A DNA stretch of 64,000 nt from Chryseobacterium balustinum (GTDB lineage Bacteria > Bacteroidota > Bacteroidia > Flavobacteriales > Weeksellaceae). The notes beneath the pieces were generated by a model. That model worked only from the letters and a program-made list of their open reading frames with translations, searched no databases and was not told where the DNA came from. Of this stretch, positions 1-64,000 are shown piece after piece. Each line of letters opens with the position of its first letter. The first letter of the stretch is position 1. The stretch is taken from assembly GCF_900168205.1 (NCBI RefSeq), contig NZ_FUZE01000006.1, forward strand, positions 62,001 through 126,000, read 5' to 3'. The translations under genes were made by a program, and so were the position numbers.

Positions 1-135
1 TTGGAAGCGTATTAATCGGTAACAAAAATTAATACGTATGAAAAATCTCAATTTCGGATGCAAATAATCCGATTTCCTTGTAACCAGCTCAAATGATGAC
101 TGGTTTATTCAATGTTATTTTTACGAACCAGATAG

Positions 136-396
136 GGAAAAACCTTTTATTATTTATCAGAACAAGGCTTAATCGTTTCAAATCTGAAAAAGAGCGGAAG
201 CAAATCGAAAAAAGCAAGCCTATCTGAATTGCTTGGTCGAGTTGATAATAGAAGTTATGCAACCAACTTATTTTTATTAAGCCTTGAAAAAATAGCTGAA
301 GCTTTAGAGGTTTATATTGTAGAATTATTCGACCCTGTCGATAAGAAAAAGATACAGAACCAATTTACAGGAAAGATGAAAACGGCAAAGATATAA
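136..396 (+). pseudogene. XRE-type HTH regulator remnant
   Basis: This open frame follows a stop at 133-135 and ends at TAA 394-396. It has no convincing start codon. Its translation contains SLEKIAEALEVYIVELFDP, which is the usual last helix of Cro/C1-type HTH domains, followed by a short lysine-rich tail. In another frame the bases just upstream read NQIGKNLLLFI, which resembles the normal start of such domains, so a frameshift near position 150-160 may have split the gene. It is probably a dead fragment of a small transcriptional regulator. It could also be the tail of a longer gene whose start is mutated. Confidence 0.4.
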
Positions 397-449
397 TTAT
401 CGGATATCTTCGGAATTAATTTGGTGAATGGTTAAGAGTAATAAAGAAA

Positions 450-479
450 CAATAAAGCCCGGATATTTGGGCTTTATTG
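450..479. terminator. Hairpin terminator, usable from both sides
   Basis: An 11-bp perfect stem (CAATAAAGCCC at 450-460 with its complement at 469-479) has an 8-nt loop. It lies between the HTH remnant and the end of the leftward unknown operon, so it can stop transcription from either direction. Confidence 0.7.
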
Positions 480-493
480 TTGCATATAGTTAT

Positions 494-1192
494 TTAGGCT
501 AATTTTATTGCTATTTCTCTTTCTACATGTGGTTGTATATTTTGAATTGTTTGTTTTCTAATTGGAAAAACCGAACAAAAACCTGAAGATAAATATTCAA
601 TCGGGGATATTCGTTTTTTATAAGTATTATATAAATTCCAGTCTAAATCTGGGTAATTTTTTGCAGTTTGTTGTTGTGCCCAAACATCGTAATTCTCTAT
701 TATACCATTTGTATCCCAATCATCAAGTTGAAAGTACGATTTATCAATATCGATTACATAGTTACTTAATACATTAACACAAAAGCCTACACAAGTTGCA
801 ATTTCTGGTAATCCTGATATACTAAGATATCTTCCATCAGTTTCATAAGTCGAATTATCAAAAATAAAACCATACGTAACATTACTTTGATCACAAACTC
901 TTTGACAGTGTCTTAAAAATGACCCGACATCACTATCATCTTCAGTGTCAAAATTATCAAGCACTTTGTATATTAAGTTCGGTGTTAATTGTCCAGAATA
1001 GTTTTCAATAACAGGAGGTATTGCTCCAGGAAAATGAAATAAATAGTCACTTCCACGATATCTAATGAAAATGACAGCGTGTTTAGCCTCTCCATCCTCG
1101 TCAAGTTGTACTGCTATTGAAACAAATACATTTGGACGATCATTCTGATTATATTTTACTAATTGGTTTTCTAAGTCTAAATCCTTTATCAT
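494..1192 (-). CDS. Unknown protein, possible permuted papain-like fold
   Basis: This 232-residue protein was not recognised. It has no signal peptide or membrane segment, so it is probably cytoplasmic. A His in KHAVIFIRYRGSDYLFHFPG (about residue 38) and a Cys in TCVGFCVNVL (about residue 135) occur in the order His then Cys. That order, with a beta-rich first half and a Cys at a helix start, recalls circularly permuted NlpC/P60 or LRAT-like enzymes. This is pattern reading only, without an alignment. Its start overlaps the stop of the upstream 313-residue gene by 4 nt (ATGA), which implies translational coupling and joint function. A terminator follows at 450-479. Confidence 0.6.
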   Translation of the reverse strand: MIKDLDLENQLVKYNQNDRPNVFVSIAVQLDEDGEAKHAVIFIRYRGSDYLFHFPGAIPPVIENYSGQLTPNLIYKVLDNFDTEDDSDVGSFLRHCQRVCDQSNVTYGFIFDNSTYETDGRYLSISGLPEIATCVGFCVNVLSNYVIDIDKSYFQLDDWDTNGIIENYDVWAQQQTAKNYPDLDWNLYNTYKKRISPIEYLSSGFCSVFPIRKQTIQNIQPHVEREIAIKLA

Positions 1193-2130
1193 ATCTTCCC
1201 TGTATTACTTCTTAATCTAAATGTTTTAACTAAATTTTCATAATATGGCAACAAACCTGTCTCTCTTTCAATAATTGGCTTAAGGGACATTATTATAGTT
1301 CTCAAAATTCCTTTTTCGCTAAAATGATTATCATACAGGCGTATAATCTTAATGATCTCTTCGTTAGGAATGTTTTCATTGTTAATAATTTCCACTATAT
1401 GATTATATATTAAATCGTATTTTTCTATAGACTCCCCAATTGTAAGTTGCTCATGTAGATTCCTATAAAAGTGATAACTCTCTTCTCTCAAATAGCTATC
1501 AATATACCTATATTCAAAATCTGATTCTGTTTTAATAATTTTTCGAACTGATATAAAAGTTTTGCTATACAATCTATCGTTCAATTTCTTTGCCTCTGGT
1601 CGTTCGCATTCAACTTTGTATTCCTTTCCTAATTCTTTGTTCTCAATATGGACATTGACCTTTGATCTCCCACCAACTTCAAACAATTCACCTTCTATAA
1701 ACTCAATCGTATACTTTCTGTCAAATTTCTTTTTGGATTTACGAAATTTTTGCTCTTTAAATATATTAGTAATGTCTTGGTATGCTTCATCTTGTTTTTT
1801 GATAAACACACCGTATTCTAGTCCATTCAGAATAATTTTTTCCTGTATCTTCTTAAAAGCATCAACTTTTTTAGGATCACTTACTTTAAGTGATAGAATA
1901 TTATCTATATCCTGAGATACTAACTCATCCGGGTACACCAAACTTGTTTCTATACATCCATTATCAAGCATAAGCTTAATTTCTGACGTATTTTCGTAAG
2001 TCTTTGCAAAATCAACCATTGAGTCAATAAATACTTTCAAAGCATCTGCAGCTTCAACCGTGATATTACTCAGATCCAAATCATTCCCCTGAGAGTCTTT
2101 AATAATTTTTATTTTTAGTTCATTGCTCAT
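1189..2130 (-). CDS. Unknown 313-residue cytoplasmic protein
   Basis: The family was not recognised. The protein is charged and lacks a signal peptide or membrane helix. The N-terminal third (residues 1-110) looks alpha/beta. A Lys-rich stretch (FRKSKKKFDRK, about 128-138) precedes a beta-rich middle, and the C-terminal third is largely helical (IVEIINNENIPNEEIIKIIRLY, with part quoted here only to locate it, about 245-266). It overlaps the downstream 232-residue gene by 4 nt. It also overlaps the end of a 28-codon upstream frame by 11 nt. The tight packing suggests one functional unit, but nothing in the sequence fixes the activity. Confidence 0.6.
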   Translation of the reverse strand: MSNELKIKIIKDSQGNDLDLSNITVEAADALKVFIDSMVDFAKTYENTSEIKLMLDNGCIETSLVYPDELVSQDIDNILSLKVSDPKKVDAFKKIQEKIILNGLEYGVFIKKQDEAYQDITNIFKEQKFRKSKKKFDRKYTIEFIEGELFEVGGRSKVNVHIENKELGKEYKVECERPEAKKLNDRLYSKTFISVRKIIKTESDFEYRYIDSYLREESYHFYRNLHEQLTIGESIEKYDLIYNHIVEIINNENIPNEEIIKIIRLYDNHFSEKGILRTIIMSLKPIIERETGLLPYYENLVKTFRLRSNTGKI

Positions 2131-2206
2131 TTTGTGGTAATTTTGAAAGGGTTAGAAAAACACTCTCATCAGATGGAGTCCTACTCCGTGTAATCTTTGT
2201 TTTCAT
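2120..2206 (-). CDS. 28-residue peptide leading the unknown operon
   Basis: An ATG at 2206 opens a 28-codon frame (starting MKTKITRSRTPSDESVFL) that ends inside the start of the 313-residue gene. The frame extends further upstream, but a TATATTTG -7 element at 2231-2224 lies between those earlier codons and this ATG, so the short version is preferred. The peptide is basic and polar with no signal sequence. It may be a real small protein or a coupling leader that helps translation of the next gene. No family was recognised. Confidence 0.4.
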   Translation of the reverse strand: MKTKITRSRTPSDESVFLTLSKLPQNEQ

Positions 2207-2223
2207 TGTTATTAGTTTATAAA

Positions 2224-2268
2224 CAAATATACATTTATTTGTAAAATCATAATTACGGTTTTCCGTAA
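2224..2268 (-). promoter_or_regulatory. Promoter of the unknown operon with upstream palindrome
   Basis: On the minus strand TATATTTG (2231-2224) matches the Bacteroidota -7 consensus TAnnTTTG, 18 nt before the ATG at 2206. No good -33 element is visible. A perfect 6-bp inverted repeat with a TTTT spacer (TTACGG/CCGTAA, 2253-2268) sits just upstream and could be an operator. Confidence 0.45.
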
Positions 2269-2329
2269 CTGAAATAAAATTGCAAGAATTTTTGATTATT
2301 CGATATTTATTCGGTTTACATTTTTCATA

Positions 2330-2358
2330 AAAAAGCCTTTCCAATGGAAAGGCTTTTT
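2330..2358 (-). terminator. Terminator after the GNAT-marR operon
   Basis: A 13-bp perfect stem (2330-2342 with 2346-2358) has a 3-nt loop and is followed on the minus strand by an A/T-rich tract. It lies downstream of the marR gene and upstream of the unknown operon. Confidence 0.75.
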
Positions 2359-2481
2359 GCATTTAATTCAATTAAAATCTTTGGTTATTAGCGTGATTAA
2401 ATTTAATATTTTCTACAAATAACTATTTATGATTAAAATCATGAAGATAAAATTATTTAACAATCAATTAATTACTATTAT

Positions 2482-2961
2482 TTATTGGTTGTTTTTCAAT
2501 TGTAAAACTCTTTGTAAAAAAGATTGTTTGGCAATTTTTTCTTCCGCTTCATTAATTGCTTTCAATAAATGATTCTCGTTATCTGCTATCTCTTCCAATA
2601 CCTTGGAGATAATTTCCCATGCAGGTTTCATTTTTTCTATCAACTCAATACCTTTTGGCGCCAATTCAATTAAGCGTTTACGTTCATCTGTTTTATCTTT
2701 TTTCGATATAATCATTTGTTGCCTTTCAAGTTCTTTCAAAAGGCTGATTGTTGAAGGATGCGTGTACCCTATTTCATTAGCAATTTCTACAACGCTGAGT
2801 ATATTCTTGTGATGTAATGTAAAGATTACCGGAAACCATTTGGGTTCGAAGTTAATACCAAATTCTTTATAAACTAAGGCTCCTTCTTTACGCAATTGCT
2901 CGCTAAGGCGTTGTAATCTTGTAGATAAAGCTAAAGTTCCGGATTCATTAATGACATTCAT
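2482..2961 (-). CDS. MarR-family transcriptional regulator
   Basis: This 159-residue protein has the MarR winged-helix layout. An N-terminal dimerisation helix is followed by a helix-turn-helix around residues 55-85 (LSVVEIANEIGYTHPSTISL) and the wing (KKDKTDERKRLIEL, about 98-110). A C-terminal dimerisation helix completes it. Length is normal for the family. It follows a GNAT acetyltransferase gene by 3 nt and shares its promoter. Overlapping palindromes in that promoter (3474-3490) suggest that it represses its own operon. The ligand is unknown. An operon of MarR with an acetyltransferase often deals with small toxic compounds, but that is inference. Confidence 0.9.
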   Translation of the reverse strand: MNVINESGTLALSTRLQRLSEQLRKEGALVYKEFGINFEPKWFPVIFTLHHKNILSVVEIANEIGYTHPSTISLLKELERQQMIISKKDKTDERKRLIELAPKGIELIEKMKPAWEIISKVLEEIADNENHLLKAINEAEEKIAKQSFLQRVLQLKNNQ

Positions 2962-2964
2962 TAA

Positions 2965-3453
2965 TTATGATTTTAGATTTAGAAAACAAAATACATTATC
3001 GGCACTCATTAAAGGAAATTTTGAAGGAAGCGATTTTTTTTCAATGATTTCAAAGTGATTTCGTTCGTAAAAACGCAATGCAGCCTGGAGTATCGATACA
3101 GTTCCTAAATATACTTCATCTATTCCGTTTTTCTGGCAATAAGCAATCAGGGTTTCCAATAGTTTCTGAGCGATACCATGTTCTTTACCTCTGAATTCTT
3201 TTTTAACAAACATTTTTCGAATTGCAGCCGCTTTTTCATCAAATTTAACCAAAGCAATGGTTCCAACAAGTTCACCGTTTATGAAAGCTCCCCAAAAACT
3301 TCCACCATTGGCAAAATAAAAATCTTCAATCTGCATAAGGTCTGGCTGATCTTCTATTGTAATGGGAACATTAAATTCCTTTTGCTGAATAGTAAGAACC
3401 AAGTCTATTATTTCTTTTGAATAGGTATTGTTTACAAGATTAATTTCTAACAT
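2965..3453 (-). CDS. GNAT-family N-acetyltransferase
   Basis: The 162-residue product has the GNAT core: strand 4 in AIRKMFVKKEFRGKEHGIAQKL (only located here), where RGKEHGIA at about residues 88-95 is the acetyl-CoA pyrophosphate loop (Q/RxxGxG/A), followed by helix 3 and the ALRFYERNHFE segment that binds the CoA end. It should transfer acetyl from acetyl-CoA to an amine. The acceptor cannot be read from the sequence. It is the first gene of an operon with the marR gene 3 nt downstream. Confidence 0.88.
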   Translation of the reverse strand: MLEINLVNNTYSKEIIDLVLTIQQKEFNVPITIEDQPDLMQIEDFYFANGGSFWGAFINGELVGTIALVKFDEKAAAIRKMFVKKEFRGKEHGIAQKLLETLIAYCQKNGIDEVYLGTVSILQAALRFYERNHFEIIEKKSLPSKFPLMSADNVFCFLNLKS

Positions 3454-3469
3454 GAGTTTAATTTATGTA

Positions 3470-3501
3470 CAAAACTACGTAGTTAACTACATATATACAA
3501 T
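3470..3501 (-). promoter_or_regulatory. GNAT-marR promoter with overlapping palindromic operators
   Basis: On the minus strand TAGTTTTG (3477-3470) matches TAnnTTTG, and a TTG lies about 20 bp upstream (near 3498-3500). The spacer holds two overlapping perfect palindromes, ACTACGTAGT (3474-3483) and GTAGTTAACTAC (3479-3490). A dimeric MarR protein bound there would block RNA polymerase, so autoregulation by the downstream marR product is likely. Confidence 0.6.
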
Positions 3502-3557
3502 AGAAAATTGAAACTAATTTAAAATTTAGAAAATCAGTTGTTTGTAATTTTAATTAA

Positions 3558-3588
3558 ATAAAAAACGTGCACTGTTTCCAGTACACGT
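3558..3588 (-). terminator. Terminator of the RND efflux operon
   Basis: On the minus strand a 10-bp stem with one G-U pair (3588-3579 with 3574-3565) and a GAAA loop is followed by a T6 run. It lies directly after the outer-membrane channel gene. Confidence 0.8.
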
Positions 3589-3625
3589 CTTAACAAGATT
3601 TGAATATATAATAACTAACTTTTCA

Positions 3626-5041
3626 TTATTTCCATCCGCCGCCTAAAGCCTGGTATAAATCTACTGCAGCTTTCATTTTACTGTATTCTGCATTTGAAAT
3701 ATTAAGCTCGGCATTCAATGAGTTTACACTTGCATTTAAAACTTCAAGGTAGTTTGCCATACCATAGTTGACCAATTCCTGAGAATAATCAACCGATTTT
3801 TTGTAAGAGTCCAGCTCTTTTTTCTTTAGATCTATAAAAGAATCCTGCACTGAAAATACTCTTATGGCATCAGAAACTTCTTTTCCAGCCATCAAAATAG
3901 ATTTTCTGAAATTCAGATAAGCAGTTTCTTTATTTGCTAAACTTACATCGTAATTGGTTTTGATTTGTCTCTTGTTTAAAATTGGTTGCGCTAAACCAGT
4001 TACCACATTGGCGAAAAGAGAGTTTACACTAAACAAATGGTCGATGTCTACTGACTGTACTCCACCGCTTCCTGTTAATTTTAGCGTTGGATAAAACTGA
4101 GCTTTAGCCACATTTGTTAACTCAAAAGCATTCATTAAATTGAATTCTGCCTGCATCACATCGGGACGGTTTGATAACAAACTTGCAGGATATCCTAAAG
4201 CCAAACTTTCTGGTAATGACTGTGATCTTAAAGATGATCTTGCAATGGTCTGCGAAGGCTCACCCATCAACATACTTACCGTATTTTCCAAAAGCTGAAT
4301 TTGAGTATCAATGTCGATCAGTAAAGATTTAGCATTATAAACCAAAGCTTCACTTTGCTGAACCGCAACTTCCGTCAATGTTCCTGCTTCTTTTAAAGCT
4401 TTTGTAGTTTCTAAATTATTTTCTCTTACTTTAATTGTTTCTTCAATGATTCTTTTCTGATCATCATAAGTCAACAACTGAAAATAAGCAGAAGCAATTG
4501 ATGCCACCAAGTCACTTTTTACTGCTTTGTGAGCGGCTAAAGTTCCTAAATAAGTTGCCAACTGCGCTTTTTGCTGAGACTTCATTTTCCCCCACAAATC
4601 TGCTTCCCAACCAATGGTTGCTGTAATATCAAACTGGTTTACATAACGTCTTTCTCCGATGATCTGACCAAACTGTGTGTTGATAGACTGTGTCTGAAAA
4701 GTGTAATTCGGACCGATTGATAAAGTGGGTTCGTATGCTGCTTTTGCCTGTTTTAAATAAGCTTCGGCAGAAGTGATATTCTGTACTGCAATTCTTACAT
4801 CAAGATTGTTTTCCAAAGCTTTTGTGATGTGCCCCTGAAGAATAGGATCTGTGAAAATCTCTTTCCAGGAAACATTCGCAATACTTGTACTGTCTTGAGG
4901 CAGCATATCGGTACGGAATAGTTTTTCGTCAACTGCAGCTGCAGGTCTTTCGTACTCTTTTCTTACCATACAAGATGATAAAACAGCGAACGTGACCACT
5001 GAAAAAGCAGTTCCTTTTATTATTATTGATAAATTTTTCAT
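3626..5041 (-). CDS. RND efflux outer-membrane channel lipoprotein (OprM/NodT type)
   Basis: This 471-residue TolC-superfamily lipoprotein is the outer-membrane exit duct of the efflux pump. The signal peptide ends in the lipobox LSSC with the lipid-bearing Cys at residue 24. Two repeats of long helices (for example VQQSEALVYNAKSLLIDIDT) and the SNRPDVMQAEF segment typical of the NodT subgroup follow. It is the last gene of the regulator-MFP-permease-channel operon, with 21 nt from the permease stop to its start. A strong terminator comes next. Family assignment is secure. Substrates cannot be read from the sequence. Confidence 0.95.
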   Translation of the reverse strand: MKNLSIIIKGTAFSVVTFAVLSSCMVRKEYERPAAAVDEKLFRTDMLPQDSTSIANVSWKEIFTDPILQGHITKALENNLDVRIAVQNITSAEAYLKQAKAAYEPTLSIGPNYTFQTQSINTQFGQIIGERRYVNQFDITATIGWEADLWGKMKSQQKAQLATYLGTLAAHKAVKSDLVASIASAYFQLLTYDDQKRIIEETIKVRENNLETTKALKEAGTLTEVAVQQSEALVYNAKSLLIDIDTQIQLLENTVSMLMGEPSQTIARSSLRSQSLPESLALGYPASLLSNRPDVMQAEFNLMNAFELTNVAKAQFYPTLKLTGSGGVQSVDIDHLFSVNSLFANVVTGLAQPILNKRQIKTNYDVSLANKETAYLNFRKSILMAGKEVSDAIRVFSVQDSFIDLKKKELDSYKKSVDYSQELVNYGMANYLEVLNASVNSLNAELNISNAEYSKMKAAVDLYQALGGGWK

Positions 5042-5062
5042 TATTTAAATCTTAAAGATTTC

Positions 5063-8000
5063 TTATTCAGCTAAATTGATGTCTTCGTGCTTAATTGGTT
5101 TTATTTTTTCCTGTAAAGTCTGGAAAATTACATATAAAACCGGAATCACAAATACTCCTAAAATAGTACCGATTAGCAATCCGATCGATGCACCTGTTGC
5201 AATTGATCTGTTACCAACCGCACCAATTCCGCTTGCTAAAACCAATGGTAATAAACCGAAGATAAATGCCAATGAGGTCATCAAAATCGGTCTCAATCTC
5301 GCTTTGGCTGCATTTACGGCAGACTCTACAATCGTTTCGCCATGATGTCTTCTCTGAACAGCAAATTCGATAATCAAAATCGCATTTTTCGCCAATAAAC
5401 CGACCAACATAATCAATGCAATCTGGAAGTAAATATTATTTTCTAAGCCCATTATTTTCTGTCCGAAATAAGCTCCCATTACCCCAAGAGGAAGTGAAAT
5501 TACCACCACTAAAGGAAGAATATAACTTTCGTACTGCGCAGAAAGAATGAAATAAACAAACACCAAACTTAAAGCAAAGATCAATAACGTCTGAGATCCT
5601 GAATTTAATTCTTCTCTTGTAAGACCTGTAAACTCAACATCATAATTTTGATCAAGCGTCTCTTTAGCTACCGCCTGAACTGCAGTAATTGCATCACCCG
5701 AACTGAAACCTGCTTTGTTTGCTCCGGTAATCTTTACCGAAGTAAATAGGTTGTAACGACCAACCGATTGCGGGCCGTAAGATTTAGTCAACGTTACAAA
5801 TTGTGAAATAGGTGACATCTCTCCAGAACTTGTCTTAATATAATATTGATTAAGATTTTCAGCATTTACTCTGTTTTCAGGAAGTGCCTGAATCATTACT
5901 CTGAACTGCTTTCCGTATTTGGTAAAGTCAGCACTGTAAATTCCACCAACATATCCCTGCATTGTAGACAAAATATCATTTACAGAAATACCTTTTTGTT
6001 TAGCTAACGGAACGTTGATTTCCATTAAATACTGTGGATATTTTGTATTGAATGAAGTCTGAGCAAATTCAATTTCCGGTCTTTGCATTAGGTTTCCGAT
6101 AAACTCATTGGTTTTAGCATCAAGCTGAGCAAAATCACCTCCCGATTTATCTAAAAGCACCATCTCAAAACCTGCACTACTACCAAAACCTGGTACACTC
6201 GGCGGTTGGAAGAATACAACTTTAGCATCCGGAACTTTTCCTGCAAGACCAAATAATCTCTTCGTGATCTCCTCAGATGATAATCCATCCCCTTTTCTGT
6301 CGTTGAAAGGTTTAAGCTTAACAAAGGCAAGACCGTTATTACTACCGTTTCCGGATAATAAACCTCTACCTGTAGAAATAGTTACATTCTGAATTCCAGG
6401 AATTTTCATGGCATCTTTCTGCAAAGTTTTCAGCACATTGTAAGTTCTTTCCATAGATGCTCCTGGTGGAAGCTGTACGTCTGTAAAGATAATTCCTCTA
6501 TCTTCTGTAGGTACGAAACCTTTTTTCATGCTTCCGTTTGCCCAATAGATAATTCCTCCGGTAACGATAAGAATTACTAAAGTGACCCATTTATGTTTAA
6601 TTAGAAAATTAAATCCTCTTCCATAACGTTCAGTTGCTGTTTTGAAACCGATATTAAATTTATAAAAGAACTTCTGAATGAAATTTTTACTTTTATACTC
6701 TTCGTGATGATCTTCATGAGGTTTTAAGAATAATGAACATAAAACCGGACTTAAAGTCAATGCATTAATCGCCGAAATGATGATCGCAATAATTAAAGTA
6801 ATCCCAAACTGCTGATAAAATACTCCGGTAGGACCTGTAATAAATGTAACAGGAATAAATACCGCTGCCATTACCAATGTAATTGAAATAATCGCACCTG
6901 TAATTTCGTCCATTGCTTCAACTGTTGCTTTTTTAGCATTGGAAATTCCGTTTTCCATTTTAGCGTGCACCGCCTCGACGACGACAATCGCGTCATCTAC
7001 CACAATACCAATGGCTAAAACTAATGCGAATAGCGTTAATAGGTTTAATGAATATCCAAAAAGATTCAGGAAGAAGAATGTTCCCACAATCGATACCGGA
7101 ACCGCAATCGCCGGAATTAATGTTGATCTGAAATCCTGTAAGAAAATATATACTACAATAAATACAAGGATGAAAGCTTCAATCAAAGTATGAATTACTT
7201 TTTCTATAGATGCATCCAGGAATTCGTTGGTATCAAAGTTAAAAGTATATTTTACACCTTCAGGATAAGAACTTTCATTATCTTTAAGCTGTTTTTTGAT
7301 GTTTTCAATAATCTCCTGAGCATTTGATCCCGGAGTTTGAAATACTCCCATACTGATTGATGGATAATCTCCGTTTTCACCAACTCCACTGTAAGATAAT
7401 CCACCAAGTTCTACTTTGGCAACATCTTTTAACATTAAATTCTGTCCATCTGGAAGAGATTTGATGATAATGTCATCATATTGTTCTTTTTCGCTAAATT
7501 TTCCTACATATTTAATGATATATTCAAAAGAACTTCCGCTGTTTTGTCCTAAAGATCCTGCTGCAGCTTCTCTACTCTGATCGTTAATTGCATTGGTGAC
7601 TTCAGTTGGTGTAATTCCGTAAGCTGCCAATTTTGCCGGATCAAGCCATACTCTCATCGAGTAATTTTTACCACCAAAAACGTTGGCTTCACCTACTCCA
7701 TTAATCCTTTGTAGATTTGGAATTACGTTGATATTCAAAAAGTTTTGAAGATATACATCATCAATATTTTTATTTTCTGAATAAAAAGAAAGGTACATCA
7801 AAGCACTCGTCTGTTGCTTCTGAGTTACAACACCTGCACGGGTAACTTCACTTGGAAGTAACGGGCTTGCTCTTGAAACACGGTTCTGAACGTTTACCGC
7901 AGCAATATCTGCATCTATTCCTTGTTTGAAAAATACCTGAATCTGAGCTGAACCGTCATTTCCTGCTGTTGAAGTAATATAATCCATCCCTTCAACTCCA

Positions 8001-8209
8001 TTGATCTGTTCCTCCAAAGGAACCACCACACTCTTCATTACGGTTTCAGCATTGGCTCCCGTATAATTGGCTCTTACACTCACCGTTGCCGGAGCAATAT
8101 CGGGATATTGTGTAACCGGAAGCGCTGTAAGTCCCAAAACACCGAGAATAACGATGATAATGGAGATTACAGTTGATAAAACCGGTCTGTTAATAAAGTT
8201 CTTTATCAT
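5063..8209 (-). CDS. RND (HAE1-type) efflux permease, AcrB-like
   Basis: This 1048-residue inner-membrane proton antiporter is about the length of AcrB. It has twelve expected membrane helices with two large periplasmic loops. Proton-relay residues are visible: the paired Asp in GIVVDDAIVVVEAV (about residue 405) and the Lys in GLLAKNAILIIEF (about residue 940). The start ATG overlaps the stop of the membrane-fusion gene by one base (TAATG), so translation is coupled. It should move drugs or hydrophobic metabolites from periplasm or membrane through the OprM-type channel. Specificity is unknown. Confidence 0.97.
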   Translation of the reverse strand: MIKNFINRPVLSTVISIIIVILGVLGLTALPVTQYPDIAPATVSVRANYTGANAETVMKSVVVPLEEQINGVEGMDYITSTAGNDGSAQIQVFFKQGIDADIAAVNVQNRVSRASPLLPSEVTRAGVVTQKQQTSALMYLSFYSENKNIDDVYLQNFLNINVIPNLQRINGVGEANVFGGKNYSMRVWLDPAKLAAYGITPTEVTNAINDQSREAAAGSLGQNSGSSFEYIIKYVGKFSEKEQYDDIIIKSLPDGQNLMLKDVAKVELGGLSYSGVGENGDYPSISMGVFQTPGSNAQEIIENIKKQLKDNESSYPEGVKYTFNFDTNEFLDASIEKVIHTLIEAFILVFIVVYIFLQDFRSTLIPAIAVPVSIVGTFFFLNLFGYSLNLLTLFALVLAIGIVVDDAIVVVEAVHAKMENGISNAKKATVEAMDEITGAIISITLVMAAVFIPVTFITGPTGVFYQQFGITLIIAIIISAINALTLSPVLCSLFLKPHEDHHEEYKSKNFIQKFFYKFNIGFKTATERYGRGFNFLIKHKWVTLVILIVTGGIIYWANGSMKKGFVPTEDRGIIFTDVQLPPGASMERTYNVLKTLQKDAMKIPGIQNVTISTGRGLLSGNGSNNGLAFVKLKPFNDRKGDGLSSEEITKRLFGLAGKVPDAKVVFFQPPSVPGFGSSAGFEMVLLDKSGGDFAQLDAKTNEFIGNLMQRPEIEFAQTSFNTKYPQYLMEINVPLAKQKGISVNDILSTMQGYVGGIYSADFTKYGKQFRVMIQALPENRVNAENLNQYYIKTSSGEMSPISQFVTLTKSYGPQSVGRYNLFTSVKITGANKAGFSSGDAITAVQAVAKETLDQNYDVEFTGLTREELNSGSQTLLIFALSLVFVYFILSAQYESYILPLVVVISLPLGVMGAYFGQKIMGLENNIYFQIALIMLVGLLAKNAILIIEFAVQRRHHGETIVESAVNAAKARLRPILMTSLAFIFGLLPLVLASGIGAVGNRSIATGASIGLLIGTILGVFVIPVLYVIFQTLQEKIKPIKHEDINLAE

Positions 8210-9393
8210 TAGAATTTCGGTTTTACTGATTGAACGAGACTATCCATGCTGATTTTTTTAGGCTTTACGGCTGTACCCGGTTTTACATTTCCGATTCCAG
8301 CAGCAATAATTACTTCACCTTTTTTAACCCCAGATTTTATTAAAGCTAAATTGTCAATTCTTTCAATGACTTCAACAACTGTATTTCGTGCCGTATCTTT
8401 TTCAACTTTATATACGTAAACAATTCCCTGTTGTTCGTAAGTTGCACTTTCCGGTACCACTAAAACGTTGTCATAGTGTTTAGGGAATCTGATGGTTCCG
8501 CTATTTCCATTACTTAAAAGTTTTTGAGCATTCTTAAACGAAACTCTGAACTGAATAGTTCCTGTTGTAGGATCTAAAGAGCCTGTAATTGCTTCAATTT
8601 TTCCTTTTTCGGGATAAATACTTCCGTTTGCTAATTGAAGTTCAACCATCGGAAGGTTTTTTATTTTTTCAGGAACAGTTGCTCCTACAGATTTTTCCAA
8701 GAAATCGAAATATCCTTTTTCATTCATTGAAAAGTAAGCGAATATCTCTGAAGTATCTGAAATTGTGGTTAAAGCAACTTGATCTGTAGGACCTACCAAA
8801 CTTCCCACTTTTAACGGAAGTTTACCAATCACTCCCGAAATAGGAGCACGGATCACCGAGTAATCAATATTTGCTTCTACCCCTTTGTAATTAGCAACAG
8901 CTTGTCTTTTTGCTGCAATAGCCTGCTGTAATCCAGCTTGGGCCTGCGCTAAATTTGCCTGCGCTGTCTGTAGCTGAACATTGCTGATGATGTTTTTCTG
9001 AACAAGTGGTTTCAGTTTATTTACTTCTACGTTAGCCGCATTTACCTGAGCCTGAGCGGCAGCGATATTAGATTCGGCAGCACCAATTCCTGCTTTTGAG
9101 GCAGCAGCGTTTTCTGTAAGAATATTGGTTTCAAGTCGGAACAATGGCTGTCCTTTAGTTACATACTGACCTTCATCCACCAAAACCTGAGTAATATAAC
9201 CCTGAATTTTTGCTCTGACATCATTATTTACTCTACCTTCAATACTTGCAGGGAAAGTGTCGTACCCTACTATATTTTTATTCTCTACCGAAACTACAGG
9301 AAAAGGTTTTGGGCCATCCTGTTTCGGAGCTTCTTTTTTGCAGGCAGTCAACGAAAATGCTGCTACAGAAAATAGTATAAGCTTGTTTGTCAT
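8209..9393 (-). CDS. RND efflux membrane-fusion lipoprotein, AcrA-like
   Basis: This 394-residue periplasmic adaptor links the permease to the outer-membrane channel. The lipobox LTAC puts the lipidated Cys at residue 18. A biotinyl-lipoyl half domain (about 60-95) is followed by an alanine- and glutamine-rich coiled-coil hairpin (about 98-175). The second lipoyl half (IRAPISGVIGKLPLKVGSLV) and the beta-barrel and membrane-proximal domains follow. It starts one base after the stop of the regulator gene and overlaps the permease start by one base. Confidence 0.95.
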   Translation of the reverse strand: MTNKLILFSVAAFSLTACKKEAPKQDGPKPFPVVSVENKNIVGYDTFPASIEGRVNNDVRAKIQGYITQVLVDEGQYVTKGQPLFRLETNILTENAAASKAGIGAAESNIAAAQAQVNAANVEVNKLKPLVQKNIISNVQLQTAQANLAQAQAGLQQAIAAKRQAVANYKGVEANIDYSVIRAPISGVIGKLPLKVGSLVGPTDQVALTTISDTSEIFAYFSMNEKGYFDFLEKSVGATVPEKIKNLPMVELQLANGSIYPEKGKIEAITGSLDPTTGTIQFRVSFKNAQKLLSNGNSGTIRFPKHYDNVLVVPESATYEQQGIVYVYKVEKDTARNTVVEVIERIDNLALIKSGVKKGEVIIAAGIGNVKPGTAVKPKKISMDSLVQSVKPKF

Positions 9394-9394
9394 T

Positions 9395-9850
9395 TTATAG
9401 TTTATTAAGAGATTCCTGAATATTTGCTATGTTTTTATTTAAAAGAGCTTTGTAGACTTCAATTCTTTCGTCGTCTTCTTTATGCTCTGTTTTTCTAAAA
9501 TTTTTGAGATCATCCAACAAGATCAATTCGTCCTGCATTTTTTGAACAATTTTTTCAAACCTTATTTTTTTATAATCATCATTGGCGAAAAAATAACGTT
9601 TTCTTTCGTCCATTTTATTGACATCGATGATTAATTCTGAATTAATAAGTAAATTGAGACTTGTAGAAACTGAACTTTTGCTTGCAGAAAAGACTTCCAC
9701 AAACTCATCAAACGTAATTCCTACCTTATCAAAATCGAAAATGAGGTAGGAATAAATTTTTGAAGCTAGAGGTGGAACATTGAGAACAGTGCCATAAAAC
9801 TTGACAGCATCCTGAAAGATCTTCTCGTCTACTTCTAAACTTTTTTTCAT
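9395..9850 (-). CDS. GbsR/MarR-like regulator of the efflux operon
   Basis: This 151-residue protein looks like the GbsR branch of the MarR superfamily. A winged helix-turn-helix lies around residues 44-95 (VGITFDEFVEVFSASKSSVS then NKMDERKRYFF as the wing), and a C-terminal helical dimerisation part (QDELILLDDLKNF onward) follows. It is the first gene of the efflux operon, one base before the membrane-fusion gene. A perfect 15-bp palindrome in the promoter at 9879-9893 is a probable operator. It most likely represses the pump until an inducer binds, which is inferred from layout. Confidence 0.85.
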   Translation of the reverse strand: MKKSLEVDEKIFQDAVKFYGTVLNVPPLASKIYSYLIFDFDKVGITFDEFVEVFSASKSSVSTSLNLLINSELIIDVNKMDERKRYFFANDDYKKIRFEKIVQKMQDELILLDDLKNFRKTEHKEDDERIEVYKALLNKNIANIQESLNKL

Positions 9851-9866
9851 TATTGAAAAATTTTAA

Positions 9867-9902
9867 CAAATGTAGAAATTAGTTCGGAACTAAACGAACA
9901 AA
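9867..9902 (-). promoter_or_regulatory. Efflux-operon promoter and palindromic operator
   Basis: On the minus strand TACATTTG (9874-9867) matches TAnnTTTG and TTTG lies at 9902-9899, although the 24-bp spacing is longer than usual. Between them TTAGTTC-G-GAACTAA (9879-9893) is a perfect 7+1+7 palindrome placed where a bound dimer would block transcription. Confidence 0.6.
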
Positions 9903-9972
9903 GATGATAGAGTTTATAAATAAACAGATTCTTAAAGAATCAATGAATATCGATTTAACTTTTTGCGTTTTT

Positions 9973-10491
9973 TTAAATCAACACTTTTTCATAGGCTTTT
10001 CTTACACCACCTGCAAGAACAACTTCACCGCAATAAGTGTATCCTTTAGATTCTAAAATCTTCAGCATGGCAACGTTGTCATAGTTCGTATCAACTTTTA
10101 TACTTAAAACATTCTGAGATTTTGTAAAATCTTCAATATAATCGAAAAGTTTTTTGGCAAGTCCTTGTCCGGCAAAATTTTCTGAAACGGCTACCCTATG
10201 AATAACAACAAATTCTCCTGTTGTTAACCAGGCTCCTTCAATTGAGCTGTAGGCTGGTTCGTCGTTGAAAATCAGTGCAACGTAAACCGCAACTTCATTA
10301 TTTACCGTAAGAACAAAACCAAACTCTTTTGAGACGTCGCTTTCTACAGTTTGCAAATTGGGATATCCGTTTTGCCACTGTGTGCTGCCGTCTATCCTTC
10401 TACGCTCGATAGATTGTTGAATAATTTTCCAGATACTATCTATATCGGTTGTATTTGCTTTTCTAAAATGGATTTCGTTTTTATTGGTCAT
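9973..10491 (-). CDS. GNAT-family N-acetyltransferase
   Basis: This 172-residue protein has the GNAT fold. The segment VIHRVAVSENFAGQGLAKKL (about residues 93-112) gives strand 4 and the acetyl-CoA loop (AGQGLA). SIKVDTNYDNVAMLKILESK and a final beta strand follow, as in acetyltransferases close to the RimI/YitI group. It appears to be a single gene with flanking gaps of about 120 and 180 nt. The acceptor substrate is unknown. Confidence 0.88.
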   Translation of the reverse strand: MTNKNEIHFRKANTTDIDSIWKIIQQSIERRRIDGSTQWQNGYPNLQTVESDVSKEFGFVLTVNNEVAVYVALIFNDEPAYSSIEGAWLTTGEFVVIHRVAVSENFAGQGLAKKLFDYIEDFTKSQNVLSIKVDTNYDNVAMLKILESKGYTYCGEVVLAGGVRKAYEKVLI

Positions 10492-10601
10492 AAGAAATTT
10501 ATATTACAAACTTGAAAATTGAGAAATAACATATTGAATGCCAAAAATTTCACATTAAAATTTTATTAAGAATATTGTGTTTAAAAGCTTAACACCAAAA
10601 A

Positions 10602-10633
10602 AACCGAAAATTAATGAGAATTAATTTTCGGTT
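10602..10633 (-). terminator. Terminator after the DUF2007 gene
   Basis: A 14-bp perfect stem (10602-10615 with 10620-10633) has a GAGA-type 4-nt loop. On the minus strand it is followed by a T-rich tract, so it ends the DUF2007 transcript. Confidence 0.8.
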
Positions 10634-10669
10634 CCGAAGTAGTAAAATTTAAAATTATGAAATTGTTTT

Positions 10670-10900
10670 TTATTGATTCTGATTTTGTTGAAGATAAGCA
10701 TCAATAACATCAAATGCTTTCTTCTCATCTTGTAAATCTACCATTACTTTTAAACTTGTCGCTGTAGGCGTTGTTGTAAAAGTCAGATAATTATTTTCAA
10801 CATCATTAGTGATCTGTGCCTCGTCTAATTTAGACTTTATTAACTGAATTTCTGCAGATTTATCGCTTTCAAAAACTGATACTCTCGTGTTACGTTCCAT
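10670..10900 (-). CDS. DUF2007-like small protein
   Basis: This 76-residue cytoplasmic protein resembles the DUF2007 family, which is annotated as putative signal-transducing proteins. These are small ferredoxin-like domains that begin with a beta strand (RVSVFESDKSAEIQLIKSKL) and contain a helix followed by a strand on tracking values such as LKVMVDLQDEKKAFDVIDAY. The biochemical role of the family is not established. It lies upstream of a strong terminator and 64 nt downstream of the lysine transaminase stop, so it could be a trailing operon member or be transcribed alone. Confidence 0.6.
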   Translation of the reverse strand: MERNTRVSVFESDKSAEIQLIKSKLDEAQITNDVENNYLTFTTTPTATSLKVMVDLQDEKKAFDVIDAYLQQNQNQ

Positions 10901-10963
10901 ATAATATACATTTTGAGTATCTAAATATAGGACGTTTTTTTTAGAATTCCAAATTTTGAAGTT

Positions 10964-12289
10964 TTAAATTTTATTAATGTTATTTTCGATTTTATCTAAA
11001 GCAATCTGAATTTCCTCTTTTGTAACATTCAAATGTGGTCTGAATCTGATGGATTGATCACCACATGCAAGAATGATTAAACCATCGTTGTACAACTCAT
11101 TTCTGATATGATCTCTTTGCTCGCCGGATGGTAAATCTATTGCGCACATCAAACCTTTTCCTCTTGCGTTAGATAATTTTTCTGGATATTTTTGAGCTAA
11201 AGTTTGCAGACCTTCTAAAAGATATTCACCTACAATATTGGCATTTTCTAAAAGATTTTCTTTTTCGATAACTTCCATTACCAATTGGAAACGAAGCATA
11301 TCGATTAAGTTACCTCCAAAAGTAGAATTGATTCTTGAGCTTTCTCTGAAAACGTTATTTGGAATCTCGTCAAATTTTTCTTTATTCGCCAAAACTCCAC
11401 AAACCTGAGTTTTTTTACCGAAAGAAATAATATCCGGTCTCACGCTTAAATGTTCAAAAGCCCACATTTTACCAGTAATTCCGATTCCCGTTTGTACTTC
11501 GTCGAAAATTAATAAAATTTCATGCTCGTCGCAGATATTTCTTAGACCCACAAAAAATTCGTCTCTGAAATGATTATCACCACCTTCAGCTTGTATAGGC
11601 TCAATAATAATACACGCTACCTGATCCGGATTTGATAAAATAGCTTCTGTGATTTGAATTAATGCTAAATTTTCGTTCTTAATGGTTTCTTCTAAATTTT
11701 CTTCTGTGATTGGGAAATTCAATTTAGGATTCAGAATTCTTGGCCATTCAAACATCGGAAAATACTGATATTTACGCGGATCTGAAGTATTGGTTAAGCT
11801 TAAAGTATAACCGCTTCTTCCATGAAATGCCTGTCTGAAATGGATGCAGATTCCAGCTTCAATATCTAATCCTTTTTCGAAATTTTTTCTTGTTTTCCAG
11901 TCGAAACATGCTTTCATTGCATTTTCAACACCAAGAGCTCCGCCTTCGATAAAAAATGCATACTGCAATTCTTCAGGTAAAACCACTCTTTCGAAAACTT
12001 CCAGAAAATGGGCATATTCTTTAGAATAAACATCTGCTAGTGTAGGTTTGTTGACTGCCATTTTTCCCAGCCAATCGGATTTTTCAACCAAATAAGGGTG
12101 ATTATATCCAATAGAAGCCGAGCCGAACATTGAAAACATATCCAGGAAATTTTTCCCTGAAACCGAATCGTGAATCCAAGATCCGTGAGAGTTTTCGATA
12201 TCCATTACAAAATCGAAACCGTCTGCTAAAACGTGTTTACCTACTGTTTCTTTTACTTTATTTGACTGAATTTCTAATATATTGTTCAT
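10964..12289 (-). CDS. lat: L-lysine 6-transaminase
   Basis: This 441-residue class III PLP-dependent aminotransferase should convert L-lysine and 2-oxoglutarate into 2-aminoadipate 6-semialdehyde (which cyclises) and glutamate. Visible landmarks are IFDEVQTG (about 261-268), which places the PLP-ring Asp, and DIISFGKKTQVCGVL (about 286-300), which carries the Schiff-base lysine at 292 or 293. The FGKKTQVCG context is characteristic of the Lat branch rather than ornithine or acetylornithine transaminases. The gene for the next enzyme, the semialdehyde dehydrogenase, lies 79 nt upstream in the same direction, so the pair forms a lysine catabolic unit. Confidence 0.93.
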   Translation of the reverse strand: MNNILEIQSNKVKETVGKHVLADGFDFVMDIENSHGSWIHDSVSGKNFLDMFSMFGSASIGYNHPYLVEKSDWLGKMAVNKPTLADVYSKEYAHFLEVFERVVLPEELQYAFFIEGGALGVENAMKACFDWKTRKNFEKGLDIEAGICIHFRQAFHGRSGYTLSLTNTSDPRKYQYFPMFEWPRILNPKLNFPITEENLEETIKNENLALIQITEAILSNPDQVACIIIEPIQAEGGDNHFRDEFFVGLRNICDEHEILLIFDEVQTGIGITGKMWAFEHLSVRPDIISFGKKTQVCGVLANKEKFDEIPNNVFRESSRINSTFGGNLIDMLRFQLVMEVIEKENLLENANIVGEYLLEGLQTLAQKYPEKLSNARGKGLMCAIDLPSGEQRDHIRNELYNDGLIILACGDQSIRFRPHLNVTKEEIQIALDKIENNINKI

Positions 12290-12320
12290 ATTAATTTTAA
12301 AATTTTAAGTGAAATGGATC

Positions 12321-12354
12321 AAGAGATTCTGTACATTCATCTACAGAATCTCTT
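12321..12354 (-). terminator. Intercistronic 13-bp hairpin between dehydrogenase and transaminase
   Basis: A 13-bp perfect stem (12321-12333 with 12342-12354) has an 8-nt loop and lies in the 79-nt gap between the two lysine genes. No T-run follows on the minus strand, so it may be a partial terminator, an RNA processing site, or an mRNA stabiliser that sets unequal expression. Confidence 0.45.
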
Positions 12355-12368
12355 AATTCTAAATTATT

Positions 12369-13919
12369 TTAAAGATCAAATTTAATTCCCTGAGCTAATG
12401 GAAGACTTGCGGTATAATTAATCGTGTTGGTTTGTCTTCTCATATAATATTTCCAGACATCAGAACCAGATTCTCTACCGCCTCCTGTTTCTTTTTCGCC
12501 ACCGAAAGCTCCACCGATCTCTGCACCAGAAGTTCCAATATTTACATTCGCAATTCCACAATCTGAACCTGCGTGAGAAAGGAATAATTCTGCTTCTCTC
12601 AAGTTCTGAGTCATAATTGCTGAAGATAATCCTTGTGGAACATCATTCTGAATAGCAATTGCTTCCTCTAAAGTTTTATATTTAATTAAATATAAAATCG
12701 GTGCAAAAGTCTCATGCTGTACGATCTCAAAAGAATTTTTAACTTCCGCGATACAAGGTTTTACGTAACATCCAGATTCGTAATCTTTACCAGTTAAAAC
12801 ACCACCTTCAACAACGAATTTCCCACCTTCTTTCTTACATTTTTCAATGGCTAGCTCGTACTGATTTACTGCATGAACGTCGATAAGCGGACCGACATGC
12901 ATATTTTCATCCAAAGGATTTCCAATTTTTAATTGCCCGTAAGCTTTTGCCAAACGATTTTTCACTTCGTTGTAAACAGATTCATGAATAATCAATCTTC
13001 TTGTAGAAGTACATCTTTGTCCTGCAGTTCCCACCGCTCCGAAAACCGCTCCGATAATTGACATATCAAGATCTGCATCTTTAGAAATGATGATGGCATT
13101 GTTTCCGCCTAATTCTAAGATCGATTTACCAAATCTTTCAGCAACTTTAGAAGAAACCATTCTTCCAACTCTTGTAGAACCTGTGAATGAAACCAACGCA
13201 ACACGTTTGTCATCAACTAGTTTTTGCCCAATCGTGTGGTCTCCTACCATTACGCTAGAAATTCCTTCAGAAAGATCATTTGCTGCTAAAACTTCATTCA
13301 TGATATTTTGGCAAGCAATCGCACAAAGAGGTGTTTTTTCTGATGGTTTCCAAATGGTAACGTTTCCACAAATCCATGCTAAAGCGGTATTCCACGCCCA
13401 AACTGCTACTGGAAAGTTGAATGCAGTAATAATACTTACAATACCAATCGGATGATATTGCTCGTACATTCTGTGACCTGGTCTTTCAGAATGCATGGTG
13501 TAGCCGTGTAATTGTCTTGATAAACCAACTGCAAAATCGCAGATATCAATCATTTCCTGTACCTCACCAAGCCCTTCCTGTAAAGATTTTCCCATTTCGT
13601 AAGAAACAAGTTTCCCTAGGTCGTCTTTGTATTCTCTTAATTTTAAACCAAGCTGGCGTACAATTTCTCCTCTTTTGGGAGCTGGTACCGTTCTGAATTC
13701 CAGAAATGCTTTCTGAGCAGATTCTAATACTTTGTCGTAATCTTTCTCGCTCGATAATTTTACTTTACCTATTAATCTTCCGTCTGCCGGAGAATAACTT
13801 TCTATAGATTTTCCTGATGCAAAAAATTTACCTCCTGTAGAAGTTCCTTTATTGTCTTCTTTGATTCCTAAATTTTTTAATGAATTTTCAATTCCGAAAT
13901 CTTTGATTTTTTTTGACAT
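12369..13919 (-). CDS. 2-aminoadipate semialdehyde dehydrogenase (ALDH7 type)
   Basis: This 516-residue NAD(P)-dependent aldehyde dehydrogenase belongs to the ALDH7/antiquitin group. It should oxidise 2-aminoadipate 6-semialdehyde, in equilibrium with piperideine-6-carboxylate, to 2-aminoadipate. The catalytic Cys is C303 in GTAGQRCTSTRR and the general base Glu is E269 in LELGGNN. The cofactor loop FTGSTRVG is at 245-252. The whole family length is present. With the neighbouring lysine 6-transaminase it gives two consecutive steps of lysine breakdown, which strongly supports the substrate choice. Confidence 0.93.
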   Translation of the reverse strand: MSKKIKDFGIENSLKNLGIKEDNKGTSTGGKFFASGKSIESYSPADGRLIGKVKLSSEKDYDKVLESAQKAFLEFRTVPAPKRGEIVRQLGLKLREYKDDLGKLVSYEMGKSLQEGLGEVQEMIDICDFAVGLSRQLHGYTMHSERPGHRMYEQYHPIGIVSIITAFNFPVAVWAWNTALAWICGNVTIWKPSEKTPLCAIACQNIMNEVLAANDLSEGISSVMVGDHTIGQKLVDDKRVALVSFTGSTRVGRMVSSKVAERFGKSILELGGNNAIIISKDADLDMSIIGAVFGAVGTAGQRCTSTRRLIIHESVYNEVKNRLAKAYGQLKIGNPLDENMHVGPLIDVHAVNQYELAIEKCKKEGGKFVVEGGVLTGKDYESGCYVKPCIAEVKNSFEIVQHETFAPILYLIKYKTLEEAIAIQNDVPQGLSSAIMTQNLREAELFLSHAGSDCGIANVNIGTSGAEIGGAFGGEKETGGGRESGSDVWKYYMRRQTNTINYTASLPLAQGIKFDL

Positions 13920-13999
13920 AAAAATGTAACTTTTCGTTTTGCCTAAGATAAAAATAAATATGGTATCAGGAAAATTTTTATGATTTAATACTGTTTTTA

Positions 14000-14030
14000 T
14001 TTGGAATAATTATAGATATACTTATCTTTG
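14000..14030 (+). promoter_or_regulatory. Canonical Bacteroidota promoter
   Basis: TTTG at 14000-14003, a 19-bp spacer and TATCTTTG at 14023-14030 match the consensus TTTG/TAnnTTTG closely. The predicted RNA start (about 14036) excludes the upstream TTG at 14028 as a start codon and fixes the following gene at ATG 14055. Confidence 0.75.
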
Positions 14031-14054
14031 TACCACAACATTTACCACTTTGAA

Positions 14055-14249
14055 ATGGAAAATAAAGAAGTTATCGACGAGCAAAATACAGAGAAAAGTA
14101 CAAGATGGAAAAAGATGCTGAAGAAATTCGGAGTCTGGGGAATTGTCTTTTTTACCGTAAAAGGAATTATTACTTCTACCTTAATTTATTTTCTAGGTAA
14201 AAATTTTTGGAGTGTAATTAATGGTTTTTTTACTGGCGCTACTCAATAA
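14055..14249 (+). CDS. Small membrane protein of unknown function
   Basis: This 64-residue protein has a charged, Lys/Glu-rich N-terminus (about 1-28) and one hydrophobic segment, WGIVFFTVKGIITSTLIYFL (about 28-47), followed by a short polar tail. It is therefore a likely single-pass inner-membrane protein. The start at 14055 is chosen because the promoter -7 box ends at 14030. No family was recognised. It is transcribed alone and converges on the RHH gene. Confidence 0.7.
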   Translation: MENKEVIDEQNTEKSTRWKKMLKKFGVWGIVFFTVKGIITSTLIYFLGKNFWSVINGFFTGATQ

Positions 14250-14250
14250 A

Positions 14251-14278
14251 AAAAGCAAAGAAATTATTCTCTGCTTTT
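14251..14278. terminator. Shared terminator between convergent small genes
   Basis: A 12-bp stem (14251-14262 with 14267-14278) carries one A-C mismatch on the plus strand that becomes a G-U pair on the minus strand. A T-run follows on the minus side and TTTT closes the plus side. It lies between the plus-strand membrane gene and the minus-strand RHH gene. Confidence 0.65.
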
Positions 14279-14299
14279 CACTTTATTTAAAACTAAATT

Positions 14300-14488
14300 T
14301 TACTCTTTTTTCTTTCTCCCAGCGTTGATTAAATTCTGATTAAGAAGATACTCAATCTGTCCGTTGACGCTTCTAAACTCGTCATTTGCCCATTTTTCAA
14401 GAAGTTTATAGGTAGACTCATCTATCCTTATCACGAAAGATTTTTTGCTTTTGTTTTCGGGAGAGTTTTGAGTTTTTTCTGATTTCAT
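14300..14488 (-). CDS. Arc-type ribbon-helix-helix protein
   Basis: The 62-residue product has a Lys-rich N-terminal arm (1-17) followed by KSFVIRIDESTYKLLEKWAN (about 15-34), which forms the ribbon strand and helix A. RSVNGQIEYLLNQNLINAG then gives the turn and helix B of an Arc/MetJ-type DNA-binding domain. An in-frame ATG at 14605 would add 39 basic residues that look like translated repeat DNA (GCAAAGAGCGCAAAG), so the start at 14488 is preferred. It sits 177 nt downstream of the SPFH gene, separated by that repeat. Its target is unknown. Confidence 0.75.
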   Translation of the reverse strand: MKSEKTQNSPENKSKKSFVIRIDESTYKLLEKWANDEFRSVNGQIEYLLNQNLINAGRKKKE

Positions 14489-14514
14489 TTTCTTCTGTTT
14501 TTCAAATTGCTTTT

Positions 14515-14621
14515 TTAACGCAAAGAGCGCAAAGATTTTTTTTAAAATTATTGAGGACATTTTCGTTCGCAAAGGCATTTGACTTCGTCGAATCTTCGAT
14601 TTCACTCAGCAAAGGCTAAAA
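14515..14621. repeat. Degenerate CGCAAAG-type dispersed repeat
   Basis: The gap between the SPFH and RHH genes contains ACGCAAAGAGCGCAAAG (about 14518-14534), TTCGCAAAGGC (about 14565-14577) and CAGCAAAGGCTAAA (about 14608-14621). The core CGCAAAGGCGCAAAG is shared with the palindromic element at 38200-38393, so these are copies of one dispersed family. No coding potential is evident. Confidence 0.55.
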
Positions 14622-14665
14622 ATTGATATTGAAGATATTGTTCAATTTTAACCTAAAACTTAACC

Positions 14666-15544
14666 TTAATTATATAATGTTCCTGCATTTAAAATTGGCT
14701 GTGCTGCTTTTTCACCACAGAGAACAACCATTAAATTGCTGACCATTGCTGCTTTTCTTTCATCATCCAATTCAACAATATTTTCTGCTGAAAGTTTCTT
14801 TAAAGCTAAATCTACCATTCCGACTGCGCCTTCTACAATTTTGGTTCTTGCAGCTACAATCGCTGTTGCCTGTTGTCTTTGAAGCATTGCTCCTGCAATT
14901 TCTGATGCGTATGCCAAGTGAGAAATTCTTGCTTCTTGAATGATAATTCCCGCTTTTGAAAGTCGGTCGGTTAATTCTTGTTCCAAAATAGAATTGATCT
15001 TTTCACCGCCTTCTCTTAAAGTAATTGGTGCGTGGTCGTCTTCTAAATTATCATAAGGAAAGCTCATTGCTAAATGACGAACCGCCGCCTCGCTCTGCAT
15101 TTTTACAAAATCTGAATATCTTTCAACATCAAATGCCGCTTTGTAGGTGTCTCCTACTTTCCAAACCATTACCACCGCAATTTCGATGGGATTACCCATT
15201 TTATCGTTTACCTTCAACGTCTGTCCTTGCAAGTTCTCCGAACGTAAAGACATTTTCTGAGAAGAGTACAAAGGATTAATAAAAAACATCCCGTTATCTT
15301 TTACAGAGCCTACATATTTTCCAAAGAAATTAAGCACTCTTGAATGGTTAGGTTGAATAATCATTAAACCTTTTAATAGAAAACAGGTAACAAAAAATGC
15401 AATAATTGAAATAATGATATAAGTGATATTAGGATTTTCTCCATCATTTATACCATAAACAAAAGCATAAGCTGAACCTCCCAATAAAAGAAGAGAGATA
15501 ACGAGTGCCAAATAACCTGACATTGGTTTTAAAACTTTTTCCAT
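14666..15544 (-). CDS. SPFH/Band 7 (stomatin-like) membrane protein
   Basis: This 292-residue protein has two hydrophobic segments at the N-terminus (about 10-30 and 43-63). A Band 7 domain follows (GLMIIQPNHSRVLNFFGKYV onward, about 62-235) and ends in the helical RISHLAYASEIAGAMLQRQQ region. SPFH proteins form membrane-associated rings or microdomains and often act as scaffolds for proteases. The specific role here is unknown. The neighbouring small RHH gene in the same direction could be co-transcribed. Confidence 0.9.
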   Translation of the reverse strand: MEKVLKPMSGYLALVISLLLLGGSAYAFVYGINDGENPNITYIIISIIAFFVTCFLLKGLMIIQPNHSRVLNFFGKYVGSVKDNGMFFINPLYSSQKMSLRSENLQGQTLKVNDKMGNPIEIAVVMVWKVGDTYKAAFDVERYSDFVKMQSEAAVRHLAMSFPYDNLEDDHAPITLREGGEKINSILEQELTDRLSKAGIIIQEARISHLAYASEIAGAMLQRQQATAIVAARTKIVEGAVGMVDLALKKLSAENIVELDDERKAAMVSNLMVVLCGEKAAQPILNAGTLYN

Positions 15545-15712
15545 AAGTGTAATTTAAAGTGATATTATTTTGATATCATAAAGATATGTGTAAATTTTGA
15601 ATTATAAAGTATTAGTTATTAGTTTTTTCTTGCTAGAAATTATACGATACTTTTCATCTAATCAATATTTTTATTGATAATTAAACTTTTTTAATTTCAA
15701 TAAAAACAAAAA

Positions 15713-15739
15713 AAATCCCGAAAATAACTTTCGGGATTT
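15713..15739 (-). terminator. Terminator of the ResB-CcsA gene
   Basis: An 11-bp perfect stem (15713-15723 with 15729-15739) is followed on the minus strand by a long T-rich run. It lies directly after the cytochrome c biogenesis gene. Confidence 0.85.
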
Positions 15740-15761
15740 CAATAATATAATAAGATTAAAT

Positions 15762-18700
15762 CTATTTTTTCTTTAATGCAGTAAATCTGAAATAAGAAAC
15801 TAATGATAGTAAGAACATTGTTGCTAAACCAATATACACCCAAGCCGGAACCGGAACTGGGTCACCCGCTGCATAAGAGTGAAGTCCACTTAAGTAATAG
15901 TTTACTCCGAAATACGTCATTACCATTGAGCAAAAGGCAAACATCGTTGCAACATGTACTGCCCATCTGCTTCTTAATCCCGGAACCAATCTCATGTGTA
16001 ATACAAAAGCATATACCATAATTGAGATAAATGCCCACGTTTCTTTTGGATCCCAGCTCCAGTATCTTCCCCAAGATTCATTTGCCCAGATACCTCCTAA
16101 AAAGTTTCCTACAGTAAGAGCAAAAAGACCTATTGTTAAAGACATTTCAGAAACAATTGCCAATTCTTTCAAGGTAGAATCATTGTGGGTTTTAAATAGG
16201 TTTTTATCTGCAATAATATAGAATACTAATGAAATTACTGCAATAATCATTGACAATGCAAAGAAGCCATAACTTGATACAATAATTGCAACATGCACAA
16301 TTAACCAGTAAGATTTAAGAACAGGAACCAATGGCGTAATCTGTGGGTCTAATGCAGAACCTCCGTGAGCAAATCCCATCATGATTACCGCAACCATAAA
16401 TCCTGCAGCTGGAATTAACGCGTTTGAAGTATTTTCTTTTTTAATCTTTTTTGTTGTAGACTCTAGTGCTTTTTTTCTTAAGCTCGGTTTACCAAACCCG
16501 AAATAGAACATTAATCCTGCAGAAATCCCTACCCACGAAATAAAGATAATTGCTTCGTAACCGTTACTCCATGGAGCGTGGCCTGAGATAAACCATCTTG
16601 CAATTAATCCTAAGAAATGGCAAATATATCCTACTATTCCTACATAGATTATTCCTTTGATGATGTTATTAAGTTTTTTATTGGGCTTAAATAATGCTAC
16701 GAAACCTAAAATCAATAATAAACTTCCAATAATGGTATAGAAAATCAATAATTTGAAATTGATATCTGCTTTGTTCATGAATACCTCAAGATTAACTTTT
16801 GATTCTGATGGAACGACAGCTTTCGCCCATTTTTGCTGATAATCCGAAAGTTTTTTCAGTTCTGCGTCTGCTTTACTCCAATCTCCTGTTTTTTGTGCCT
16901 GAAGTGCTTCTGCGAAGTAAGGTCCCATTACTTTTTGAGATTCCATATCCGGCTCCATTTTTTGGTCTAACCAAGAATGCCAAGTATGATTCGGATCGTT
17001 TTTCACAGGAACAATTCTCATAAACTGTCCACTGAAAAATTCATTAAAAATCTGAACTCTCTCGTTTAGTTTAATAACTTGCTTATCGTATTCAGATTGT
17101 GCAGCCGGTTTTTTACGGAATGCAGTATTATACTCTTCATCTAAAATATAAGTAAGATTTCCGTTGGCATCGGCCGGGAAAAGGTTCATTAGAGAAGTAT
17201 AACCGTCTTCATCAGCTTTTGTAATTCTCAAAAGCTCCTCACCACCTTTTGCATCAACTTTAATCAACGGAACCATCGTCCAGCTTGGTGTATCTGTGTT
17301 GATAGACAAGAACCACTGTTCAGCTGTTAAGTATTTTCCGTCTGTTCCTTTAAATTTATCTCTTTTGTAAAGTTTTCTTAAAACATCTAAAGCCTGAGTG
17401 TTAATCGGAACAATTCTACCTTCAAAATTCTGCACCAAAAGATATCCAAATTTATCAGCATGTTCTTTGGTGATTTTATTTCTGGCAATCATTTCGTCTG
17501 GCGAAATCATTCTCATTTTCGTTAAAGGAGCAGCTAAAGAATTCTGCTGATTTCCTTGTGGCTGAACTGTCTTCGGAGCAACGTCATGAGTATGCCCATC
17601 ACCTTCTACGTGTACATGTTCTCTGCTTCCGTCTGTTGTACCGTGAGTTTCAATTTTCTGAGCGCTCAAACTTAAGCTTAACAATAATAAGATTACTGTT
17701 GCAGCTCTTTTCTTGTTGATGTCTTTAAGCATTTTATTAAGTTTCCAAAAATGGGTTCCTTTCCAGAAGAACATCACAAACATACCTCCGAATAAAAATG
17801 CATAACCTATATAAGAAATTAAAGTTCCCCAAAAATCATGATTTACAGATAATAAAGTTCCCATTCTGTCTGGAGTATAACTCGCCTGGAAAAAGCGGTA
17901 ACCTTTATAGTTAAGAACGTTATTCATGTAAATTTTATAAGGTGTCTGTTTTCCTTCATCGATGATTTTTATGTGACTTTCGTATGCGCTTGGAGATGAA
18001 CTTCCAGGATAAGTTTCCATCACGAAATCATCTAATTTTATTGCAAAAGGAGTGGTGTAAATTTTAGGACCAAAACCAACCATAATATTTAGATTATCCA
18101 TGGTTACCTGTTTATAAGCATTAGGATTTCCTCTTTCTACAGAAAGTTCTACAATTTGTTTTGTTTTTGGGCCTTCAATTTCTATCGTCATTGCATCGGG
18201 AACATTCTGATCCTTCTTTTTGTCGCCTTCAAAAGCCATTAGTTTTCCTTTTTTAAGACCTTCAGGAACTACTAATTTTAGTTCGTTAATGCTGTAAAGA
18301 CTTCTCAAAACCAAAGGTTGATACTGGTCTTTCGCCGTATTTCCTGTTGCCTGGGTTGCCATGGTCATATAGGTTGCGTCAACGGGAGTTTTAATCAATA
18401 TTTGCCCGTTTTCTTGCTTAAATTCTACAGCCCCTTCAATGGCTCTGTTGAATGTCACCAAAGTTCCGTTAATTGATTTTGTTTCTCCGGATTTGATATA
18501 AATATTCTGTCTTCCGGTTTCTGCGGTAGATACTAAATGAAGGTATTCTGCTCCATTTTTATCAGCAACTAAACTGTCTTTTTTCCTCTGAACATAATCC
18601 AAAGTTTTTACCTTAACCTGTTTTCCGTGGAAATCATAAGTTGCTTTAAAATCTTTGTGCAATGGAGACATTAGGTAAGGGACATCCTGATAATTCAGCA

Positions 18701-19094
18701 CATCTCCCTTGTCTTCGATTTGAATTTTAAAGAAATTTTTATCGGTAACGATTTCGTTTGAGGTCTCACCCTCTCTGATGCTCATTTGACCTTCAAAACT
18801 AATGTATCTGGTAATAGCACCCCCAACGAAAATTAAGATAAATGAAAGGTGAAACACCAAAACGGGCCATTTTTCTCTTTTCCAGAGGCGGTATCGTCCG
18901 ATATTTCCCACAAAATTAATGATGAGGAGAAGCATAATGAGTTCAAACCATTTTGCTTCATAAATTAAGGCTTTTGCCGTTGGTGTTCCATAATCGTTTT
19001 CTAGGAACGTTGCATATGCCATTGCAAATGCATAAACCAGCAATAGAACAGCCATTGTTCTGGTGGAGATAATTATATCCTGCAGCTTCTTCAT
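15762..19094 (-). CDS. ResB-CcsA fusion, system II cytochrome c haem ligase
   Basis: This 1110-residue membrane protein handles haem delivery and attachment to apocytochrome c at the periplasmic face. The N-terminal part has the ResB (CcsB) layout, with paired membrane helices near 15-90, a large periplasmic domain and a helix near 420-440. The middle contains a His-rich linker (HVEGDGHTHDV). The C-terminal part from about residue 780 is CcsA, with the haem-binding WGRYWSWDPKETWAF motif at about 1008-1022 and membrane helices with conserved His. Fusion of both partners is usual in Bacteroidota. A TATTTTTG -7 element lies at 19122-19115. Confidence 0.95.
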   Translation of the reverse strand: MKKLQDIIISTRTMAVLLLVYAFAMAYATFLENDYGTPTAKALIYEAKWFELIMLLLIINFVGNIGRYRLWKREKWPVLVFHLSFILIFVGGAITRYISFEGQMSIREGETSNEIVTDKNFFKIQIEDKGDVLNYQDVPYLMSPLHKDFKATYDFHGKQVKVKTLDYVQRKKDSLVADKNGAEYLHLVSTAETGRQNIYIKSGETKSINGTLVTFNRAIEGAVEFKQENGQILIKTPVDATYMTMATQATGNTAKDQYQPLVLRSLYSINELKLVVPEGLKKGKLMAFEGDKKKDQNVPDAMTIEIEGPKTKQIVELSVERGNPNAYKQVTMDNLNIMVGFGPKIYTTPFAIKLDDFVMETYPGSSSPSAYESHIKIIDEGKQTPYKIYMNNVLNYKGYRFFQASYTPDRMGTLLSVNHDFWGTLISYIGYAFLFGGMFVMFFWKGTHFWKLNKMLKDINKKRAATVILLLLSLSLSAQKIETHGTTDGSREHVHVEGDGHTHDVAPKTVQPQGNQQNSLAAPLTKMRMISPDEMIARNKITKEHADKFGYLLVQNFEGRIVPINTQALDVLRKLYKRDKFKGTDGKYLTAEQWFLSINTDTPSWTMVPLIKVDAKGGEELLRITKADEDGYTSLMNLFPADANGNLTYILDEEYNTAFRKKPAAQSEYDKQVIKLNERVQIFNEFFSGQFMRIVPVKNDPNHTWHSWLDQKMEPDMESQKVMGPYFAEALQAQKTGDWSKADAELKKLSDYQQKWAKAVVPSESKVNLEVFMNKADINFKLLIFYTIIGSLLLILGFVALFKPNKKLNNIIKGIIYVGIVGYICHFLGLIARWFISGHAPWSNGYEAIIFISWVGISAGLMFYFGFGKPSLRKKALESTTKKIKKENTSNALIPAAGFMVAVIMMGFAHGGSALDPQITPLVPVLKSYWLIVHVAIIVSSYGFFALSMIIAVISLVFYIIADKNLFKTHNDSTLKELAIVSEMSLTIGLFALTVGNFLGGIWANESWGRYWSWDPKETWAFISIMVYAFVLHMRLVPGLRSRWAVHVATMFAFCSMVMTYFGVNYYLSGLHSYAAGDPVPVPAWVYIGLATMFLLSLVSYFRFTALKKK

Positions 19095-19322
19095 GATATT
19101 TTTTACTTGACATGCAAAAATAAGGATGATAAACCGAAAGAGGGCTAAAAAAAGCTGTTTTTTGTCACATTAAAAGGGATTTAGCTTATTTTGAAGCGTT
19201 CTTAATAAGCGTGATTTTATTAAATAAAACATAAAAATAAGTCTCGATTTCGGGCATTAAATATGACATCAAAAAACAAACGTGATTTCTCCTAAAAAAT
19301 ATTTAAAATCTAAAAAAAACAT

Positions 19323-19330
19323 TAAATTTG
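19323..19330 (+). promoter_or_regulatory. ftsK -7 promoter element
   Basis: TAAATTTG matches TAnnTTTG and ends 14 nt before ATG 19345. No clear -33 element is seen. It lies inside the longer open frame that begins at 19282, which argues for the later start of ftsK. Confidence 0.45.
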
Positions 19331-19344
19331 CGCAGACTGACATT

Positions 19345-21897
19345 ATGGAAAAGAAATCACAAAAAAACCTAGCAGCAATGCCTGAAACTAGCAAAATCTT
19401 ATCAAAACAACGTATTTTTTTCGGACTCACACTTATTGTTTTCGCCGGAGTATTAACGCTGTCTTTTATTTCTTATTTAATGAATTGGAAAGCAGACCAA
19501 AGCCAGGCTGGAACTTTTTTAGATAAAACGATAAAATCATCAAACCTATTTGGTAAGCTTGGCGATTGGCTTGGTAATATTTTTATTTTTGAAAGTATTG
19601 GTGTTGCTTCATTTATCATAGCTTTTCTATTTGTAGTCTTAGGAACGATGATTTTAAAGAAAAAAATCTTTAAACCTTGGATGACTTTTGGGCATTCACT
19701 ATTTTTCATTTGCTGGTTACCTATATTATTGGGTGCAATTACAAGAGGAAATGGTAATGGCGGTGTTTTAAGTGGAGTGTATGGGTATCAGATTATGGAT
19801 TCTCTTTCTGCGATTATCGGCACCGTTGGTCTTTGGGTAGTTTTAGTGGTAAGTATTGCACTTTATTTTATTCTTGAATTTAATCTTAGACCAAGCTCGA
19901 TAAAAGCTAAACTTAATGTAATTAATGAAAATACTATTGGGAAAGTAAAATCGATGATGCCAAATTCTGACCAGGATTTTGATGCCGATGAGGAATTGGA
20001 AGAAGAATTACATGATGAAGAACAAAATATTACGGTTACCGAAATGTCTAGCCCTAAAAAAAGCCCTGAAGTGGCTAAAAAGAATGTGGCTATCCAGGAA
20101 GTTAAAGAAAATCAACCGATTGCAGAAGTTGAAACAATTGTAACGCCTAATCAAACTTCTTTTGAGGAAGATAAAGAAATTACTCCCACTCTAAATTTAA
20201 ATATTACTACAACATCTACAATCCCTACTATAAAACCTGAAGATGCTTTTGATGCGCCTGTTTCAAATTTTTCAACATCTTCTTCTTCTGAACCAGACGA
20301 AATTAAATTTAAAGTAGAAGTTGCTCCTGTAATTGACATTATAGATGAAGCTGATAAACAATCTCAAGATTTGGTAGACAAACATGGCTTGTATGATCAC
20401 CGATTAGATTTAGCGAAATTCCAAATGCCTCCAATCGATTTATTGAAAGAATATGGCAATGAAGAAATTTCTATTAATAAAGAAGAATTAGAAGAAAACA
20501 AAAATAAAATTGTTGGTCTTTTGAAGACTTTCAACGTTGGAATTGCTGAAATTAAAGCGACGATCGGACCAACAGTTACTTTGTATGAAATTGTTCCGGA
20601 AGCAGGGATCAGAGTTGCTTCCATTAAAAAATTACAGGATGACATTGCCTTGAATCTTTCTGCTCTAGGAATCAGAATTATTGCGCCAATGCCTGGAAAA
20701 GGTACGATTGGTATTGAGGTTCCGAGAAAAAATCCTACAATGGTCTCTATGAGATCGGTAATTGCTTCTCAGAAATTCCAGAATACAGATATGGATTTGC
20801 CGGTTGTTTTCGGTAAGACAATTTCTAATGAAGTGTTTATGGCAGATCTATCTAAAATGCCTCACCTTTTGATGGCGGGAGCAACCGGACAAGGAAAATC
20901 GGTAGGTATTAATGCTATTCTGACTTCCCTACTTTACAAAAAACATCCAAGTGAACTGAAGTTTGTCATGGTGGATCCTAAAAAGGTAGAACTTTCCTTA
21001 TACTCAAAAATTGAAAGACATTATCTGGCAAAACTTCCGGATTCTGATGATGCGATTATCACAGACACTAATAAAGTAATTAATACTTTGAATTCTCTTT
21101 GCGTAGAGATGGACCAGCGTTATGATTTACTTAAAAATGCTTTCTGTAAAAATTTAAAAGAATACAATAAAAAATTCACCGAAAGAAAATTAAACCCTGA
21201 AAACGGACACCGATATTTACCGTATATCGTTTTAGTTGTCGATGAGTTTGCAGATTTAATTATGACTGCCGGAAAAGAAGTTGAGCTTCCGATTGCAAGA
21301 TTAGCACAGTTGGCAAGAGCGGTAGGAATTCACTTAATTGTTGCTACACAAAGACCTTCTGTAAATGTAATTACAGGGATGATTAAAGCCAACTTCCCTG
21401 CGAGAGCGGCATTCAGAGTAATTTCAAGTGTAGATTCAAGAACTATTTTAGATTCTACAGGAGCTGATCAGTTGATTGGTAAAGGTGATATGCTTTATTT
21501 TAACGGAAACGAAATTTTAAGACTTCAGTGTGCATTTGTAGATACTCCGGAAGTTGAGAGGCTGGCTGAGTTTATTGGTGAACAAAAAGGATATGCTTCT
21601 GCCTTCTTACTTCCAGAATATGTTTCTGAAGAAGCGACAAGCACTGTAGGAGCTTTTGACCCTAACGAAAAAGATGCTTTATTTGAAGATGCTGCAAGAA
21701 TTATTGTTTCCACGCAGCAAGGTTCTACTTCAATGCTTCAGAGACAGCTGAAATTAGGATACAATAGAGCCGGAAGAATTATGGATCAGCTAGAAGCAAG
21801 CGGTATTGTTGGAGGATTTAACGGTGCTAAAGCCAGAGAAGTTTTGATTAGTGATCTGTATTCTTTGGAGCAATTTTTAGAAGATTTGAGAAATTAA
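19345..21897 (+). CDS. ftsK: DNA translocase FtsK/SpoIIIE
   Basis: This septal DNA pump for chromosome segregation has 850 residues from the chosen start. Four hydrophobic segments lie within the first ~170 residues. An acidic, Pro/Thr/Ser-rich linker follows to about 340, then the alpha/beta motor. Walker A is GATGQGKSVG (about 511-520) and Walker B is LVVDEFADL (about 630-638). The C-terminal gamma winged helix (SMLQRQLKLGYNRAGRIMDQ) binds KOPS-type sequences. A second, diverged copy of its last codons lies at 22421-22456 beyond the next gene. Confidence 0.95.
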   Translation: MEKKSQKNLAAMPETSKILSKQRIFFGLTLIVFAGVLTLSFISYLMNWKADQSQAGTFLDKTIKSSNLFGKLGDWLGNIFIFESIGVASFIIAFLFVVLGTMILKKKIFKPWMTFGHSLFFICWLPILLGAITRGNGNGGVLSGVYGYQIMDSLSAIIGTVGLWVVLVVSIALYFILEFNLRPSSIKAKLNVINENTIGKVKSMMPNSDQDFDADEELEEELHDEEQNITVTEMSSPKKSPEVAKKNVAIQEVKENQPIAEVETIVTPNQTSFEEDKEITPTLNLNITTTSTIPTIKPEDAFDAPVSNFSTSSSSEPDEIKFKVEVAPVIDIIDEADKQSQDLVDKHGLYDHRLDLAKFQMPPIDLLKEYGNEEISINKEELEENKNKIVGLLKTFNVGIAEIKATIGPTVTLYEIVPEAGIRVASIKKLQDDIALNLSALGIRIIAPMPGKGTIGIEVPRKNPTMVSMRSVIASQKFQNTDMDLPVVFGKTISNEVFMADLSKMPHLLMAGATGQGKSVGINAILTSLLYKKHPSELKFVMVDPKKVELSLYSKIERHYLAKLPDSDDAIITDTNKVINTLNSLCVEMDQRYDLLKNAFCKNLKEYNKKFTERKLNPENGHRYLPYIVLVVDEFADLIMTAGKEVELPIARLAQLARAVGIHLIVATQRPSVNVITGMIKANFPARAAFRVISSVDSRTILDSTGADQLIGKGDMLYFNGNEILRLQCAFVDTPEVERLAEFIGEQKGYASAFLLPEYVSEEATSTVGAFDPNEKDALFEDAARIIVSTQQGSTSMLQRQLKLGYNRAGRIMDQLEASGIVGGFNGAKAREVLISDLYSLEQFLEDLRN

Positions 21898-21921
21898 TAA
21901 CAACTTTAAAATAACATAAAG

Positions 21922-22383
21922 ATGAAAATTTTAAAATTAGCGAAAGGAATCTTTCTTATTTCTACAATATTAATGATCTCTTCCTGCGCCTTGAAATCAA
22001 TTCCCAGTGATTATAATACAGTAAAACTAGATGCCGTAAACACAGAGAATTTAGGCTATGGGAAAGTTCTAATCTATAACGGAGCAGGAATAATGCATTC
22101 TGCCGACAACACAGCAAGATTAAATATCTGGGTCGACGGTAAATCGCTAGGACAAATCAAATCCAGAGAATATTTAATCATTGATCTTAATAATGGAAAT
22201 CATGAGTTTAAAATTCTTCATATTGATATGGTAAATATGAGAAGTACGCATCAGATTAATGTAAATGAAAATACAAAAGTAGTAAGAGTAGAACCTACAA
22301 TAACTTCGAATAAAGCAACTGTAACAAATGCCTTACCTGAAAATTTTGAAAAGTACAGATATAGAATTGAGCATAATAAATAG
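21922..22383 (+). CDS. Lipoprotein of unknown function between ftsK and its relic tail
   Basis: The 153-residue product has a signal peptide with the lipobox ISSC (Cys at about residue 22) and a predicted beta-sandwich body (KVLIYNGAGIMHSADNTARL, then NIWVDGKSLGQIKSREYLII). The body recalls DUF2846-like lipoproteins, with low certainty. It starts 25 nt after ftsK and is followed by a diverged copy of the ftsK 3' end. This shows that the gene entered between ftsK and the LolA-like gene, probably bringing or displacing an ftsK tail. Confidence 0.75.
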   Translation: MKILKLAKGIFLISTILMISSCALKSIPSDYNTVKLDAVNTENLGYGKVLIYNGAGIMHSADNTARLNIWVDGKSLGQIKSREYLIIDLNNGNHEFKILHIDMVNMRSTHQINVNENTKVVRVEPTITSNKATVTNALPENFEKYRYRIEHNK

Positions 22384-22420
22384 ATTAATTATTTTCAGAT
22401 GCCTAAGCTTTCATACTGAT

Positions 22421-22456
22421 CCTTTGGAACAGTTTTTGGAAGATCTGCGAAATTAA
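22421..22456 (+). pseudogene. Relic of an ftsK 3' end
   Basis: These 36 bases read PLEQFLEDLRN-stop, matching the real ftsK end at 21862-21897 (SLEQFLEDLRN-stop). Thirty of 36 bases agree. Apart from the first codon, all five changes are synonymous. No start codon or longer frame is attached. An imperfect inverted repeat (22408-22422 with 22487-22499) surrounds the relic. Confidence 0.75.
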
Positions 22457-22531
22457 AATTAAAAAAACATTTTATTTTAACTTTCAGGATGTATGAAAGT
22501 CTAAAGAATAGGAAAAATTAGAAAATTAAAA

Positions 22532-23179
22532 ATGAAAAAAATAATATCAAAAATAGTTGTAGGAACATTGGTCGTAGGAAGTATTGGTTTTGTGCAGGCT
22601 CAGAAAATTGATGCCAAAGCAAAGAAAATACTAGATGATATTACGGCAAATTACAATTCTAAAAAGAATTCATACTTCAAATTTGCTTTTGGAAGCGGAA
22701 TGAACGGAACTGTTTCTAAAACCGAACCGGGAATTTATTATTCTGCAGGTGATAAATACAAGTTGAAAATCATGGAAACGGAACAGATTTTTGACGGAAA
22801 TAAAATCTACAACATCAATACAGAAGACATGGAGGTGACCGTGGCAAAGCCAAATGCAAACAGCACGATGTTCTCCCCTATCAATTATCTTACTTCTTAC
22901 AGAAAAGACTATAACGTTGCTTACAGCGGTAAAAAAACGGTGGATGGTGTGAGCGCAGATTTAATTAAATTAACGCCGGTAAAAGCAAACGGATTAAAAT
23001 ATATTTATCTTTATGTAGATTATGCAAAAAAGCAAATGCTGAAACTAGAGCAGCATGGTAATAATAAAGATATTTCTGTAATTGCGATTAAAGAATACAA
23101 GGAAAACCAGCAATTAGACCCGAATATGTTTGTTTTTGACAAGACAAAATTTAAAAATTATCTTGTTACAGAATTATAA
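22532..23179 (+). CDS. LolA-like outer-membrane lipoprotein carrier
   Basis: This 215-residue periplasmic protein has a signal peptide ending AQA before Q (cleavage about residue 24). The body is a LolA/LolB-type half barrel: ILDDITANYNSKKNSYFKF, DKYKLKIMETEQIFDGNKIY and PINYLTSYRKDYNVAYSGKK are the usual strands. It should carry lipoproteins or other lipids across the periplasm. The place downstream of ftsK and upstream of LptF/G is a common Flavobacteriia arrangement. It ends in a terminator at 23204-23231. Confidence 0.88.
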   Translation: MKKIISKIVVGTLVVGSIGFVQAQKIDAKAKKILDDITANYNSKKNSYFKFAFGSGMNGTVSKTEPGIYYSAGDKYKLKIMETEQIFDGNKIYNINTEDMEVTVAKPNANSTMFSPINYLTSYRKDYNVAYSGKKTVDGVSADLIKLTPVKANGLKYIYLYVDYAKKQMLKLEQHGNNKDISVIAIKEYKENQQLDPNMFVFDKTKFKNYLVTEL

Positions 23180-23203
23180 TTCTAAATAAATATTAAAATT
23201 TCA

Positions 23204-23231
23204 AGTCACAAAGAAAACTTTGTGGCTTTTT
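23204..23231 (+). terminator. Terminator after the LolA-like gene
   Basis: A 10-bp stem with one G-U pair (23204-23213 with 23218-23227) and an AAAA loop is followed by a T-run. It separates the carrier gene from lptF/G. A TAATTTTG -7 match at 23235-23242 lies only 4 nt before the next ATG. Confidence 0.7.
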
Positions 23232-23246
23232 CATTAATTTTGGCGA

Positions 23247-24701
23247 ATGTTTAAAATCTTAGACCGATATATCATCAAGACCTTTTTTGGTCCGTTTTTA
23301 TTTATATTCAGTGTACTGTTTTTTATATTTATTGTAAACATTATCTGGATTCAGCTGGGTCAGTTTATGGGTAAAGGTTTAACGACTTTACAAATCATGA
23401 AGCTCCTTTTCTACCTTGGAGTAAGTGTAGTAAGTATGGTTTTACCTTTAACGGTGCTTTTGGCGAGTATAATGTCTTTCGGTGAACTGGGAGAACGGTA
23501 TGAACTTGCTGCTATGAAAGCCGCCGGAATATCTTTAACGCGTGTGATGTTACCGCTTTTAGGAGTAACAGCTGTTTTAGCGGTCATGCTCTATTTTTTC
23601 TCAAATAATATTATTCCCGATTTTCAGAGAAAAGCGAAGAATATGCTTTTTAATATTGCTCAAACCAAACCTGCATTGAATTTTACGCCGGGGCAGTTTA
23701 TTGATCAGATTCCTGGTGTTATGGTAAAATTTGATAAAATTAAAGGTGAAGATGGAAGAGATCTGGAGGGTATATTTATTCACAAAAAAGCAGGTAATTT
23801 CGAAAATCAACAGACGATTGTTGCCGAAAAGGGAAAATTTGCAAATGCTGTGAATAGAAAATATATGAAGCTTATCCTTTATAACGGAAGTGTAATTGAA
23901 GATAGTTATGCCGGAAAAGCAGATAATGTAAGATTAAAACAACCCGATCAGGCAACCAAATTTGATACTTTAATTACGCATTTTGACATTAGCGAATTAA
24001 TTGATAAAGCCATCGAAAAAGAACAGATTACAGACGACTACCGTTTTCAAACGTATACAGAGCTTTTAGGTACCATCGATAAAGCTAAAAAAGACAACAG
24101 TAGAACTGCGGACAATATCAGTAACGATATTATTTCTCAAACGAATTCTGTAGTTACATATATGGATAAAAATAAAACCAAAGCTCCGATAAAATCTCAA
24201 TATAAATTAGACACCATAAAAGGAGATAAGAAACTACAGATTCTTACCAATGCTTATTCTAGGTTAGATAATCTGAAAACCAATTTAGATGCTAAAGAAA
24301 AAGAGATTGATCCTAGTGTAAAATATTTCAGTAAAGTAGTTATTTATCAGCAGAGAATTCTTACCTACTCTTTTACCTGTATCATCTTTTTTATGATTGG
24401 TGCCAGTTTAGGATCTATTATCCGAAAAGGAGGAATGGGAGTTCCGGTAATCATAGCGATTGTAATATTCATTATTTTCTATGTCATCAATGTAGGTTTT
24501 GAAAATGTAGCGTGGTCTGGTAAAATGAGCCCGTATCTTGCGGCTTGGCTTCCCAATATTATCTTATTCCCTTTTGGAATTCTAATGACCTATAAAGCTT
24601 TAACAGACTCTCAGTTATTCGATTCTGAAAAGTATAAAGCTTTCCTTAAACCAATCACGAAGCTCTTCGTGAAACAAAAAGAACATCAACGTTATCAATA
24701 A
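23247..24701 (+). CDS. LptF/LptG-family permease
   Basis: This 484-residue member of the YjgP/YjgQ family is a membrane subunit of the lipopolysaccharide export ABC complex. Three membrane helices lie near the N-terminus (YIIKTFFGPFLFIFSVLFFI and two by residue 130). A periplasmic beta-jellyroll domain follows (about 135-250), then a Bacteroidota-type helical insert rich in Lys and Asp (about 250-360). Three further helices close the protein. A terminator follows. Confidence 0.92.
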   Translation: MFKILDRYIIKTFFGPFLFIFSVLFFIFIVNIIWIQLGQFMGKGLTTLQIMKLLFYLGVSVVSMVLPLTVLLASIMSFGELGERYELAAMKAAGISLTRVMLPLLGVTAVLAVMLYFFSNNIIPDFQRKAKNMLFNIAQTKPALNFTPGQFIDQIPGVMVKFDKIKGEDGRDLEGIFIHKKAGNFENQQTIVAEKGKFANAVNRKYMKLILYNGSVIEDSYAGKADNVRLKQPDQATKFDTLITHFDISELIDKAIEKEQITDDYRFQTYTELLGTIDKAKKDNSRTADNISNDIISQTNSVVTYMDKNKTKAPIKSQYKLDTIKGDKKLQILTNAYSRLDNLKTNLDAKEKEIDPSVKYFSKVVIYQQRILTYSFTCIIFFMIGASLGSIIRKGGMGVPVIIAIVIFIIFYVINVGFENVAWSGKMSPYLAAWLPNIILFPFGILMTYKALTDSQLFDSEKYKAFLKPITKLFVKQKEHQRYQ

Positions 24702-24706
24702 TCATT

Positions 24707-24737
24707 AAATCCGAAAGAAATTTCGGATTTTTTTTTG
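24707..24737 (+). terminator. Terminator of lptF/G
   Basis: A 10-bp perfect stem (24707-24716 with 24721-24730) with a GAAA loop is followed by seven T. Confidence 0.88.
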
Positions 24738-24806
24738 CAATCAAAAGTTTAAAATTAATATCTTCAAAAAGTGAAATTTTTATTTTAACTAACTCTAAAA
24801 ACGGAT

Positions 24807-25523
24807 ATGAAAAGAATTATTTTTATTGTATCATTGATTTCAATAGTTTCTTGCTCAGGAAGTTCTGAAAATAGATCAAACTCCAATAATATTGAGACAG
24901 AATCTCCTATTCAAAATCTCAATGTTCAAACGAGCACATTTTCAGAAATTGACAGCAGTGGAGTTTTGATGTTTCCGCTCAAAATGGGTGAAACCAAACG
25001 TGAAGATGGAGGCTCTTCTTACAAAGATATTCCTTCATATTACTTTTGGAATATTATGTTTTTTAATTCTAATACCAATAATTATTACTTATTGACAAAA
25101 GATAAAATCTTAATTGAAAGTTTTAACGAAGAATATTATGATGATACAAAAACAGTTTCAACCTATAAAACAAATTATATTTTTTATACGGCTAAAAGTT
25201 TAGATTACAATAAAGATAATCTGTTGAATGATAAAGATCCTTCCTATCTTTTTGTTTCAGACAAAGAAGGAATGAACTTCAAACAACTTTCTCCAGATAA
25301 TTATCATTTGTCCAATTGGAAGTATATTAAATCTACCAATAAAGTAATTTTTACTGCGTCAAAAGACAGTGATAAAAACAGTTTATTTGACGATAAAGAT
25401 GAAGTTGTAGCTTTTGAAGTGAATGTAGACTTAAATGAATCAGCAAAAGAAATTTTTAATAATGAAACAAAGAGTGAGCTTAAAAAATTATATGATAGAG
25501 ACTGGAAAAAGGTGAAAAAATAA
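24807..25523 (+). CDS. Lipoprotein of unknown function
   Basis: This 238-residue lipoprotein has the lipobox IVSC (Cys about residue 17) and a Ser/Asn-rich spacer. The body contains two similar stretches, DYNKDNLLNDKDPSYLFVSD and DSDKNSLFDDKDEVVAFEVN. Both have the spaced Asp/Asn pattern DxNxDxLxDxxD of calcium-binding loops, here within beta-propeller-like repeats (KYIKSTNKVIFTASKDSD). No family was recognised. It opens a run of three small exported proteins on the plus strand. Confidence 0.7.
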   Translation: MKRIIFIVSLISIVSCSGSSENRSNSNNIETESPIQNLNVQTSTFSEIDSSGVLMFPLKMGETKREDGGSSYKDIPSYYFWNIMFFNSNTNNYYLLTKDKILIESFNEEYYDDTKTVSTYKTNYIFYTAKSLDYNKDNLLNDKDPSYLFVSDKEGMNFKQLSPDNYHLSNWKYIKSTNKVIFTASKDSDKNSLFDDKDEVVAFEVNVDLNESAKEIFNNETKSELKKLYDRDWKKVKK

Positions 25524-25565
25524 TAAAAAGTATTTGTGCAAAACCATTTAAAAATAATATTTATC

Positions 25566-25907
25566 ATGAAAAATTTATTTGTGCTATTCTTAATTTTTTG
25601 TGCTTCATTTTGCTTTGCTCAAAAAGAAGACCTTAGAAAAGCGATAAAGGAAGAAAGTATAAACGGGGCTTTAGATTTTTCAAAAATGGTTGAAGAAAAA
25701 TATTCATCTGCTCCATTCCTTCGGTTTGGCGACACTTTATATAACAAGAAAGACTTTGCAATTTTGCTTTGGGGTGCAAAAGTGAAAAATTTAGGAATAG
25801 AATCTATGGATGAGGCTTTAAAACTTTGGGAAGAAATTCATAATAAAAAATTAACTACTCCTGAAAGTAAAGCATTAAAAGTAGGATTTAAAACAAAATT
25901 TGAATAA
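25566..25907 (+). CDS. Small exported protein of unknown function
   Basis: The 113-residue product starts with a clear signal peptide, MKNLFVLFLIFCASFCFAQ, with cleavage before or after the final Q. The frame extends 10 codons upstream, but those codons would mask the signal peptide, so ATG 25566 is chosen. The mature part is helical and charged with no recognised domain. It lies 42 nt after the preceding lipoprotein gene and is probably in the same transcript. Confidence 0.65.
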   Translation: MKNLFVLFLIFCASFCFAQKEDLRKAIKEESINGALDFSKMVEEKYSSAPFLRFGDTLYNKKDFAILLWGAKVKNLGIESMDEALKLWEEIHNKKLTTPESKALKVGFKTKFE

Positions 25908-25974
25908 ACTGATTATTTTTAAAGTTATTCATTTGCATATTTTTTGCTCCTTCCAAAAGACCAAATATTAATTA

Positions 25975-26622
25975 ATGAAAAAACTTATTCTACTACCAAG
26001 TCTTATCTTTATATGTTCGTGTGAAAACAAAAAGAATGAAAAGATTAATACAAATTCTCCATCAGAAAGTTCACAACAAATTTCCTATAAAGATTCTCTT
26101 AGCAAAAACAATTCACCACAAACGATTGATGAAATTAAAACAGAATATGTTTTACTTAATAATCAGTTAATCGCCAAAAAACTCGATTCTGCAAGCTTTG
26201 ATTATGAATGTAATGAGGTTTCCGGAAACGTGGTTTATTACAGTTCAAATGGTGAGCTCAAAAGTATTAAGCATTTTCATGGAGACAGTCATTTTTCTTC
26301 TGTAGAAAATTATTATTTGAAAAACGGAAAGCCATTTTTTATTTTTAAAGACGATACGGTTTGGAATTTTGACGGTGGAACTCCCGAAAAACCGGAAACC
26401 AAAGATGAAATAAACCAACAGCGAATGTATATCGTTAACGGTAAAGCAATTGAATGTTTAGAAAAGAAATTTACCATTAAATCCAGCTCTAAAAATAACC
26501 CAAAGCCTGACGATATTCAAAATGTTCAAAGCAAAAACTGTTCGTATTCAGAATTGCAGAAAACATTTGAAGTACTTCTGAAAAACAGAGATAAAAAAGG
26601 AAAAACAAGCTGTATTCTATAA
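25975..26622 (+). CDS. Lipoprotein of unknown function
   Basis: This 215-residue lipoprotein has the lipobox ICSC (Cys about residue 16) followed by a Ser/Asn/Lys-rich spacer. The middle (VVYYSSNGELKSIKHFHGDS then ENYYLKNGKPFFIFKDD) has the rhythm of YwqK/MORN-like beta-hairpin repeats. The assignment is tentative. It is the last of three exported-protein genes and ends before a strong two-way terminator. Function is unknown. Confidence 0.68.
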   Translation: MKKLILLPSLIFICSCENKKNEKINTNSPSESSQQISYKDSLSKNNSPQTIDEIKTEYVLLNNQLIAKKLDSASFDYECNEVSGNVVYYSSNGELKSIKHFHGDSHFSSVENYYLKNGKPFFIFKDDTVWNFDGGTPEKPETKDEINQQRMYIVNGKAIECLEKKFTIKSSSKNNPKPDDIQNVQSKNCSYSELQKTFEVLLKNRDKKGKTSCIL

Positions 26623-26625
26623 AAC

Positions 26626-26659
26626 AAAAAAGAGGATTCATTATTGAATCCTCTTTTTT
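26626..26659. terminator. Bidirectional terminator between convergent genes
   Basis: A 15-bp perfect stem (26626-26640 with 26645-26659) with a TTAT loop has A-runs on one side and T-runs on the other. It serves the plus-strand lipoprotein gene and minus-strand frr. Confidence 0.9.
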
Positions 26660-26680
26660 AATATTTTCAAAGCCTGAAAA

Positions 26681-27235
26681 TTATACTTTCATAATTTCAG
26701 CTTCTTTTGCTTTTAAATGGTCGTCACAAAGTTTTACATGTTTGTCTGTAAGTTCTTGGATTGTAGCTTCCACATTTTTAACTAAATCTTCAGAAACTCC
26801 TTCCAGTTTCTTCAGTTCTTTGATACCATTTTGTCTTGCGTTTCTTACAACGATTTTAGTATCTTCAGTTTCACCTTTAGCTTGTTTAGCCAATTCTTTT
26901 CTTCTGTCCTCGGTTAAGGGGGGGACATTAAGGATGATGTTTTCTCCGTTATTAGAAGGTGCAAATCCTAAGTTAGAATTAATAATAGCTTTTTCAATAG
27001 CACCAATTGCAGTTCTGTCCCAAGGTTGAATAGAGATGGTCATCGCATCGGGTACTGATACGTTAGCAACCTGGTTAAGAGGAGTTGGAGCACCATAATA
27101 TTCTACCATCACATCCTGAACCATATTTGTAGACGCACGTCCCGCTCTGATTCTTTGAAATGCATGATCCAAGTGCTTTATAGCCGCTTCCATATCATGT
27201 TTTACAGATTCTACGATAAGATCTAATTCTTCCAT
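26681..27235 (-). CDS. frr: Ribosome recycling factor
   Basis: This 184-residue protein works with EF-G to split post-termination ribosomes. Family signatures are visible: HAFQRIRAGRAS near residues 25-36, then YGAPTPLNQVANVSVPDAMT, IQPWDRTAIGAIEKAI and LTEDRRKELAKQAKGE. The frame could start ten codons earlier, but ATG 27235 gives the normal 184-185 residue length and the usual MEELDLI start. It lies 116 nt downstream of pyrH in the conserved pyrH-frr order. Confidence 0.97.
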   Translation of the reverse strand: MEELDLIVESVKHDMEAAIKHLDHAFQRIRAGRASTNMVQDVMVEYYGAPTPLNQVANVSVPDAMTISIQPWDRTAIGAIEKAIINSNLGFAPSNNGENIILNVPPLTEDRRKELAKQAKGETEDTKIVVRNARQNGIKELKKLEGVSEDLVKNVEATIQELTDKHVKLCDDHLKAKEAEIMKV

Positions 27236-27278
27236 TATATATATAAAATTTGAATAGTTACACATTGATTAAAGATGA

Positions 27279-27304
27279 GTAATAAGTAATGGGTAATAAG
27301 TAAT
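27279..27304. repeat. Two tandem 12-bp copies in the pyrH-frr gap
   Basis: GTAATAAGTAAT occurs at 27279-27290 and again at 27293-27304, with two G between. It lies in the leader of frr on its minus-strand transcript. No function is evident. Confidence 0.6.
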
Positions 27305-27351
27305 CATAATGCTAAAAACCTAATCCCTAAAATCTATTATCTGCTACCTTA

Positions 27352-28059
27352 TTATAAATTAACTAATGTTCCTACATTTTCTCCATCTACAATTTTCAAT
27401 AAATTACCGTCTTTGTTCATATCAAACACGATGATTGGTAATTTATTTTCGTGGCTTAATGTAAAGGCTGTCATATCCATTACTTTAAGGTCTTTTTCAA
27501 AAACTTCTTCGAAAGTTAAAGAATTATACTTTACAGCATTTTCGTTTTTCTCAGGATCGCTGTCGTAGATACCGTCAACTCTGGTTCCTTTTAGAATAAC
27601 ATCAGCTCCTATTTCGATAGCTCTTAATGTTGCAGCGGTGTCGGTGGTAAAATAAGGGTTTCCTGTTCCAGCTCCGAAGATCACTACTCTACCTTTTTCA
27701 AGATGTCTTACTGCTCTTCTTTTAATGAAAGGTTCTGCAACTTTATCCATTTCGATAGCAGATTGTAGTCTGGTTTTAATTCCGGCATCTTCCAAAGCGC
27801 CTTGTAATGCCATTCCGTTGATAACGGTTGCAAGCATTCCCATATAATCGCCTTGTACTCTATCCATTCCTTTTGCAGCTCCTGCTACACCACGGAAAAT
27901 GTTTCCTCCTCCAATTACAATCGCAATTTCGCAGCCTCTGTCAACCACTTTCTTGATTTCCTGAGCATATTCCATCAGTCTGTCGGTATCGATACCGTAT
28001 TGTCTGTTTCCCATTAATGCCTCACCGCTCAGTTTCAGAAGGATTCTTTTATATTTCAT
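27352..28059 (-). CDS. pyrH: UMP kinase
   Basis: This 235-residue member of the amino-acid kinase fold makes UDP from UMP and ATP. It begins [14 protein letters not shown], carries the glycine loop [11 protein letters not shown] (about 46-56), the [20 protein letters not shown] block that binds UMP and phosphate, and a late GVYD-like segment ([13 protein letters not shown]). Length is normal. The -7 element TATATTTG is at 28120-28113 on the minus strand, in the divergent gap shared with porQ. Confidence 0.97.
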
Positions 28060-28177
28060 TGTAAATTTTAATAATAGTTTTTAAGAATTAATTTTCCTGA
28101 AAATTAACTTGGCAAATATAATCATTATAAATATTGAAAAAAAGAAAAATATTATACATAAATAATGACATAAATAT

Positions 28178-28207
28178 TTTGATAAGTAGTAAAAAGGATT
28201 ATTTTTG
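28178..28207 (+). promoter_or_regulatory. porQ promoter
   Basis: TTTG at 28178-28181, an 18-bp spacer and TATTTTTG at 28200-28207 match the Bacteroidota consensus. The RNA start would lie just before the TTG start codon at 28226. The divergent pyrH -7 element is at 28120-28113. Confidence 0.7.
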
Positions 28208-28225
28208 CATTAATTAAATACTGAT

Positions 28226-29218
28226 TTGAAGAAAGTACTAATTTTTTCACTATTTCTTTCGGGAATTGTTTCATTTGCACAAAATGGAACAAATGTTTAT
28301 TCTTTCTTAAATATTCCCGTCTCTGCAAGACAGGCTGCTTTAGGTGGCGATGCAATTACCATTAGAGATTACGATGTATCTTTTGCCATTGCCAATCCGG
28401 CTTTGTTGAATAAAGATTCAGATAAACAGCTTTCGATAAATGCTTCTACCTATTTGGCAGATTCAAAATTCGGGACAATTGCTTTTGCTAAAGATTTAGA
28501 CAATGGGCATATGGTGACCGTAAATGCGAGATATTTAGGCTACGGAAATATCCCAAGAACCGATGAAAGCGGTTTTGAAATGGGAGAGTTTTCGGCTTCT
28601 GATGTTGCTGTAGGTGCAGGGTATGCGTATCAGTTTGAAGAAGACTGGACGATAGGGGGAGGATTAAATTTTATCACTTCGAAAATCGACACTTATACTT
28701 CTTCTGCCTTATCCGGAACTTTAGCCGCTACTTATCACAACAAGCAAAATAAAGAGGTAGCTTCAGTAGTTCTTAGAAATTTTGGATATCAGTTTAAATC
28801 ATTCAATGGCGAAAGAGAGAATCTTCCGTTTAGAATAGATTTAGGATATACCAGGATATTGAAAGCAATTCCTCTTGCCATTACTATTACAGCACACGAC
28901 TTACAGAAATTTGACATTTCTTCCGATTATAATGTTAACGGACAGGAAATTGGTTTCGGAAGAAAACTTGCCGATCACTTTTCTCTAGGTGCCGAGCTTT
29001 TTCCTGAAAAAGGCTTCAATATAAGATTAGGATATAACGTGAGAAGAGGAAACGAACTTGCGGTAGTCGATCAAAGAAACTTTACCGGATTATCTGCGGG
29101 CTTTGGTCTCAAGATTTCAAAATTCCGTTTAGATTATGCTCATGTGAGATATCATAATTCTTCCAACGTCAATCAGATCGGGATTTCTGTAGACTTAAGC
29201 GGTCATCGAGGAGAGTAA
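28226..29218 (+). CDS. porQ: Type IX secretion system protein PorQ
   Basis: This 330-residue outer-membrane barrel of the PorV/PorQ family has a signal peptide (LIFSLFLSGIVSFAQ) and the family opening VYSFLNIPVSARQAALGG. Alternating strands follow to the end. PorQ is reported to be needed for the type IX sorting machinery. The start codon is TTG at 28226; no ATG lies close enough, and the promoter ends at 28207. The neighbourhood of pyrH and cmk is typical of Bacteroidota. Confidence 0.9.
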   Translation: MKKVLIFSLFLSGIVSFAQNGTNVYSFLNIPVSARQAALGGDAITIRDYDVSFAIANPALLNKDSDKQLSINASTYLADSKFGTIAFAKDLDNGHMVTVNARYLGYGNIPRTDESGFEMGEFSASDVAVGAGYAYQFEEDWTIGGGLNFITSKIDTYTSSALSGTLAATYHNKQNKEVASVVLRNFGYQFKSFNGERENLPFRIDLGYTRILKAIPLAITITAHDLQKFDISSDYNVNGQEIGFGRKLADHFSLGAELFPEKGFNIRLGYNVRRGNELAVVDQRNFTGLSAGFGLKISKFRLDYAHVRYHNSSNVNQIGISVDLSGHRGE

Positions 29219-29299
29219 ATTTATTGCAAAACTTTAAATATTCAACTTTATCATTCATTCATACTTGATTTTTTCAGAAAATTTCTTGAAATTTGTCCT

Positions 29300-29986
29300 A
29301 TGAAAAAACCAGTAATCGCTATTGATGGATTTTCTTCTACCGGAAAAAGTTCAATCTCAAAAATTATTGCCAAAAAATTGGGTATCGTGCACCTAGATAC
29401 CGGTGCTTTATATCGAGGTATTACTTGGTTTGCTCTGCAAAATTGTATTGATGAAAATGATAATATCAATTTGTCAGAGCTTTTCAAATCATTTCATTTA
29501 ATTGAATTAGAATTTAAAAAAGAAGATGAAGAATTGGTTCTTTTCCTTAATCATATCAATATTGCCAAAGAAATTCGAAGCAATGAAGTCTCTGAAAATG
29601 TAAGCCTAGTTGCAAAGCAGAAAGAAGTAAGAGATTTTCTGCTGGATGCACAAAGGGTAATAGCAAAAAATGGAGGCGTAATCATGGATGGAAGAGATAT
29701 TGGAACCGTAGTTTTACCCGATGCCGATTTTAAATTTTTTCTTACCGCAAGTATTGACGAACGTACAGCACGCAGATATAATGAGCTTTTATCGTTAGGA
29801 ATTGAAGCCGAAGAAAATCAGGTGAAAGAAAATCTTATAGAAAGAGACCGTATTGACAGTGAAAGAGAAATTTCACCATTGCGACAGGCGGAAGATGCCA
29901 TCGTGATTGACAATACAAATCTGACAAAAAGTCAAACAATCGAAAGCATATTACAATATCTTACAAAAATTAACAATTTTTATTAG
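29300..29986 (+). CDS. cmk: Cytidylate kinase
   Basis: This 228-residue kinase phosphorylates CMP and dCMP. The P-loop is GFSSTGKSS (about residues 8-16). The CMP-binding block HLDTGALYRGITW and DGRDIGTVVLPDADFKFFLT follow, and the lid ERDRIDSEREISPLRQAED is present. Length is normal. It lies 81 nt after porQ and could share its transcript. Confidence 0.96.
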   Translation: MKKPVIAIDGFSSTGKSSISKIIAKKLGIVHLDTGALYRGITWFALQNCIDENDNINLSELFKSFHLIELEFKKEDEELVLFLNHINIAKEIRSNEVSENVSLVAKQKEVRDFLLDAQRVIAKNGGVIMDGRDIGTVVLPDADFKFFLTASIDERTARRYNELLSLGIEAEENQVKENLIERDRIDSEREISPLRQAEDAIVIDNTNLTKSQTIESILQYLTKINNFY

Positions 29987-30065
29987 ACATAAACCTTGAT
30001 TGGTATATTAATTGTAACCTTTTAAAACGAAAACTAGTATTTATTAACTATTAAAAAAACAAAAA

Positions 30066-30413
30066 ATGTCTAGAAAAGGAAATAATACAGCAGGTATTTT
30101 AGCAGGTCTTTTAGCAGGTGCTGCAGCAGGTGTAATTTTAGGAATGCTTTATGCTCCTGAGGAAGGAAAAGAAACAAGAAAAAAAATCAAAAGCAAAGCC
30201 GATGACCTAAAAGATCAGGCAAAAAATAAATATGGTGAAGTATCTGAAATAGTAAAAGATCAGTATGATAATATCTCTTCTACTTTCAAAGAAACTGCCA
30301 ATAATGTAGCGCATACCGTAAAAGACGGATATGACAAATACAAAGATCAAATTGTTTCTAAAACTACCGATATGGTAAAAGATGTAGAATCTGGATTGAA
30401 TGATCTTAAATAA
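30066..30413 (+). CDS. YtxH-domain envelope stress-type protein
   Basis: The 115-residue protein has a Gly/Ala-rich hydrophobic segment near the start (GILAGLLAGAAAGVILGMLY, about 10-29) followed by APEEGKETRKKIKSKADDLK. The rest is a long amphipathic coiled coil, the pattern of YtxH proteins. These are usually general-stress membrane-associated proteins. It lies upstream of a terminator and of two more small membrane-linked genes, an arrangement common in Flavobacteriia. Confidence 0.85.
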   Translation: MSRKGNNTAGILAGLLAGAAAGVILGMLYAPEEGKETRKKIKSKADDLKDQAKNKYGEVSEIVKDQYDNISSTFKETANNVAHTVKDGYDKYKDQIVSKTTDMVKDVESGLNDLK

Positions 30414-30439
30414 TTGTATTTAATTTTTAATTAAATATA

Positions 30440-30474
30440 AAAAAGGAACTTTAGTTAAAAGAGTTCCTTTTTTT
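30440..30474 (+). terminator. Terminator after the YtxH gene
   Basis: An 11-bp stem (30440-30450 with 30462-30472) with an 11-nt loop is followed by T-rich sequence. Confidence 0.75.
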
Positions 30475-30497
30475 GTAACTTTTAAAAAAATATAAGG

Positions 30498-30806
30498 ATG
30501 ATTGAAACGATTAAAGAATACGCATCTAAGAGAATAGATTTGCTGAAAATTGAAGCCACAGAAAAATCTTCAATTTCTGCGGGTGTTATTGCCTATCTAG
30601 TGATATTATTGGTAGCTTTTGGATTTTTTATCATTCTTTTCAATTTTGGTTTGGCCTTTCTTATTGGTAAAGCTTTAGATAATTATTCATATGGATTCTT
30701 AATTGTTGCTGCATTTTATTTTGTGGTGATGGTTTTAGTTGCTACCTTTAAAAAAAGAATCGTAAATATGGTGGCAAATAAAGTAATCGAATTTTTAAAT
30801 CATTAA
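30498..30806 (+). CDS. Holin-like superfamily III membrane protein (DUF1469 type)
   Basis: This 102-residue protein has an amphipathic N-terminus (ETIKEYASKRIDLLKIEATE) and two hydrophobic helices (about 30-60 and 65-90) separated by DNYSYG. This matches the phage holin family 3-6 / DUF1469 group. These are chromosomal membrane proteins of unclear role and do not indicate a prophage. It is followed after 3 nt by the next gene. Confidence 0.8.
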   Translation: MIETIKEYASKRIDLLKIEATEKSSISAGVIAYLVILLVAFGFFIILFNFGLAFLIGKALDNYSYGFLIVAAFYFVVMVLVATFKKRIVNMVANKVIEFLNH

Positions 30807-30809
30807 ACT

Positions 30810-31307
30810 ATGGGAAGAAATTACGAGAGCCTGGAAGAACTTAAAAGAAAGAAAAAACTTTTGAAAAGTGAAATTACCGATTTGGAAGCTCTTTTAACTT
30901 TTAAGAACACAAAAGAGAGTTTGAGCGCATTTACCAATGGTCTCAGCGATCAATATTTAAAAGAAAAGATCGATGAAGATGGTGAAGAAACAACTGTAAT
31001 CAGAAAAGATGTTATCGCAAAGCAAATCACATCTGAAGTAAAAGACCTTTTGCTAAGTAAAAATACGGCAATGGGAATTGCAGGAAGTGCATTTAAAGGC
31101 GACGCAATGGACACCGTTATCAAGCTTGCGGTTACTGCTTTTGTGGCAAATTATGCAAAGAAAAATATGAAAAGTCCAAACTGGAAAAAGAAAATCTTGG
31201 GAGCAGCATTAATTTATGTGGCACCAATGGTTTTAAAATTTATCCGTACAAAACTGGAAGCTTATCAAAAAACAAAAAGTGTATCCAGTATGGAACAACT
31301 TATATAA
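30810..31307 (+). CDS. Unknown protein coupled to the holin-like gene
   Basis: The 165-residue product starts with a coiled coil (SLEELKRKKKLLKSEITDLE) and has a mildly hydrophobic C-terminal half (ILGAALIYVAPMVLKFIRTK). It is probably attached to the inner membrane. The 3-nt spacing from the holin-like gene and the YtxH gene nearby suggest a shared envelope function. No domain was recognised. Confidence 0.75.
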   Translation: MGRNYESLEELKRKKKLLKSEITDLEALLTFKNTKESLSAFTNGLSDQYLKEKIDEDGEETTVIRKDVIAKQITSEVKDLLLSKNTAMGIAGSAFKGDAMDTVIKLAVTAFVANYAKKNMKSPNWKKKILGAALIYVAPMVLKFIRTKLEAYQKTKSVSSMEQLI

Positions 31308-31311
31308 ATTA

Positions 31312-31379
31312 GTTTGAGAGTTTTAGAGTCGGAGCGTTTTAGTGTTTTACACACTCTCCCACTCTAAAACCCTCCAAAC
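31312..31379. repeat. Large imperfect hairpin between convergent genes
   Basis: GTTTGAGAGTTTTAGAGT (31312-31329) pairs with its near-complement at 31361-31379, with only a few mismatches, around a 31-nt loop. A further CTCTCAAAC copy lies at about 31387-31395. It may act as a two-way terminator, or be a member of a dispersed repeat family. Confidence 0.6.
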
Positions 31380-31389
31380 ATTATAGCTC

Positions 31390-32115
31390 TCAAACTCTGA
31401 AGAGTTGTCCCAAAATTATCCCTGCAGCCATAGAAACATTCAGGCTTTCTGTAGACTGTGATTTCCCAAATCTTGGAATACTTATTTTTTTGTGAAGAAA
31501 TTTTTCTGTTTCATCACGCATTCCATTTCCTTCATTTCCTAAAATCAGATTGATTTTCTTTGGTTTTTCGAAATGATAAATATTTTCCCCTTCCATGTCG
31601 GTTCCCACATTGATATTTTCGGTTTTTGAAAGATATTCAACCAAATTGCAATAGACAATATTTACTCTTGTAAAAGAGCCCATCGTTGCCTGAATAACTT
31701 TCGGATTGTAAAAATCTACCGTGTCTTCACTGCAAATAATCTTTTCAATTCCAAACCAGTCTGCCAAACGAATAATCGTTCCTAAATTTCCCGGATCCTG
31801 AATTCCGTCTAAAACCAATTGGAAATCTTTGTCAATAAACTCAGACCTTTCTAGCAATTCACAAACCGCTACAGAATCTTTAGGATTTTGTAAAAAACTT
31901 ATTTTTTTAAGTTCATTTTCAGTGATCTGTGTAAACTGAACATCTTTGGACAGAAAATTGTTAGGTTCTGTAGAAAATATTTCTTTAATTTTAAAGTTAG
32001 AATTAGGAAGTTCAAGAATAGTTTTATTCCCTTCAACCAAAAACAAGTTGTATTTTTGCCTGAACTTCTTTTTATCTAAAGACTGTAAAATTTTAATTGT
32101 ATGAGCTGTAAGCAT
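31390..32115 (-). CDS. TrmH/SpoU-family RNA 2'-O-methyltransferase
   Basis: This 241-residue SPOUT methyltransferase modifies tRNA or rRNA ribose using S-adenosylmethionine. It has an N-terminal L30e-like substrate domain (IKILQSLDKKKFRQKYNLFL). The SPOUT motifs are DGIQDPGNLGTIIRLADWFG, NLILGNEGNGM and STESLNVSMAAGIILGQL at the knot. Start ATG 32115 gives the normal MLTxxxIK beginning, and the six codons before it are unlikely. Its first codons overlap those of the divergent tamL by 15 bp. Confidence 0.92.
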   Translation of the reverse strand: MLTAHTIKILQSLDKKKFRQKYNLFLVEGNKTILELPNSNFKIKEIFSTEPNNFLSKDVQFTQITENELKKISFLQNPKDSVAVCELLERSEFIDKDFQLVLDGIQDPGNLGTIIRLADWFGIEKIICSEDTVDFYNPKVIQATMGSFTRVNIVYCNLVEYLSKTENINVGTDMEGENIYHFEKPKKINLILGNEGNGMRDETEKFLHKKISIPRFGKSQSTESLNVSMAAGIILGQLFRV

Positions 32116-34704
32116 TTTAAGAATTCTCCTCAAAAATATTATAAAATAATATCATTTGCAACATTTGTTGGGTTACTTTATGCATGCAGTACCACAAAAA
32201 AAGTTCCGGATGGTGAATATCTACTTACTCAAAACAATTTTGAATTTGAAGATAAAAAGCAGTTTTTTGATGACGAACTGGAAGATTATGTACAGCAAAA
32301 GCCTAATAAAAAGCAGCTTCTTTTCATGCCGCTAAGTCTTCTTTTCTATAATGCAGCCAACCCTAAATACGATACGATTCTTAATGAATATATGACGTAT
32401 CCGAGTGAGATGAGAAATCAGAAACTTCGTGATTCTCTTTTTATTAAATACAATATGCAGAGCAGTGTAGGAAAAGGTCTTTTTATGGACAGGTTGTATC
32501 ATAATTGGGGAACTCCGCCGGTGATTTTAGATCAGACAAGAACTGAAAAAAGTGCAGAATCTATTGAGAAAAGAATGACGTACCGAGGTTTTTGGGATGC
32601 AGAAGTAAAATACGCTCACAAGCTTGATTCAGCAGCTAAAAAAGCATCTGTAAAATATTCTATTTTACACAACAGTCCTACAAATATTAAAGAGTATTAT
32701 TATAATATCCCCGATTTAGGCATCAAAGGACTTTATCAGCAGAAAATGCATGAAAGTTTGGTAAGAAAAGGGCAATTGCTCGATCAAACTGTTTTAGAAA
32801 AAGAAATTACCCGAATCAACGATTGGATGCGTGAAAACGGATATTATAGATTCAATGCCGGTAATGATGAGGTGGGTTTTGTTGCAGATTCTCTTTTAAG
32901 CAGAAAGGAGGTTCCATTGGTTTTAGAAATCCGTAAAGATTCTATAAACCGTCCTTACAAAAGAGCTACTTTTGGAAATATTGATGTGGCAATTGTCAAT
33001 CATCACACAGATTTTCCAAGAAGAACAGTGAAAGATAGTCTTAGAAGAATTAGATTTCATAAAATGAATGAAAATTATAAGACTTCGGCTTTATGGAGAA
33101 CAATTATTGTTGATAGTAAAACCATTTATGATCAGAAAAAATTAGATCTTACCAAGAGAAATCTTTTGGCAATGAATAATTTTAGTATTCTTAAAGCCAG
33201 AGATTCTTTGAGACAAGGCGGCACAACTGCGCCAAACGACAGTATTGTGGATGTTCTATATATTCTGAAACCTTTAGATAAGTATGAACTAAAGATAGGA
33301 ACAGATATCAATTATTCTCAGTTATTAAATTTAGGAGTTTCCCCTTCTGTAGACCTTACAACTCGAAACGTGTTTCGTGGAGCAGAAAACTTAACGACGA
33401 GTATTGCAGGAACTTTTGGATCTATCAGGAATCCTAAAAACTTAGATACAAGAATTTTAGCGTATGAATATTCTGCGCAGGGTTCTCTAAGTTTTCCTAG
33501 GCTTTTACTTCCATTTAATTATTATAAACTGATTCCTAAAAGATATACCCCAACATCTTCAATTGTTTTGGGAGCTTCGGTACAGAACAATATCGGTTTG
33601 GGAAGAACCAACTTTAATACAGGTTTAAATTATTTTGCCAATGTAAATGATCAGGTTTCACACAGATTAACGTTGTTTAATACTCTTTTCAGTTTAACGA
33701 AAAATAAAGACAGCTATTACGATTTCTTCGTAAATGATGATGTTGTAAGACAGACCGTCTTTAATGACTATTTTCTTTCTAATCCTCAGATTAAGCAGGA
33801 TTTTGAATCCGGAATTTTATCAAGAGATCAGGTTTCAGAAAAGATTATTACAGATCTAGGATATGCAGCATCCGTTGCGCCTGATCCTAAAAAAGCTGAT
33901 GATTTACTTTCTTTTCTAGGCACAATTGTCAACAAAGACAGACAAACCCAGGATGTACTTATTTCATCGATGATTTATAATTTCATTTATAATGAAATTG
34001 GTAAAAAAGATTACCCTAATGCTTTTTATTTTAACGGAAAAGTAGAATTGGCAGGGAATATTCCAAGTGTTTTTAATCAGAAAAGACAAGATGACGGTGG
34101 AATTTTAAGAAGCCCTGAAAGAACAATTTTCGGAATTCCATATGCACAGTTTGTAAAATTTGATTTTGATGTAAGAAAATATTTTAAATTTAATGGAAAT
34201 CAAACGTTAGCATTACGACAGTTTATTGGTGTAGGAATTCCTTATGGAAATTCTTCAGCAATGCCATTTGTAAGATCATACTTTAATGGAGGTTCTAATG
34301 ATATCAGAGCTTGGGTCGCATTTGGCGGTTTAGGACCGGGAGGTTCTCAGATTGACGAGAAAGTGCGTACTTATTTGATGGGGAATATTAAACTGACAAC
34401 AAATATAGAATACAGAATTCCATTTACCGAGATGTATGAAGGTGCTATTTTTACCGATATCGGAAACGTTTGGAATACTGAAAATAACGGTTTTGATGAT
34501 CAGTTTAAATTCAATAAATTCATCAGAGAAATGGGTATCGGTAGTGGTTTTGGTTTAAGAGTAAATGTTGCCTACATTACACTGAGAGTAGATTTAGCCT
34601 ACAAAATTTATGACCCGAACAAACCCGATGGTGACCGATGGAGATTCCATGATATTAAGCCTTTAAAACCAACCTTAAATATTGCTTTCGGATATCCTTT
34701 CTAA
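32101..34704 (+). CDS. tamL: Omp85 lipoprotein TamL (BamA/TamA family)
   Basis: This 867-residue outer-membrane assembly factor has an N-terminal signal peptide ending LLYAC (lipidated Cys about residue 29), followed by POTRA-like repeats and a C-terminal 16-strand surface-antigen barrel. The barrel includes the conserved VRSYFNGGSNDIRAWVAFGG loop near 725-745, equivalent to the VRGF/Y lid motif. A lipid anchor on an Omp85 protein is the defining mark of Bacteroidota TamL. A -7 match (TATTTTTG, 32051-32058) lies inside the methyltransferase gene. The end overlaps the convergent SanA-like gene by 4 nt. Confidence 0.9.
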   Translation: MSCKHFKNSPQKYYKIISFATFVGLLYACSTTKKVPDGEYLLTQNNFEFEDKKQFFDDELEDYVQQKPNKKQLLFMPLSLLFYNAANPKYDTILNEYMTYPSEMRNQKLRDSLFIKYNMQSSVGKGLFMDRLYHNWGTPPVILDQTRTEKSAESIEKRMTYRGFWDAEVKYAHKLDSAAKKASVKYSILHNSPTNIKEYYYNIPDLGIKGLYQQKMHESLVRKGQLLDQTVLEKEITRINDWMRENGYYRFNAGNDEVGFVADSLLSRKEVPLVLEIRKDSINRPYKRATFGNIDVAIVNHHTDFPRRTVKDSLRRIRFHKMNENYKTSALWRTIIVDSKTIYDQKKLDLTKRNLLAMNNFSILKARDSLRQGGTTAPNDSIVDVLYILKPLDKYELKIGTDINYSQLLNLGVSPSVDLTTRNVFRGAENLTTSIAGTFGSIRNPKNLDTRILAYEYSAQGSLSFPRLLLPFNYYKLIPKRYTPTSSIVLGASVQNNIGLGRTNFNTGLNYFANVNDQVSHRLTLFNTLFSLTKNKDSYYDFFVNDDVVRQTVFNDYFLSNPQIKQDFESGILSRDQVSEKIITDLGYAASVAPDPKKADDLLSFLGTIVNKDRQTQDVLISSMIYNFIYNEIGKKDYPNAFYFNGKVELAGNIPSVFNQKRQDDGGILRSPERTIFGIPYAQFVKFDFDVRKYFKFNGNQTLALRQFIGVGIPYGNSSAMPFVRSYFNGGSNDIRAWVAFGGLGPGGSQIDEKVRTYLMGNIKLTTNIEYRIPFTEMYEGAIFTDIGNVWNTENNGFDDQFKFNKFIREMGIGSGFGLRVNVAYITLRVDLAYKIYDPNKPDGDRWRFHDIKPLKPTLNIAFGYPF

Positions 34705-35318
34705 TCAGAAGAAATTCCAAAAATAAAATAAACTACAGCAGCCACTCTTGCAAGGATTTCGCGGGATTGGTTTCTGTAGTAACTCTCTGGTTTTGTTACA
34801 TCTTGTGCATCAAAACCTAAAGCATTCATGTTATTGTTTCTTGCAAAAAACAATGCTCTTAGATTATGAAAACCCTGAGAAACGATGATTACATTTTTCT
34901 TATTGTAAACATCTTTACAGCGCAAAATACTTTTGTACGTATTAAAACCTTCAGGATCTTCTATAATGATTTCTTCGGGCACACCTTCTTGATAAATCAG
35001 ATAATTTTTCATAGCGGCAGGTTCGTTATATCCCCTACTTTTTTCTCCGCTTACGATGATTTTTTTAATTTTTCCGTGATGATACAACAATGCAGTTGCA
35101 TCCATTCTTTTGGTAAAATACGGATTAGAAAGGCCGGAACGCATTCTCGGAGAAGTTCCTAAAACCAAAGCAACTTCTCTAGGCGGAATTTTTGAAATTT
35201 TGGTATAAGTTCTACCATTGGTCAATCCGAAAACCCAGGCATTAGATAAACATATCAGAAGAAAAACAATTTCTACTGACACAAAAAGTAATTTGAATAT
35301 GTTTCGGATGAATCTCAA
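34701..35318 (-). CDS. SanA/YdcF-like DUF218 membrane protein
   Basis: This 205-residue protein has one N-terminal membrane helix (LLFVSVEIVFLLICLSNAWV). A DUF218 domain follows: EVALVLGTSPRMRSGLSNPY, KIIVSGEKSRGYNEPAAMKN and the late VIIVSQGFHNLRALFFAR are the usual blocks. SanA proteins affect envelope permeability to vancomycin in Enterobacteria; the reaction is not settled. It overlaps the upstream reductase gene by 4 nt (ATGA). Confidence 0.88.
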   Translation of the reverse strand: MRFIRNIFKLLFVSVEIVFLLICLSNAWVFGLTNGRTYTKISKIPPREVALVLGTSPRMRSGLSNPYFTKRMDATALLYHHGKIKKIIVSGEKSRGYNEPAAMKNYLIYQEGVPEEIIIEDPEGFNTYKSILRCKDVYNKKNVIIVSQGFHNLRALFFARNNNMNALGFDAQDVTKPESYYRNQSREILARVAAVVYFIFGISSD

Positions 35319-36439
35319 TTGAAATCAAAGTTAAGCTTTATTTTCTTAGTTTTTGCAATTGACATACATGCTAATATTTTGCCTTGAGCTTCTTCTTTTT
35401 CGGTAAGATATTCGTTTTCCAAAAGCTCTACTTCGCCTTCTTCTACAGTACATTCGCAGCTTCCACAAATTCCTGATTTGCAAGAATAAGGAACCGGAAA
35501 TTTTTGAATCAAAAGCTGTTGAAGAATTTTCTCCCGGTTATTTGAAAGCACCGTTTGATAATTTTTACCTAAAAGTTGGAAATCTACCTCTACATTTTCA
35601 ATCAACGGAAATTCTTTTTCTACAGGATAAATGTCATCATTAAACTCTTCAAATAATTCAAAATGAATGTTCTTTTTCGGAATTCCATGATGATAACACG
35701 CATTCGCCAAAGTTTTTATCATCTCCCCTTTTCCGCAAATTAATACTTCGTCAACGGCGTCCCAAATCGTAGATTCTTCATCGGTATCATCCAGATGCAG
35801 GATTTGATTGATAATTAAATTTAATTTTTTAGCATCCAATCTTCCGTAGAAAAACTGATCTGCGGTTTTCTCTTGCGAATAAAAATAAAAAATCTGCAGT
35901 CTGTTGTGATATTGCCTTGCAAGGTTATCTAAAAGATCACGATAAACAAGTTCTTCAGAACGTTTATTTCCAAGAAAAAGAAATAGTCTCGTTCGCGGTT
36001 CATTATGAAGAATATTTTTAAAATGGCTTAAAATAGGGGTAATCCCGATTCCTGCAGCAAAACCAACAATCGTTCTGAATTCGCTTGGTTTAGAAACTAA
36101 AGTAAACCTTCCATTAGGTTCGCTCACAAGCAATTCATCGCCAGCTTGATAATTTTTATAAAGCTGTGCAGTTACACCGTTTGGAGAATTTATTTTAATT
36201 CCTAAAGCTATTTTTTCTTCATAAGGCGCTGAAGTCATTGAATAATCATTAATCACTTCTTTTCCTTCAGCATAAAATTTTACACTTACAAATTGACCTG
36301 CTTCAAACTTAAAATTTTCTTTTAAATCCTCGGGGATTTCAAGCTCCAGCGAAAAAGTATTTTTGGTCAGGTCTTCCTTTTTAGCTATTTTTAGGCGGTG
36401 AAACTTCGTCAGTTTTCCTTTATAGATTTGTTGTTCCAT
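35315..36439 (-). CDS. PaaE-like ferredoxin/NAD(P)H reductase
   Basis: This 374-residue flavoprotein is close to PaaE and phenol-hydroxylase-type reductases. The FAD domain comes first (NDYSMTSAPYE, about 80-90), then the NAD(P) domain (VGFAAGIGITPILSHF). A C-terminal plant-type 2Fe-2S domain has Cys at 320, 325, 328 and 358. It passes electrons from NAD(P)H to an unknown oxygenase or ferredoxin partner. No paaABCD genes are in the window. It is the first gene of a pair with the SanA-like gene. A -7 match TATTTTTG lies at 36456-36449. Confidence 0.88.
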   Translation of the reverse strand: MEQQIYKGKLTKFHRLKIAKKEDLTKNTFSLELEIPEDLKENFKFEAGQFVSVKFYAEGKEVINDYSMTSAPYEEKIALGIKINSPNGVTAQLYKNYQAGDELLVSEPNGRFTLVSKPSEFRTIVGFAAGIGITPILSHFKNILHNEPRTRLFLFLGNKRSEELVYRDLLDNLARQYHNRLQIFYFYSQEKTADQFFYGRLDAKKLNLIINQILHLDDTDEESTIWDAVDEVLICGKGEMIKTLANACYHHGIPKKNIHFELFEEFNDDIYPVEKEFPLIENVEVDFQLLGKNYQTVLSNNREKILQQLLIQKFPVPYSCKSGICGSCECTVEEGEVELLENEYLTEKEEAQGKILACMSIAKTKKIKLNFDFN

Positions 36440-36511
36440 ACTTCATTTCAAAAATAAATAAAAAATAATTATGAAACTGACCTTCGCCCAACTTTCTTAC
36501 AAACAAAACCA

Positions 36512-36622
36512 ATGAAAAATACCTTTCGTATATTTCATTTTAACAAAAGAATGTTTTATGAAATCGCCATGCTCGCTGAACAAAAACCAATGAAGATGGC
36601 AACGATTCCATATGACCTTTAA
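36512..36622 (+). CDS. Possible 36-residue small protein
   Basis: An ATG frame of 36 codons fills the gap between the divergent reductase and thioredoxin genes. It starts MKNTFRIFHFNKRMFYEIAM and ends near MATIPYDL. It is Met-rich and has no signal peptide. No clear ribosome-binding site or promoter supports it and no family was recognised. It may be a short real gene or chance. Confidence 0.3.
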   Translation: MKNTFRIFHFNKRMFYEIAMLAEQKPMKMATIPYDL

Positions 36623-36640
36623 AAATAAAATTATCTGCAT

Positions 36641-37204
36641 ATGAAAAAAATAATTTTAACTGTACTTTTAGCAACTGTTCTTATCGGTTGTAAAAAAGAA
36701 GCAGAAAAAACGAACGAAGATATAAGCACAACAGATTCTACAGATATTCAGGATACTGCACAACCAGAAGCGGCAAATGTTTCTTTAAAATCTGTTTCTA
36801 CACAGCAAACTGCTGATTTTTTGCAAAAGAAAAATGATACTTTATATGTTACCAATTTTTTTGCAACATGGTGTGGACCATGTGTAAAGGAAATTCCCCA
36901 TTTTAAAAAGAAAATTGAAGAGCTGAAAGATCAGCCTGTAAAAATTACTTTTGTAAGTTTAGATCAAAAAGAGATTTGGAATACTGAAGTCCCACGTTTT
37001 ACAATGCAGCAAGGCATTCAGAATTATACTGTTCTTTTAGACGGGCAGCTTTTGGATGGAAACTTTTTCACAAGTAATTTTAAACAATGGACTGGAAACG
37101 CAATTCCGTTTACATTTATGAGAAGAGGCGACAAAACTGACGAAACATTGGGAATGATCAGTGAAGAGCAGCTCAACGAAAAAATTTCTTCTCTTTTGAA
37201 ATAA
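36641..37204 (+). CDS. TlpA-like thioredoxin lipoprotein
   Basis: This 187-residue envelope thiol-disulphide protein has a lipobox LIGC (Cys 17) and an acidic Thr/Ser linker to about residue 50. A thioredoxin fold follows with WCGPC at 77-81 and a cis-Pro region at NAIPFTFM. It probably reduces or exchanges disulphides at the periplasmic face. It lies 20 nt before the iron-type permease gene and may be co-transcribed. Confidence 0.9.
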   Translation: MKKIILTVLLATVLIGCKKEAEKTNEDISTTDSTDIQDTAQPEAANVSLKSVSTQQTADFLQKKNDTLYVTNFFATWCGPCVKEIPHFKKKIEELKDQPVKITFVSLDQKEIWNTEVPRFTMQQGIQNYTVLLDGQLLDGNFFTSNFKQWTGNAIPFTFMRRGDKTDETLGMISEEQLNEKISSLLK

Positions 37205-37224
37205 AAGTTAAGCAGTAATTCGAA

Positions 37225-38196
37225 ATGTCTAAAAAATTTAAGATCCTGTGTTTATTTTTATTGGTTGCAGTTATTTTGACAGCGATCATTAATCTGAATA
37301 CAGGATTTTTGACTTTAAATCTTCAGGATTTTTTCCAAGATTCTACCAATAGCCAGATTGCAGAAATTCGCGTAAACCGTGTTTTAGTAATGCTTTTGGC
37401 AGGAATTTCAATTCCAACTTCAGGTTTTCTGATGCAGGAATATTTTCAAAATCCTCTTGCGGGACCAGATATTTTAGGAATAACTTCTGTTGCAAGCTTA
37501 TCTGTTGCATTTTATATTTTCTTTTCGCATGATATTTTACTGCCTGAATTTCTTCAAAACAGCTTTCTAAGTTTATCTGCAATTATCGGAAGCTTAGTAT
37601 TGATGCTTGTTCTGCTGTCGATGTCAAATAAATTTCAGGATAAATCTTATCTTATTATTTTCGGATTTTTGGTATCGGCTTTGGCTGGAGCTATTGTCTC
37701 TCTTCTTCAGTTTTATGCAGAAAATCAAAGCTTAAAAAATTATATTTTATGGTCTTTCGGAGCCAATAATATGGTGTCGAGAAATCAGATTATCGTGCTG
37801 TCTATTTTAGTTTTTATAGGATTATTAATTTGTTTTAAAACAATAAAACCCTTAATCGGAAATTCTTTGGGAAGTTCATATGCTCAGAGTTTAGGAGTTA
37901 ATTTGAATCATCTGAAATTGATGATAATCATTGCTTCTTCTCTACTTTCGGCTTCGGTTACGGCATTTTTAGGGCCTATTTTATTCATCGGGATTATTGT
38001 TCCTCACTTTTGCAGATTGATTTATAATCCTGCAAAACTTTGGCAGCAATGGATTTTGAATATGTTTCTGGGAATGGTTATGATGTTATTTTTCTCTATT
38101 GTTGCAGAAAAAACGCAGATTCCTTTGAATGTTATCAGTTCAGTTTTTGGTATTCCTGTGATTTTAATGATGCTTTTGAAACAAAATAAAGTGTAA
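37225..38196 (+). CDS. FecCD-type iron-siderophore/cobalamin ABC permease
   Basis: This 323-residue protein has about nine or ten membrane helices with the FecCD/BtuC family blocks RVLVMLLAGISIPTSGFLMQ, NPLAGPDILGITS and FLGPILFIGIIVPHFCRLIY. The last contains the loop that meets the ATPase. It imports siderophore-iron or cobalamin from the periplasm. No binding-protein gene is nearby. The ATPase gene comes 709 bp later, after a repeat-flanked GxxExxY gene. Confidence 0.92.
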   Translation: MSKKFKILCLFLLVAVILTAIINLNTGFLTLNLQDFFQDSTNSQIAEIRVNRVLVMLLAGISIPTSGFLMQEYFQNPLAGPDILGITSVASLSVAFYIFFSHDILLPEFLQNSFLSLSAIIGSLVLMLVLLSMSNKFQDKSYLIIFGFLVSALAGAIVSLLQFYAENQSLKNYILWSFGANNMVSRNQIIVLSILVFIGLLICFKTIKPLIGNSLGSSYAQSLGVNLNHLKLMIIIASSLLSASVTAFLGPILFIGIIVPHFCRLIYNPAKLWQQWILNMFLGMVMMLFFSIVAEKTQIPLNVISSVFGIPVILMMLLKQNKV

Positions 38197-38199
38197 TTG

Positions 38200-38393
38200 T
38201 TGGTATTTCGCAAAGGCGCAAAGTTTTTCATAAAAATAATGTTTTAAGGCGCAAGGATTTTATCTTTGATAAAATTTAAGATTGTAAAATATAAGTAAAA
38301 AAATAATTTCAATACTGGTTGAAAATCTTTGATTTTCTTGCGCCTTAGAAACAGCATAAAAATTAAGAAAATTGCGCCTTTGCGAAATACCAA
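38200..38393. repeat. 194-bp palindromic element with nested inverted arms
   Basis: The outer arms are a perfect 22-bp inverted repeat (38200-38221 with 38372-38393) containing CGCAAAGGCGCAA. Inner arms at about 38240-38256 and 38337-38353 (TGTTTTAAGGCGCAAG and its near-complement) are nearly perfect too. The centre is AT-rich and non-coding. It resembles a miniature palindromic mobile repeat of the CGCAAAG family, related to 14515-14621. Confidence 0.75.
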
Positions 38394-38430
38394 CATTAAA
38401 CACAAACGATAAAATAAAAAGCACAATACA

Positions 38431-38808
38431 ATGACAGAAAATGAATTATCAAAAATTGTTTTTGAAACAGGATTAAAAATCCATAAAAAACTTGGAGCAG
38501 GACTGTTTGAACATGTATATGAAGAATGTCTTTTTTATGAATTAACAAAAGCAGGATTGGCTGTTGAAAAACAAAAACTACTTCCAATTATTTATGAAGA
38601 ATTAAAAATTGAAAACGCTTTCAGATTAGATATGATTATTGAAAATAAATTAATTTTAGAAATAAAAACTGTTGAGTATATTAATTCAATTCATAAAGCT
38701 CAACTTCTAACGTATTTAAAAATGACAAATTGCAAATTAGGACTATTATTAAATTTTCAATCTGATGTTTTCAAAAATGGAGTAACAAGAATTGTAAACT
38801 TTTTATAA
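38431..38808 (+). CDS. GxxExxY protein (PD-(D/E)XK nuclease-like)
   Basis: The 125-residue protein has the naming motif GLFEHVY at residues 24-30 and the fold's catalytic-like residues in FRLDMIIENKLILEIKTVE (D then ExK, about 67-83), followed by QLLTYLKMTNCKLGLLLNF. The group is common in Bacteroidota and lacks a proven function. It sits between a permease gene and its ATPase gene and is bracketed by diverged copies of one repeat (38337-38394 and 38842-38902), so it looks inserted. Confidence 0.9.
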   Translation: MTENELSKIVFETGLKIHKKLGAGLFEHVYEECLFYELTKAGLAVEKQKLLPIIYEELKIENAFRLDMIIENKLILEIKTVEYINSIHKAQLLTYLKMTNCKLGLLLNFQSDVFKNGVTRIVNFL

Positions 38809-38841
38809 ATAAAGCTAACAAAAATTTGACAAAGTCAAATT

Positions 38842-38902
38842 CTTTGCGCCTTAAAACACTATTTTTGTAAAAGAAACTTCGAGTCTTTTGCGATAAACCA
38901 AC
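38842..38902. repeat. Second copy of the CGCAAAG repeat arm
   Basis: This 61-bp segment parallels the right arm at 38337-38394: TTTGCGCCTTAAAACA corresponds to TTGCGCCTTAGAAACA, and TTTTGCGATAAACCAAC to CTTTGCGAAATACCAAC. The two copies are in direct orientation on either side of the GxxExxY gene. Confidence 0.65.
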
Positions 38903-38904
38903 AA

Positions 38905-39828
38905 ATGCACCTACAAATAAAAAAAGCCAATATCGGTTACGATAAAACCTTAATTTCAAATGCCAACGCATCTTTGAATTTAGGAGACGTTTGCTTGCTG
39001 ATTGGAAATAACGGTGTAGGAAAAACTACTTTAATTAAATCTATTCTCCATCAAAATTCTTTATTAAACGGAGAAATTTTAATTAATAATAAAAATATAA
39101 AGTATTTATCGGTAAAAGAAATTGCTGAAAATATTGCCATTGTCTTTTCTAAAGCAATCATTCCACAAAATTATACGGTTGAAGATTTAATTTCTTTGGG
39201 AAAATACATTTATTATCCTTTTTATTTTGAGCTTAAAAAAGAAGACCGGGAAGAAGTTTCAAATATTATTTTAGAGTTAGATTTAGAGCAATACAAAAAT
39301 ACTCCTTTAAAAAATCTATCTGATGGAAATCTGCAAAAAGCATTTATTGGACGTGCATTAACGCAGAACTCTCCTATTATTATTCTCGATGAACCCACAA
39401 CTCATTTGGATGAAAAAAATAAAATCATCATTCTAAAAACACTTCGAAAACTTGCCAAAGAACAAAATAAACTGATTTTGTTTTCTTCACACGACTGGCG
39501 TTTGGCAAAAGAATTTGCCGACAAGATTTGGTATGTTAAGAACCAAGAACTGTTTTCTGGAATTGTAGAAGATGTTTTACTGAATCATAATGAATTAACC
39601 AATGCATCACTATTCCAGGTGAATGAAAATTTTGTGGCTCCTTCTATTATTTCGCCCGAAATTCAAAAAGAGATGCTGTATTCTTTACTGCAAAAAAACT
39701 TTCAAAAAGACCTTTCTTTATTTCAATTTAAATATAACAATACATTTTGGGAGATTTCATACAAAAATGAAATACACAAATGCGAATCCTTTGAAGAAAT
39801 AGTTAATTTAATCTCAAAGCTTTACTAA
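38905..39828 (+). CDS. Iron/cobalamin-type ABC transporter ATPase
   Basis: This 307-residue ATPase partners the FecCD-type permease. Walker A is GNNGVGKTT (about 34-42). The signature is LSDGN, a variant of LSGGQ (about 137-141), and Walker B is PIIILDEPTTHLDE (about 155-168), followed by SSHD with the switch His. A C-terminal extension of about 80 residues has no recognised domain. The gene should be co-transcribed with the permease, but the inserted GxxExxY cassette lies between them. Confidence 0.9.
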   Translation: MHLQIKKANIGYDKTLISNANASLNLGDVCLLIGNNGVGKTTLIKSILHQNSLLNGEILINNKNIKYLSVKEIAENIAIVFSKAIIPQNYTVEDLISLGKYIYYPFYFELKKEDREEVSNIILELDLEQYKNTPLKNLSDGNLQKAFIGRALTQNSPIIILDEPTTHLDEKNKIIILKTLRKLAKEQNKLILFSSHDWRLAKEFADKIWYVKNQELFSGIVEDVLLNHNELTNASLFQVNENFVAPSIISPEIQKEMLYSLLQKNFQKDLSLFQFKYNNTFWEISYKNEIHKCESFEEIVNLISKLY

Positions 39829-39854
39829 TACGCTAATTTAATTATTTATTCCAC

Positions 39855-39874
39855 ATACTATGCATGCATAGTAT
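39855..39874. promoter_or_regulatory. Distal palindromic operator before the fad regulator
   Basis: ATACTATGCATGCATAGTAT is a perfect 20-bp palindrome. A second copy with one mismatch lies 83 bp downstream at 39938-39957. Both are probably bound by the MarR-type protein encoded next. Confidence 0.7.
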
Positions 39875-39937
39875 TATGCTTATCATACAATTTAACGTAC
39901 TGAAATTCAGTTAATTAATAAATTTTACTATTAATTA

Positions 39938-39969
39938 ATACTATGCATGCATAATATTTGCTACATTTG
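39938..39969 (+). promoter_or_regulatory. Proximal operator and promoter of the marR-fad operon
   Basis: The second copy of the 20-bp palindrome (39938-39957, one mismatch) overlaps the spot where a -33 element would lie. TACATTTG at 39962-39969 matches TAnnTTTG. The marR ATG follows at 39992. A bound repressor would cover the promoter, and the paired sites could allow looping or cooperative binding. Confidence 0.65.
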
Positions 39970-39991
39970 ATAAAACCGATAAGCAAAAAAT

Positions 39992-40444
39992 ATGATGGAT
40001 AACAATAAAGAGAAAACAGAAAATGTAGACCTCATTCTGAAACAGACCTGGTTGGCTGTTTCTAAAATGTATACTGAGCTTGCACAGGAACACGATTCTA
40101 CCGCAGTACAAGCCTTAACTTTATTAAAAATTGACCCAAAAGAAGGTACAAGAAGTACCAATTTAGGACCTAAAATGGCCATTGAGCCAACTTCCCTCAC
40201 AAGGATTATTAAACTCCTTGAAGACAACGGATACATCTACAAAGAAAAGACGACTACCGATAAAAGAGAAGTTATCATTAAGCTTACCGATAAAGGATTG
40301 AGCTCAAGAAATATGTCTAAAGAAGTGGTGGTGAATTTCAACAAAAAAGTAATGGAAAAAATTGCTCCCGATAAGTTGGATACCTTCAAAGAAGTAATGA
40401 GTGAAATCATGAAAATTGCTGCCGACTTGAATAATAGAAAATAA
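39992..40444 (+). CDS. MarR-family regulator of beta-oxidation
   Basis: This 150-residue MarR protein has helix-turn-helix and wing segments in RSTNLGPKMAIEPTSLTRII and LLEDNGYIYKEKTTTDKREV (about 52-90), with flanking dimerisation helices. It starts at either of two adjacent ATG codons (39992 or 39995). It precedes the HCDH-ECH gene by 68 nt, and twin palindromes lie in its promoter. An acyl-CoA-responsive repressor of fatty-acid breakdown is the natural reading, by analogy with other fad-linked regulators. Confidence 0.88.
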   Translation: MMDNNKEKTENVDLILKQTWLAVSKMYTELAQEHDSTAVQALTLLKIDPKEGTRSTNLGPKMAIEPTSLTRIIKLLEDNGYIYKEKTTTDKREVIIKLTDKGLSSRNMSKEVVVNFNKKVMEKIAPDKLDTFKEVMSEIMKIAADLNNRK

Positions 40445-40512
40445 AAAAAACTTCTTTTGAAGGGTGATTAAAAGCCAATTTAATTAAACGATAATAACTA
40501 AAATAAATATTA

Positions 40513-42906
40513 ATGAAAAGAAGAATCAAACACGTGACGGTATTAGGTTCAGGAATTATGGGAAGCGGTATTGCTGCACACTTTGCCAATATTGGCGTGC
40601 AGGTTTCACTGCTCGATATTATTCCGTTTGAATTGAATGAAGCCGAGCAGAAAAAAGGTTTGACCAAAGATGACAAAGCTGTTCGTAACAGAATTGCTTC
40701 AGAAAACTTTGAAAAACTGAAAAAATCAAGTCCGGCTCTACTCTATTCTCCGAAATTTGCAGATAGAATTAAGGTTGGGAATTTTGATGATGATTTAGCT
40801 AAAATAAAAGACACTGACTGGATTATTGAAGTTGTCGTTGAAAAACTAGACATTAAAAAATCAGTTTACGAAAAAATCGAACAGTTCAGAAAACCCGGAA
40901 CTTTAGTTTCTTCAAATACTTCAGGAATTCCAATTAATATGTTGGTAGAAGGAAGAAGCGATGATTTCAAACATTATTTTGCAGGAACGCACTTCTTTAA
41001 TCCGGTAAGATATCTTCCATTGTTGGAAATTATCCCTACAAAAGATACTGCACCGGAAATTATTGACTTCTACATGAGCTATGGCGCAAAATTCTTAGGA
41101 AAGACAACTGTTTTAGCGAAAGATACCCCTGCGTTTATTGCCAACAGAATTGGAGTTTTCTCAATGATGGATTTGCTTCATAATGTTCAGAAATTAGGTT
41201 TAAATGTTTCTGATGTAGATAAATTAACCGGTCCGGTTATTGGCCGACCAAAATCTGCGACGTTCAGAACTGCCGATGTTGTAGGTTTAGATACTTTGGT
41301 AATGGTTGCGAATGGCGTTCGTAACAGCGGTGTTGAAGCTAATGATTTTAATAATGTTTTTGCACTGCCTGATTACATCCAGAAAATGGTTGATAATAAA
41401 TGGTTGGGTTCAAAAACTGAACAAGGTTTCTACAAAAAAGTGAAAGGAGCTGACGGAAAATCTGAAATTCACGGATTAAATCTTGATACTTTAGAATACG
41501 AACTTCAAGGAAAATCTTCTTTCCCGACTTTAGAATTAACTAAAAATATTGATAAACCAATTGACAGATTTAAAGTTTTAATTGGTGGAAAAGATAAAGC
41601 CGGAGAGCTTTACAGAAAATCTTTGGGAGCATTATTCGCTTATGTTTCGCATAAAGTTCCTGAAATTTCTGATGAAGTGTACAAAATCGACGATGCGATG
41701 AGAGCAGGTTTCGGTTGGGAAAACGGTCCTTTTGAAATCTGGGATGCCGTTGGTGTTCAAAAAGGTATTGAATTAGCTAAAGAAGCCGGTTATGAAGTTT
41801 CAGACTGGGTTAAAAATGTAGAATCTTTCTATAAAGTAAATGATGAAGGACAAAGTATTTTCGTTGATAAGAATTCAGGAGAATACAACAAAATTCCGGG
41901 TCAGGATGCTTTCATTATTTTAGATAATATCAGAAAAAATAAAACGCTTTGGAGTAATTCAGGAGCTTCGATTGAAGATTTAGGCGACGGAATTATCAAC
42001 TTTGAAATCCGTTCTAAAATGAACTCTCTTGGAGGTGAAGTTTTGGATGGATTAAACAGAGCGATTGATTTAGCTGAAAAAGAATATGACGGGTTAGTGA
42101 TCGGAAATCAAGGAACAAATTTCTCTGTAGGAGCAAATTTAGCAATGATTTTAATGATGGCTATCGAACAGGATTGGGATGATTTGAATATGGCCATTGC
42201 GTATTTCCAAAAATCGATGATGAGAGTTCGTTACTCTTCTATTCCTGTAGTTGTCGCTCCTCATGGAATGACGCTTGGTGGTGGTTGCGAAATGACAATG
42301 CACGCAGACAGAGTAGTTGCAGCAGCAGAAACTTACATAGGATTGGTAGAAACCGGAGTCGGTGTAATTCCTGGTGGTGGTGGAACTAAAGAATTTGCTT
42401 TGAGAACTTCAAGAGAATTCCACACTGATGATGTGAAAAATAATAGACTTCGTGAAGCTTTCATGAATATTGCAATGGGAAAAGTGGCAACTTCTGCTTA
42501 TGAAGCTTACGATATGGGTATTCTTGAAAAAGGAAAAGATATCGTAGTGGTTGACAAAAAACGTCAGATTGCAGAAGCTAAAAAAGTGGCAAAATTATTG
42601 GCTGAACAAGGTTATACTCAACCTATCGAGCAAACCGTAAAAGTATTGGGTAAAGATGCTTTGGGAATGTTCTACGTGGGAACCGACCAAATGTTAACCG
42701 GAAACTTTATCTCTGAACATGACAAGAAAATTGCAGATAAATTAGCCAACGTTTTGGTAGGTGGAAATCTTTCTGAACCAACTGTTGTAACTGAACAGTA
42801 CCTATTGAATCTTGAAAGAGAAACATTCTTACAGCTTTGCGGTGAAAGAAAAACTTTGGAGAGAATTCAGTTTATGTTACAGAAAGGAAAACCGTTGAGA
42901 AATTAA
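40513..42906 (+). CDS. 3-hydroxyacyl-CoA dehydrogenase / enoyl-CoA hydratase
   Basis: This 797-residue bifunctional enzyme carries out the hydration and NAD-dependent dehydrogenation steps of fatty-acid beta-oxidation. The dehydrogenase comes first: NAD fold VLGSGIMGSGIAAHFANIG (about 10-28) and THFFNPVRYLPLLEI (about 160-174). The hydratase is C-terminal: NFSVGANLAMI and HGMTLGGGCEMTMHADRVVA (about 590-610), which give the oxyanion hole. This order is the reverse of E. coli FadB. The thiolase and acyl-CoA dehydrogenase follow in the same direction, with two inserted genes between. Confidence 0.95.
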   Translation: MKRRIKHVTVLGSGIMGSGIAAHFANIGVQVSLLDIIPFELNEAEQKKGLTKDDKAVRNRIASENFEKLKKSSPALLYSPKFADRIKVGNFDDDLAKIKDTDWIIEVVVEKLDIKKSVYEKIEQFRKPGTLVSSNTSGIPINMLVEGRSDDFKHYFAGTHFFNPVRYLPLLEIIPTKDTAPEIIDFYMSYGAKFLGKTTVLAKDTPAFIANRIGVFSMMDLLHNVQKLGLNVSDVDKLTGPVIGRPKSATFRTADVVGLDTLVMVANGVRNSGVEANDFNNVFALPDYIQKMVDNKWLGSKTEQGFYKKVKGADGKSEIHGLNLDTLEYELQGKSSFPTLELTKNIDKPIDRFKVLIGGKDKAGELYRKSLGALFAYVSHKVPEISDEVYKIDDAMRAGFGWENGPFEIWDAVGVQKGIELAKEAGYEVSDWVKNVESFYKVNDEGQSIFVDKNSGEYNKIPGQDAFIILDNIRKNKTLWSNSGASIEDLGDGIINFEIRSKMNSLGGEVLDGLNRAIDLAEKEYDGLVIGNQGTNFSVGANLAMILMMAIEQDWDDLNMAIAYFQKSMMRVRYSSIPVVVAPHGMTLGGGCEMTMHADRVVAAAETYIGLVETGVGVIPGGGGTKEFALRTSREFHTDDVKNNRLREAFMNIAMGKVATSAYEAYDMGILEKGKDIVVVDKKRQIAEAKKVAKLLAEQGYTQPIEQTVKVLGKDALGMFYVGTDQMLTGNFISEHDKKIADKLANVLVGGNLSEPTVVTEQYLLNLERETFLQLCGERKTLERIQFMLQKGKPLRN

Positions 42907-42907
42907 T

Positions 42908-42931
42908 AGGGAGCTCCGTAGGAGCGAACTG
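42908..42931 (+). repeat. REP-like hairpin 1
   Basis: GCTCC-GTA-GGAGC (42913-42925) forms a 5-bp hairpin followed by GAACTGTTAATAGC. Its inverted partner is the hairpin at 43458-43479. Confidence 0.7.
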
Positions 42932-42962
42932 TTAATAGCAGAATAATTTTAGAAAACATGAA

Positions 42963-42982
42963 GCCTCGTAGAGGCGACCTGA
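42963..42982 (+). repeat. REP-like hairpin 2
   Basis: GCCTC-GTA-GAGGC (42963-42975) is followed by GACCTGAT, the same tail as the other copies. Its inverted partner lies at 43511-43530. Confidence 0.7.
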
Positions 42983-42992
42983 TAATAATTTT

Positions 42993-43457
42993 ATGGCAAA
43001 CACATACACACAAATTTATATCCAAATTGTTTTCGCTGTTAAAGGAAGACAAAACCTGATTCCAAAAGAAAACAGAGAAGAATTACATAAATTTATCACA
43101 GGTATTGTTTCCCATAGAAATCAAAAATTATTCGCAGTTTTTGCAATGCCGGATCATGTTCATATTCTTGTAAGTATGAGTCCGATAGTTACAATTTCTG
43201 ATTTGGTAAGAGATATTAAAGCAGGTTCTTCAAAATTCATTAACGAAAAAGGATGGATGAATGGAAAATTCAATTGGCAGGAAGGTTATGGTGCATTTTC
43301 TTACTCTAAAAGTAGTGTTGATACGGTTGTGAAATATATTTTAAACCAAGAAGTACATCATAAAACGAAAACATTTAGAGAAGAATATTTAGAATTTATG
43401 TCAAAATTTGAAATTGAATACGATTCAAAATATTTATTTGAATGGATTGAAGATTAA
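42993..43457 (+). mobile_element. IS200-like / REP-associated Y1 tyrosine transposase
   Basis: The 154-residue protein is a single-domain HUH endonuclease. The metal-binding pair is in AMPDHVHILV (H55 and H57) and the nucleophile is probably Y115 in VVKYILNQE. Full length is kept and no stop interrupts it. It is framed by four short palindromes, two on each side in mirror orientation, as expected for REP-associated tyrosine transposases. The unit sits between two genes of the beta-oxidation operon and reads in the same direction, so transcription could continue through it. Confidence 0.88.
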
Positions 43458-43479
43458 CAGGTCGCTCCTACGGAGCTCC
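43458..43479 (-). repeat. REP-like hairpin 3
   Basis: This copy starts at the base after the transposase stop. Read on the minus strand it gives GCTCC-GTA-GGAGC followed by GACCTGTTAAT, the inverted form of hairpin 1. Confidence 0.7.
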
Positions 43480-43510
43480 TCGATTTGCAAAACAGAAACA
43501 AAAGCTATGA

Positions 43511-43530
43511 ACAGTTTACCTCTACGAGGC
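43511..43530 (-). repeat. REP-like hairpin 4
   Basis: Read on the minus strand this gives GCCTC-GTA-GAGG followed by TAAACTGT, the inverted form of hairpin 2. It lies 35 bp before the thiolase start. Confidence 0.65.
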
Positions 43531-43564
43531 AAAAACTTTTAAACTAATTTTAATTAACAATAAA

Positions 43565-44743
43565 ATGAAACAAGCATATATAGTAAAGGGTTTCAGAACC
43601 GCCGTTGGAAAAGCTCCAAAAGGAAGTTTACGATTCACAAGACCCGATGTAATGGCGGCAACCGTAATTGAAAAATTAATGGCTGAACTTCCGCAATTAG
43701 ACAAAAACAGAATTGATGACCTTATCGTAGGAAACGCAATGCCGGAAGCTGAACAAGGCTTAAACGTAGCGCGTTTAATTTCTTTAATGGGATTGCAAAC
43801 AGATAAAGTTCCCGGAGTTACCGTAAACAGATATTGTGCATCAGGAAGTGAGGCGATTGCAATTGCTTCTGCAAAAATTCAGGCGGGAATGGCCGATTGT
43901 ATCATTGCAGGAGGTACAGAATCAATGTCTTACATTCCGATGGGTGGGTATAAACCAGTTCCAGAAACGGAAATTGCAAAAACAAACCCTGATTATTATT
44001 GGGGAATGGGTTATACTGCCGAAGAAGTTGCAAAACAATATAATATCACAAGAGAAGAACAAGACCAGTTCGCTTTTGAATCTCATATGAAAGCTTTAAA
44101 AGCGAATGAGGAAGGAAGATTTGCCAACCAGATTGTTTCGATTCCTGTTGAATATAATTTCCTGGATGAAAACCAAAAAATGCAGACTAAAAAGTTTGAT
44201 TTTTCAGTAGATGAAGGTCCAAGAGCGGATACTTCTCTTGCTGGTTTATCTAAATTAAGACCTGTTTTCGCCAACGGAGGAAGTGTAACTGCAGGAAACT
44301 CTTCTCAAATGAGTGACGGAGCCGCTTTCGTAATGGTAATGAGTGAAGAAATGGTAAAAGAATTAGGTCTTGAACCAGAAGCAAGATTGGTAGCTTATGC
44401 AGCAGCTGGACTTGAGCCAAGAATCATGGGAATGGGACCGATTTATGCGATACCAAAAGCTTTGAAACAAGCAGGTTTAGAATTAAAAGATATTGAATTA
44501 ATCGAATTAAACGAAGCTTTTGCATCTCAATCTGTTGCCATCAAAAAAGAATTAGGCTTAAATCCTGATATTCTGAATGTAAACGGAGGCGCCATCGCTT
44601 TGGGTCACCCTCTTGGATGCACAGGAACAAAATTAACTGTTCAACTTCTTGACGAGATGAGAAAGCGCGGAAACAAATACGGAATGGTTTCTATGTGTGT
44701 TGGAACGGGACAAGGAGCAGCGAGTATTTTTGAGCTTCTTTAA
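43565..44743 (+). CDS. Acetyl-CoA acyltransferase (3-ketoacyl-CoA thiolase)
   Basis: This 392-residue thiolase cleaves 3-ketoacyl-CoA to acetyl-CoA and a shortened acyl-CoA. The acyl-carrying Cys is C91 in NRYCASGSEA. H348 (ALGHPLGCTG) and C378 (SMCVGTGQGA) complete the site. Length is typical. It is the degradative FadA-type partner of the upstream HCDH-ECH enzyme; biosynthetic acetoacetyl-CoA thiolase is the less likely alternative given the operon. Confidence 0.95.
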   Translation: MKQAYIVKGFRTAVGKAPKGSLRFTRPDVMAATVIEKLMAELPQLDKNRIDDLIVGNAMPEAEQGLNVARLISLMGLQTDKVPGVTVNRYCASGSEAIAIASAKIQAGMADCIIAGGTESMSYIPMGGYKPVPETEIAKTNPDYYWGMGYTAEEVAKQYNITREEQDQFAFESHMKALKANEEGRFANQIVSIPVEYNFLDENQKMQTKKFDFSVDEGPRADTSLAGLSKLRPVFANGGSVTAGNSSQMSDGAAFVMVMSEEMVKELGLEPEARLVAYAAAGLEPRIMGMGPIYAIPKALKQAGLELKDIELIELNEAFASQSVAIKKELGLNPDILNVNGGAIALGHPLGCTGTKLTVQLLDEMRKRGNKYGMVSMCVGTGQGAASIFELL

Positions 44744-44747
44744 AAAG

Positions 44748-44765
44748 GACTAAAAGATAATAGAC
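44748..44765 (+). repeat. Left flanking repeat of the four-helix gene
   Basis: GACTAAAAGATAATAGAC recurs at 45165-45183 with one extra A, across the stop codon of the four-helix gene. A similar inverted copy lies at 45229-45246. Confidence 0.65.
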
Positions 44766-44801
44766 GGATAGATAATAGAGGTTATAAACACACAAGAAAC
44801 G

Positions 44802-45170
44802 ATGAATGATTTTAAAAGGCATAATTTTAAAAAGCTTAAAATTTGGCAGATGGGTATGGAATTAACAAAATTCACTTTAGACCTAACTGATACTTTTCCA
44901 GCTTACGAAAAATATGGCTTGAAAAGTCAAATAGACAGATGTTCAATATCAATTCCTTCAAATATAGCCGAAGGGTCAAGCAGAACAAATAAGTCTTTCA
45001 GTCATTTTTTAGATATTTCTTTAGGTTCTTCATTTGAATTGCAAACCCAAATATTGTTGGCAAATCACAGAAAATATTTATCTGACGAAAGGAGTGAATT
45101 TTTTGAAGTTAAAATTGAAGAATTTCAAAAAGCAACAATGGTATTTCAGAATACTTTAAACAAAGACTAA
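44802..45170 (+). CDS. Four-helix-bundle protein (S23/IVS type)
   Basis: This 122-residue protein belongs to the family of 23S rRNA intervening-sequence proteins. The signature is FKKLKIWQMGMELTKFTLDL, followed by GLKSQIDRCSISIPSNIAEG (about 47-66) and SFSHFLDISLGSSFELQTQI. The fold is related to the Avd accessory protein of diversity-generating retroelements, but no reverse transcriptase or variable repeat is present. Its role outside rRNA is unknown. It is bracketed by direct repeats and lies between thiolase and acyl-CoA dehydrogenase genes. Confidence 0.9.
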   Translation: MNDFKRHNFKKLKIWQMGMELTKFTLDLTDTFPAYEKYGLKSQIDRCSISIPSNIAEGSSRTNKSFSHFLDISLGSSFELQTQILLANHRKYLSDERSEFFEVKIEEFQKATMVFQNTLNKD

Positions 45171-45183
45171 AAAGATAATAGAC
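45165..45183 (+). repeat. Right flanking repeat of the four-helix gene
   Basis: GACTAAAAAGATAATAGAC includes the gene's stop codon (45168-45170) and matches the left copy at 44748-44765 apart from one added A. Confidence 0.65.
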
Positions 45184-45228
45184 AATTTAAATACAACTTT
45201 CATTGCACAAAAAATCTATCATCTATTT

Positions 45229-45246
45229 GTCTATTATATAAAAGTC
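45229..45246 (-). repeat. Inverted copy of the four-helix flanking repeat
   Basis: GTCTATTATATAAAAGTC is close to the complement of the 44748-44765 repeat, with about four mismatches. It lies 30 bp before the acyl-CoA dehydrogenase start. Confidence 0.45.
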
Positions 45247-45276
45247 TCAAATAATCTAAAATTTAAAATAAACATA

Positions 45277-47055
45277 ATGAGCAATATAGTAAAAGGCGGT
45301 GAGTTCCTAATCAAAGAAATTCCTGCAAACGAAATTTTCAGTCTTGAAGAACTAAGCGAAGAACAAAAAATGCTTCGTGATTCTGCCAAAGAATTTATCG
45401 ATAGAGAGGTGATCCCGCATCATGATCGTTTTGAGAAAAAAGATTATGCATTGACTGAAGAAACAATGCGTAAATTAGGTGAAATGGGACTTTTAGGAAT
45501 TACCGTTCCTGAAGAATACGGCGGTCTTGGAATGGGATTCGTAAGTACCATGTTGGCTTGCGATTACGTTTCAGGTGGAAATGGTTCATTAGCAACTGCT
45601 TATGGAGCTCATACCGGAATCGGAACGCTACCAACTCTTCTTTATGGAAGTGAGGAGTTGAAAAAGAAATACCTACCGGATTTAGCTACCGGGACAAAAT
45701 TCGGAGCCTATTGTTTGACAGAGCCGGATGCTGGTTCTGATGCAAATTCAGGAAAAACAAGAGCGAAATTATCTGAAGATGGAAAACATTACATCATCAA
45801 CGGACAAAAAATGTGGATTTCCAATGCAGGTTTTGCAGATACTTTCACTTTATTTGCGAAAATTGATGATGATAAAAATATCACAGGTTTTGTAATCAAC
45901 CGTTCAGAATTGGAGAACCCTGAAAGCTTAACTTTTGGTGAGGAAGAGCATAAATTAGGTATTCGTTCGTCTTCAACTCGTCAGGTTTTCTTCAATGATA
46001 TGAAGATTCCTGTAGAAAATATGCTGGGTGAAAGAAACAACGGTTTCAAAATCGCTTTGAATGCATTGAATGTTGGTAGAATTAAATTAGCTGCAGCAAA
46101 CCTTGACGGACAAAGACGAATTTTGAACCACTCTATTCAATATTCAAATGAAAGAAAACAGTTTGGTGTTTCTATCTCAACTTTCGGAGCAATCAGAAAG
46201 AAAATTGCTGAAATGTCAACCGGAGTTTTCGTAAGTGAAGCAGGTTCTTACCGTTTAGCAAAAAATGTTGAAGATAAAATCGAAGAATTAGTTGGCGGTG
46301 GAATGAATCATCAACAGGCCGAATTAAAAGGTGTTGAAGAATTTGCCGTTGAAGCTTCTATTCTTAAAGTTTTTGTATCTGATCTTACTCAGGTAACTGC
46401 CGATGAAGGAATTCAAATCTATGGAGGAATGGGATTCTCAGAAGATACTCCAATGGAATCTGCATGGAGAGACGCAAGAATCGGTAGGATTTATGAAGGA
46501 ACCAACGAAATCAACCGTCTTTTGGCAGTTGGGATGTTGATCAAAAAAGCAATGAAAGGCGAATTAGATCTTCTTTCTCCTGCAATGGCGATCAGCAAAG
46601 AATTGATGGGAATTCCGTCGTTCGAAGTTCCTGATTATTCTGCATTTATGAGCGAAGAAAAAGCAATTATTGCCAATCTTAAGAAAGTTTTCTTAATGGT
46701 TTCTGGAGCTGCGCTTCAAAAATACATGATGGATATTGAGAAACAACAACATTTATTATTGAATGCTTCTGAAATTCTTAACCAGATCTATATGGCAGAA
46801 TCTGCAATTTTAAGAGCTGAAAAACACTTCTCAGCTGATTCTGTAGAAGCTGCAATGGCTCAGTTAAACCTTTACAAAGCGATTGATAAAATCATTGCTG
46901 CTGCTAAAGAAGGAATTGTTTCTTTTGCTGAAGGTGACGAACAGAGAATGATGCTTTCAGGATTGAGAAGATTTACAAAATATACAAACAGTCCGAATGT
47001 AGTTGCTTTAACTGAAAAGGTAGCGGCTCATTATATTGAAAAAGGACATTATTAG
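45277..47055 (+). CDS. Acyl-CoA dehydrogenase with C-terminal extension
   Basis: This 592-residue FAD enzyme performs the first step of beta-oxidation. The dehydrogenase core has YCLTEPDAGSDANSGKTRA and MWISNAGFADTFTLFAKI (FAD-side strands). IYEGTNEINRLLAVGM at about residue 405 holds the catalytic Glu in the position used by the very-long-chain and isovaleryl-type groups. About 170 residues follow the core, as in VLCAD-like enzymes. It is the last gene of the beta-oxidation operon and is followed by a terminator. Confidence 0.94.
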   Translation: MSNIVKGGEFLIKEIPANEIFSLEELSEEQKMLRDSAKEFIDREVIPHHDRFEKKDYALTEETMRKLGEMGLLGITVPEEYGGLGMGFVSTMLACDYVSGGNGSLATAYGAHTGIGTLPTLLYGSEELKKKYLPDLATGTKFGAYCLTEPDAGSDANSGKTRAKLSEDGKHYIINGQKMWISNAGFADTFTLFAKIDDDKNITGFVINRSELENPESLTFGEEEHKLGIRSSSTRQVFFNDMKIPVENMLGERNNGFKIALNALNVGRIKLAAANLDGQRRILNHSIQYSNERKQFGVSISTFGAIRKKIAEMSTGVFVSEAGSYRLAKNVEDKIEELVGGGMNHQQAELKGVEEFAVEASILKVFVSDLTQVTADEGIQIYGGMGFSEDTPMESAWRDARIGRIYEGTNEINRLLAVGMLIKKAMKGELDLLSPAMAISKELMGIPSFEVPDYSAFMSEEKAIIANLKKVFLMVSGAALQKYMMDIEKQQHLLLNASEILNQIYMAESAILRAEKHFSADSVEAAMAQLNLYKAIDKIIAAAKEGIVSFAEGDEQRMMLSGLRRFTKYTNSPNVVALTEKVAAHYIEKGHY

Positions 47056-47077
47056 TCTTATAAATAAATTTGATTTC

Positions 47078-47108
47078 AAAACGTCTCAATTTTTTGAGAC
47101 GTTTTTTA
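47078..47108 (+). terminator. Terminator of the beta-oxidation operon
   Basis: An 11-bp perfect stem (47079-47089 with 47094-47104) with a TTTT loop is followed by a T-run. Confidence 0.88.
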
Positions 47109-47145
47109 TTTTACTTACCTTTAGAATAATATTAAATTCTTAATA

Positions 47146-47733
47146 ATGATATTTAAAATTTACATGTTTATTTCAATTATCTCGTTTAGTTTTTTATTTT
47201 CACAGACACATCCGAATGCGAATGATACTTTAGAATGTAATGGAAGACTTGATGATAGCATCATGAGTAGGCTTGAATATGCATACAGCAATAAGTATGA
47301 AAAAGAAGATAAATCTAATATAATTAAACCTAAAATTAATTTAGGTTGGTGTGGAACAGAAATAGGACAACAGGCTCGAAATTTAGCTTGTACAAATGCT
47401 AAATTGATAGAGAAAAAATATCCGTTTATTTTAGATGAAATAAAAAAAATGACAAAAGATTATCCTGGTTATTCAGATTTAAATATATTTTGGATTAATA
47501 AAAAAAGAAAAGACAATGATGATTTAAATTTTAAATTCAATGAAGCTGAAGAAACCAAAATTCAACAATGGAAATCTGAAAAGAATCATTCCTATTTCTC
47601 TGTTGTAATTATTTCAAATGAGATAGATGATCACAATGAATATGTCCAACTAGAAATTACTTTTCCCAAAGAATTAATAATTAAGTGTTATGAGTTATCT
47701 TATAATAATATTTGGAGTTTTAAGCCAATTTAA
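47146..47733 (+). CDS. Exported protein of unknown function
   Basis: The 195-residue product has a signal peptide (IYMFISIISFSFLFSQ, cleavage about residue 20) and several Cys (at about 30, 69, 82 and 180) that could pair in the periplasm. No domain was recognised. The final 20 codons, ending CYELSYNNIWSFKP, have a diverged second copy at 48534-48596. This shows that this gene or its tail was once duplicated here. Confidence 0.65.
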   Translation: MIFKIYMFISIISFSFLFSQTHPNANDTLECNGRLDDSIMSRLEYAYSNKYEKEDKSNIIKPKINLGWCGTEIGQQARNLACTNAKLIEKKYPFILDEIKKMTKDYPGYSDLNIFWINKKRKDNDDLNFKFNEAEETKIQQWKSEKNHSYFSVVIISNEIDDHNEYVQLEITFPKELIIKCYELSYNNIWSFKPI

Positions 47734-47762
47734 AATATTTAATTTGATAAAAGTTCAAAACA

Positions 47763-48533
47763 ATGAAAACGTCTTTAATAATAATTGCAATCGCTTCTTC
47801 TGTTTTTGCCAAAAGTCAAGCTACGTCTCATACACCGGCTGGAAAAGATTCTTCAATTGAAGAAAAAATTTATGGCAACAAAGAACCCTACGAGCAAGCC
47901 GAAACATTTCCTCAATTTAAAGGAGAAATTACTCAGTTTAAAAAAATACTTTTTGAAAAATTAGATATTAAAAAATTTACTGATAGCAATGAAATTTGCT
48001 TTTCTGAACTTAGTTTCATAATTGAAAAAAATGGATCTGTAAGTTCTATAAAAGCAGAGGGTGACGAGAAAGAATTTAATGCTGAAGTAATTAACGCATT
48101 TAAAAAAATGAAAACCGAATGGATAGCTGCAAGAACCACAAACTGGGCGGTTCGGTATCATGTAAGTGTTCCTGTTACTTATACTAAAAATAAAATGGGT
48201 AAAGGCAACAGTGATACATACAGGTTTTTTGGAGATAAAAAAATAAGTACCCTTGAAATATTCACTGCAGTAGAACAGAAACCCGTGTATACAAAAGGTG
48301 ATTTTAAAAATAATATAAGATCAAAAATTGGAGATCTTGCAGATTCTTATCCGTTTACAATGACGTTTGTGGTAGAAAGAGACGGGCAATGTTCTGATTT
48401 GAAAATTTCTGGAACAGATGAAGAAAAAAATGAAAAATTAAAAAGAGCAATTTTGCCGATAAAAGAAATCTGGATTCCTGCTAAAGTTAGAGGACAAACC
48501 GTAAGATGTAAATATGGAATTAATTTTCCTTGA
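47763..48533 (+). CDS. Exported protein with two TonB_C-like domains
   Basis: This 256-residue protein has a short signal peptide (MKTSLIIIAIASSVFAKSQA) and two tandem units resembling the TonB C-terminal domain. The first unit contains ELSFIIEKNGSVSSIKAEGD and WAVRYHVSVPVTY. The second contains MTFVVERDGQCSDLKISGTD and IWIPAKVRGQTVRCKYGINF. No N-terminal membrane anchor or Pro-rich spacer is present, so it is unlikely to be an energy transducer and may be a soluble periplasmic binder. It starts 29 nt after the preceding gene. Confidence 0.65.
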   Translation: MKTSLIIIAIASSVFAKSQATSHTPAGKDSSIEEKIYGNKEPYEQAETFPQFKGEITQFKKILFEKLDIKKFTDSNEICFSELSFIIEKNGSVSSIKAEGDEKEFNAEVINAFKKMKTEWIAARTTNWAVRYHVSVPVTYTKNKMGKGNSDTYRFFGDKKISTLEIFTAVEQKPVYTKGDFKNNIRSKIGDLADSYPFTMTFVVERDGQCSDLKISGTDEEKNEKLKRAILPIKEIWIPAKVRGQTVRCKYGINFP

Positions 48534-48596
48534 GAAGTAATAAATAAGTGTTATCAGTTGTCTTATAATAATACGTGGAGTTTTAAACCTCTATAA
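48534..48596 (+). pseudogene. Relic 3' end of a paralogue of the 47146 gene
   Basis: These 21 codons read EVINKCYQLSYNNTWSFKPL-stop and match the end of the gene at 47671-47733 at 15 of 20 residues. The bases after the stop also resemble the leader before 47763. The rest of the paralogue is gone, replaced by the TonB_C-like gene in front. Confidence 0.7.
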
Positions 48597-48630
48597 TTTT
48601 AATTGTTTAATCTAATAAAAATTCAGGACA

Positions 48631-48936
48631 ATGAAACTAGTATTGATAATTACCATATTAAGTTCGATACCATTTTCAGCACAGGTTTCTTCCAGAATAC
48701 CGTTGAAAATTGATTCTATAAAGTTTCCAAAAATAGAAAAACCGTTCATTGTAACACCATTATCGGAGAGTACAAAATTTGACAGTTCTATTGCAAAATT
48801 GTACAGAATGCCGGTAGCAAAGCCGAAAAATCCTACACTCTATTCCAGTTTAAAAGCCCCTCAAAAAGATACTACATTATATAAAATTCCAAATCTTTTG
48901 GATGTAGCAAAACCTGCGAAATTAGCGGTTAAATAA
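48631..48936 (+). CDS. Small exported protein of unknown function
   Basis: The 101-residue product has a signal peptide (MKLVLIITILSSIPFSAQ) and a Lys/Pro/Ser-rich mature part without recognisable fold. It follows the relic tail at 48534-48596, with a leader similar to the one before the 47763 gene. It is short and could be a degraded gene. Confidence 0.5.
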   Translation: MKLVLIITILSSIPFSAQVSSRIPLKIDSIKFPKIEKPFIVTPLSESTKFDSSIAKLYRMPVAKPKNPTLYSSLKAPQKDTTLYKIPNLLDVAKPAKLAVK

Positions 48937-48979
48937 AGGTCATAAAAATAAATTTGTTGATAAATTTTCTTTAAAATCG

Positions 48980-49010
48980 TTGAGTTTATCTCAGACGTTT
49001 TATATTTTTG
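48980..49010 (+). promoter_or_regulatory. Promoter of the HD hydrolase gene
   Basis: TTG at 48980-48982, a 20-bp spacer and TATTTTTG at 49003-49010 match the consensus. The upstream in-frame TTG is the -33 box, so the gene starts at ATG 49031. Confidence 0.65.
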
Positions 49011-49030
49011 TATTCTATTTTCAAAAGAGA

Positions 49031-49477
49031 ATGACAAAAGAAGAACTTTTAAATAAAGCTATAAAAATTGCCGACAAGGCACATAAAGGGCAAAAAGACA
49101 AATATCATGCACCCTACATTGCTCACGTTATGCGTGTGATGGAATACGGTAAAACAATGGATGAGAAAATTGTAGGCGTTTTACATGATGTGGTAGAAGA
49201 TCATCCCGAAGAATTCAGTTTCGAATATTTAAGATCTGAAGGTTTTCCTGAATACATACTTTTTGCGGTAAGCTGTCTTACAAAATTTGATCCCGAAGAA
49301 GTTTATGATGATTTCGTAAAAAGAACCGAAAGATCACCTCTTGCTGTTGCGGTAAAGCTTAATGATCTTCGTGATAATATGGATTTGAGAAGGGTAAACC
49401 GGGAATTAACTTCAAAAGACATTCACCGTTTCAATAAATATTTGAAAGCGTACCGATATTTATCAGAGAAATATTAG
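49031..49477 (+). CDS. SpoT-like HD-domain hydrolase
   Basis: This 148-residue stand-alone HD protein resembles the hydrolase half of RelA/SpoT and the small alarmone hydrolases. It has KYHAPYIAHVMRVMEYG (first His), VGVLHDVVEDHPEEFSF (HD and ED motifs, about 60-76) and AVAVKLNDLRDNMDLRRVN (final Asp and Asn, about 117-135). No synthetase or TGS domain is present. Breakdown of (p)ppGpp or a related nucleotide is likely but not certain. Confidence 0.82.
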   Translation: MTKEELLNKAIKIADKAHKGQKDKYHAPYIAHVMRVMEYGKTMDEKIVGVLHDVVEDHPEEFSFEYLRSEGFPEYILFAVSCLTKFDPEEVYDDFVKRTERSPLAVAVKLNDLRDNMDLRRVNRELTSKDIHRFNKYLKAYRYLSEKY

Positions 49478-49478
49478 A

Positions 49479-50195
49479 TTAATCTGCTCCCGGGAAATGA
49501 TACGTTTTGTTATCATTATCAGTATCGTCGATATTGATGTTTAAAGCTAAATAAATAAAATGAACGTTTTTATTTCCTTTTGCTTCAAATTCTCTCTGCC
49601 ATAAATAACCGCCTAGAATACCGAAATTTTCATCGATCTGATATCCAAAACCGCCATATAGTCGGTTTCTTGCAAATGAAGGTTTCATTGGTGTAACTAC
49701 AAAAACTTCGTCGTAAACATTTGCGAAGACTGTCCCTGGAGCAATTTTTTTAGCATTTAGAGGGACTGAGACATTCAAACGATAACGGTAGCGCATTCTT
49801 TCAGAATTTTTATCCGTTTGCGGCTCGTAAAACCATGATTTTTCTGCACGAAATCTGTTTTCAAATTTTACAACTCCACTTTTGAAATCTATCACATCCT
49901 GCAACCAAACACGGAATTCTTCTTTGTTAATTGCATGATCTTTGTAAGTTGCATATCGTCCTAAACCAATGAAAGGTTTATGGTTTTTGGTAAGATTATA
50001 TCCTAAACCTCCTTTTATTTCGTAATAATCAGGATAAGTGTAGTCTTCAATGCCTCTCAACTGTCCTTCAGCATAAAGGAAAAATTTTGGATGGAACTTA
50101 TAGGTCAATGTCAAAGCATTAAAAGAAGAAATGTGTTCCTGTGCTTTAAAAATACTTAAACTAAAAAGTAGGCTTATGCTTAAAATAAGTTTCAT
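49479..50195 (-). CDS. DUF2490 outer-membrane protein
   Basis: This 238-residue protein has a signal peptide (ending SIFKAQ) and repeated beta strands ending in aromatic residues. It has the DUF2490 pattern of a small outer-membrane barrel (FFLYAEGQLRGIEDYTYPDY, FENRFRAEKSWFYEPQTDKN, MRYRYRLNVSVPLN). Function is unknown. It starts 51 nt after the TonB-dependent receptor stop and is probably co-transcribed with it. Confidence 0.85.
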   Translation of the reverse strand: MKLILSISLLFSLSIFKAQEHISSFNALTLTYKFHPKFFLYAEGQLRGIEDYTYPDYYEIKGGLGYNLTKNHKPFIGLGRYATYKDHAINKEEFRVWLQDVIDFKSGVVKFENRFRAEKSWFYEPQTDKNSERMRYRYRLNVSVPLNAKKIAPGTVFANVYDEVFVVTPMKPSFARNRLYGGFGYQIDENFGILGGYLWQREFEAKGNKNVHFIYLALNINIDDTDNDNKTYHFPGAD

Positions 50196-50246
50196 CCAAA
50201 AAATTTTTGCAAATTTATATTATTTAACAATGGGGTAATATTAAGT

Positions 50247-52058
50247 TTACTTAATATTAATATTGTAAGAAAAACCAATGTGAAACCACCTTTGAGGCAT
50301 TGGTATTCCAAAAGTTTCGGTGTATTCTGTATCGGTCACATTATTGATTAATGCATATACTGAAAAGTCTTTTTTATTAAAGCTTAATTTTTCGTCCAAC
50401 AAATGATAGCTTCCCAAATTAACTCTATCATTATATCTGTAAACCAATTCGTTGGTGAAATGTTTAAGGAATTTTGTCTGAAGTTTTGCTACAAACTGAT
50501 GTTTCAGATTATCTAATGCATAACGGGAGTTTAAGTCATTTAAATCTTTCAATTGATTATCGATATAGGTGTACCCTAAAGTATATTTCATCCAATCGAA
50601 AACTTTATGATCGATTTCTACTTCAATCCCTTTCGTTTCTTTATTTCCTATATTTCGTGAATACCAAACAGGGTCTTGCAGAGAATTTTTAATCCAGTCA
50701 ATAGCATCATTGGAATCTCTGTAGAAACCACTGAATTTTGCTAAAATACCTTTGTTCTGGTATTGGTATCCAATTTCTGCATACACAGCATTTTCAGGTA
50801 AAAGATTTGGGTTTCCCTGCTCTGTTTTGCTTGTGTAAAACAAGTCGGTAAAGGTAGGAACTCGGTGAACTTTTGAGATATTTCCAAATACTTTATTGTT
50901 CTGATAGAAGGTATAACCAATGTCTAAGCCAGGATAAAAGAAGTTGCCGTCTGTAGAGTAATTTGCCCAGGAAGCTCCCGGACTAATGTTTAATTTTTTA
51001 TCAAAAAACGAAAAATGATGCTCAAAGAAAACCTGCGTTACAAAACGTTCTCTGTCACCTAGATTATTGCTTGCTAAGAATTCTTTTCTTAATTCTACCC
51101 CTAAACCTGTAGTTCCTAAGCTTGATTGGTAGCTTGAATTAACTTCTCCGCCTACGTTATTTCCGATGTGCATATTTCTGTAGATTTCGGATTTTTCTCT
51201 GTTAAACAGATACATATCCTGTCCTCTTCTCCAATAAACATTAGAATTAAGTTTTAATTTTCCGAAAGTTTGCTGATGGGCAACACTTAAAATAGAAGCC
51301 TGAAGTTCTTCGTATTGTTCAGTTGCTTGTGGCGAAGAATAAAATCCGTTGGCACCAAATTTCTTTTCAGAAAAACCAGCTTGTAATCTGATGTCCCCAT
51401 TTTTTATTTTTAACTGATTTTGATAGAAAATATTTCTGATTTCAAAATCGGTATTATGCCTGTAGCCTTGTGATGAATTTGAATTTGCCTGTAATGAATT
51501 TGAAAATTTTTCATTCCCAATATTAGCATTAAATCCGAAACCGTATGTTTCATAATCTCCTGCATTGGCGCTGATTTTCACACTTTTACCAACGTGACTT
51601 TTGGTGATAATATTGATTGCTCCAGCATAAGCGTTTTGTCCGAATCTTCTGGCTGAAGGACCTTTAATAATTTCTATCCTTTCCACATTATCCAAATCAA
51701 CAGGAACGTTTAAAGAATTGTGACCGGTTTGTGAGTCATTCATCCTGATTCCATTGATAAGAATTAAAACCTGCTCAAATGAACTTCCTCTGAAACCTAC
51801 ATCGCTCTGCACGCCGTTAGCTCCTCTCCTTCTGATATCCATACCGGGGATTTGCTGCAGAATTTCATCAATGCTTGTAGCCGGAGAACTCAAAATATCA
51901 GCTCGTGTGATGATAGAAATATTCTGATTGGCATTTTTGTAGGTAGTTGCAATAAATTTTCCCTGGATGTTAACAGAGTCGATTTCCGATGTTTTTACCT
52001 GTGCATTTAATACGCAAAACGCAGCGAGAAAAAATACAGTTCCGAGCTTCTTATTCAT
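50247..52058 (-). CDS. TonB-dependent outer-membrane receptor
   Basis: This 603-residue receptor imports a scarce ligand through the outer membrane. After a signal peptide (ending CVLNAQ) comes the plug domain, with IDEILQQIPGMDIRRRGANG and VERIEIIKGPSARRFGQNAY. A 22-strand barrel follows and ends in an aromatic-rich last strand. No CarboxypepD-like N-terminal extension is present, so it belongs to the shorter BtuB/FepA-like class rather than SusC. The ligand is not evident. A structured leader precedes it. Confidence 0.92.
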   Translation of the reverse strand: MNKKLGTVFFLAAFCVLNAQVKTSEIDSVNIQGKFIATTYKNANQNISIITRADILSSPATSIDEILQQIPGMDIRRRGANGVQSDVGFRGSSFEQVLILINGIRMNDSQTGHNSLNVPVDLDNVERIEIIKGPSARRFGQNAYAGAINIITKSHVGKSVKISANAGDYETYGFGFNANIGNEKFSNSLQANSNSSQGYRHNTDFEIRNIFYQNQLKIKNGDIRLQAGFSEKKFGANGFYSSPQATEQYEELQASILSVAHQQTFGKLKLNSNVYWRRGQDMYLFNREKSEIYRNMHIGNNVGGEVNSSYQSSLGTTGLGVELRKEFLASNNLGDRERFVTQVFFEHHFSFFDKKLNISPGASWANYSTDGNFFYPGLDIGYTFYQNNKVFGNISKVHRVPTFTDLFYTSKTEQGNPNLLPENAVYAEIGYQYQNKGILAKFSGFYRDSNDAIDWIKNSLQDPVWYSRNIGNKETKGIEVEIDHKVFDWMKYTLGYTYIDNQLKDLNDLNSRYALDNLKHQFVAKLQTKFLKHFTNELVYRYNDRVNLGSYHLLDEKLSFNKKDFSVYALINNVTDTEYTETFGIPMPQRWFHIGFSYNINIK

Positions 52059-52456
52059 AACACTTCTTAGTTTATTTTGAAGTTTCCAAAATTAGGAGAC
52101 TTTCGCAAGACCAAAAAATGATAGATATCATAAAAAAAAGATACATGTAATATGCATCTTTTTAGGCTTTGGAAACTTATTTATCTTTTTTTCATTAGAT
52201 GTGTAATAAAATGGTAGAAAAGTGTTCTCATTTTTTATTACTTATTTTGGTGATGCAATTTTACACGAAAAACGTTTACAAAACAAGTAATATTGTTAGA
52301 AATATAATGTTTTGGATGTTAATTTATCAAGTGGAATTGTAGAGATTAATTTATGATAATTTAAATTATTCTTATTTAAATTGATAAAGTTTTAGTCGAG
52401 AATTCTTATCATAAAATCCGGTAAAAATTTGTATTTTTGTTAGTCTTAATTTTACT
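52059..52456. other. 398-bp divergent intergenic region
   Basis: It separates the receptor (minus) from uvrA (plus). It holds the structured leader at 52080-52178 and a uvrA -7 match (TATTTTTG, 52432-52439). Between 52180 and 52430 the sequence is AT-rich, and no gene or clear repeat was seen. Confidence 0.6.
52080..52178 (-). ncRNA. Structured leader of the TonB receptor mRNA
   Basis: An 11-bp perfect stem (AAGTTTCCAAA at 52080-52090 with TTTGGAAACTT at 52168-52178) encloses about 77 nt. Inside on the minus strand are a hairpin with a 12-bp stem and G-U pair (52132-52163 area) and a small stem capped by GCGA, a GNRA loop. The layout resembles a multi-branch cis-regulatory RNA 22 nt before the start codon. 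No known riboswitch motif was recognised. Confidence 0.4.
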
Positions 52457-55243
52457 ATGGCTTCAACAACAGAAATAGATATTAAAAAACAGGTTTTCGT
52501 TAAAAACGCACACCTTAACAACCTGAAACACATTGATGTTTTAATCCCTAAGAATAAACTCATTGTCATAACAGGAGTTTCAGGAAGCGGAAAATCTTCC
52601 TTGGCTTTTGATACAATTTATGCTGAAGGACAGAGGAGATATGTAGAGAGTCTGAGTTCTTATGCACGTCAGTTTTTAGGAAAATTAGAGAAACCAAAAG
52701 TTGATGACATCAAAGGTTTGGCTCCTTCAATCGCTATTCAGCAAAAAGTAATTTCTTCAAATCCACGATCTACGGTAGGAACTTCTACTGAGATTTACGA
52801 TTACATGAAGCTTCTTTTTGCAAGAATCGGAAAAACATATTCTCCGGTTTCAGGTGAAGAAGTGAAAAAAGATTCGGTGACCGATGTTATAGACTACATT
52901 AAGAATTCTGAAAATAATGTTCCGTTTTTATTGACAGCGCCGTTGAATTTTGATGTTGAAAGCTTTACAGATACTTTAAACGTTTTAAAACTGGCTGGTT
53001 TCACAAGATTAGAAGTTAGCGGGAATCTTGCCGGTATAGAAGATTTGGAAAGCTTTGGTTTTACTCCCGAAAAGGGCATGGAAATCAATTTGGTGATCGA
53101 CCGTTTTTCATATGAAGAAGATGAAAGTTTCCTTCAGCGTTTGGCAGATTCTATTCAGATGGCGTTTTATGAAGGTCACGGTTATTGTGCTTTAAAAAAT
53201 ACAGAAACCGGAGCTGTAAAAAACTTTTCAAATAAATTTGAGCTCGACGGAATAGAATTTCTTGAGCCTAATGTTCATTTTTTCAGTTTTAATAATCCTT
53301 TTGGAGCTTGCCCAACGTGTGAAGGTTACGGAAAAGTAATCGGAATTGATGAAGATTTGGTTATTCCAAACAAAGCTTTATCGGTTTTTGAAGACGCTGT
53401 TGCTTCTTGGAAAGGTGAAACCATGAGTGAATGGAAAAAAGATTTCATTAAAAATGCTAAAGACTTCCCTATTCATAAGCCTTATCATCAATTAAACAAA
53501 GAGCAGAAAAATTATCTTTGGAAAGGTGATGGTAAAAGCACCTTCCCTTCTTTGAATAATTTCTTCAAAATGCTTGAGGAAAATTTATATAAAATTCAAT
53601 ATCGTGTAATGCTTTCTCGTTACCGAGGTAAAACGCTTTGCCCGACTTGTGAAGGTTTGCGTTTACGTGAAGAGACAAGCTGGGTAAAAATCGACGGAAA
53701 CAATATTCAGGCGATGATAGAGCTTCCTTTGGATGAGCTTTTACCATTGATTAACTCTTTAAAACTTTCAGAACATGATAAGGAAGTTGCGAAAAGATTG
53801 TTGTACGAGATCACGACCCGTTTAGAGTTTTTACTAAAGGTTGGTTTAGGTTATTTAACGATTAACCGTACTTCAAATACGCTTTCTGGTGGTGAAAGTC
53901 AGAGAATTAATTTGGCTACAAGTTTGGGAAGTTCTTTAGTAGGTTCTATTTATATTTTAGATGAACCATCAATTGGACTGCATTCCAGAGATACCGAAAA
54001 TTTAATTGGAGTTTTAAAAAATCTTCGTGATATAGGAAACACGGTAATCGTTGTGGAACATGATGAAGATGTCATGAGAGCGGCAGACTATATTATTGAT
54101 ATTGGTCCTGAAGCCGGCTATTTAGGTGGTGAATTGGTTTTTGCAGGTGATTATAAAGAATTGAAAGATGCCGATACACTCACTTCAAAATACCTTACCG
54201 GAAGATTGGAAATAAAAGTTCCTGAAAAGCGCAGAAAGGCAAAAGAATTCATTCATATAAAAGGAGCAAGATCAAATAATCTTAAGAATATTGATGTAGA
54301 TATTCCTTTGGAAAGTTTAGTGGTTATATCAGGAGTTTCAGGAAGTGGAAAATCTACTTTGATGAAAGAGATTCTTACAAATGACATTCAGATTCAATTA
54401 GGAATGGGTGGAAAAAAAGGAGATTATGATTCTGTAGAGTTTCCAAAGAAATTGATCAAGCATATTGAATTGATCGACCAAAACCCTATTGGAAAATCAT
54501 CCCGTTCAAATCCTGTAACATATCTGAAGGCGTATGATGACATTCGTGATCTTTTCTCTAAGCAGAAAAGTGCTAAAATGATGGGCTACAAGCCTAAACA
54601 TTTTTCTTTCAACGTTGATGGCGGAAGATGTGATGAATGTAAAGGTGAAGGAACCATAAGCGTTTCAATGCAGTTTATGGCAGACATAGAGTTAGAATGT
54701 GAATCTTGTAAAGGAACCCGTTTTAAAAATGAAGTTTTGGAAGTAAAATTCGATGAGAAAAACATTTCAGATATCCTTCACATGACAGTAGATGAAGCAT
54801 TAGAATTTTTCAGAGAAAATAAAGAAGATAAGATTGTTACAAAACTGACCCCACTTCAAGATGTCGGTTTGGGATATTTACAGCTCGGACAGAGCTCTTC
54901 TACTCTTTCAGGTGGTGAAGCGCAACGTGTGAAACTGGCATCTTTCCTTGTGAAAGGCGTAACAACTGATAAAACCTTATTTGTTTTTGATGAGCCTTCT
55001 ACCGGATTGCATTTCCATGATATTCAAAAATTATTAAAATCTTTGCAGGCTTTGATTGATCTTGGACATTCTGTGATTGTTATTGAGCATCAACCTGATA
55101 TTATGAAATGCGCCGATCACATCATCGACATCGGTCCTGAAGCTGGAAAATACGGCGGAGAAGTCGTTTTTGCAGGTACTCCGGAAGATCTGGCAAAGAA
55201 TAAGAAATCGCATACAGCGAAGTATATTGCTGAGAAATTGTAA
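52457..55243 (+). CDS. uvrA: Excinuclease ABC subunit UvrA
   Basis: This 928-residue damage-recognition ATPase of nucleotide-excision repair has two ABC units. The first Walker A is GVSGSGKSS (about 40-48) and the second is GVSGSGKST (about 630). Signature motifs are [15 protein letters not shown] and [15 protein letters not shown], each followed by a DEPSIGLH or DEPSTGLH Walker B. Zinc modules are visible as CPTCEGYG and the C-terminal CDECKGEG ... CESCKG. Full length. A -7 element lies at 52432-52439. Confidence 0.97.
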
Positions 55244-55266
55244 TAAAAATTTTCGATACAAATAAG

Positions 55267-55294
55267 AAAGGAAGCAAATTATGCTTCCTTTTCG
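55267..55294. terminator. Terminator of uvrA, two-way
   Basis: A 10-bp perfect stem (55267-55276 with 55282-55291) with an AATTA loop is followed by TTTCG on the plus strand and an A/T-rich stretch on the other side. Confidence 0.75.
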
Positions 55295-55311
55295 TTTACT
55301 TAATAGTCATT

Positions 55312-55497
55312 TTAAAAACTTTGAACTGTTCTTCTTTTTTCAAATAAGCCCTGAAGCATATGATTTTCTGCTAAAAATTTTCTTTCATAAAAATTTTTAT
55401 GAAGTTTTTCTGCGATTAATCTACCGTTCAGATCTATAATTTTGATGAAAGTTTTATGTTTTCCGAGAATATCATTTGAGGTAAAAATTCCTGTTAC
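55312..55497 (-). pseudogene. Possible relic of a type IX sorting-signal domain
   Basis: An uninterrupted minus-strand frame of about 60 codons without a start ends at 55312-55314. It includes TFIKIIDLNGRLIAEKLHKN and MLQGLF. The IxDLNGRLI core followed by LxxG resembles the C-terminal sorting domain of type IX secreted proteins. It directly follows the LytTR gene and overlaps its last codons in another frame, so an upstream part is missing. The call is tentative. Confidence 0.35.
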
Positions 55498-56246
55498 AAT
55501 TTAAATTGATCTTTCACTAATTTTTTCTTATCCCTAGACATTGGAATTTCATCTTTATTTGTTAGCAAAAGTATATTTCCTTCAGATTTTTTAATACTTT
55601 TAATAAAGTTCTTATTAACTAAATGAGATTGATGACAGCGGATGAAACCATATTTTTCCAAAAGACTTTGATATTCAAACAAAGAAGTTGTTGAAACGAT
55701 TTGTTCCCGATTTTCTAGAATAATAGTGGTATAACTATTAGAACTTTCACATCGAATAATTTCATTGACTGCAACAAAATGTATTTCCTTCAACGAAGAG
55801 ATTGCTATTTTATGGCTAGATTTATCGTTTTCGTACTTTAAGTAGTCTACAAGATTTTCCAAAGATTTATTTACTTTTTTCTCTGAAATTCTTTTTTTTG
55901 CTTTTTGAATTGATAAATTCAGCTCATTAAAATCAATTGGTTTTAATACATAATCTAAAGCAGAAAATTTCACTGCATCTATTCCATACTGCGAAAATGC
56001 GGTCACAAAAACAACTTCAAAATCATAGTTATTTAGTATTTTTAAAAGTTCAAAACCATTTTTTGTGGGCATTTCAATATCAAGAAAAATAAGTTCGGGA
56101 AAAAATTTTAGAAATAAATCGTAAGCTTGATCTACACCATTGGCAGTAGCAACTATATCAATCTCATTTGGAAATTTCTTCTCCAGGATAAGCTTTAAGT
56201 TTTCCACTGCATTTTTTTCATCATCTACAATGATTGCTTTAATCAT
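55494..56246 (-). CDS. LytTR-family response regulator
   Basis: This 250-residue two-component regulator has a receiver domain (acidic pair at 8-9, phospho-acceptor D56 in LIFLDIEMPTKNG, and a conserved Lys in VLKPIDF). A LytTR DNA-binding domain is at about 150-250 (EIIRCESSNSYTTIILENRE and FIRCHQSHLVNKNFIKSIKK). It overlaps the sensor kinase gene by 8 nt and should be phosphorylated by it. Target genes are not evident. Confidence 0.93.
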   Translation of the reverse strand: MIKAIIVDDEKNAVENLKLILEKKFPNEIDIVATANGVDQAYDLFLKFFPELIFLDIEMPTKNGFELLKILNNYDFEVVFVTAFSQYGIDAVKFSALDYVLKPIDFNELNLSIQKAKKRISEKKVNKSLENLVDYLKYENDKSSHKIAISSLKEIHFVAVNEIIRCESSNSYTTIILENREQIVSTTSLFEYQSLLEKYGFIRCHQSHLVNKNFIKSIKKSEGNILLLTNKDEIPMSRDKKKLVKDQFKL

Positions 56247-57879
56247 TCTCTAATAAATTTTTATAAATTATTAATGTCTTAGTTCCATCATTATTGCACT
56301 CTACAAGATACTCAATTTTCACTTTATCTGATGATGAATTAAACAATGCAATCCGATCTTTTGTAAGATTGATTCCTTTTCCTGAAATTTTTTTATCGGT
56401 CTCAAAACCTTTTCCATTATCTTTTATTTCGAAAATTAAATTTTGATTATTTCTCAGGACTTTAAATGAAAGCTTTCCGTCTTCGTTTAAAATAGAAATA
56501 CCATGTCTTATTGAGTTTTCTAAAATAGGTTGTACAAGCATGGGTAAAACTTCAGTTGTAGTTTCGGGAATTCCTGCTTCAATGAAAAAGTCAAAACTAA
56601 AAGAAAACCGAAGCTGTTCTAAAGAAATATAATGTTTTAATGCTTTAATTTCTAAAGAAAGAGGAATCAAGTCTTTATCACTAAAATCCAAAACGGATCG
56701 CATCAGTTTTGAAAAATCAGTAAGATAAGTATTAGATTTATCTATATTTCCAGAGTTTATAAGACCTTGTATAGAATTTAAAGCGTTAAATAAAAAATGA
56801 GGATTAAGCTGAGCAGACATAAATTGAAGTTTTGCTTTCTGCTCTTTTTGTAACCTGCTCATTTTTTTGCTTTTCAGAAGTAAGAAAATAAGACCCAATA
56901 AAGCGGTAATAAAAATGATAACGGCAACTTTTAGCCAAATATTTTGAAACCATTTGGGTTCAGAAAAAAACTCTTTTGTAATAAACTGTTTTTCATCTCG
57001 ATATTTTACTTGAAGAATATATTTTTTTCCTGGCTTGAAATCATGTAGAATGATAAAGTCATCCGCTTTTTTCCATTTTTCAGAAGTGGGTACACTATTT
57101 TCTAAAAGTCTATATTCAAGCATATCTTTGGTGCTGACAGACCTTTTTGGACGGTAGAAAATAGCAATTTTCGTTTTCTCATTCACTCTCACAATTGGTT
57201 CTTGATATTTTGCAAAATACGAACTTGGCCAATCTTCGTAAAAACTATACCTTAGTTGTTTCTTCTGAACAAGTGCATTTCCTACAAAAGTCTCTAAAGA
57301 TATATCATTGTCGTCGTGAATGTTTGAACAGACAAATGGAACTTTATCATCGCTGATCTTGTTTAAGATACAATTTAAGAATGGTTGCCCTCCTTTTGTT
57401 CTGAATGAGATTTTTACAATATCATTTTCATCAAGAATTTGATCTAAAATTTTATAAGCTTTTAAATTTTTGCCATTATGCAACCTTGTTGTTTTGTCAT
57501 CAAGTGTAAAACCGGATTCGACATTTCTCCATGAATGTAAAATCTTATTATTTTTGAAAATCTGAAATTCCAAATTTTCAAAATTATACTGCGAAAGTTT
57601 TGTAGAATCTGCTATCCACTCAGTAAAAGCTATATTTTGTGGTATATAATTATAAATATTAATGGATAACTGATTACCATAAACATTTAATATCTGATCT
57701 TTCCAGGGGACTTTTATAAGTTGTACGCTTTTGTCAGAGCTTGGTTTTTTGGGCAAAATAAAATTATTAGAAAGAACAATTTGTGTCTCTCCAAGGCCAA
57801 TTTGATAATTATTTTTTTCTTGAGAAAATACAAACGTACTTTCTAAGAATAAAAATGTTAATAAAAATAGTTTTTTCAT
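56239..57879 (-). CDS. LytS-type sensor histidine kinase
   Basis: This kinase has 546 residues from ATG 57879. A signal peptide (MKKLFLLTFLFLESTFVFSQ) is followed by a large periplasmic beta region that ends in a Y_Y_Y-like domain (about 225-310). One membrane helix (VAVIIFITALLGLIFLLL) and the His_kinase domain with QLNPHFLFNALNSIQ (phospho-acceptor His) come next. ATP-binding ISGKGINLTKDRIALF is near the end. The ORF could start 13 codons earlier, but that would precede the promoter -7 box. It lacks the propeller repeats of hybrid systems. Confidence 0.9.
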   Translation of the reverse strand: MKKLFLLTFLFLESTFVFSQEKNNYQIGLGETQIVLSNNFILPKKPSSDKSVQLIKVPWKDQILNVYGNQLSINIYNYIPQNIAFTEWIADSTKLSQYNFENLEFQIFKNNKILHSWRNVESGFTLDDKTTRLHNGKNLKAYKILDQILDENDIVKISFRTKGGQPFLNCILNKISDDKVPFVCSNIHDDNDISLETFVGNALVQKKQLRYSFYEDWPSSYFAKYQEPIVRVNEKTKIAIFYRPKRSVSTKDMLEYRLLENSVPTSEKWKKADDFIILHDFKPGKKYILQVKYRDEKQFITKEFFSEPKWFQNIWLKVAVIIFITALLGLIFLLLKSKKMSRLQKEQKAKLQFMSAQLNPHFLFNALNSIQGLINSGNIDKSNTYLTDFSKLMRSVLDFSDKDLIPLSLEIKALKHYISLEQLRFSFSFDFFIEAGIPETTTEVLPMLVQPILENSIRHGISILNEDGKLSFKVLRNNQNLIFEIKDNGKGFETDKKISGKGINLTKDRIALFNSSSDKVKIEYLVECNNDGTKTLIIYKNLLEND

Positions 57880-57884
57880 TACTG

Positions 57885-57914
57885 CAAATTTAAAATGATG
57901 AGCAAACTTATCAA
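57885..57914 (-). promoter_or_regulatory. Promoter of the lytS-lytTR operon
   Basis: On the minus strand TTG (57914-57912), a 19-bp spacer and TAAATTTG (57892-57885) match the consensus. The -7 box ends only 5 nt before ATG 57879, so the mRNA may be leaderless. Confidence 0.6.
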
Positions 57915-58050
57915 TCATTTTAAAGCTATTTCTTCACTTTTTGAATTGGGTTACTTTTGTTCTATAATCTGTCTCTAAATCATAATATTGATCTAATCAT
58001 TATACATTTAGTATGCTTCAATTCTTTAGCTGAGATTTCATTTCTCAATT

Positions 58051-58074
58051 TTATCCACAATAAAATGTGGATAA
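58051..58074. promoter_or_regulatory. Inverted pair of consensus DnaA boxes
   Basis: TTATCCACA at 58051-58059 and TGTGGATAA at 58066-58074 are both exact matches to the consensus DnaA box, in opposite orientation, 6 bp apart. An AT-rich stretch follows to about 58145. It may be a DnaA-binding site or part of a replication origin. Confidence 0.55.
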
Positions 58075-58147
58075 CTTGTGAATTTTAACATTAAATTCAT
58101 ATTTTGTATTAAAAATATTCCTACATTTACTATGTAATAAAAATGAC

Positions 58148-58210
58148 ATGAATCTTTTTCTTGCCTTTTTCGACTTCGAAATCGCAATTAAATTTGAAAT
58201 AAAAATTTAA
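58148..58210 (+). CDS. Possible 20-residue peptide
   Basis: The frame MNLFLAFFDFEIAIKFEIKI starts at ATG 58148 and stops at TAA 58208-58210, exactly where the following terminator stem begins. The peptide is short, hydrophobic and aromatic. No good promoter is visible; TACATTTA at 58122-58129 is one base off the -7 consensus. It could be a true micropeptide, a small RNA, or chance. Confidence 0.25.
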   Translation: MNLFLAFFDFEIAIKFEIKI

Positions 58211-58237
58211 GTACAGCATCGTCGGCTGTGCTTTTTT
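58210..58237 (+). terminator. Plus-strand terminator with no known gene before it
   Basis: An 8-bp stem with one G-U pair (58210-58217 with 58225-58232) is followed by six T. It points to an unannotated plus-strand transcript upstream. Confidence 0.7.
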
Positions 58238-58277
58238 GTTGTTGTCTAATTAAAAAAATGAGATGTATTTATCTATT

Positions 58278-58306
58278 GAATCCACTTCTAAAGAGTGGAT
58301 TCTTTT
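58278..58306. terminator. Hairpin downstream of the 152-residue gene
   Basis: A 9-bp perfect stem (58278-58286 with 58294-58302) lies just after the stop of the minus-strand gene. The T-run is on the plus strand, so its use for the minus gene is uncertain. Confidence 0.5.
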
Positions 58307-58763
58307 AATTTTTAGACTTTACAAAAGGCTTCTCCTCAGAAATCAAAATTCCATTGATGACGTTTTGATCTCTATAAATCCATACATTAATATATTTCAA
58401 ATCTTTAGATTTTTCAAAATCAGCATCAAAGACGATTAGCTCAATCGGATCACTATTTTTCGTGTAATCTTTGATATAAACAGAATTAAGCTTTACTGTA
58501 TTGATTTTTCCGGATTGATTGACTTCTTCGCACTTCTTTTCATAATCGTCAAAAAGTTTTCTTTCTAACCTTTTATCTAAAATAAAACCTGCGAACTGAG
58601 AATAATCTTTGTTCTCACATTTTTTGTAATATTCTTTAATGAAATTTTCACTTACATTTACTCTTTCAGTATTGATTTTAGAAGTACTGATTTTTGTATA
58701 ATTTTTTTGTGATGATGCGAAAAGTGAACTTGTTATCGCAAACAGGAGTGTTATTTTTTTCAT
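58305..58763 (-). CDS. Exported protein of unknown function
   Basis: The 152-residue product has a signal peptide (MKKITLLFAITSSLFASSQ). The mature part begins with an acidic/helical stretch (VSENFIKEYYKKCENKDYSQ) and then beta strands (IELIVFDADFEKSKDLKYIN, NVWIYRDQNVINGI), a layout seen in NTF2-like or DUF4019-type proteins. The match is too weak to name a family. It appears to be transcribed alone. Confidence 0.6.
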   Translation of the reverse strand: MKKITLLFAITSSLFASSQKNYTKISTSKINTERVNVSENFIKEYYKKCENKDYSQFAGFILDKRLERKLFDDYEKKCEEVNQSGKINTVKLNSVYIKDYTKNSDPIELIVFDADFEKSKDLKYINVWIYRDQNVINGILISEEKPFVKSKN

Positions 58764-58824
58764 GATTATGTGTTTAATACTTTCAAATTTAAAAATTTAA
58801 ATCAGTAAATCCAAAATATTTAAA

Positions 58825-58857
58825 AAATAAAAAACCGACAAGCAAGGCTTATCGGTT
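58825..58857 (-). terminator. Terminator of the endonuclease V-like group
   Basis: On the minus strand an 11-bp stem with one G-U pair (58857-58847 with 58843-58833) and a CTT loop is followed by a T-rich run. Confidence 0.8.
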
Positions 58858-58974
58858 CTTGAAAAATGAAAAATTAATATGGATATGAACTATTTGACGT
58901 TTAGAATCGTTTTAATTCTGAAGCAAATTTATATTTATTTAGACTAAATATAAATAATATTCAACTGACTTTTA

Positions 58975-59499
58975 TCAGCTTCTCACATTTAGTTCATCTT
59001 TCTCTCTTGTTAGTTGATCTAGCTTTTTCAATAATGCAGGGATTCTATACGTTCCATACATATTTTCGACCTTGATTTTAATATCATCTGTATCAATTCC
59101 TACAGCAGTAAGGAATAAAGGTGTTTTACTTTCTCCGCGAAAAATAGTTTTTCTCAAATCGTCTTCACTTGCAAATTCATTTTTGGCAATACCGATGACA
59201 GGATATTTCTTGTTTAAAGATTCATAAAGATAGCCACCCAACCCTATTTTTCCACTGTTATCTAGAGTAACATAACCATCGACAATAATGAGATCACCCT
59301 CTTTTAAATCAATTTTCTTTAATAAACTCAAAATGCACGGTAATTCTCTTTTGTAAAAAGCGCCGCTTTCATAATCAGAACTAATTTCTGTATTTTCGGA
59401 ATAGATAAAGCTTTCAGTTTCAGAATTCCAGTCTTCAAAGGCAATACAGACTGTTTTTGCAAAATCTTCGTAATAAAAAGTGTCGAATGCGTAAATCAT
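58975..59499 (-). CDS. Endonuclease V-like protein
   Basis: This 174-residue protein is related to deoxyinosine-specific endonuclease V. Equivalent catalytic positions are D6 (AFDTFYYEDF), E52 (FYKRELPCIL) and D74 (IIVDGYVTLD). YPVIGIAKNEFASEDD and TYRIPALLKKLDQLTRE are further family blocks. It is shorter than E. coli Nfi (about 223 residues), and the His usually found in the late GH motif is replaced by Ile (TAVGID, 135). It may therefore differ in activity. It lies 3 nt after the VOC gene, in one transcript with it and the GNAT gene. Confidence 0.78.
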   Translation of the reverse strand: MIYAFDTFYYEDFAKTVCIAFEDWNSETESFIYSENTEISSDYESGAFYKRELPCILSLLKKIDLKEGDLIIVDGYVTLDNSGKIGLGGYLYESLNKKYPVIGIAKNEFASEDDLRKTIFRGESKTPLFLTAVGIDTDDIKIKVENMYGTYRIPALLKKLDQLTREKDELNVRS

Positions 59500-59502
59500 C
59501 TT

Positions 59503-59871
59503 TTAAGAAGTAAAAAATTCTCCGAAATGCCACAAAACTCCGGCTGGATCAAGAAGAAAACATTCTTTTCCCCAAACCTCGGTATTTGTAGGAACTAATC
59601 GGATGGTGTCATATTTTTGTTTTAGATTTAAAGACACAAGTTCTTCCCAATAAAGATCTACATTTTCTATTTCGAGGAAGATCATGGTATTTTCAATCCA
59701 TTCTTTTGCATAATAATCTTGTAAATAAAAGGCAAAATCTCCTTTTTTAAACACTGAAAATTTAGGATCAATTTCCACTTCTTCAAATCCCAAATCTCTG
59801 TAAAATGCTCTGCTTTCTGCAAAATCTTTTGAGCCGATAAAAGGTCTTATTGATTTTATTTTTTGATACAT
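59503..59871 (-). CDS. VOC/glyoxalase-like protein
   Basis: This 122-residue protein has a vicinal-oxygen-chelate fold. It opens IRPFIGSKDFAESRAFYRDL and closes with ECFLLDPAGVLWHFGEFF, the paired beta-alpha-beta modules of bleomycin-resistance/glyoxalase proteins. Complete metal ligands were not identified, so it may bind a small molecule rather than catalyse a reaction. Its start overlaps the upstream GNAT gene by 16 nt. Confidence 0.82.
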   Translation of the reverse strand: MYQKIKSIRPFIGSKDFAESRAFYRDLGFEEVEIDPKFSVFKKGDFAFYLQDYYAKEWIENTMIFLEIENVDLYWEELVSLNLKQKYDTIRLVPTNTEVWGKECFLLDPAGVLWHFGEFFTS

Positions 59872-60314
59872 ATCGTTTTATTATTAATCCAATTTTCAAA
59901 AGTCATTTCAAATTTAATTTCATTTTTACCATGCATTCCTATTTCCTTCCATTTAGATTTTCGGTAAAAAAGTTCTGCCCGTGTATTTGGAGAGGTTCCA
60001 AGCCAAACTTTTTCTTTGGTTTGGGTAAAATACCAATCCAGCATAATATCGTGTAATTTTTTGCCAATTCCTTTCTTTTCAAAATCGGGATCAACAAATA
60101 ATGCCCAAATGTTATGGTCTTTTAAGTCTACAATCGAAAAACCTGTAATTTTCCCGTCAATTTCGCAAACCCAGCCTTTTCCTTTTTCTGTAATAAACTC
60201 TTCACAATCTTTATCGGTGACAAGATCAGGATTCGACAACGTATTTTCTTTAACAGAATTTCTTACCACTTGAATTTGTGAAATATCTTCTACTTTAGCT
60301 TCACGAATAATCAT
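59856..60314 (-). CDS. GNAT-family N-acetyltransferase
   Basis: This 152-residue GNAT protein has IWALFVDPDFEKKGIGKKLH (about 70-89) with the acetyl-CoA loop KKGIGKK, then VWLGTSPNTRAELFYRKSKW, the alpha4 and beta6 part. It should transfer acetyl to an amine; the acceptor is unknown. It overlaps the VOC gene by 16 nt and is the first of three genes ending at the terminator at 58825-58857. Confidence 0.88.
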   Translation of the reverse strand: MIIREAKVEDISQIQVVRNSVKENTLSNPDLVTDKDCEEFITEKGKGWVCEIDGKITGFSIVDLKDHNIWALFVDPDFEKKGIGKKLHDIMLDWYFTQTKEKVWLGTSPNTRAELFYRKSKWKEIGMHGKNEIKFEMTFENWINNKTICIKK

Positions 60315-60337
60315 ATGGAAATTTTAAAATTGAAATA

Positions 60338-61393
60338 TTATTTCTTATCAACAACAATTCTTGCTTCACGATTTGCCAATTCCCATGCTGTAGCAAAAAC
60401 AAGCTGTGTTCTTTTCTGTAGCAATGGAAAATCGATTTTCTCAACATCATCGGTCGGTTTGTGATAATCTTCATGAATTCCATCAAAGAAAAATGCTACA
60501 GGAATACCGTGTTTTGCAAAATTATAATGATCAGAACGGTAATATAATCTGTCCGGATCTTTTGGATCATCATATTTATAATTCAATTCTAGGTTATTGG
60601 TCTTTTTGTTGGCTGCTTCATTAATTATTTTCAGTTCTGAACTCAACATTTCAGAACCAATCACGTACACATAATTTTTACCTCTGTTTGCAATATCATC
60701 TCTTCCGATCATGTCAATATTTAAATCAGCAACGGTATTTGCCAAAGGAAAAACAGGATTGTCAGAGTAATAAGAAGATCCGAAAAGACCGTGTTCTTCA
60801 CCCGTTACATGTAAAAATAGGATTGATCTTTTGGGACCGTTTCCTTTCTTTTTAGCATTTTGAAAAGCTTTGGCAATCTGCATCACTGCGACAGTTCCGC
60901 TTCCATCGTCATCTGCACCGTTATAAACCTCTCCGTTTTTTGTTCCTACATGATCGTAATGAGCAGAAATTACAATAATTTCTTCAGGTTTTTCGCTTCC
61001 TTCTACAAATGCTAAAATATTCTCAGAATCCGGTAAATTTCCACCACCTCTTTTATTCATATAAGAAGACGGAACTTTTTGATAATATGAACCTAAATTT
61101 TTAGGAAACGAAATCCCTAAGTCTTTGTAAAATTTAATAATATATTCTCCAGCTTTTTTCTGACCCGGACTTCCTGTGTCTCTTCCCTCCATTTCGTCAG
61201 ATGCAATTACGTATAGATTTTTCTTTAAGTCTTTGAGCTTAATTTGTTGATATGCTTTGTTAAAAGCTTTTTCATTGTTTGAATTACTTGAACTTATATT
61301 TTGATTTTGATTCTGTCGATCACCAGAAATATTTGCTGTTCCACAACTGATAAGAAGAGTTGCTGAAAATATAGGGAGAAGTAATTTCTTCAT
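60338..61393 (-). CDS. M28-family zinc peptidase lipoprotein
   Basis: This 351-residue lipoprotein has the lipobox LISC (Cys 17) and a Ser/Asn-rich spacer. The catalytic domain has the M28 metal ligands in VISAHYDHVG (HxD), YNGADDDGSGTVAVM (Asp), HVTGEEHGLFGS (Glu pair) and a late SDHYNFAKHGIPVAF (His). It is probably an aminopeptidase at the cell envelope. It diverges from the aminotransferase gene. Its -7 match (TATTTTTG) lies at 61427-61420. Confidence 0.92.
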   Translation of the reverse strand: MKKLLLPIFSATLLISCGTANISGDRQNQNQNISSSNSNNEKAFNKAYQQIKLKDLKKNLYVIASDEMEGRDTGSPGQKKAGEYIIKFYKDLGISFPKNLGSYYQKVPSSYMNKRGGGNLPDSENILAFVEGSEKPEEIIVISAHYDHVGTKNGEVYNGADDDGSGTVAVMQIAKAFQNAKKKGNGPKRSILFLHVTGEEHGLFGSSYYSDNPVFPLANTVADLNIDMIGRDDIANRGKNYVYVIGSEMLSSELKIINEAANKKTNNLELNYKYDDPKDPDRLYYRSDHYNFAKHGIPVAFFFDGIHEDYHKPTDDVEKIDFPLLQKRTQLVFATAWELANREARIVVDKK

Positions 61394-61436
61394 AATTTAA
61401 AATATTTGTTTAAAAATAACAAAAATATTCCAACTG

Positions 61437-61466
61437 TTTGTCGCTTGCATTTTTTTTATATATTTG
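61437..61466 (+). promoter_or_regulatory. Promoter of the aminotransferase gene
   Basis: TTTG at 61437-61440, an 18-bp spacer and TATATTTG at 61459-61466 match the consensus closely. The TTG at 61464 belongs to the -7 box, so the gene starts at ATG 61476. Confidence 0.75.
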
Positions 61467-61475
61467 ATAAACACT

Positions 61476-62615
61476 ATGGAAAAAAATTACGGATTTAATG
61501 ATTATAAATTTTTTACAGATATGTCGGAGCTTTCTTCCAGGCATAAAAGTTATGATTTGTCATTAGGTCTCCCCGATTTTGAAATTGATCCTCGCCTTCG
61601 GTATTTTCTTAAAGAATCTGCCGATATGATCAGTCACAGCTACGAATCGTTAGCGGGAAATTCTTTATTGATTGAAAAAATTATTCAATTTAATTTAAAC
61701 AGAAAAAACAGCGTACAATTAAAATACGAAGAAGTGAATATTGTTCCCTGTTCTACATTCGGTTTGTACACTTCCTTAAAATCGATTTTAAATAGCGGTG
61801 ATGAAGTGATTGTTATTCAGCCTTCTTATTATACGTATGCTCCCTCAATAGTTATGAATGGCGGTATTCCTGTTTACTACGATTTGGAGAATGATTTTAA
61901 AATTGATTGGGAAAAACTAAAGCAATGTATTTCTTTAAAAACAAAAGCGATCATTGTCAATTCTCCCCAAAATCCGACGGGAAAAACGTGGAGCAAAGAA
62001 GATTGGGATCAGTTGTATGAGCTTATAAAACATCAGGAAATTTATCTTATTTCTGAAGAAGTTTATGATATTTATCATTATGATAATGCGGAACATTACA
62101 GTTCGTTTTTGCATCCTGAGTTAAGGAAAAAAACATTCTGTATTTTCTCTTTTGGGAAAATGTTTCACGCAACAGGCTGGAAAGTAAGTTATATTTTAGC
62201 TTCAGAAGGTCTGCTTGAAAATTTCAGAAATTATCAGCAATATATTTCGTACAGTTCCAATTCACCCTGTCAATATGCCATTGCAAAGTACCTTGATGTT
62301 TTTGACCCTTCTGAAAATCAAAAAATCATGGAGAATAAGCGTAATATTTTTAATGAATTGATACAATCTACCCCTTTAGTTGTTGAAGAAATATCTCAAG
62401 GTGGATTTTTTCAGATTGTAAATTTTAGAAATGTTTCTAAAACGATGACCGATATTGAATTTTCTAAATGGTTAACTGTAGAAAAAAAAGTTTCTTGTTT
62501 ACCGCTTTCAGCATTTTATAATTCTAAAACAGATTCAGATTATATCAGATTCAGTTTTGCTAAAAAAGATGAAGTGATTATTCAGGCTTTGGAGCATTTG
62601 AAGAAAGAATTGTAA
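61476..62615 (+). CDS. PLP-dependent class I/II aminotransferase
   Basis: This 379-residue aminotransferase has NSPQNPTGKTWSKEDW (about 170-185), ISEEVYDIYHYDN (Asp/Tyr that hold PLP) and SFGKMFHATGWKVSYIL (about 225-241), whose Lys forms the Schiff base. A final DYIRFSFAKKDEVI binds the substrate carboxylate. The overall look is that of methionine or kynurenine aminotransferases (YbdL-like), but substrate cannot be fixed. The start at 61476 leaves a 10-nt gap from the -7 box. Confidence 0.9.
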   Translation: MEKNYGFNDYKFFTDMSELSSRHKSYDLSLGLPDFEIDPRLRYFLKESADMISHSYESLAGNSLLIEKIIQFNLNRKNSVQLKYEEVNIVPCSTFGLYTSLKSILNSGDEVIVIQPSYYTYAPSIVMNGGIPVYYDLENDFKIDWEKLKQCISLKTKAIIVNSPQNPTGKTWSKEDWDQLYELIKHQEIYLISEEVYDIYHYDNAEHYSSFLHPELRKKTFCIFSFGKMFHATGWKVSYILASEGLLENFRNYQQYISYSSNSPCQYAIAKYLDVFDPSENQKIMENKRNIFNELIQSTPLVVEEISQGGFFQIVNFRNVSKTMTDIEFSKWLTVEKKVSCLPLSAFYNSKTDSDYIRFSFAKKDEVIIQALEHLKKEL

Positions 62616-62731
62616 ATGTTAGCAGAAATTCTTAATCCATAAAATTTACATTTTTCAATTTCCTTTATCATTTAGTTTTAAATGATAAAGGAAACTTCCA
62701 TAGAAAATAAAACTTAATAAAAATAACTTCA

Positions 62732-63600
62732 ATGAAGATCTCAAAAAAAATCTTGATGTATTTATGTATCATCATCTTATTTTATTCGTGTGTACCAAAA
62801 AAGATCCTTTGGTTGGAACATGGAAATTTACTTATAGTCATGCAAGTAATGAAGCAGATAGGTATAAAGAAGATGATTATTCATCATACACATCATATAT
62901 AACTCTTTCTGGTGATAATTCTTTTTTGTTCGTAGATCACGGAGAATTAAGCCCTATAACTTTACCGAGTATTCCTAAAGATTCGCTGAGTGAAAATGAT
63001 AATAACACCGAAGTTTATTTCGGAACGTGGTCAGTAAAAGACTCAATAATTTATTTTGAAACTCAAAATCATAAGAACAGTCCAGAATTCACATCTAAAA
63101 TAATTTCTAAAAACGACAGAAATATGAAACTGAATTTCCCTCAACAAAAGCAAGTGAATGGAATGGAATTTAAATATAAAAAAGATGATTATAATGATGT
63201 AAGCCGCTCGAAATATAACTTTACGGCTAATGAATTAAATAAATGGCGGATAAAAAATAAGAGTAAACAAACAAAAGAAAAAATAAGATCCAGAATAGAA
63301 AATGCTTTGCAGTTTTCTATTGCTTTTTTGGAATATCACGAATCTGAAAATAAAGTTGCGATGACGCTTTATTTAGAACCTTTACCTTTCAAATTTTATG
63401 GAAATGGAATTGCATTAAAAAATCATTACAAAAACGAAAAGTGGAATGATTTGTTTTATGATGAAGAAGATGCTTCTATTGCGTATGATATGCTTAAGAA
63501 AAGTTTCAACAGTGTAGCAAGTATTCCTGACGAAATATCGATAAATCCTATAAAAATTAATATTTTCATTCTGAAAGAAACATTAAAAAACTTGAAATAA
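62732..63600 (+). pseudogene. Lipoprotein split by a frameshift in a poly-A tract
   Basis: ATG 62732 opens a textbook lipoprotein signal peptide, MKISKKILMYLCIIILFYSC, with the Cys at residue 20. That frame then runs out of sense. The mature body (KKDPLVGTWKFTYSHASNEA onward, to 63600) is in another frame, which joins at the A6 run 62797-62802. One extra A would join them as CVPKKDPLVGTWKF. The body looks like a lipocalin-type domain (LVGTWKF, then VYFGTWSVKD). It may be a mutation, a phase-variable tract or a sequencing error. Confidence 0.75.
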
Positions 63601-63641
63601 TATAATTTTAAACTTTGAATATTTATTTCTAACAAATAAAA

Positions 63642-63664
63642 AAGCACTGCGTTTTGCAGTGCTT
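63642..63664. terminator. Shared terminator between convergent genes
   Basis: A 9-bp perfect stem (63642-63650 with 63656-63664) with a GTTTT loop has T-rich sequence on both outward sides. It ends the frameshifted lipoprotein gene and the OmpA-family gene. Confidence 0.8.
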
Positions 63665-63682
63665 CTGTTTATTTAATTTTAA

Positions 63683-64000
63683 TTAAAGGGAAAGAACCCT
63701 TAGATCAATTCTTCTATTTTTTGCGCGACATTCATCGGTGTCATTAGCTTCACACACAGGATACATTGAGCCATAGCCTTCTGTTTCTATACGATGTCCT
63801 GCAATTCCCAATTCCAATAGTTTCAGTTTTGTGGTCTGCGCTCTTAAATTTGAAAGCTTCACATTGGTTTCCTGATTTCCGGTGTTATCCGTGTATCCGG
63901 CGAGCTTTATTCTCATATTCGGATAAGTATTCATGATTTCAACCAAATTCAACAATTGGGCTTCCGCCTTTTCCTTAATTTCACTTGAACCGCTTTCAAA
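63683..64000 (-). CDS. OmpA-family protein, C-terminal part
   Basis: The coding frame runs to the window edge, so the N-terminus lies outside. The visible 105 codons form an OmpA peptidoglycan-binding domain: IKLAGYTDNTGNQETNVKLS (the TDNxG motif), LSNLRAQTTKLKLLELGIAG and RIETEGYGSMYPVCEANDTD then CRAKNRRIDLRVL (the NRRV/I motif). It anchors an outer-membrane or lipoprotein to peptidoglycan. A pair of Cys near the end could form a disulphide. Confidence 0.93.
   Translation of the reverse strand, partial: FESGSSEIKEKAEAQLLNLVEIMNTYPNMRIKLAGYTDNTGNQETNVKLSNLRAQTTKLKLLELGIAGHRIETEGYGSMYPVCEANDTDECRAKNRRIDLRVLSL

Follow-up and report, generated by a model that had tools for sequence, protein, structure and literature searches.

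Among described systems, REPIN-RAYT pairs come closest to the arrangement reported here, and the passages of PMC3116915 that treat them describe intergenic inverted repeat doublets with predicted hairpins, repeat clusters that adjoin the enzyme gene and match that enzyme in flavour, and tandem clusters that include flanking DNA alongside many gene-less units, all of which have their likeness around the GxxExxY genes considered below. The GxxExxY units differ from REPIN-RAYT in that their enzyme is a predicted PD-(D/E)XK nuclease and not a REP-associated tyrosine transposase, that units of 8-10 nt are arrayed to form their arms, that genomes usually carry several copies of the gene and that no excision intermediates were seen for them here. 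The S23 intervening sequences of 23S rRNA (four-helix bundle, PF05635) likewise appear, in the relevant portions of PMC4990558, as very small units that comprise a single small ORF with short tandem repeats next to it (S23 elements are also described in part of PMC5524665), whereas GxxExxY units lie between protein-coding genes and not in 23S rRNA, encode an unrelated protein and have a period of about 9-10 where that of S23 is 7. MITEs and insertion sequences share terminal inverted repeats and a gene-less internal-deletion derivative with the GxxExxY unit, which, however, has no transposase or recombinase domain and no established target-site duplication. Finally, the GxxExxY protein is predicted to share its fold and its active-site residues (D, E-x-K, QxxxY) with Cas4/RecB-family nucleases and Hjc, but it is a minimal single domain of 125 aa and shows by eye no iron-sulphur cysteine set, the window gene lying outside any CRISPR or repair operon.

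In the open-access papers searched (subscription papers mostly fall outside this scope), no account of a link between the gene and repeats was found, nor any mention of TIGR04256 or IPR026350, and the repeat strings themselves appeared nowhere beyond one fish eDNA paper (PMC8438044). A GxxExxY-domain gene beside a reverse transcriptase, where CRISPRone called cas4, is reported in a section of PMC8934634; the term GxxExxY also occurs in PMC12085832, PF13366 or PDDEXK_3 is named in PMC9756366, and PMC5771137 was the one paper found on the topic of interspersed palindromic repeats in Bacteroidetes.

A 708-bp unit and its predicted nuclease

The window, i.e. the whole stretch of 64,000 nucleotides of Chryseobacterium balustinum DNA that was analysed, contains a unit of left palindrome, GxxExxY gene and right arm (38197-38904, + strand, 708 bp) that takes up all the space, from stop codon to start codon, between a FecCD-family permease gene (37225-38196, +) and an ABC ATPase gene (38905-39828, +). 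A terminal inverted repeat, TTGTTGGTATTTCGCAAAG, begins at 38197 directly after the permease stop TAA (38194-38196), and its mirrored end, CTTTTGCGATAAACCAACAA, runs up to 38904, directly before the ATPase ATG (38905); the opening sequence of the unit is TTGTTGGTATTTCGCAAAGGCGCAAAG and CTTTTGCGATAAACCAACAA is its closing sequence. The left part is a nested, strandless palindrome of 198 nt (38198-38395), in which the left arm and its inverted partner are predicted to form an outer stem of 24 contiguous pairs, with a DNA folding energy of -52 kcal/mol against -19.3 +/- 3.2 for shuffled sequences (n=200; z -10.3; 0/200 as good). Its left outer arm holds two head-to-tail CGCAAAG units of period 8 (38209-38223, +), an inner palindrome spans 38242-38350 (arms 38242-38255 and 38337-38350, 93% complementary), and its right arm (38349-38395) is inverted to 38198-38244 (47 nt at 79%). 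The gene itself (38431-38808, +; 125 aa; PF13366 and TIGR04256 profiles) is followed by the right arm of the unit (38821-38904), which repeats the right arm of the palindrome in direct orientation, is inverted to its left arm (52 nt at 81%) and carries the terminus CTTTTGCGATAAACCAACAA. The initial annotation, which had described a nested palindrome, a gene and a direct right-arm copy separating permease and ATPase, is thus confirmed at this place, the palindrome measuring 198 nt.

At the same junction, locus L150 has a plain form consisting of left arm, gene and right arm (613 bp), the window and other genomes have a complete palindrome 5' of the gene, and loci L162 and L164 have several arms or palindromes in series, the first palindrome of L164 being trailed by a short gene-start-like stretch (ATGATAGAAAAT). 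Given this plain form, the serial palindromes and the gene-start remnant, the extra palindrome of the window unit looks like the product of a local duplication. Palindromes of the window family also occur at other places in its own genome, where a 14-base arm pattern (<=1 mismatch) gave 28 matches, not all of them within such palindromes, versus 8 for the reversed pattern. Two CGCAAAG-type palindromes also stand in series (L001, 1068-1425) 5' of a second GxxExxY gene of this genome (C24), and the gene following it begins immediately after.

The window protein is full-length and scored 132.1 bits against PF13366 (cut-off 22) and 135.7 bits against TIGR04256 (cut-off 35). PF13366 is its sole Pfam match, transposase or recombinase domains being absent, and we know of no transposase-like activity in the GxxExxY family. 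Residues H18, GxGxxExxY, R65, D67, E77, K79, Q91 and Y95 are fully or almost fully conserved in 76 relatives, as was also read in a 12-sequence alignment; within the active-site set, D67 and E77 are invariant and K79, Q91 and Y95 reach >=90% (76 sequences, window protein as reference). The predicted nuclease features are H18, GxGxxExxY, D67, E77-x-K79 and Q91xxxY95, where D, E-x-K and QxxxY are active-site motifs of PD-(D/E)XK nucleases. An alignment-based AlphaFold2 model (pLDDT 96.6, pTM 0.88; the single-sequence model was poor, pLDDT 54) gave as best PDB match SSO0001 (4ic1; Foldseek E 9.4e-4, VIA Z 9.6), a Cas4, followed by the restriction-fold protein 3ijm (Z 8.6) and the Hjc resolvases (best Z 7.2, 1gef), with 2wiw, on the Holliday-junction resolvase side, at Foldseek E 3.3e-3; rows below Z 8 may reflect merely a common arrangement, and structural families beyond the compared PDB set may also fit. 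As Foldseek returned a single match at E <= 0.001, the fold call leans equally on the curated family, whose name PDDEXK_3 is consistent with the structural matches, and on the active-site pattern, and the protein is predicted to be a PD-(D/E)XK nuclease of the RecB/Cas4 type, like Cas4 and Hjc.

The median dN/dS of 23 full copies at the window site was 0.07 (129 pairs with dS 0.05-1.5; median dS 1.06), so the GxxExxY protein is maintained by purifying selection. The predicted Cas4/Hjc-like fold, the intact active-site residues and this selection are compatible with the earlier suggestion that the protein may act on the repeat. The same selection, together with persistence at fixed sites and a fold near Holliday-junction resolvases (1gef, 2wiw), would also suit a host function, in which the cell keeps a resolvase of hairpins or cruciforms, or a repeat-binding regulator or guard, with the dispersed palindromes as its working sites and the gene-side arms as autoregulatory elements. 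Yet the family is patchy (PF13366 in 60/118 Bacteroidota genomes; 0 to 9 copies per Chryseobacterium genome), and in-frame stops in 5/80 GxxExxY copies and partial copies in 5/70 genomes read at the window junction look more selfish than core, which makes a host function improbable in our estimation.

The GxxExxY domain was also found within an 883-codon open frame (G102:C9:91047, G130:C1:72351 and G114:C22:338274, all of one genus code), indicating a fusion or domesticated form. In single queries, the family was carried by 0/50,697 phage records and by 8/72,556 plasmid records, all of the latter typed non-mobilizable.

Inward repeat arrays across phyla

The cross-phylum set comprised the best 80 of 572 confirmed relatives, a non-random sample with many MAGs and with contigs of 30 to 68% GC, whose arms consist of head-to-tail CRCNRAG units. 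For the array test, three loci with <150 bp of flank were dropped, leaving 77, controls were restricted to ORFs more than 600 bp away from the gene, and an array was defined as two CRCNRAK units <=4 nt apart in the 150 bp adjoining the gene, directed inward on both sides. Such two-sided inward arrays were present at 32/77 loci of this best-80 set and 0/335 control ORFs (Fisher 9e-27), and absent in this strict form from 45/77; one-sided inward arrays were found upstream at 47/77 and downstream at 44/77 loci (controls 15/335 and 11/335), and two-sided outward arrays at 10/77 (controls 1/335). None of the 335 controls thus represents an array-bracketed gene other than GxxExxY, and the association of gene and repeat is almost certainly real and general. 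Mere coincidence in an insertion hot spot, where repeats would collect in any intergenic gap and the gene would be there by chance, is already contradicted by the excess of inward over outward arrays and by the near-empty controls, and its probability is negligible even though the permease-ATPase and tpiA junctions do gather several unrelated inserts.

In the best-80 set, the two-sided inverted-repeat score had a median of 19 versus 10 for 475 control ORFs and exceeded the control 95th percentile in 56/77 and the 99th in 20/77; for this score the gene end was misplaced in the five in-frame-stop loci and controls were unoriented with neighbours kept, which the array test corrects. Arms matched each other better within a unit than between units (median 22 vs 11; 0/5000 permutations as good; n=32 of the best-80 set); taken over all 77 loci, the own partner arm was the best match in just 30%. 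Protein distance was correlated with array distance (Mantel r 0.17, p<0.0005; 0.0005 partial on GC; 55/72 loci), so array type tracks the protein to a modest degree. Self-match of the cross-phylum flanks peaked at lags of 9-10 nt (0.49 and 0.48 versus 0.42 shuffled). In 28 Bacteroidota loci, read by eye and without controls, similar arrays stood beside many of the genes. Two near-identical GxxExxY genes with similar adjoining repeats lie 740 bp apart in L261 (reverse-strand offsets 1488-1866 and 2228-2606), an arrangement resembling tandem duplication of the whole unit. Locus L377 has one ORF between two whole palindromes and is a single case.

Mismatches between arms comprised 83 G.T versus 79 A.C changes at 44 cross-phylum loci and 41 versus 48 at 25 Chryseobacterium loci, and this lack of a G.U excess argues against constraint at the RNA level. 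It also weighs against an RNA-level element like the S23 intervening sequences, in which the palindrome would be the hairpin of a processed transcript, with mobility or regulation through RNA. That explanation can point to the same ORF-within-hairpin architecture, to the inverted short repeats of S23 genes in this genus and to the tandem heptamers 5' of the Coxiella S23 ORF described in a passage of PMC4990558; with arm mismatches devoid of extra G.U-compatible changes and no Rfam match at the gathering threshold in 37000-40000, however, we regard it as very improbable.

S23 genes (PF05635) occur in 77/78 Chryseobacterium genomes, with up to 18 in each. The best 30 of the listed S23 genes (L171-L200; 29 with an ORF) have on both flanks short inverted repeats with a period of 7, e.g. 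TAGGTTGCAGGT; across the 29 loci, flank self-match at lag 7 was 0.64, compared with 0.42 after shuffling, and S23 genes with such repeats are possibly a parallel class. That they carry repeats of the window kind is not supported, given period 7 in the 29 loci and 0/40 array-head loci with an S23 match.

A strict three-unit array head, sought in 118 Bacteroidota genomes, was found 71 times in 23 of them, versus once for the reversed pattern. PF13366 was present in 22/23 genomes with heads, leaving one head-bearing genome without it, and in 38/95 without heads (Fisher 4.8e-7, a value that ignores descent). At least 14/71 heads lay <=600 bp from a GxxExxY gene (gene positions entered by hand), and at least 42/71 had no GxxExxY match nearby (36/40 regions); these 40 regions were chosen mostly away from known GxxExxY genes, and the 4/40 with a gene are no estimate of a rate. 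Among the regions read as sequence, four are short hairpins, and the extragenic position of the repeats is that of the copies read, without a genome-wide count. The initial annotation had held that repeats occurring equally without the gene would speak against the link: many heads are indeed gene-less, but they are concentrated in gene-bearing genomes, and one gene-less copy (L404, below) is a deletion derivative.

Sites and repeat types in Chryseobacterium

PF13366 occurs in 73/78 genomes of the genus (0 to 9 copies each, three in the window's own genome). From about 150 listed matches, 80 were hand-chosen down the list and the window was added; four of these 81 lacked a single ORF, leaving 77 loci, whose neighbouring genes form 16 combinations. 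The control 95th percentile (1064 other ORFs) was exceeded at 29/77 loci by inverted repeats spanning the gene and at 24/77 by upstream palindromes, while downstream palindromes showed no enrichment (6/77). In the largest class (28/77 loci), the upstream palindrome exceeded the control 90th percentile in 19, and the downstream gene abuts or overlaps the GxxExxY gene in 28/28, which accounts for the lack of a downstream arm. Self-match of the flanks peaked at lag 9 (0.50 versus 0.46 in controls), more weakly than across phyla. Most Chryseobacterium copies look inherited in place.

Repeat type differs by subfamily, with CGCAAAG at the window site, CGCAGATTTxGCAGAT in subfamily alpha, CACAGATT in another and CACAAAT/CACAAAG in a third. 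Subfamily alpha, present as a single copy in each of 17/78 genomes at the E-value used, occupies different sites (tpiA or other genes), yet its CGCAGAT-type ends are alike; the copies at tpiA form one similarity group and those elsewhere another, so transfer between these sites would be old or rare.

A search for empty sites in relatives, as suggested initially, was made at the tpiA junction, which is empty, filled, palindrome-only or decayed according to the Chryseobacterium species. In 22 genomes (16/17 alpha carriers and 6 others), this junction had the gene in nine, was tight in two, held a solo alpha palindrome in two and a remnant in one; the rest comprised two with a palindrome of another family, five in which another gene lies upstream and the 330 bases read contain no array of this kind, and one (G062) with something else. 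In the two tight genomes (G008, G071), the gap is 15-16 bp with otherwise nothing in it, and the alpha gene is located elsewhere. The other-family palindrome upstream of tpiA (L408 and L409, in G018 and the window's own genome; GTTCGCAAAGGC..TCAGC) resembles the arms around the C54 GxxExxY gene of the own genome. In G064, a gene-less palindrome (L404) lies beside the gene with eight initial codons between its arms, identical to those of the neighbouring gene, and it is an internal-deletion derivative of the adjacent unit.

The window junction was read in 70/77 genomes carrying the ATPase, with 25 full genes, 5 partial ones and 40 without the gene, three of the 40 not being measurable from the permease side and several carrying other repeats or another small ORF. 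Filled and empty junctions, at tpiA as at the window site, differ by more than the unit; neither a target-site duplication nor a clean pre-insertion site could be defined there, and no insertion event was seen among the compared junctions. Since no target duplication is definable, gain and loss are indistinguishable at single sites. As a hot spot, the permease-ATPase junction is occupied in other species by CGCAGATT repeats, by a repeat of the form GTCATTCCGTAGGAATCT...AGCATGAC or by a small ORF that, judged by eye, resembles a membrane protein (L141-L170, L201-L240). Seven window-type repeat matches, all on the same strand and evenly spaced at ~342 bp, form a tandem array at G067:C16:53845-55909.

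Window-type repeats outside the junction had a median of 9 in the 25 genomes with the full gene and of 1 in the 40 without it (p 8e-5, phylogeny ignored); six or more were nevertheless counted in 10/40 genomes without a window-type gene at its site, and none elsewhere in 3/25 with the full gene. For alpha-type repeats, the association with the alpha gene had p 0.004, which rose to 0.27 once up to three own copies were subtracted, and there was a weak one with the window-type gene too (p 0.01), phylogeny again being ignored. These mixed results keep alive a passenger reading, in which another enzyme moves the palindromes, as a MITE- or REPIN-like family in its own right, and GxxExxY genes ride inside. 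Common gene-less copies (at least 42/71 heads) and the head-bearing genome without the gene agree with it as well. The bracketing of none of the 335 other ORFs on the contigs of the best-80 set means, however, that the cargo would nearly always have to be this gene, in contigs of 30 to 68% GC, and the tracking of protein by array and the purifying selection on the gene also tell against passengers, so we consider this reading unlikely.

A candidate mechanism

The earlier suggestion that the gene moves with the repeat is supported by the inward arrays across phyla, by arm types that follow the subfamily at different sites and by a site that is empty, filled or palindrome-only in congeners, and gene and arms together are likely to be one co-moving unit. 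On balance we favour the fuller statement, with some reserve, that this is a palindromic mobile unit encoding a nuclease that acts on the repeat ends of the unit itself, comparable to REPIN-RAYT with an unrelated enzyme; that the nuclease drives the movement is what we infer.

Under this preferred reading, the gene and its mirrored arms would together make up one mobile unit of small size, some 0.45-0.8 kb in the copies read. Its arms are inverted arrays of short units roughly one helical turn apart, of the form CRCNRAG in most phyla and CGCAAAG, CGCAGAT, CACAGAT or CACAAAT in Chryseobacterium. The GxxExxY protein would bind arrays of its own type, recognise the palindrome when extruded as a hairpin or cruciform, and nick or cut it, thereby enabling either the unit or, in trans, a palindrome lacking the gene to spread to other intergenic sites by copying or relocation. 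Enzymes of the Hjc and Cas4 types act on branched or frayed DNA, and TnsA, a restriction-fold enzyme in Tn7 transposition, illustrates that such a fold can serve transposition. The copy in the window would be an old resident of the permease-ATPase junction, with an extra palindrome from local duplication. A bolder generalisation, offered tentatively and with rather less confidence, is that minimal mobile elements across phyla encode, as their only protein, a 125-aa Cas4/Hjc-like nuclease which recognises inverted CRCNRAG arrays and moves its own unit and, in trans, gene-less hairpins, the dispersed repeats of the CACAGAG, CACGAAG and CGCAAAG types in bacterial genomes being their non-autonomous offspring and S23, with repeats of period 7, a second class in parallel.

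Since relatives of the gene in many bacterial phyla often have a repeat frame of this kind, very small mobile DNA units may form a class that has drawn little notice. The unit provides a concrete substrate hypothesis for GxxExxY genes, which are common and yet, to our knowledge, have no assigned function so far, and it gives the dispersed repeats a candidate enzyme. If true, a restriction-fold nuclease would fill in this family the role that tyrosine transposases have for REPINs.
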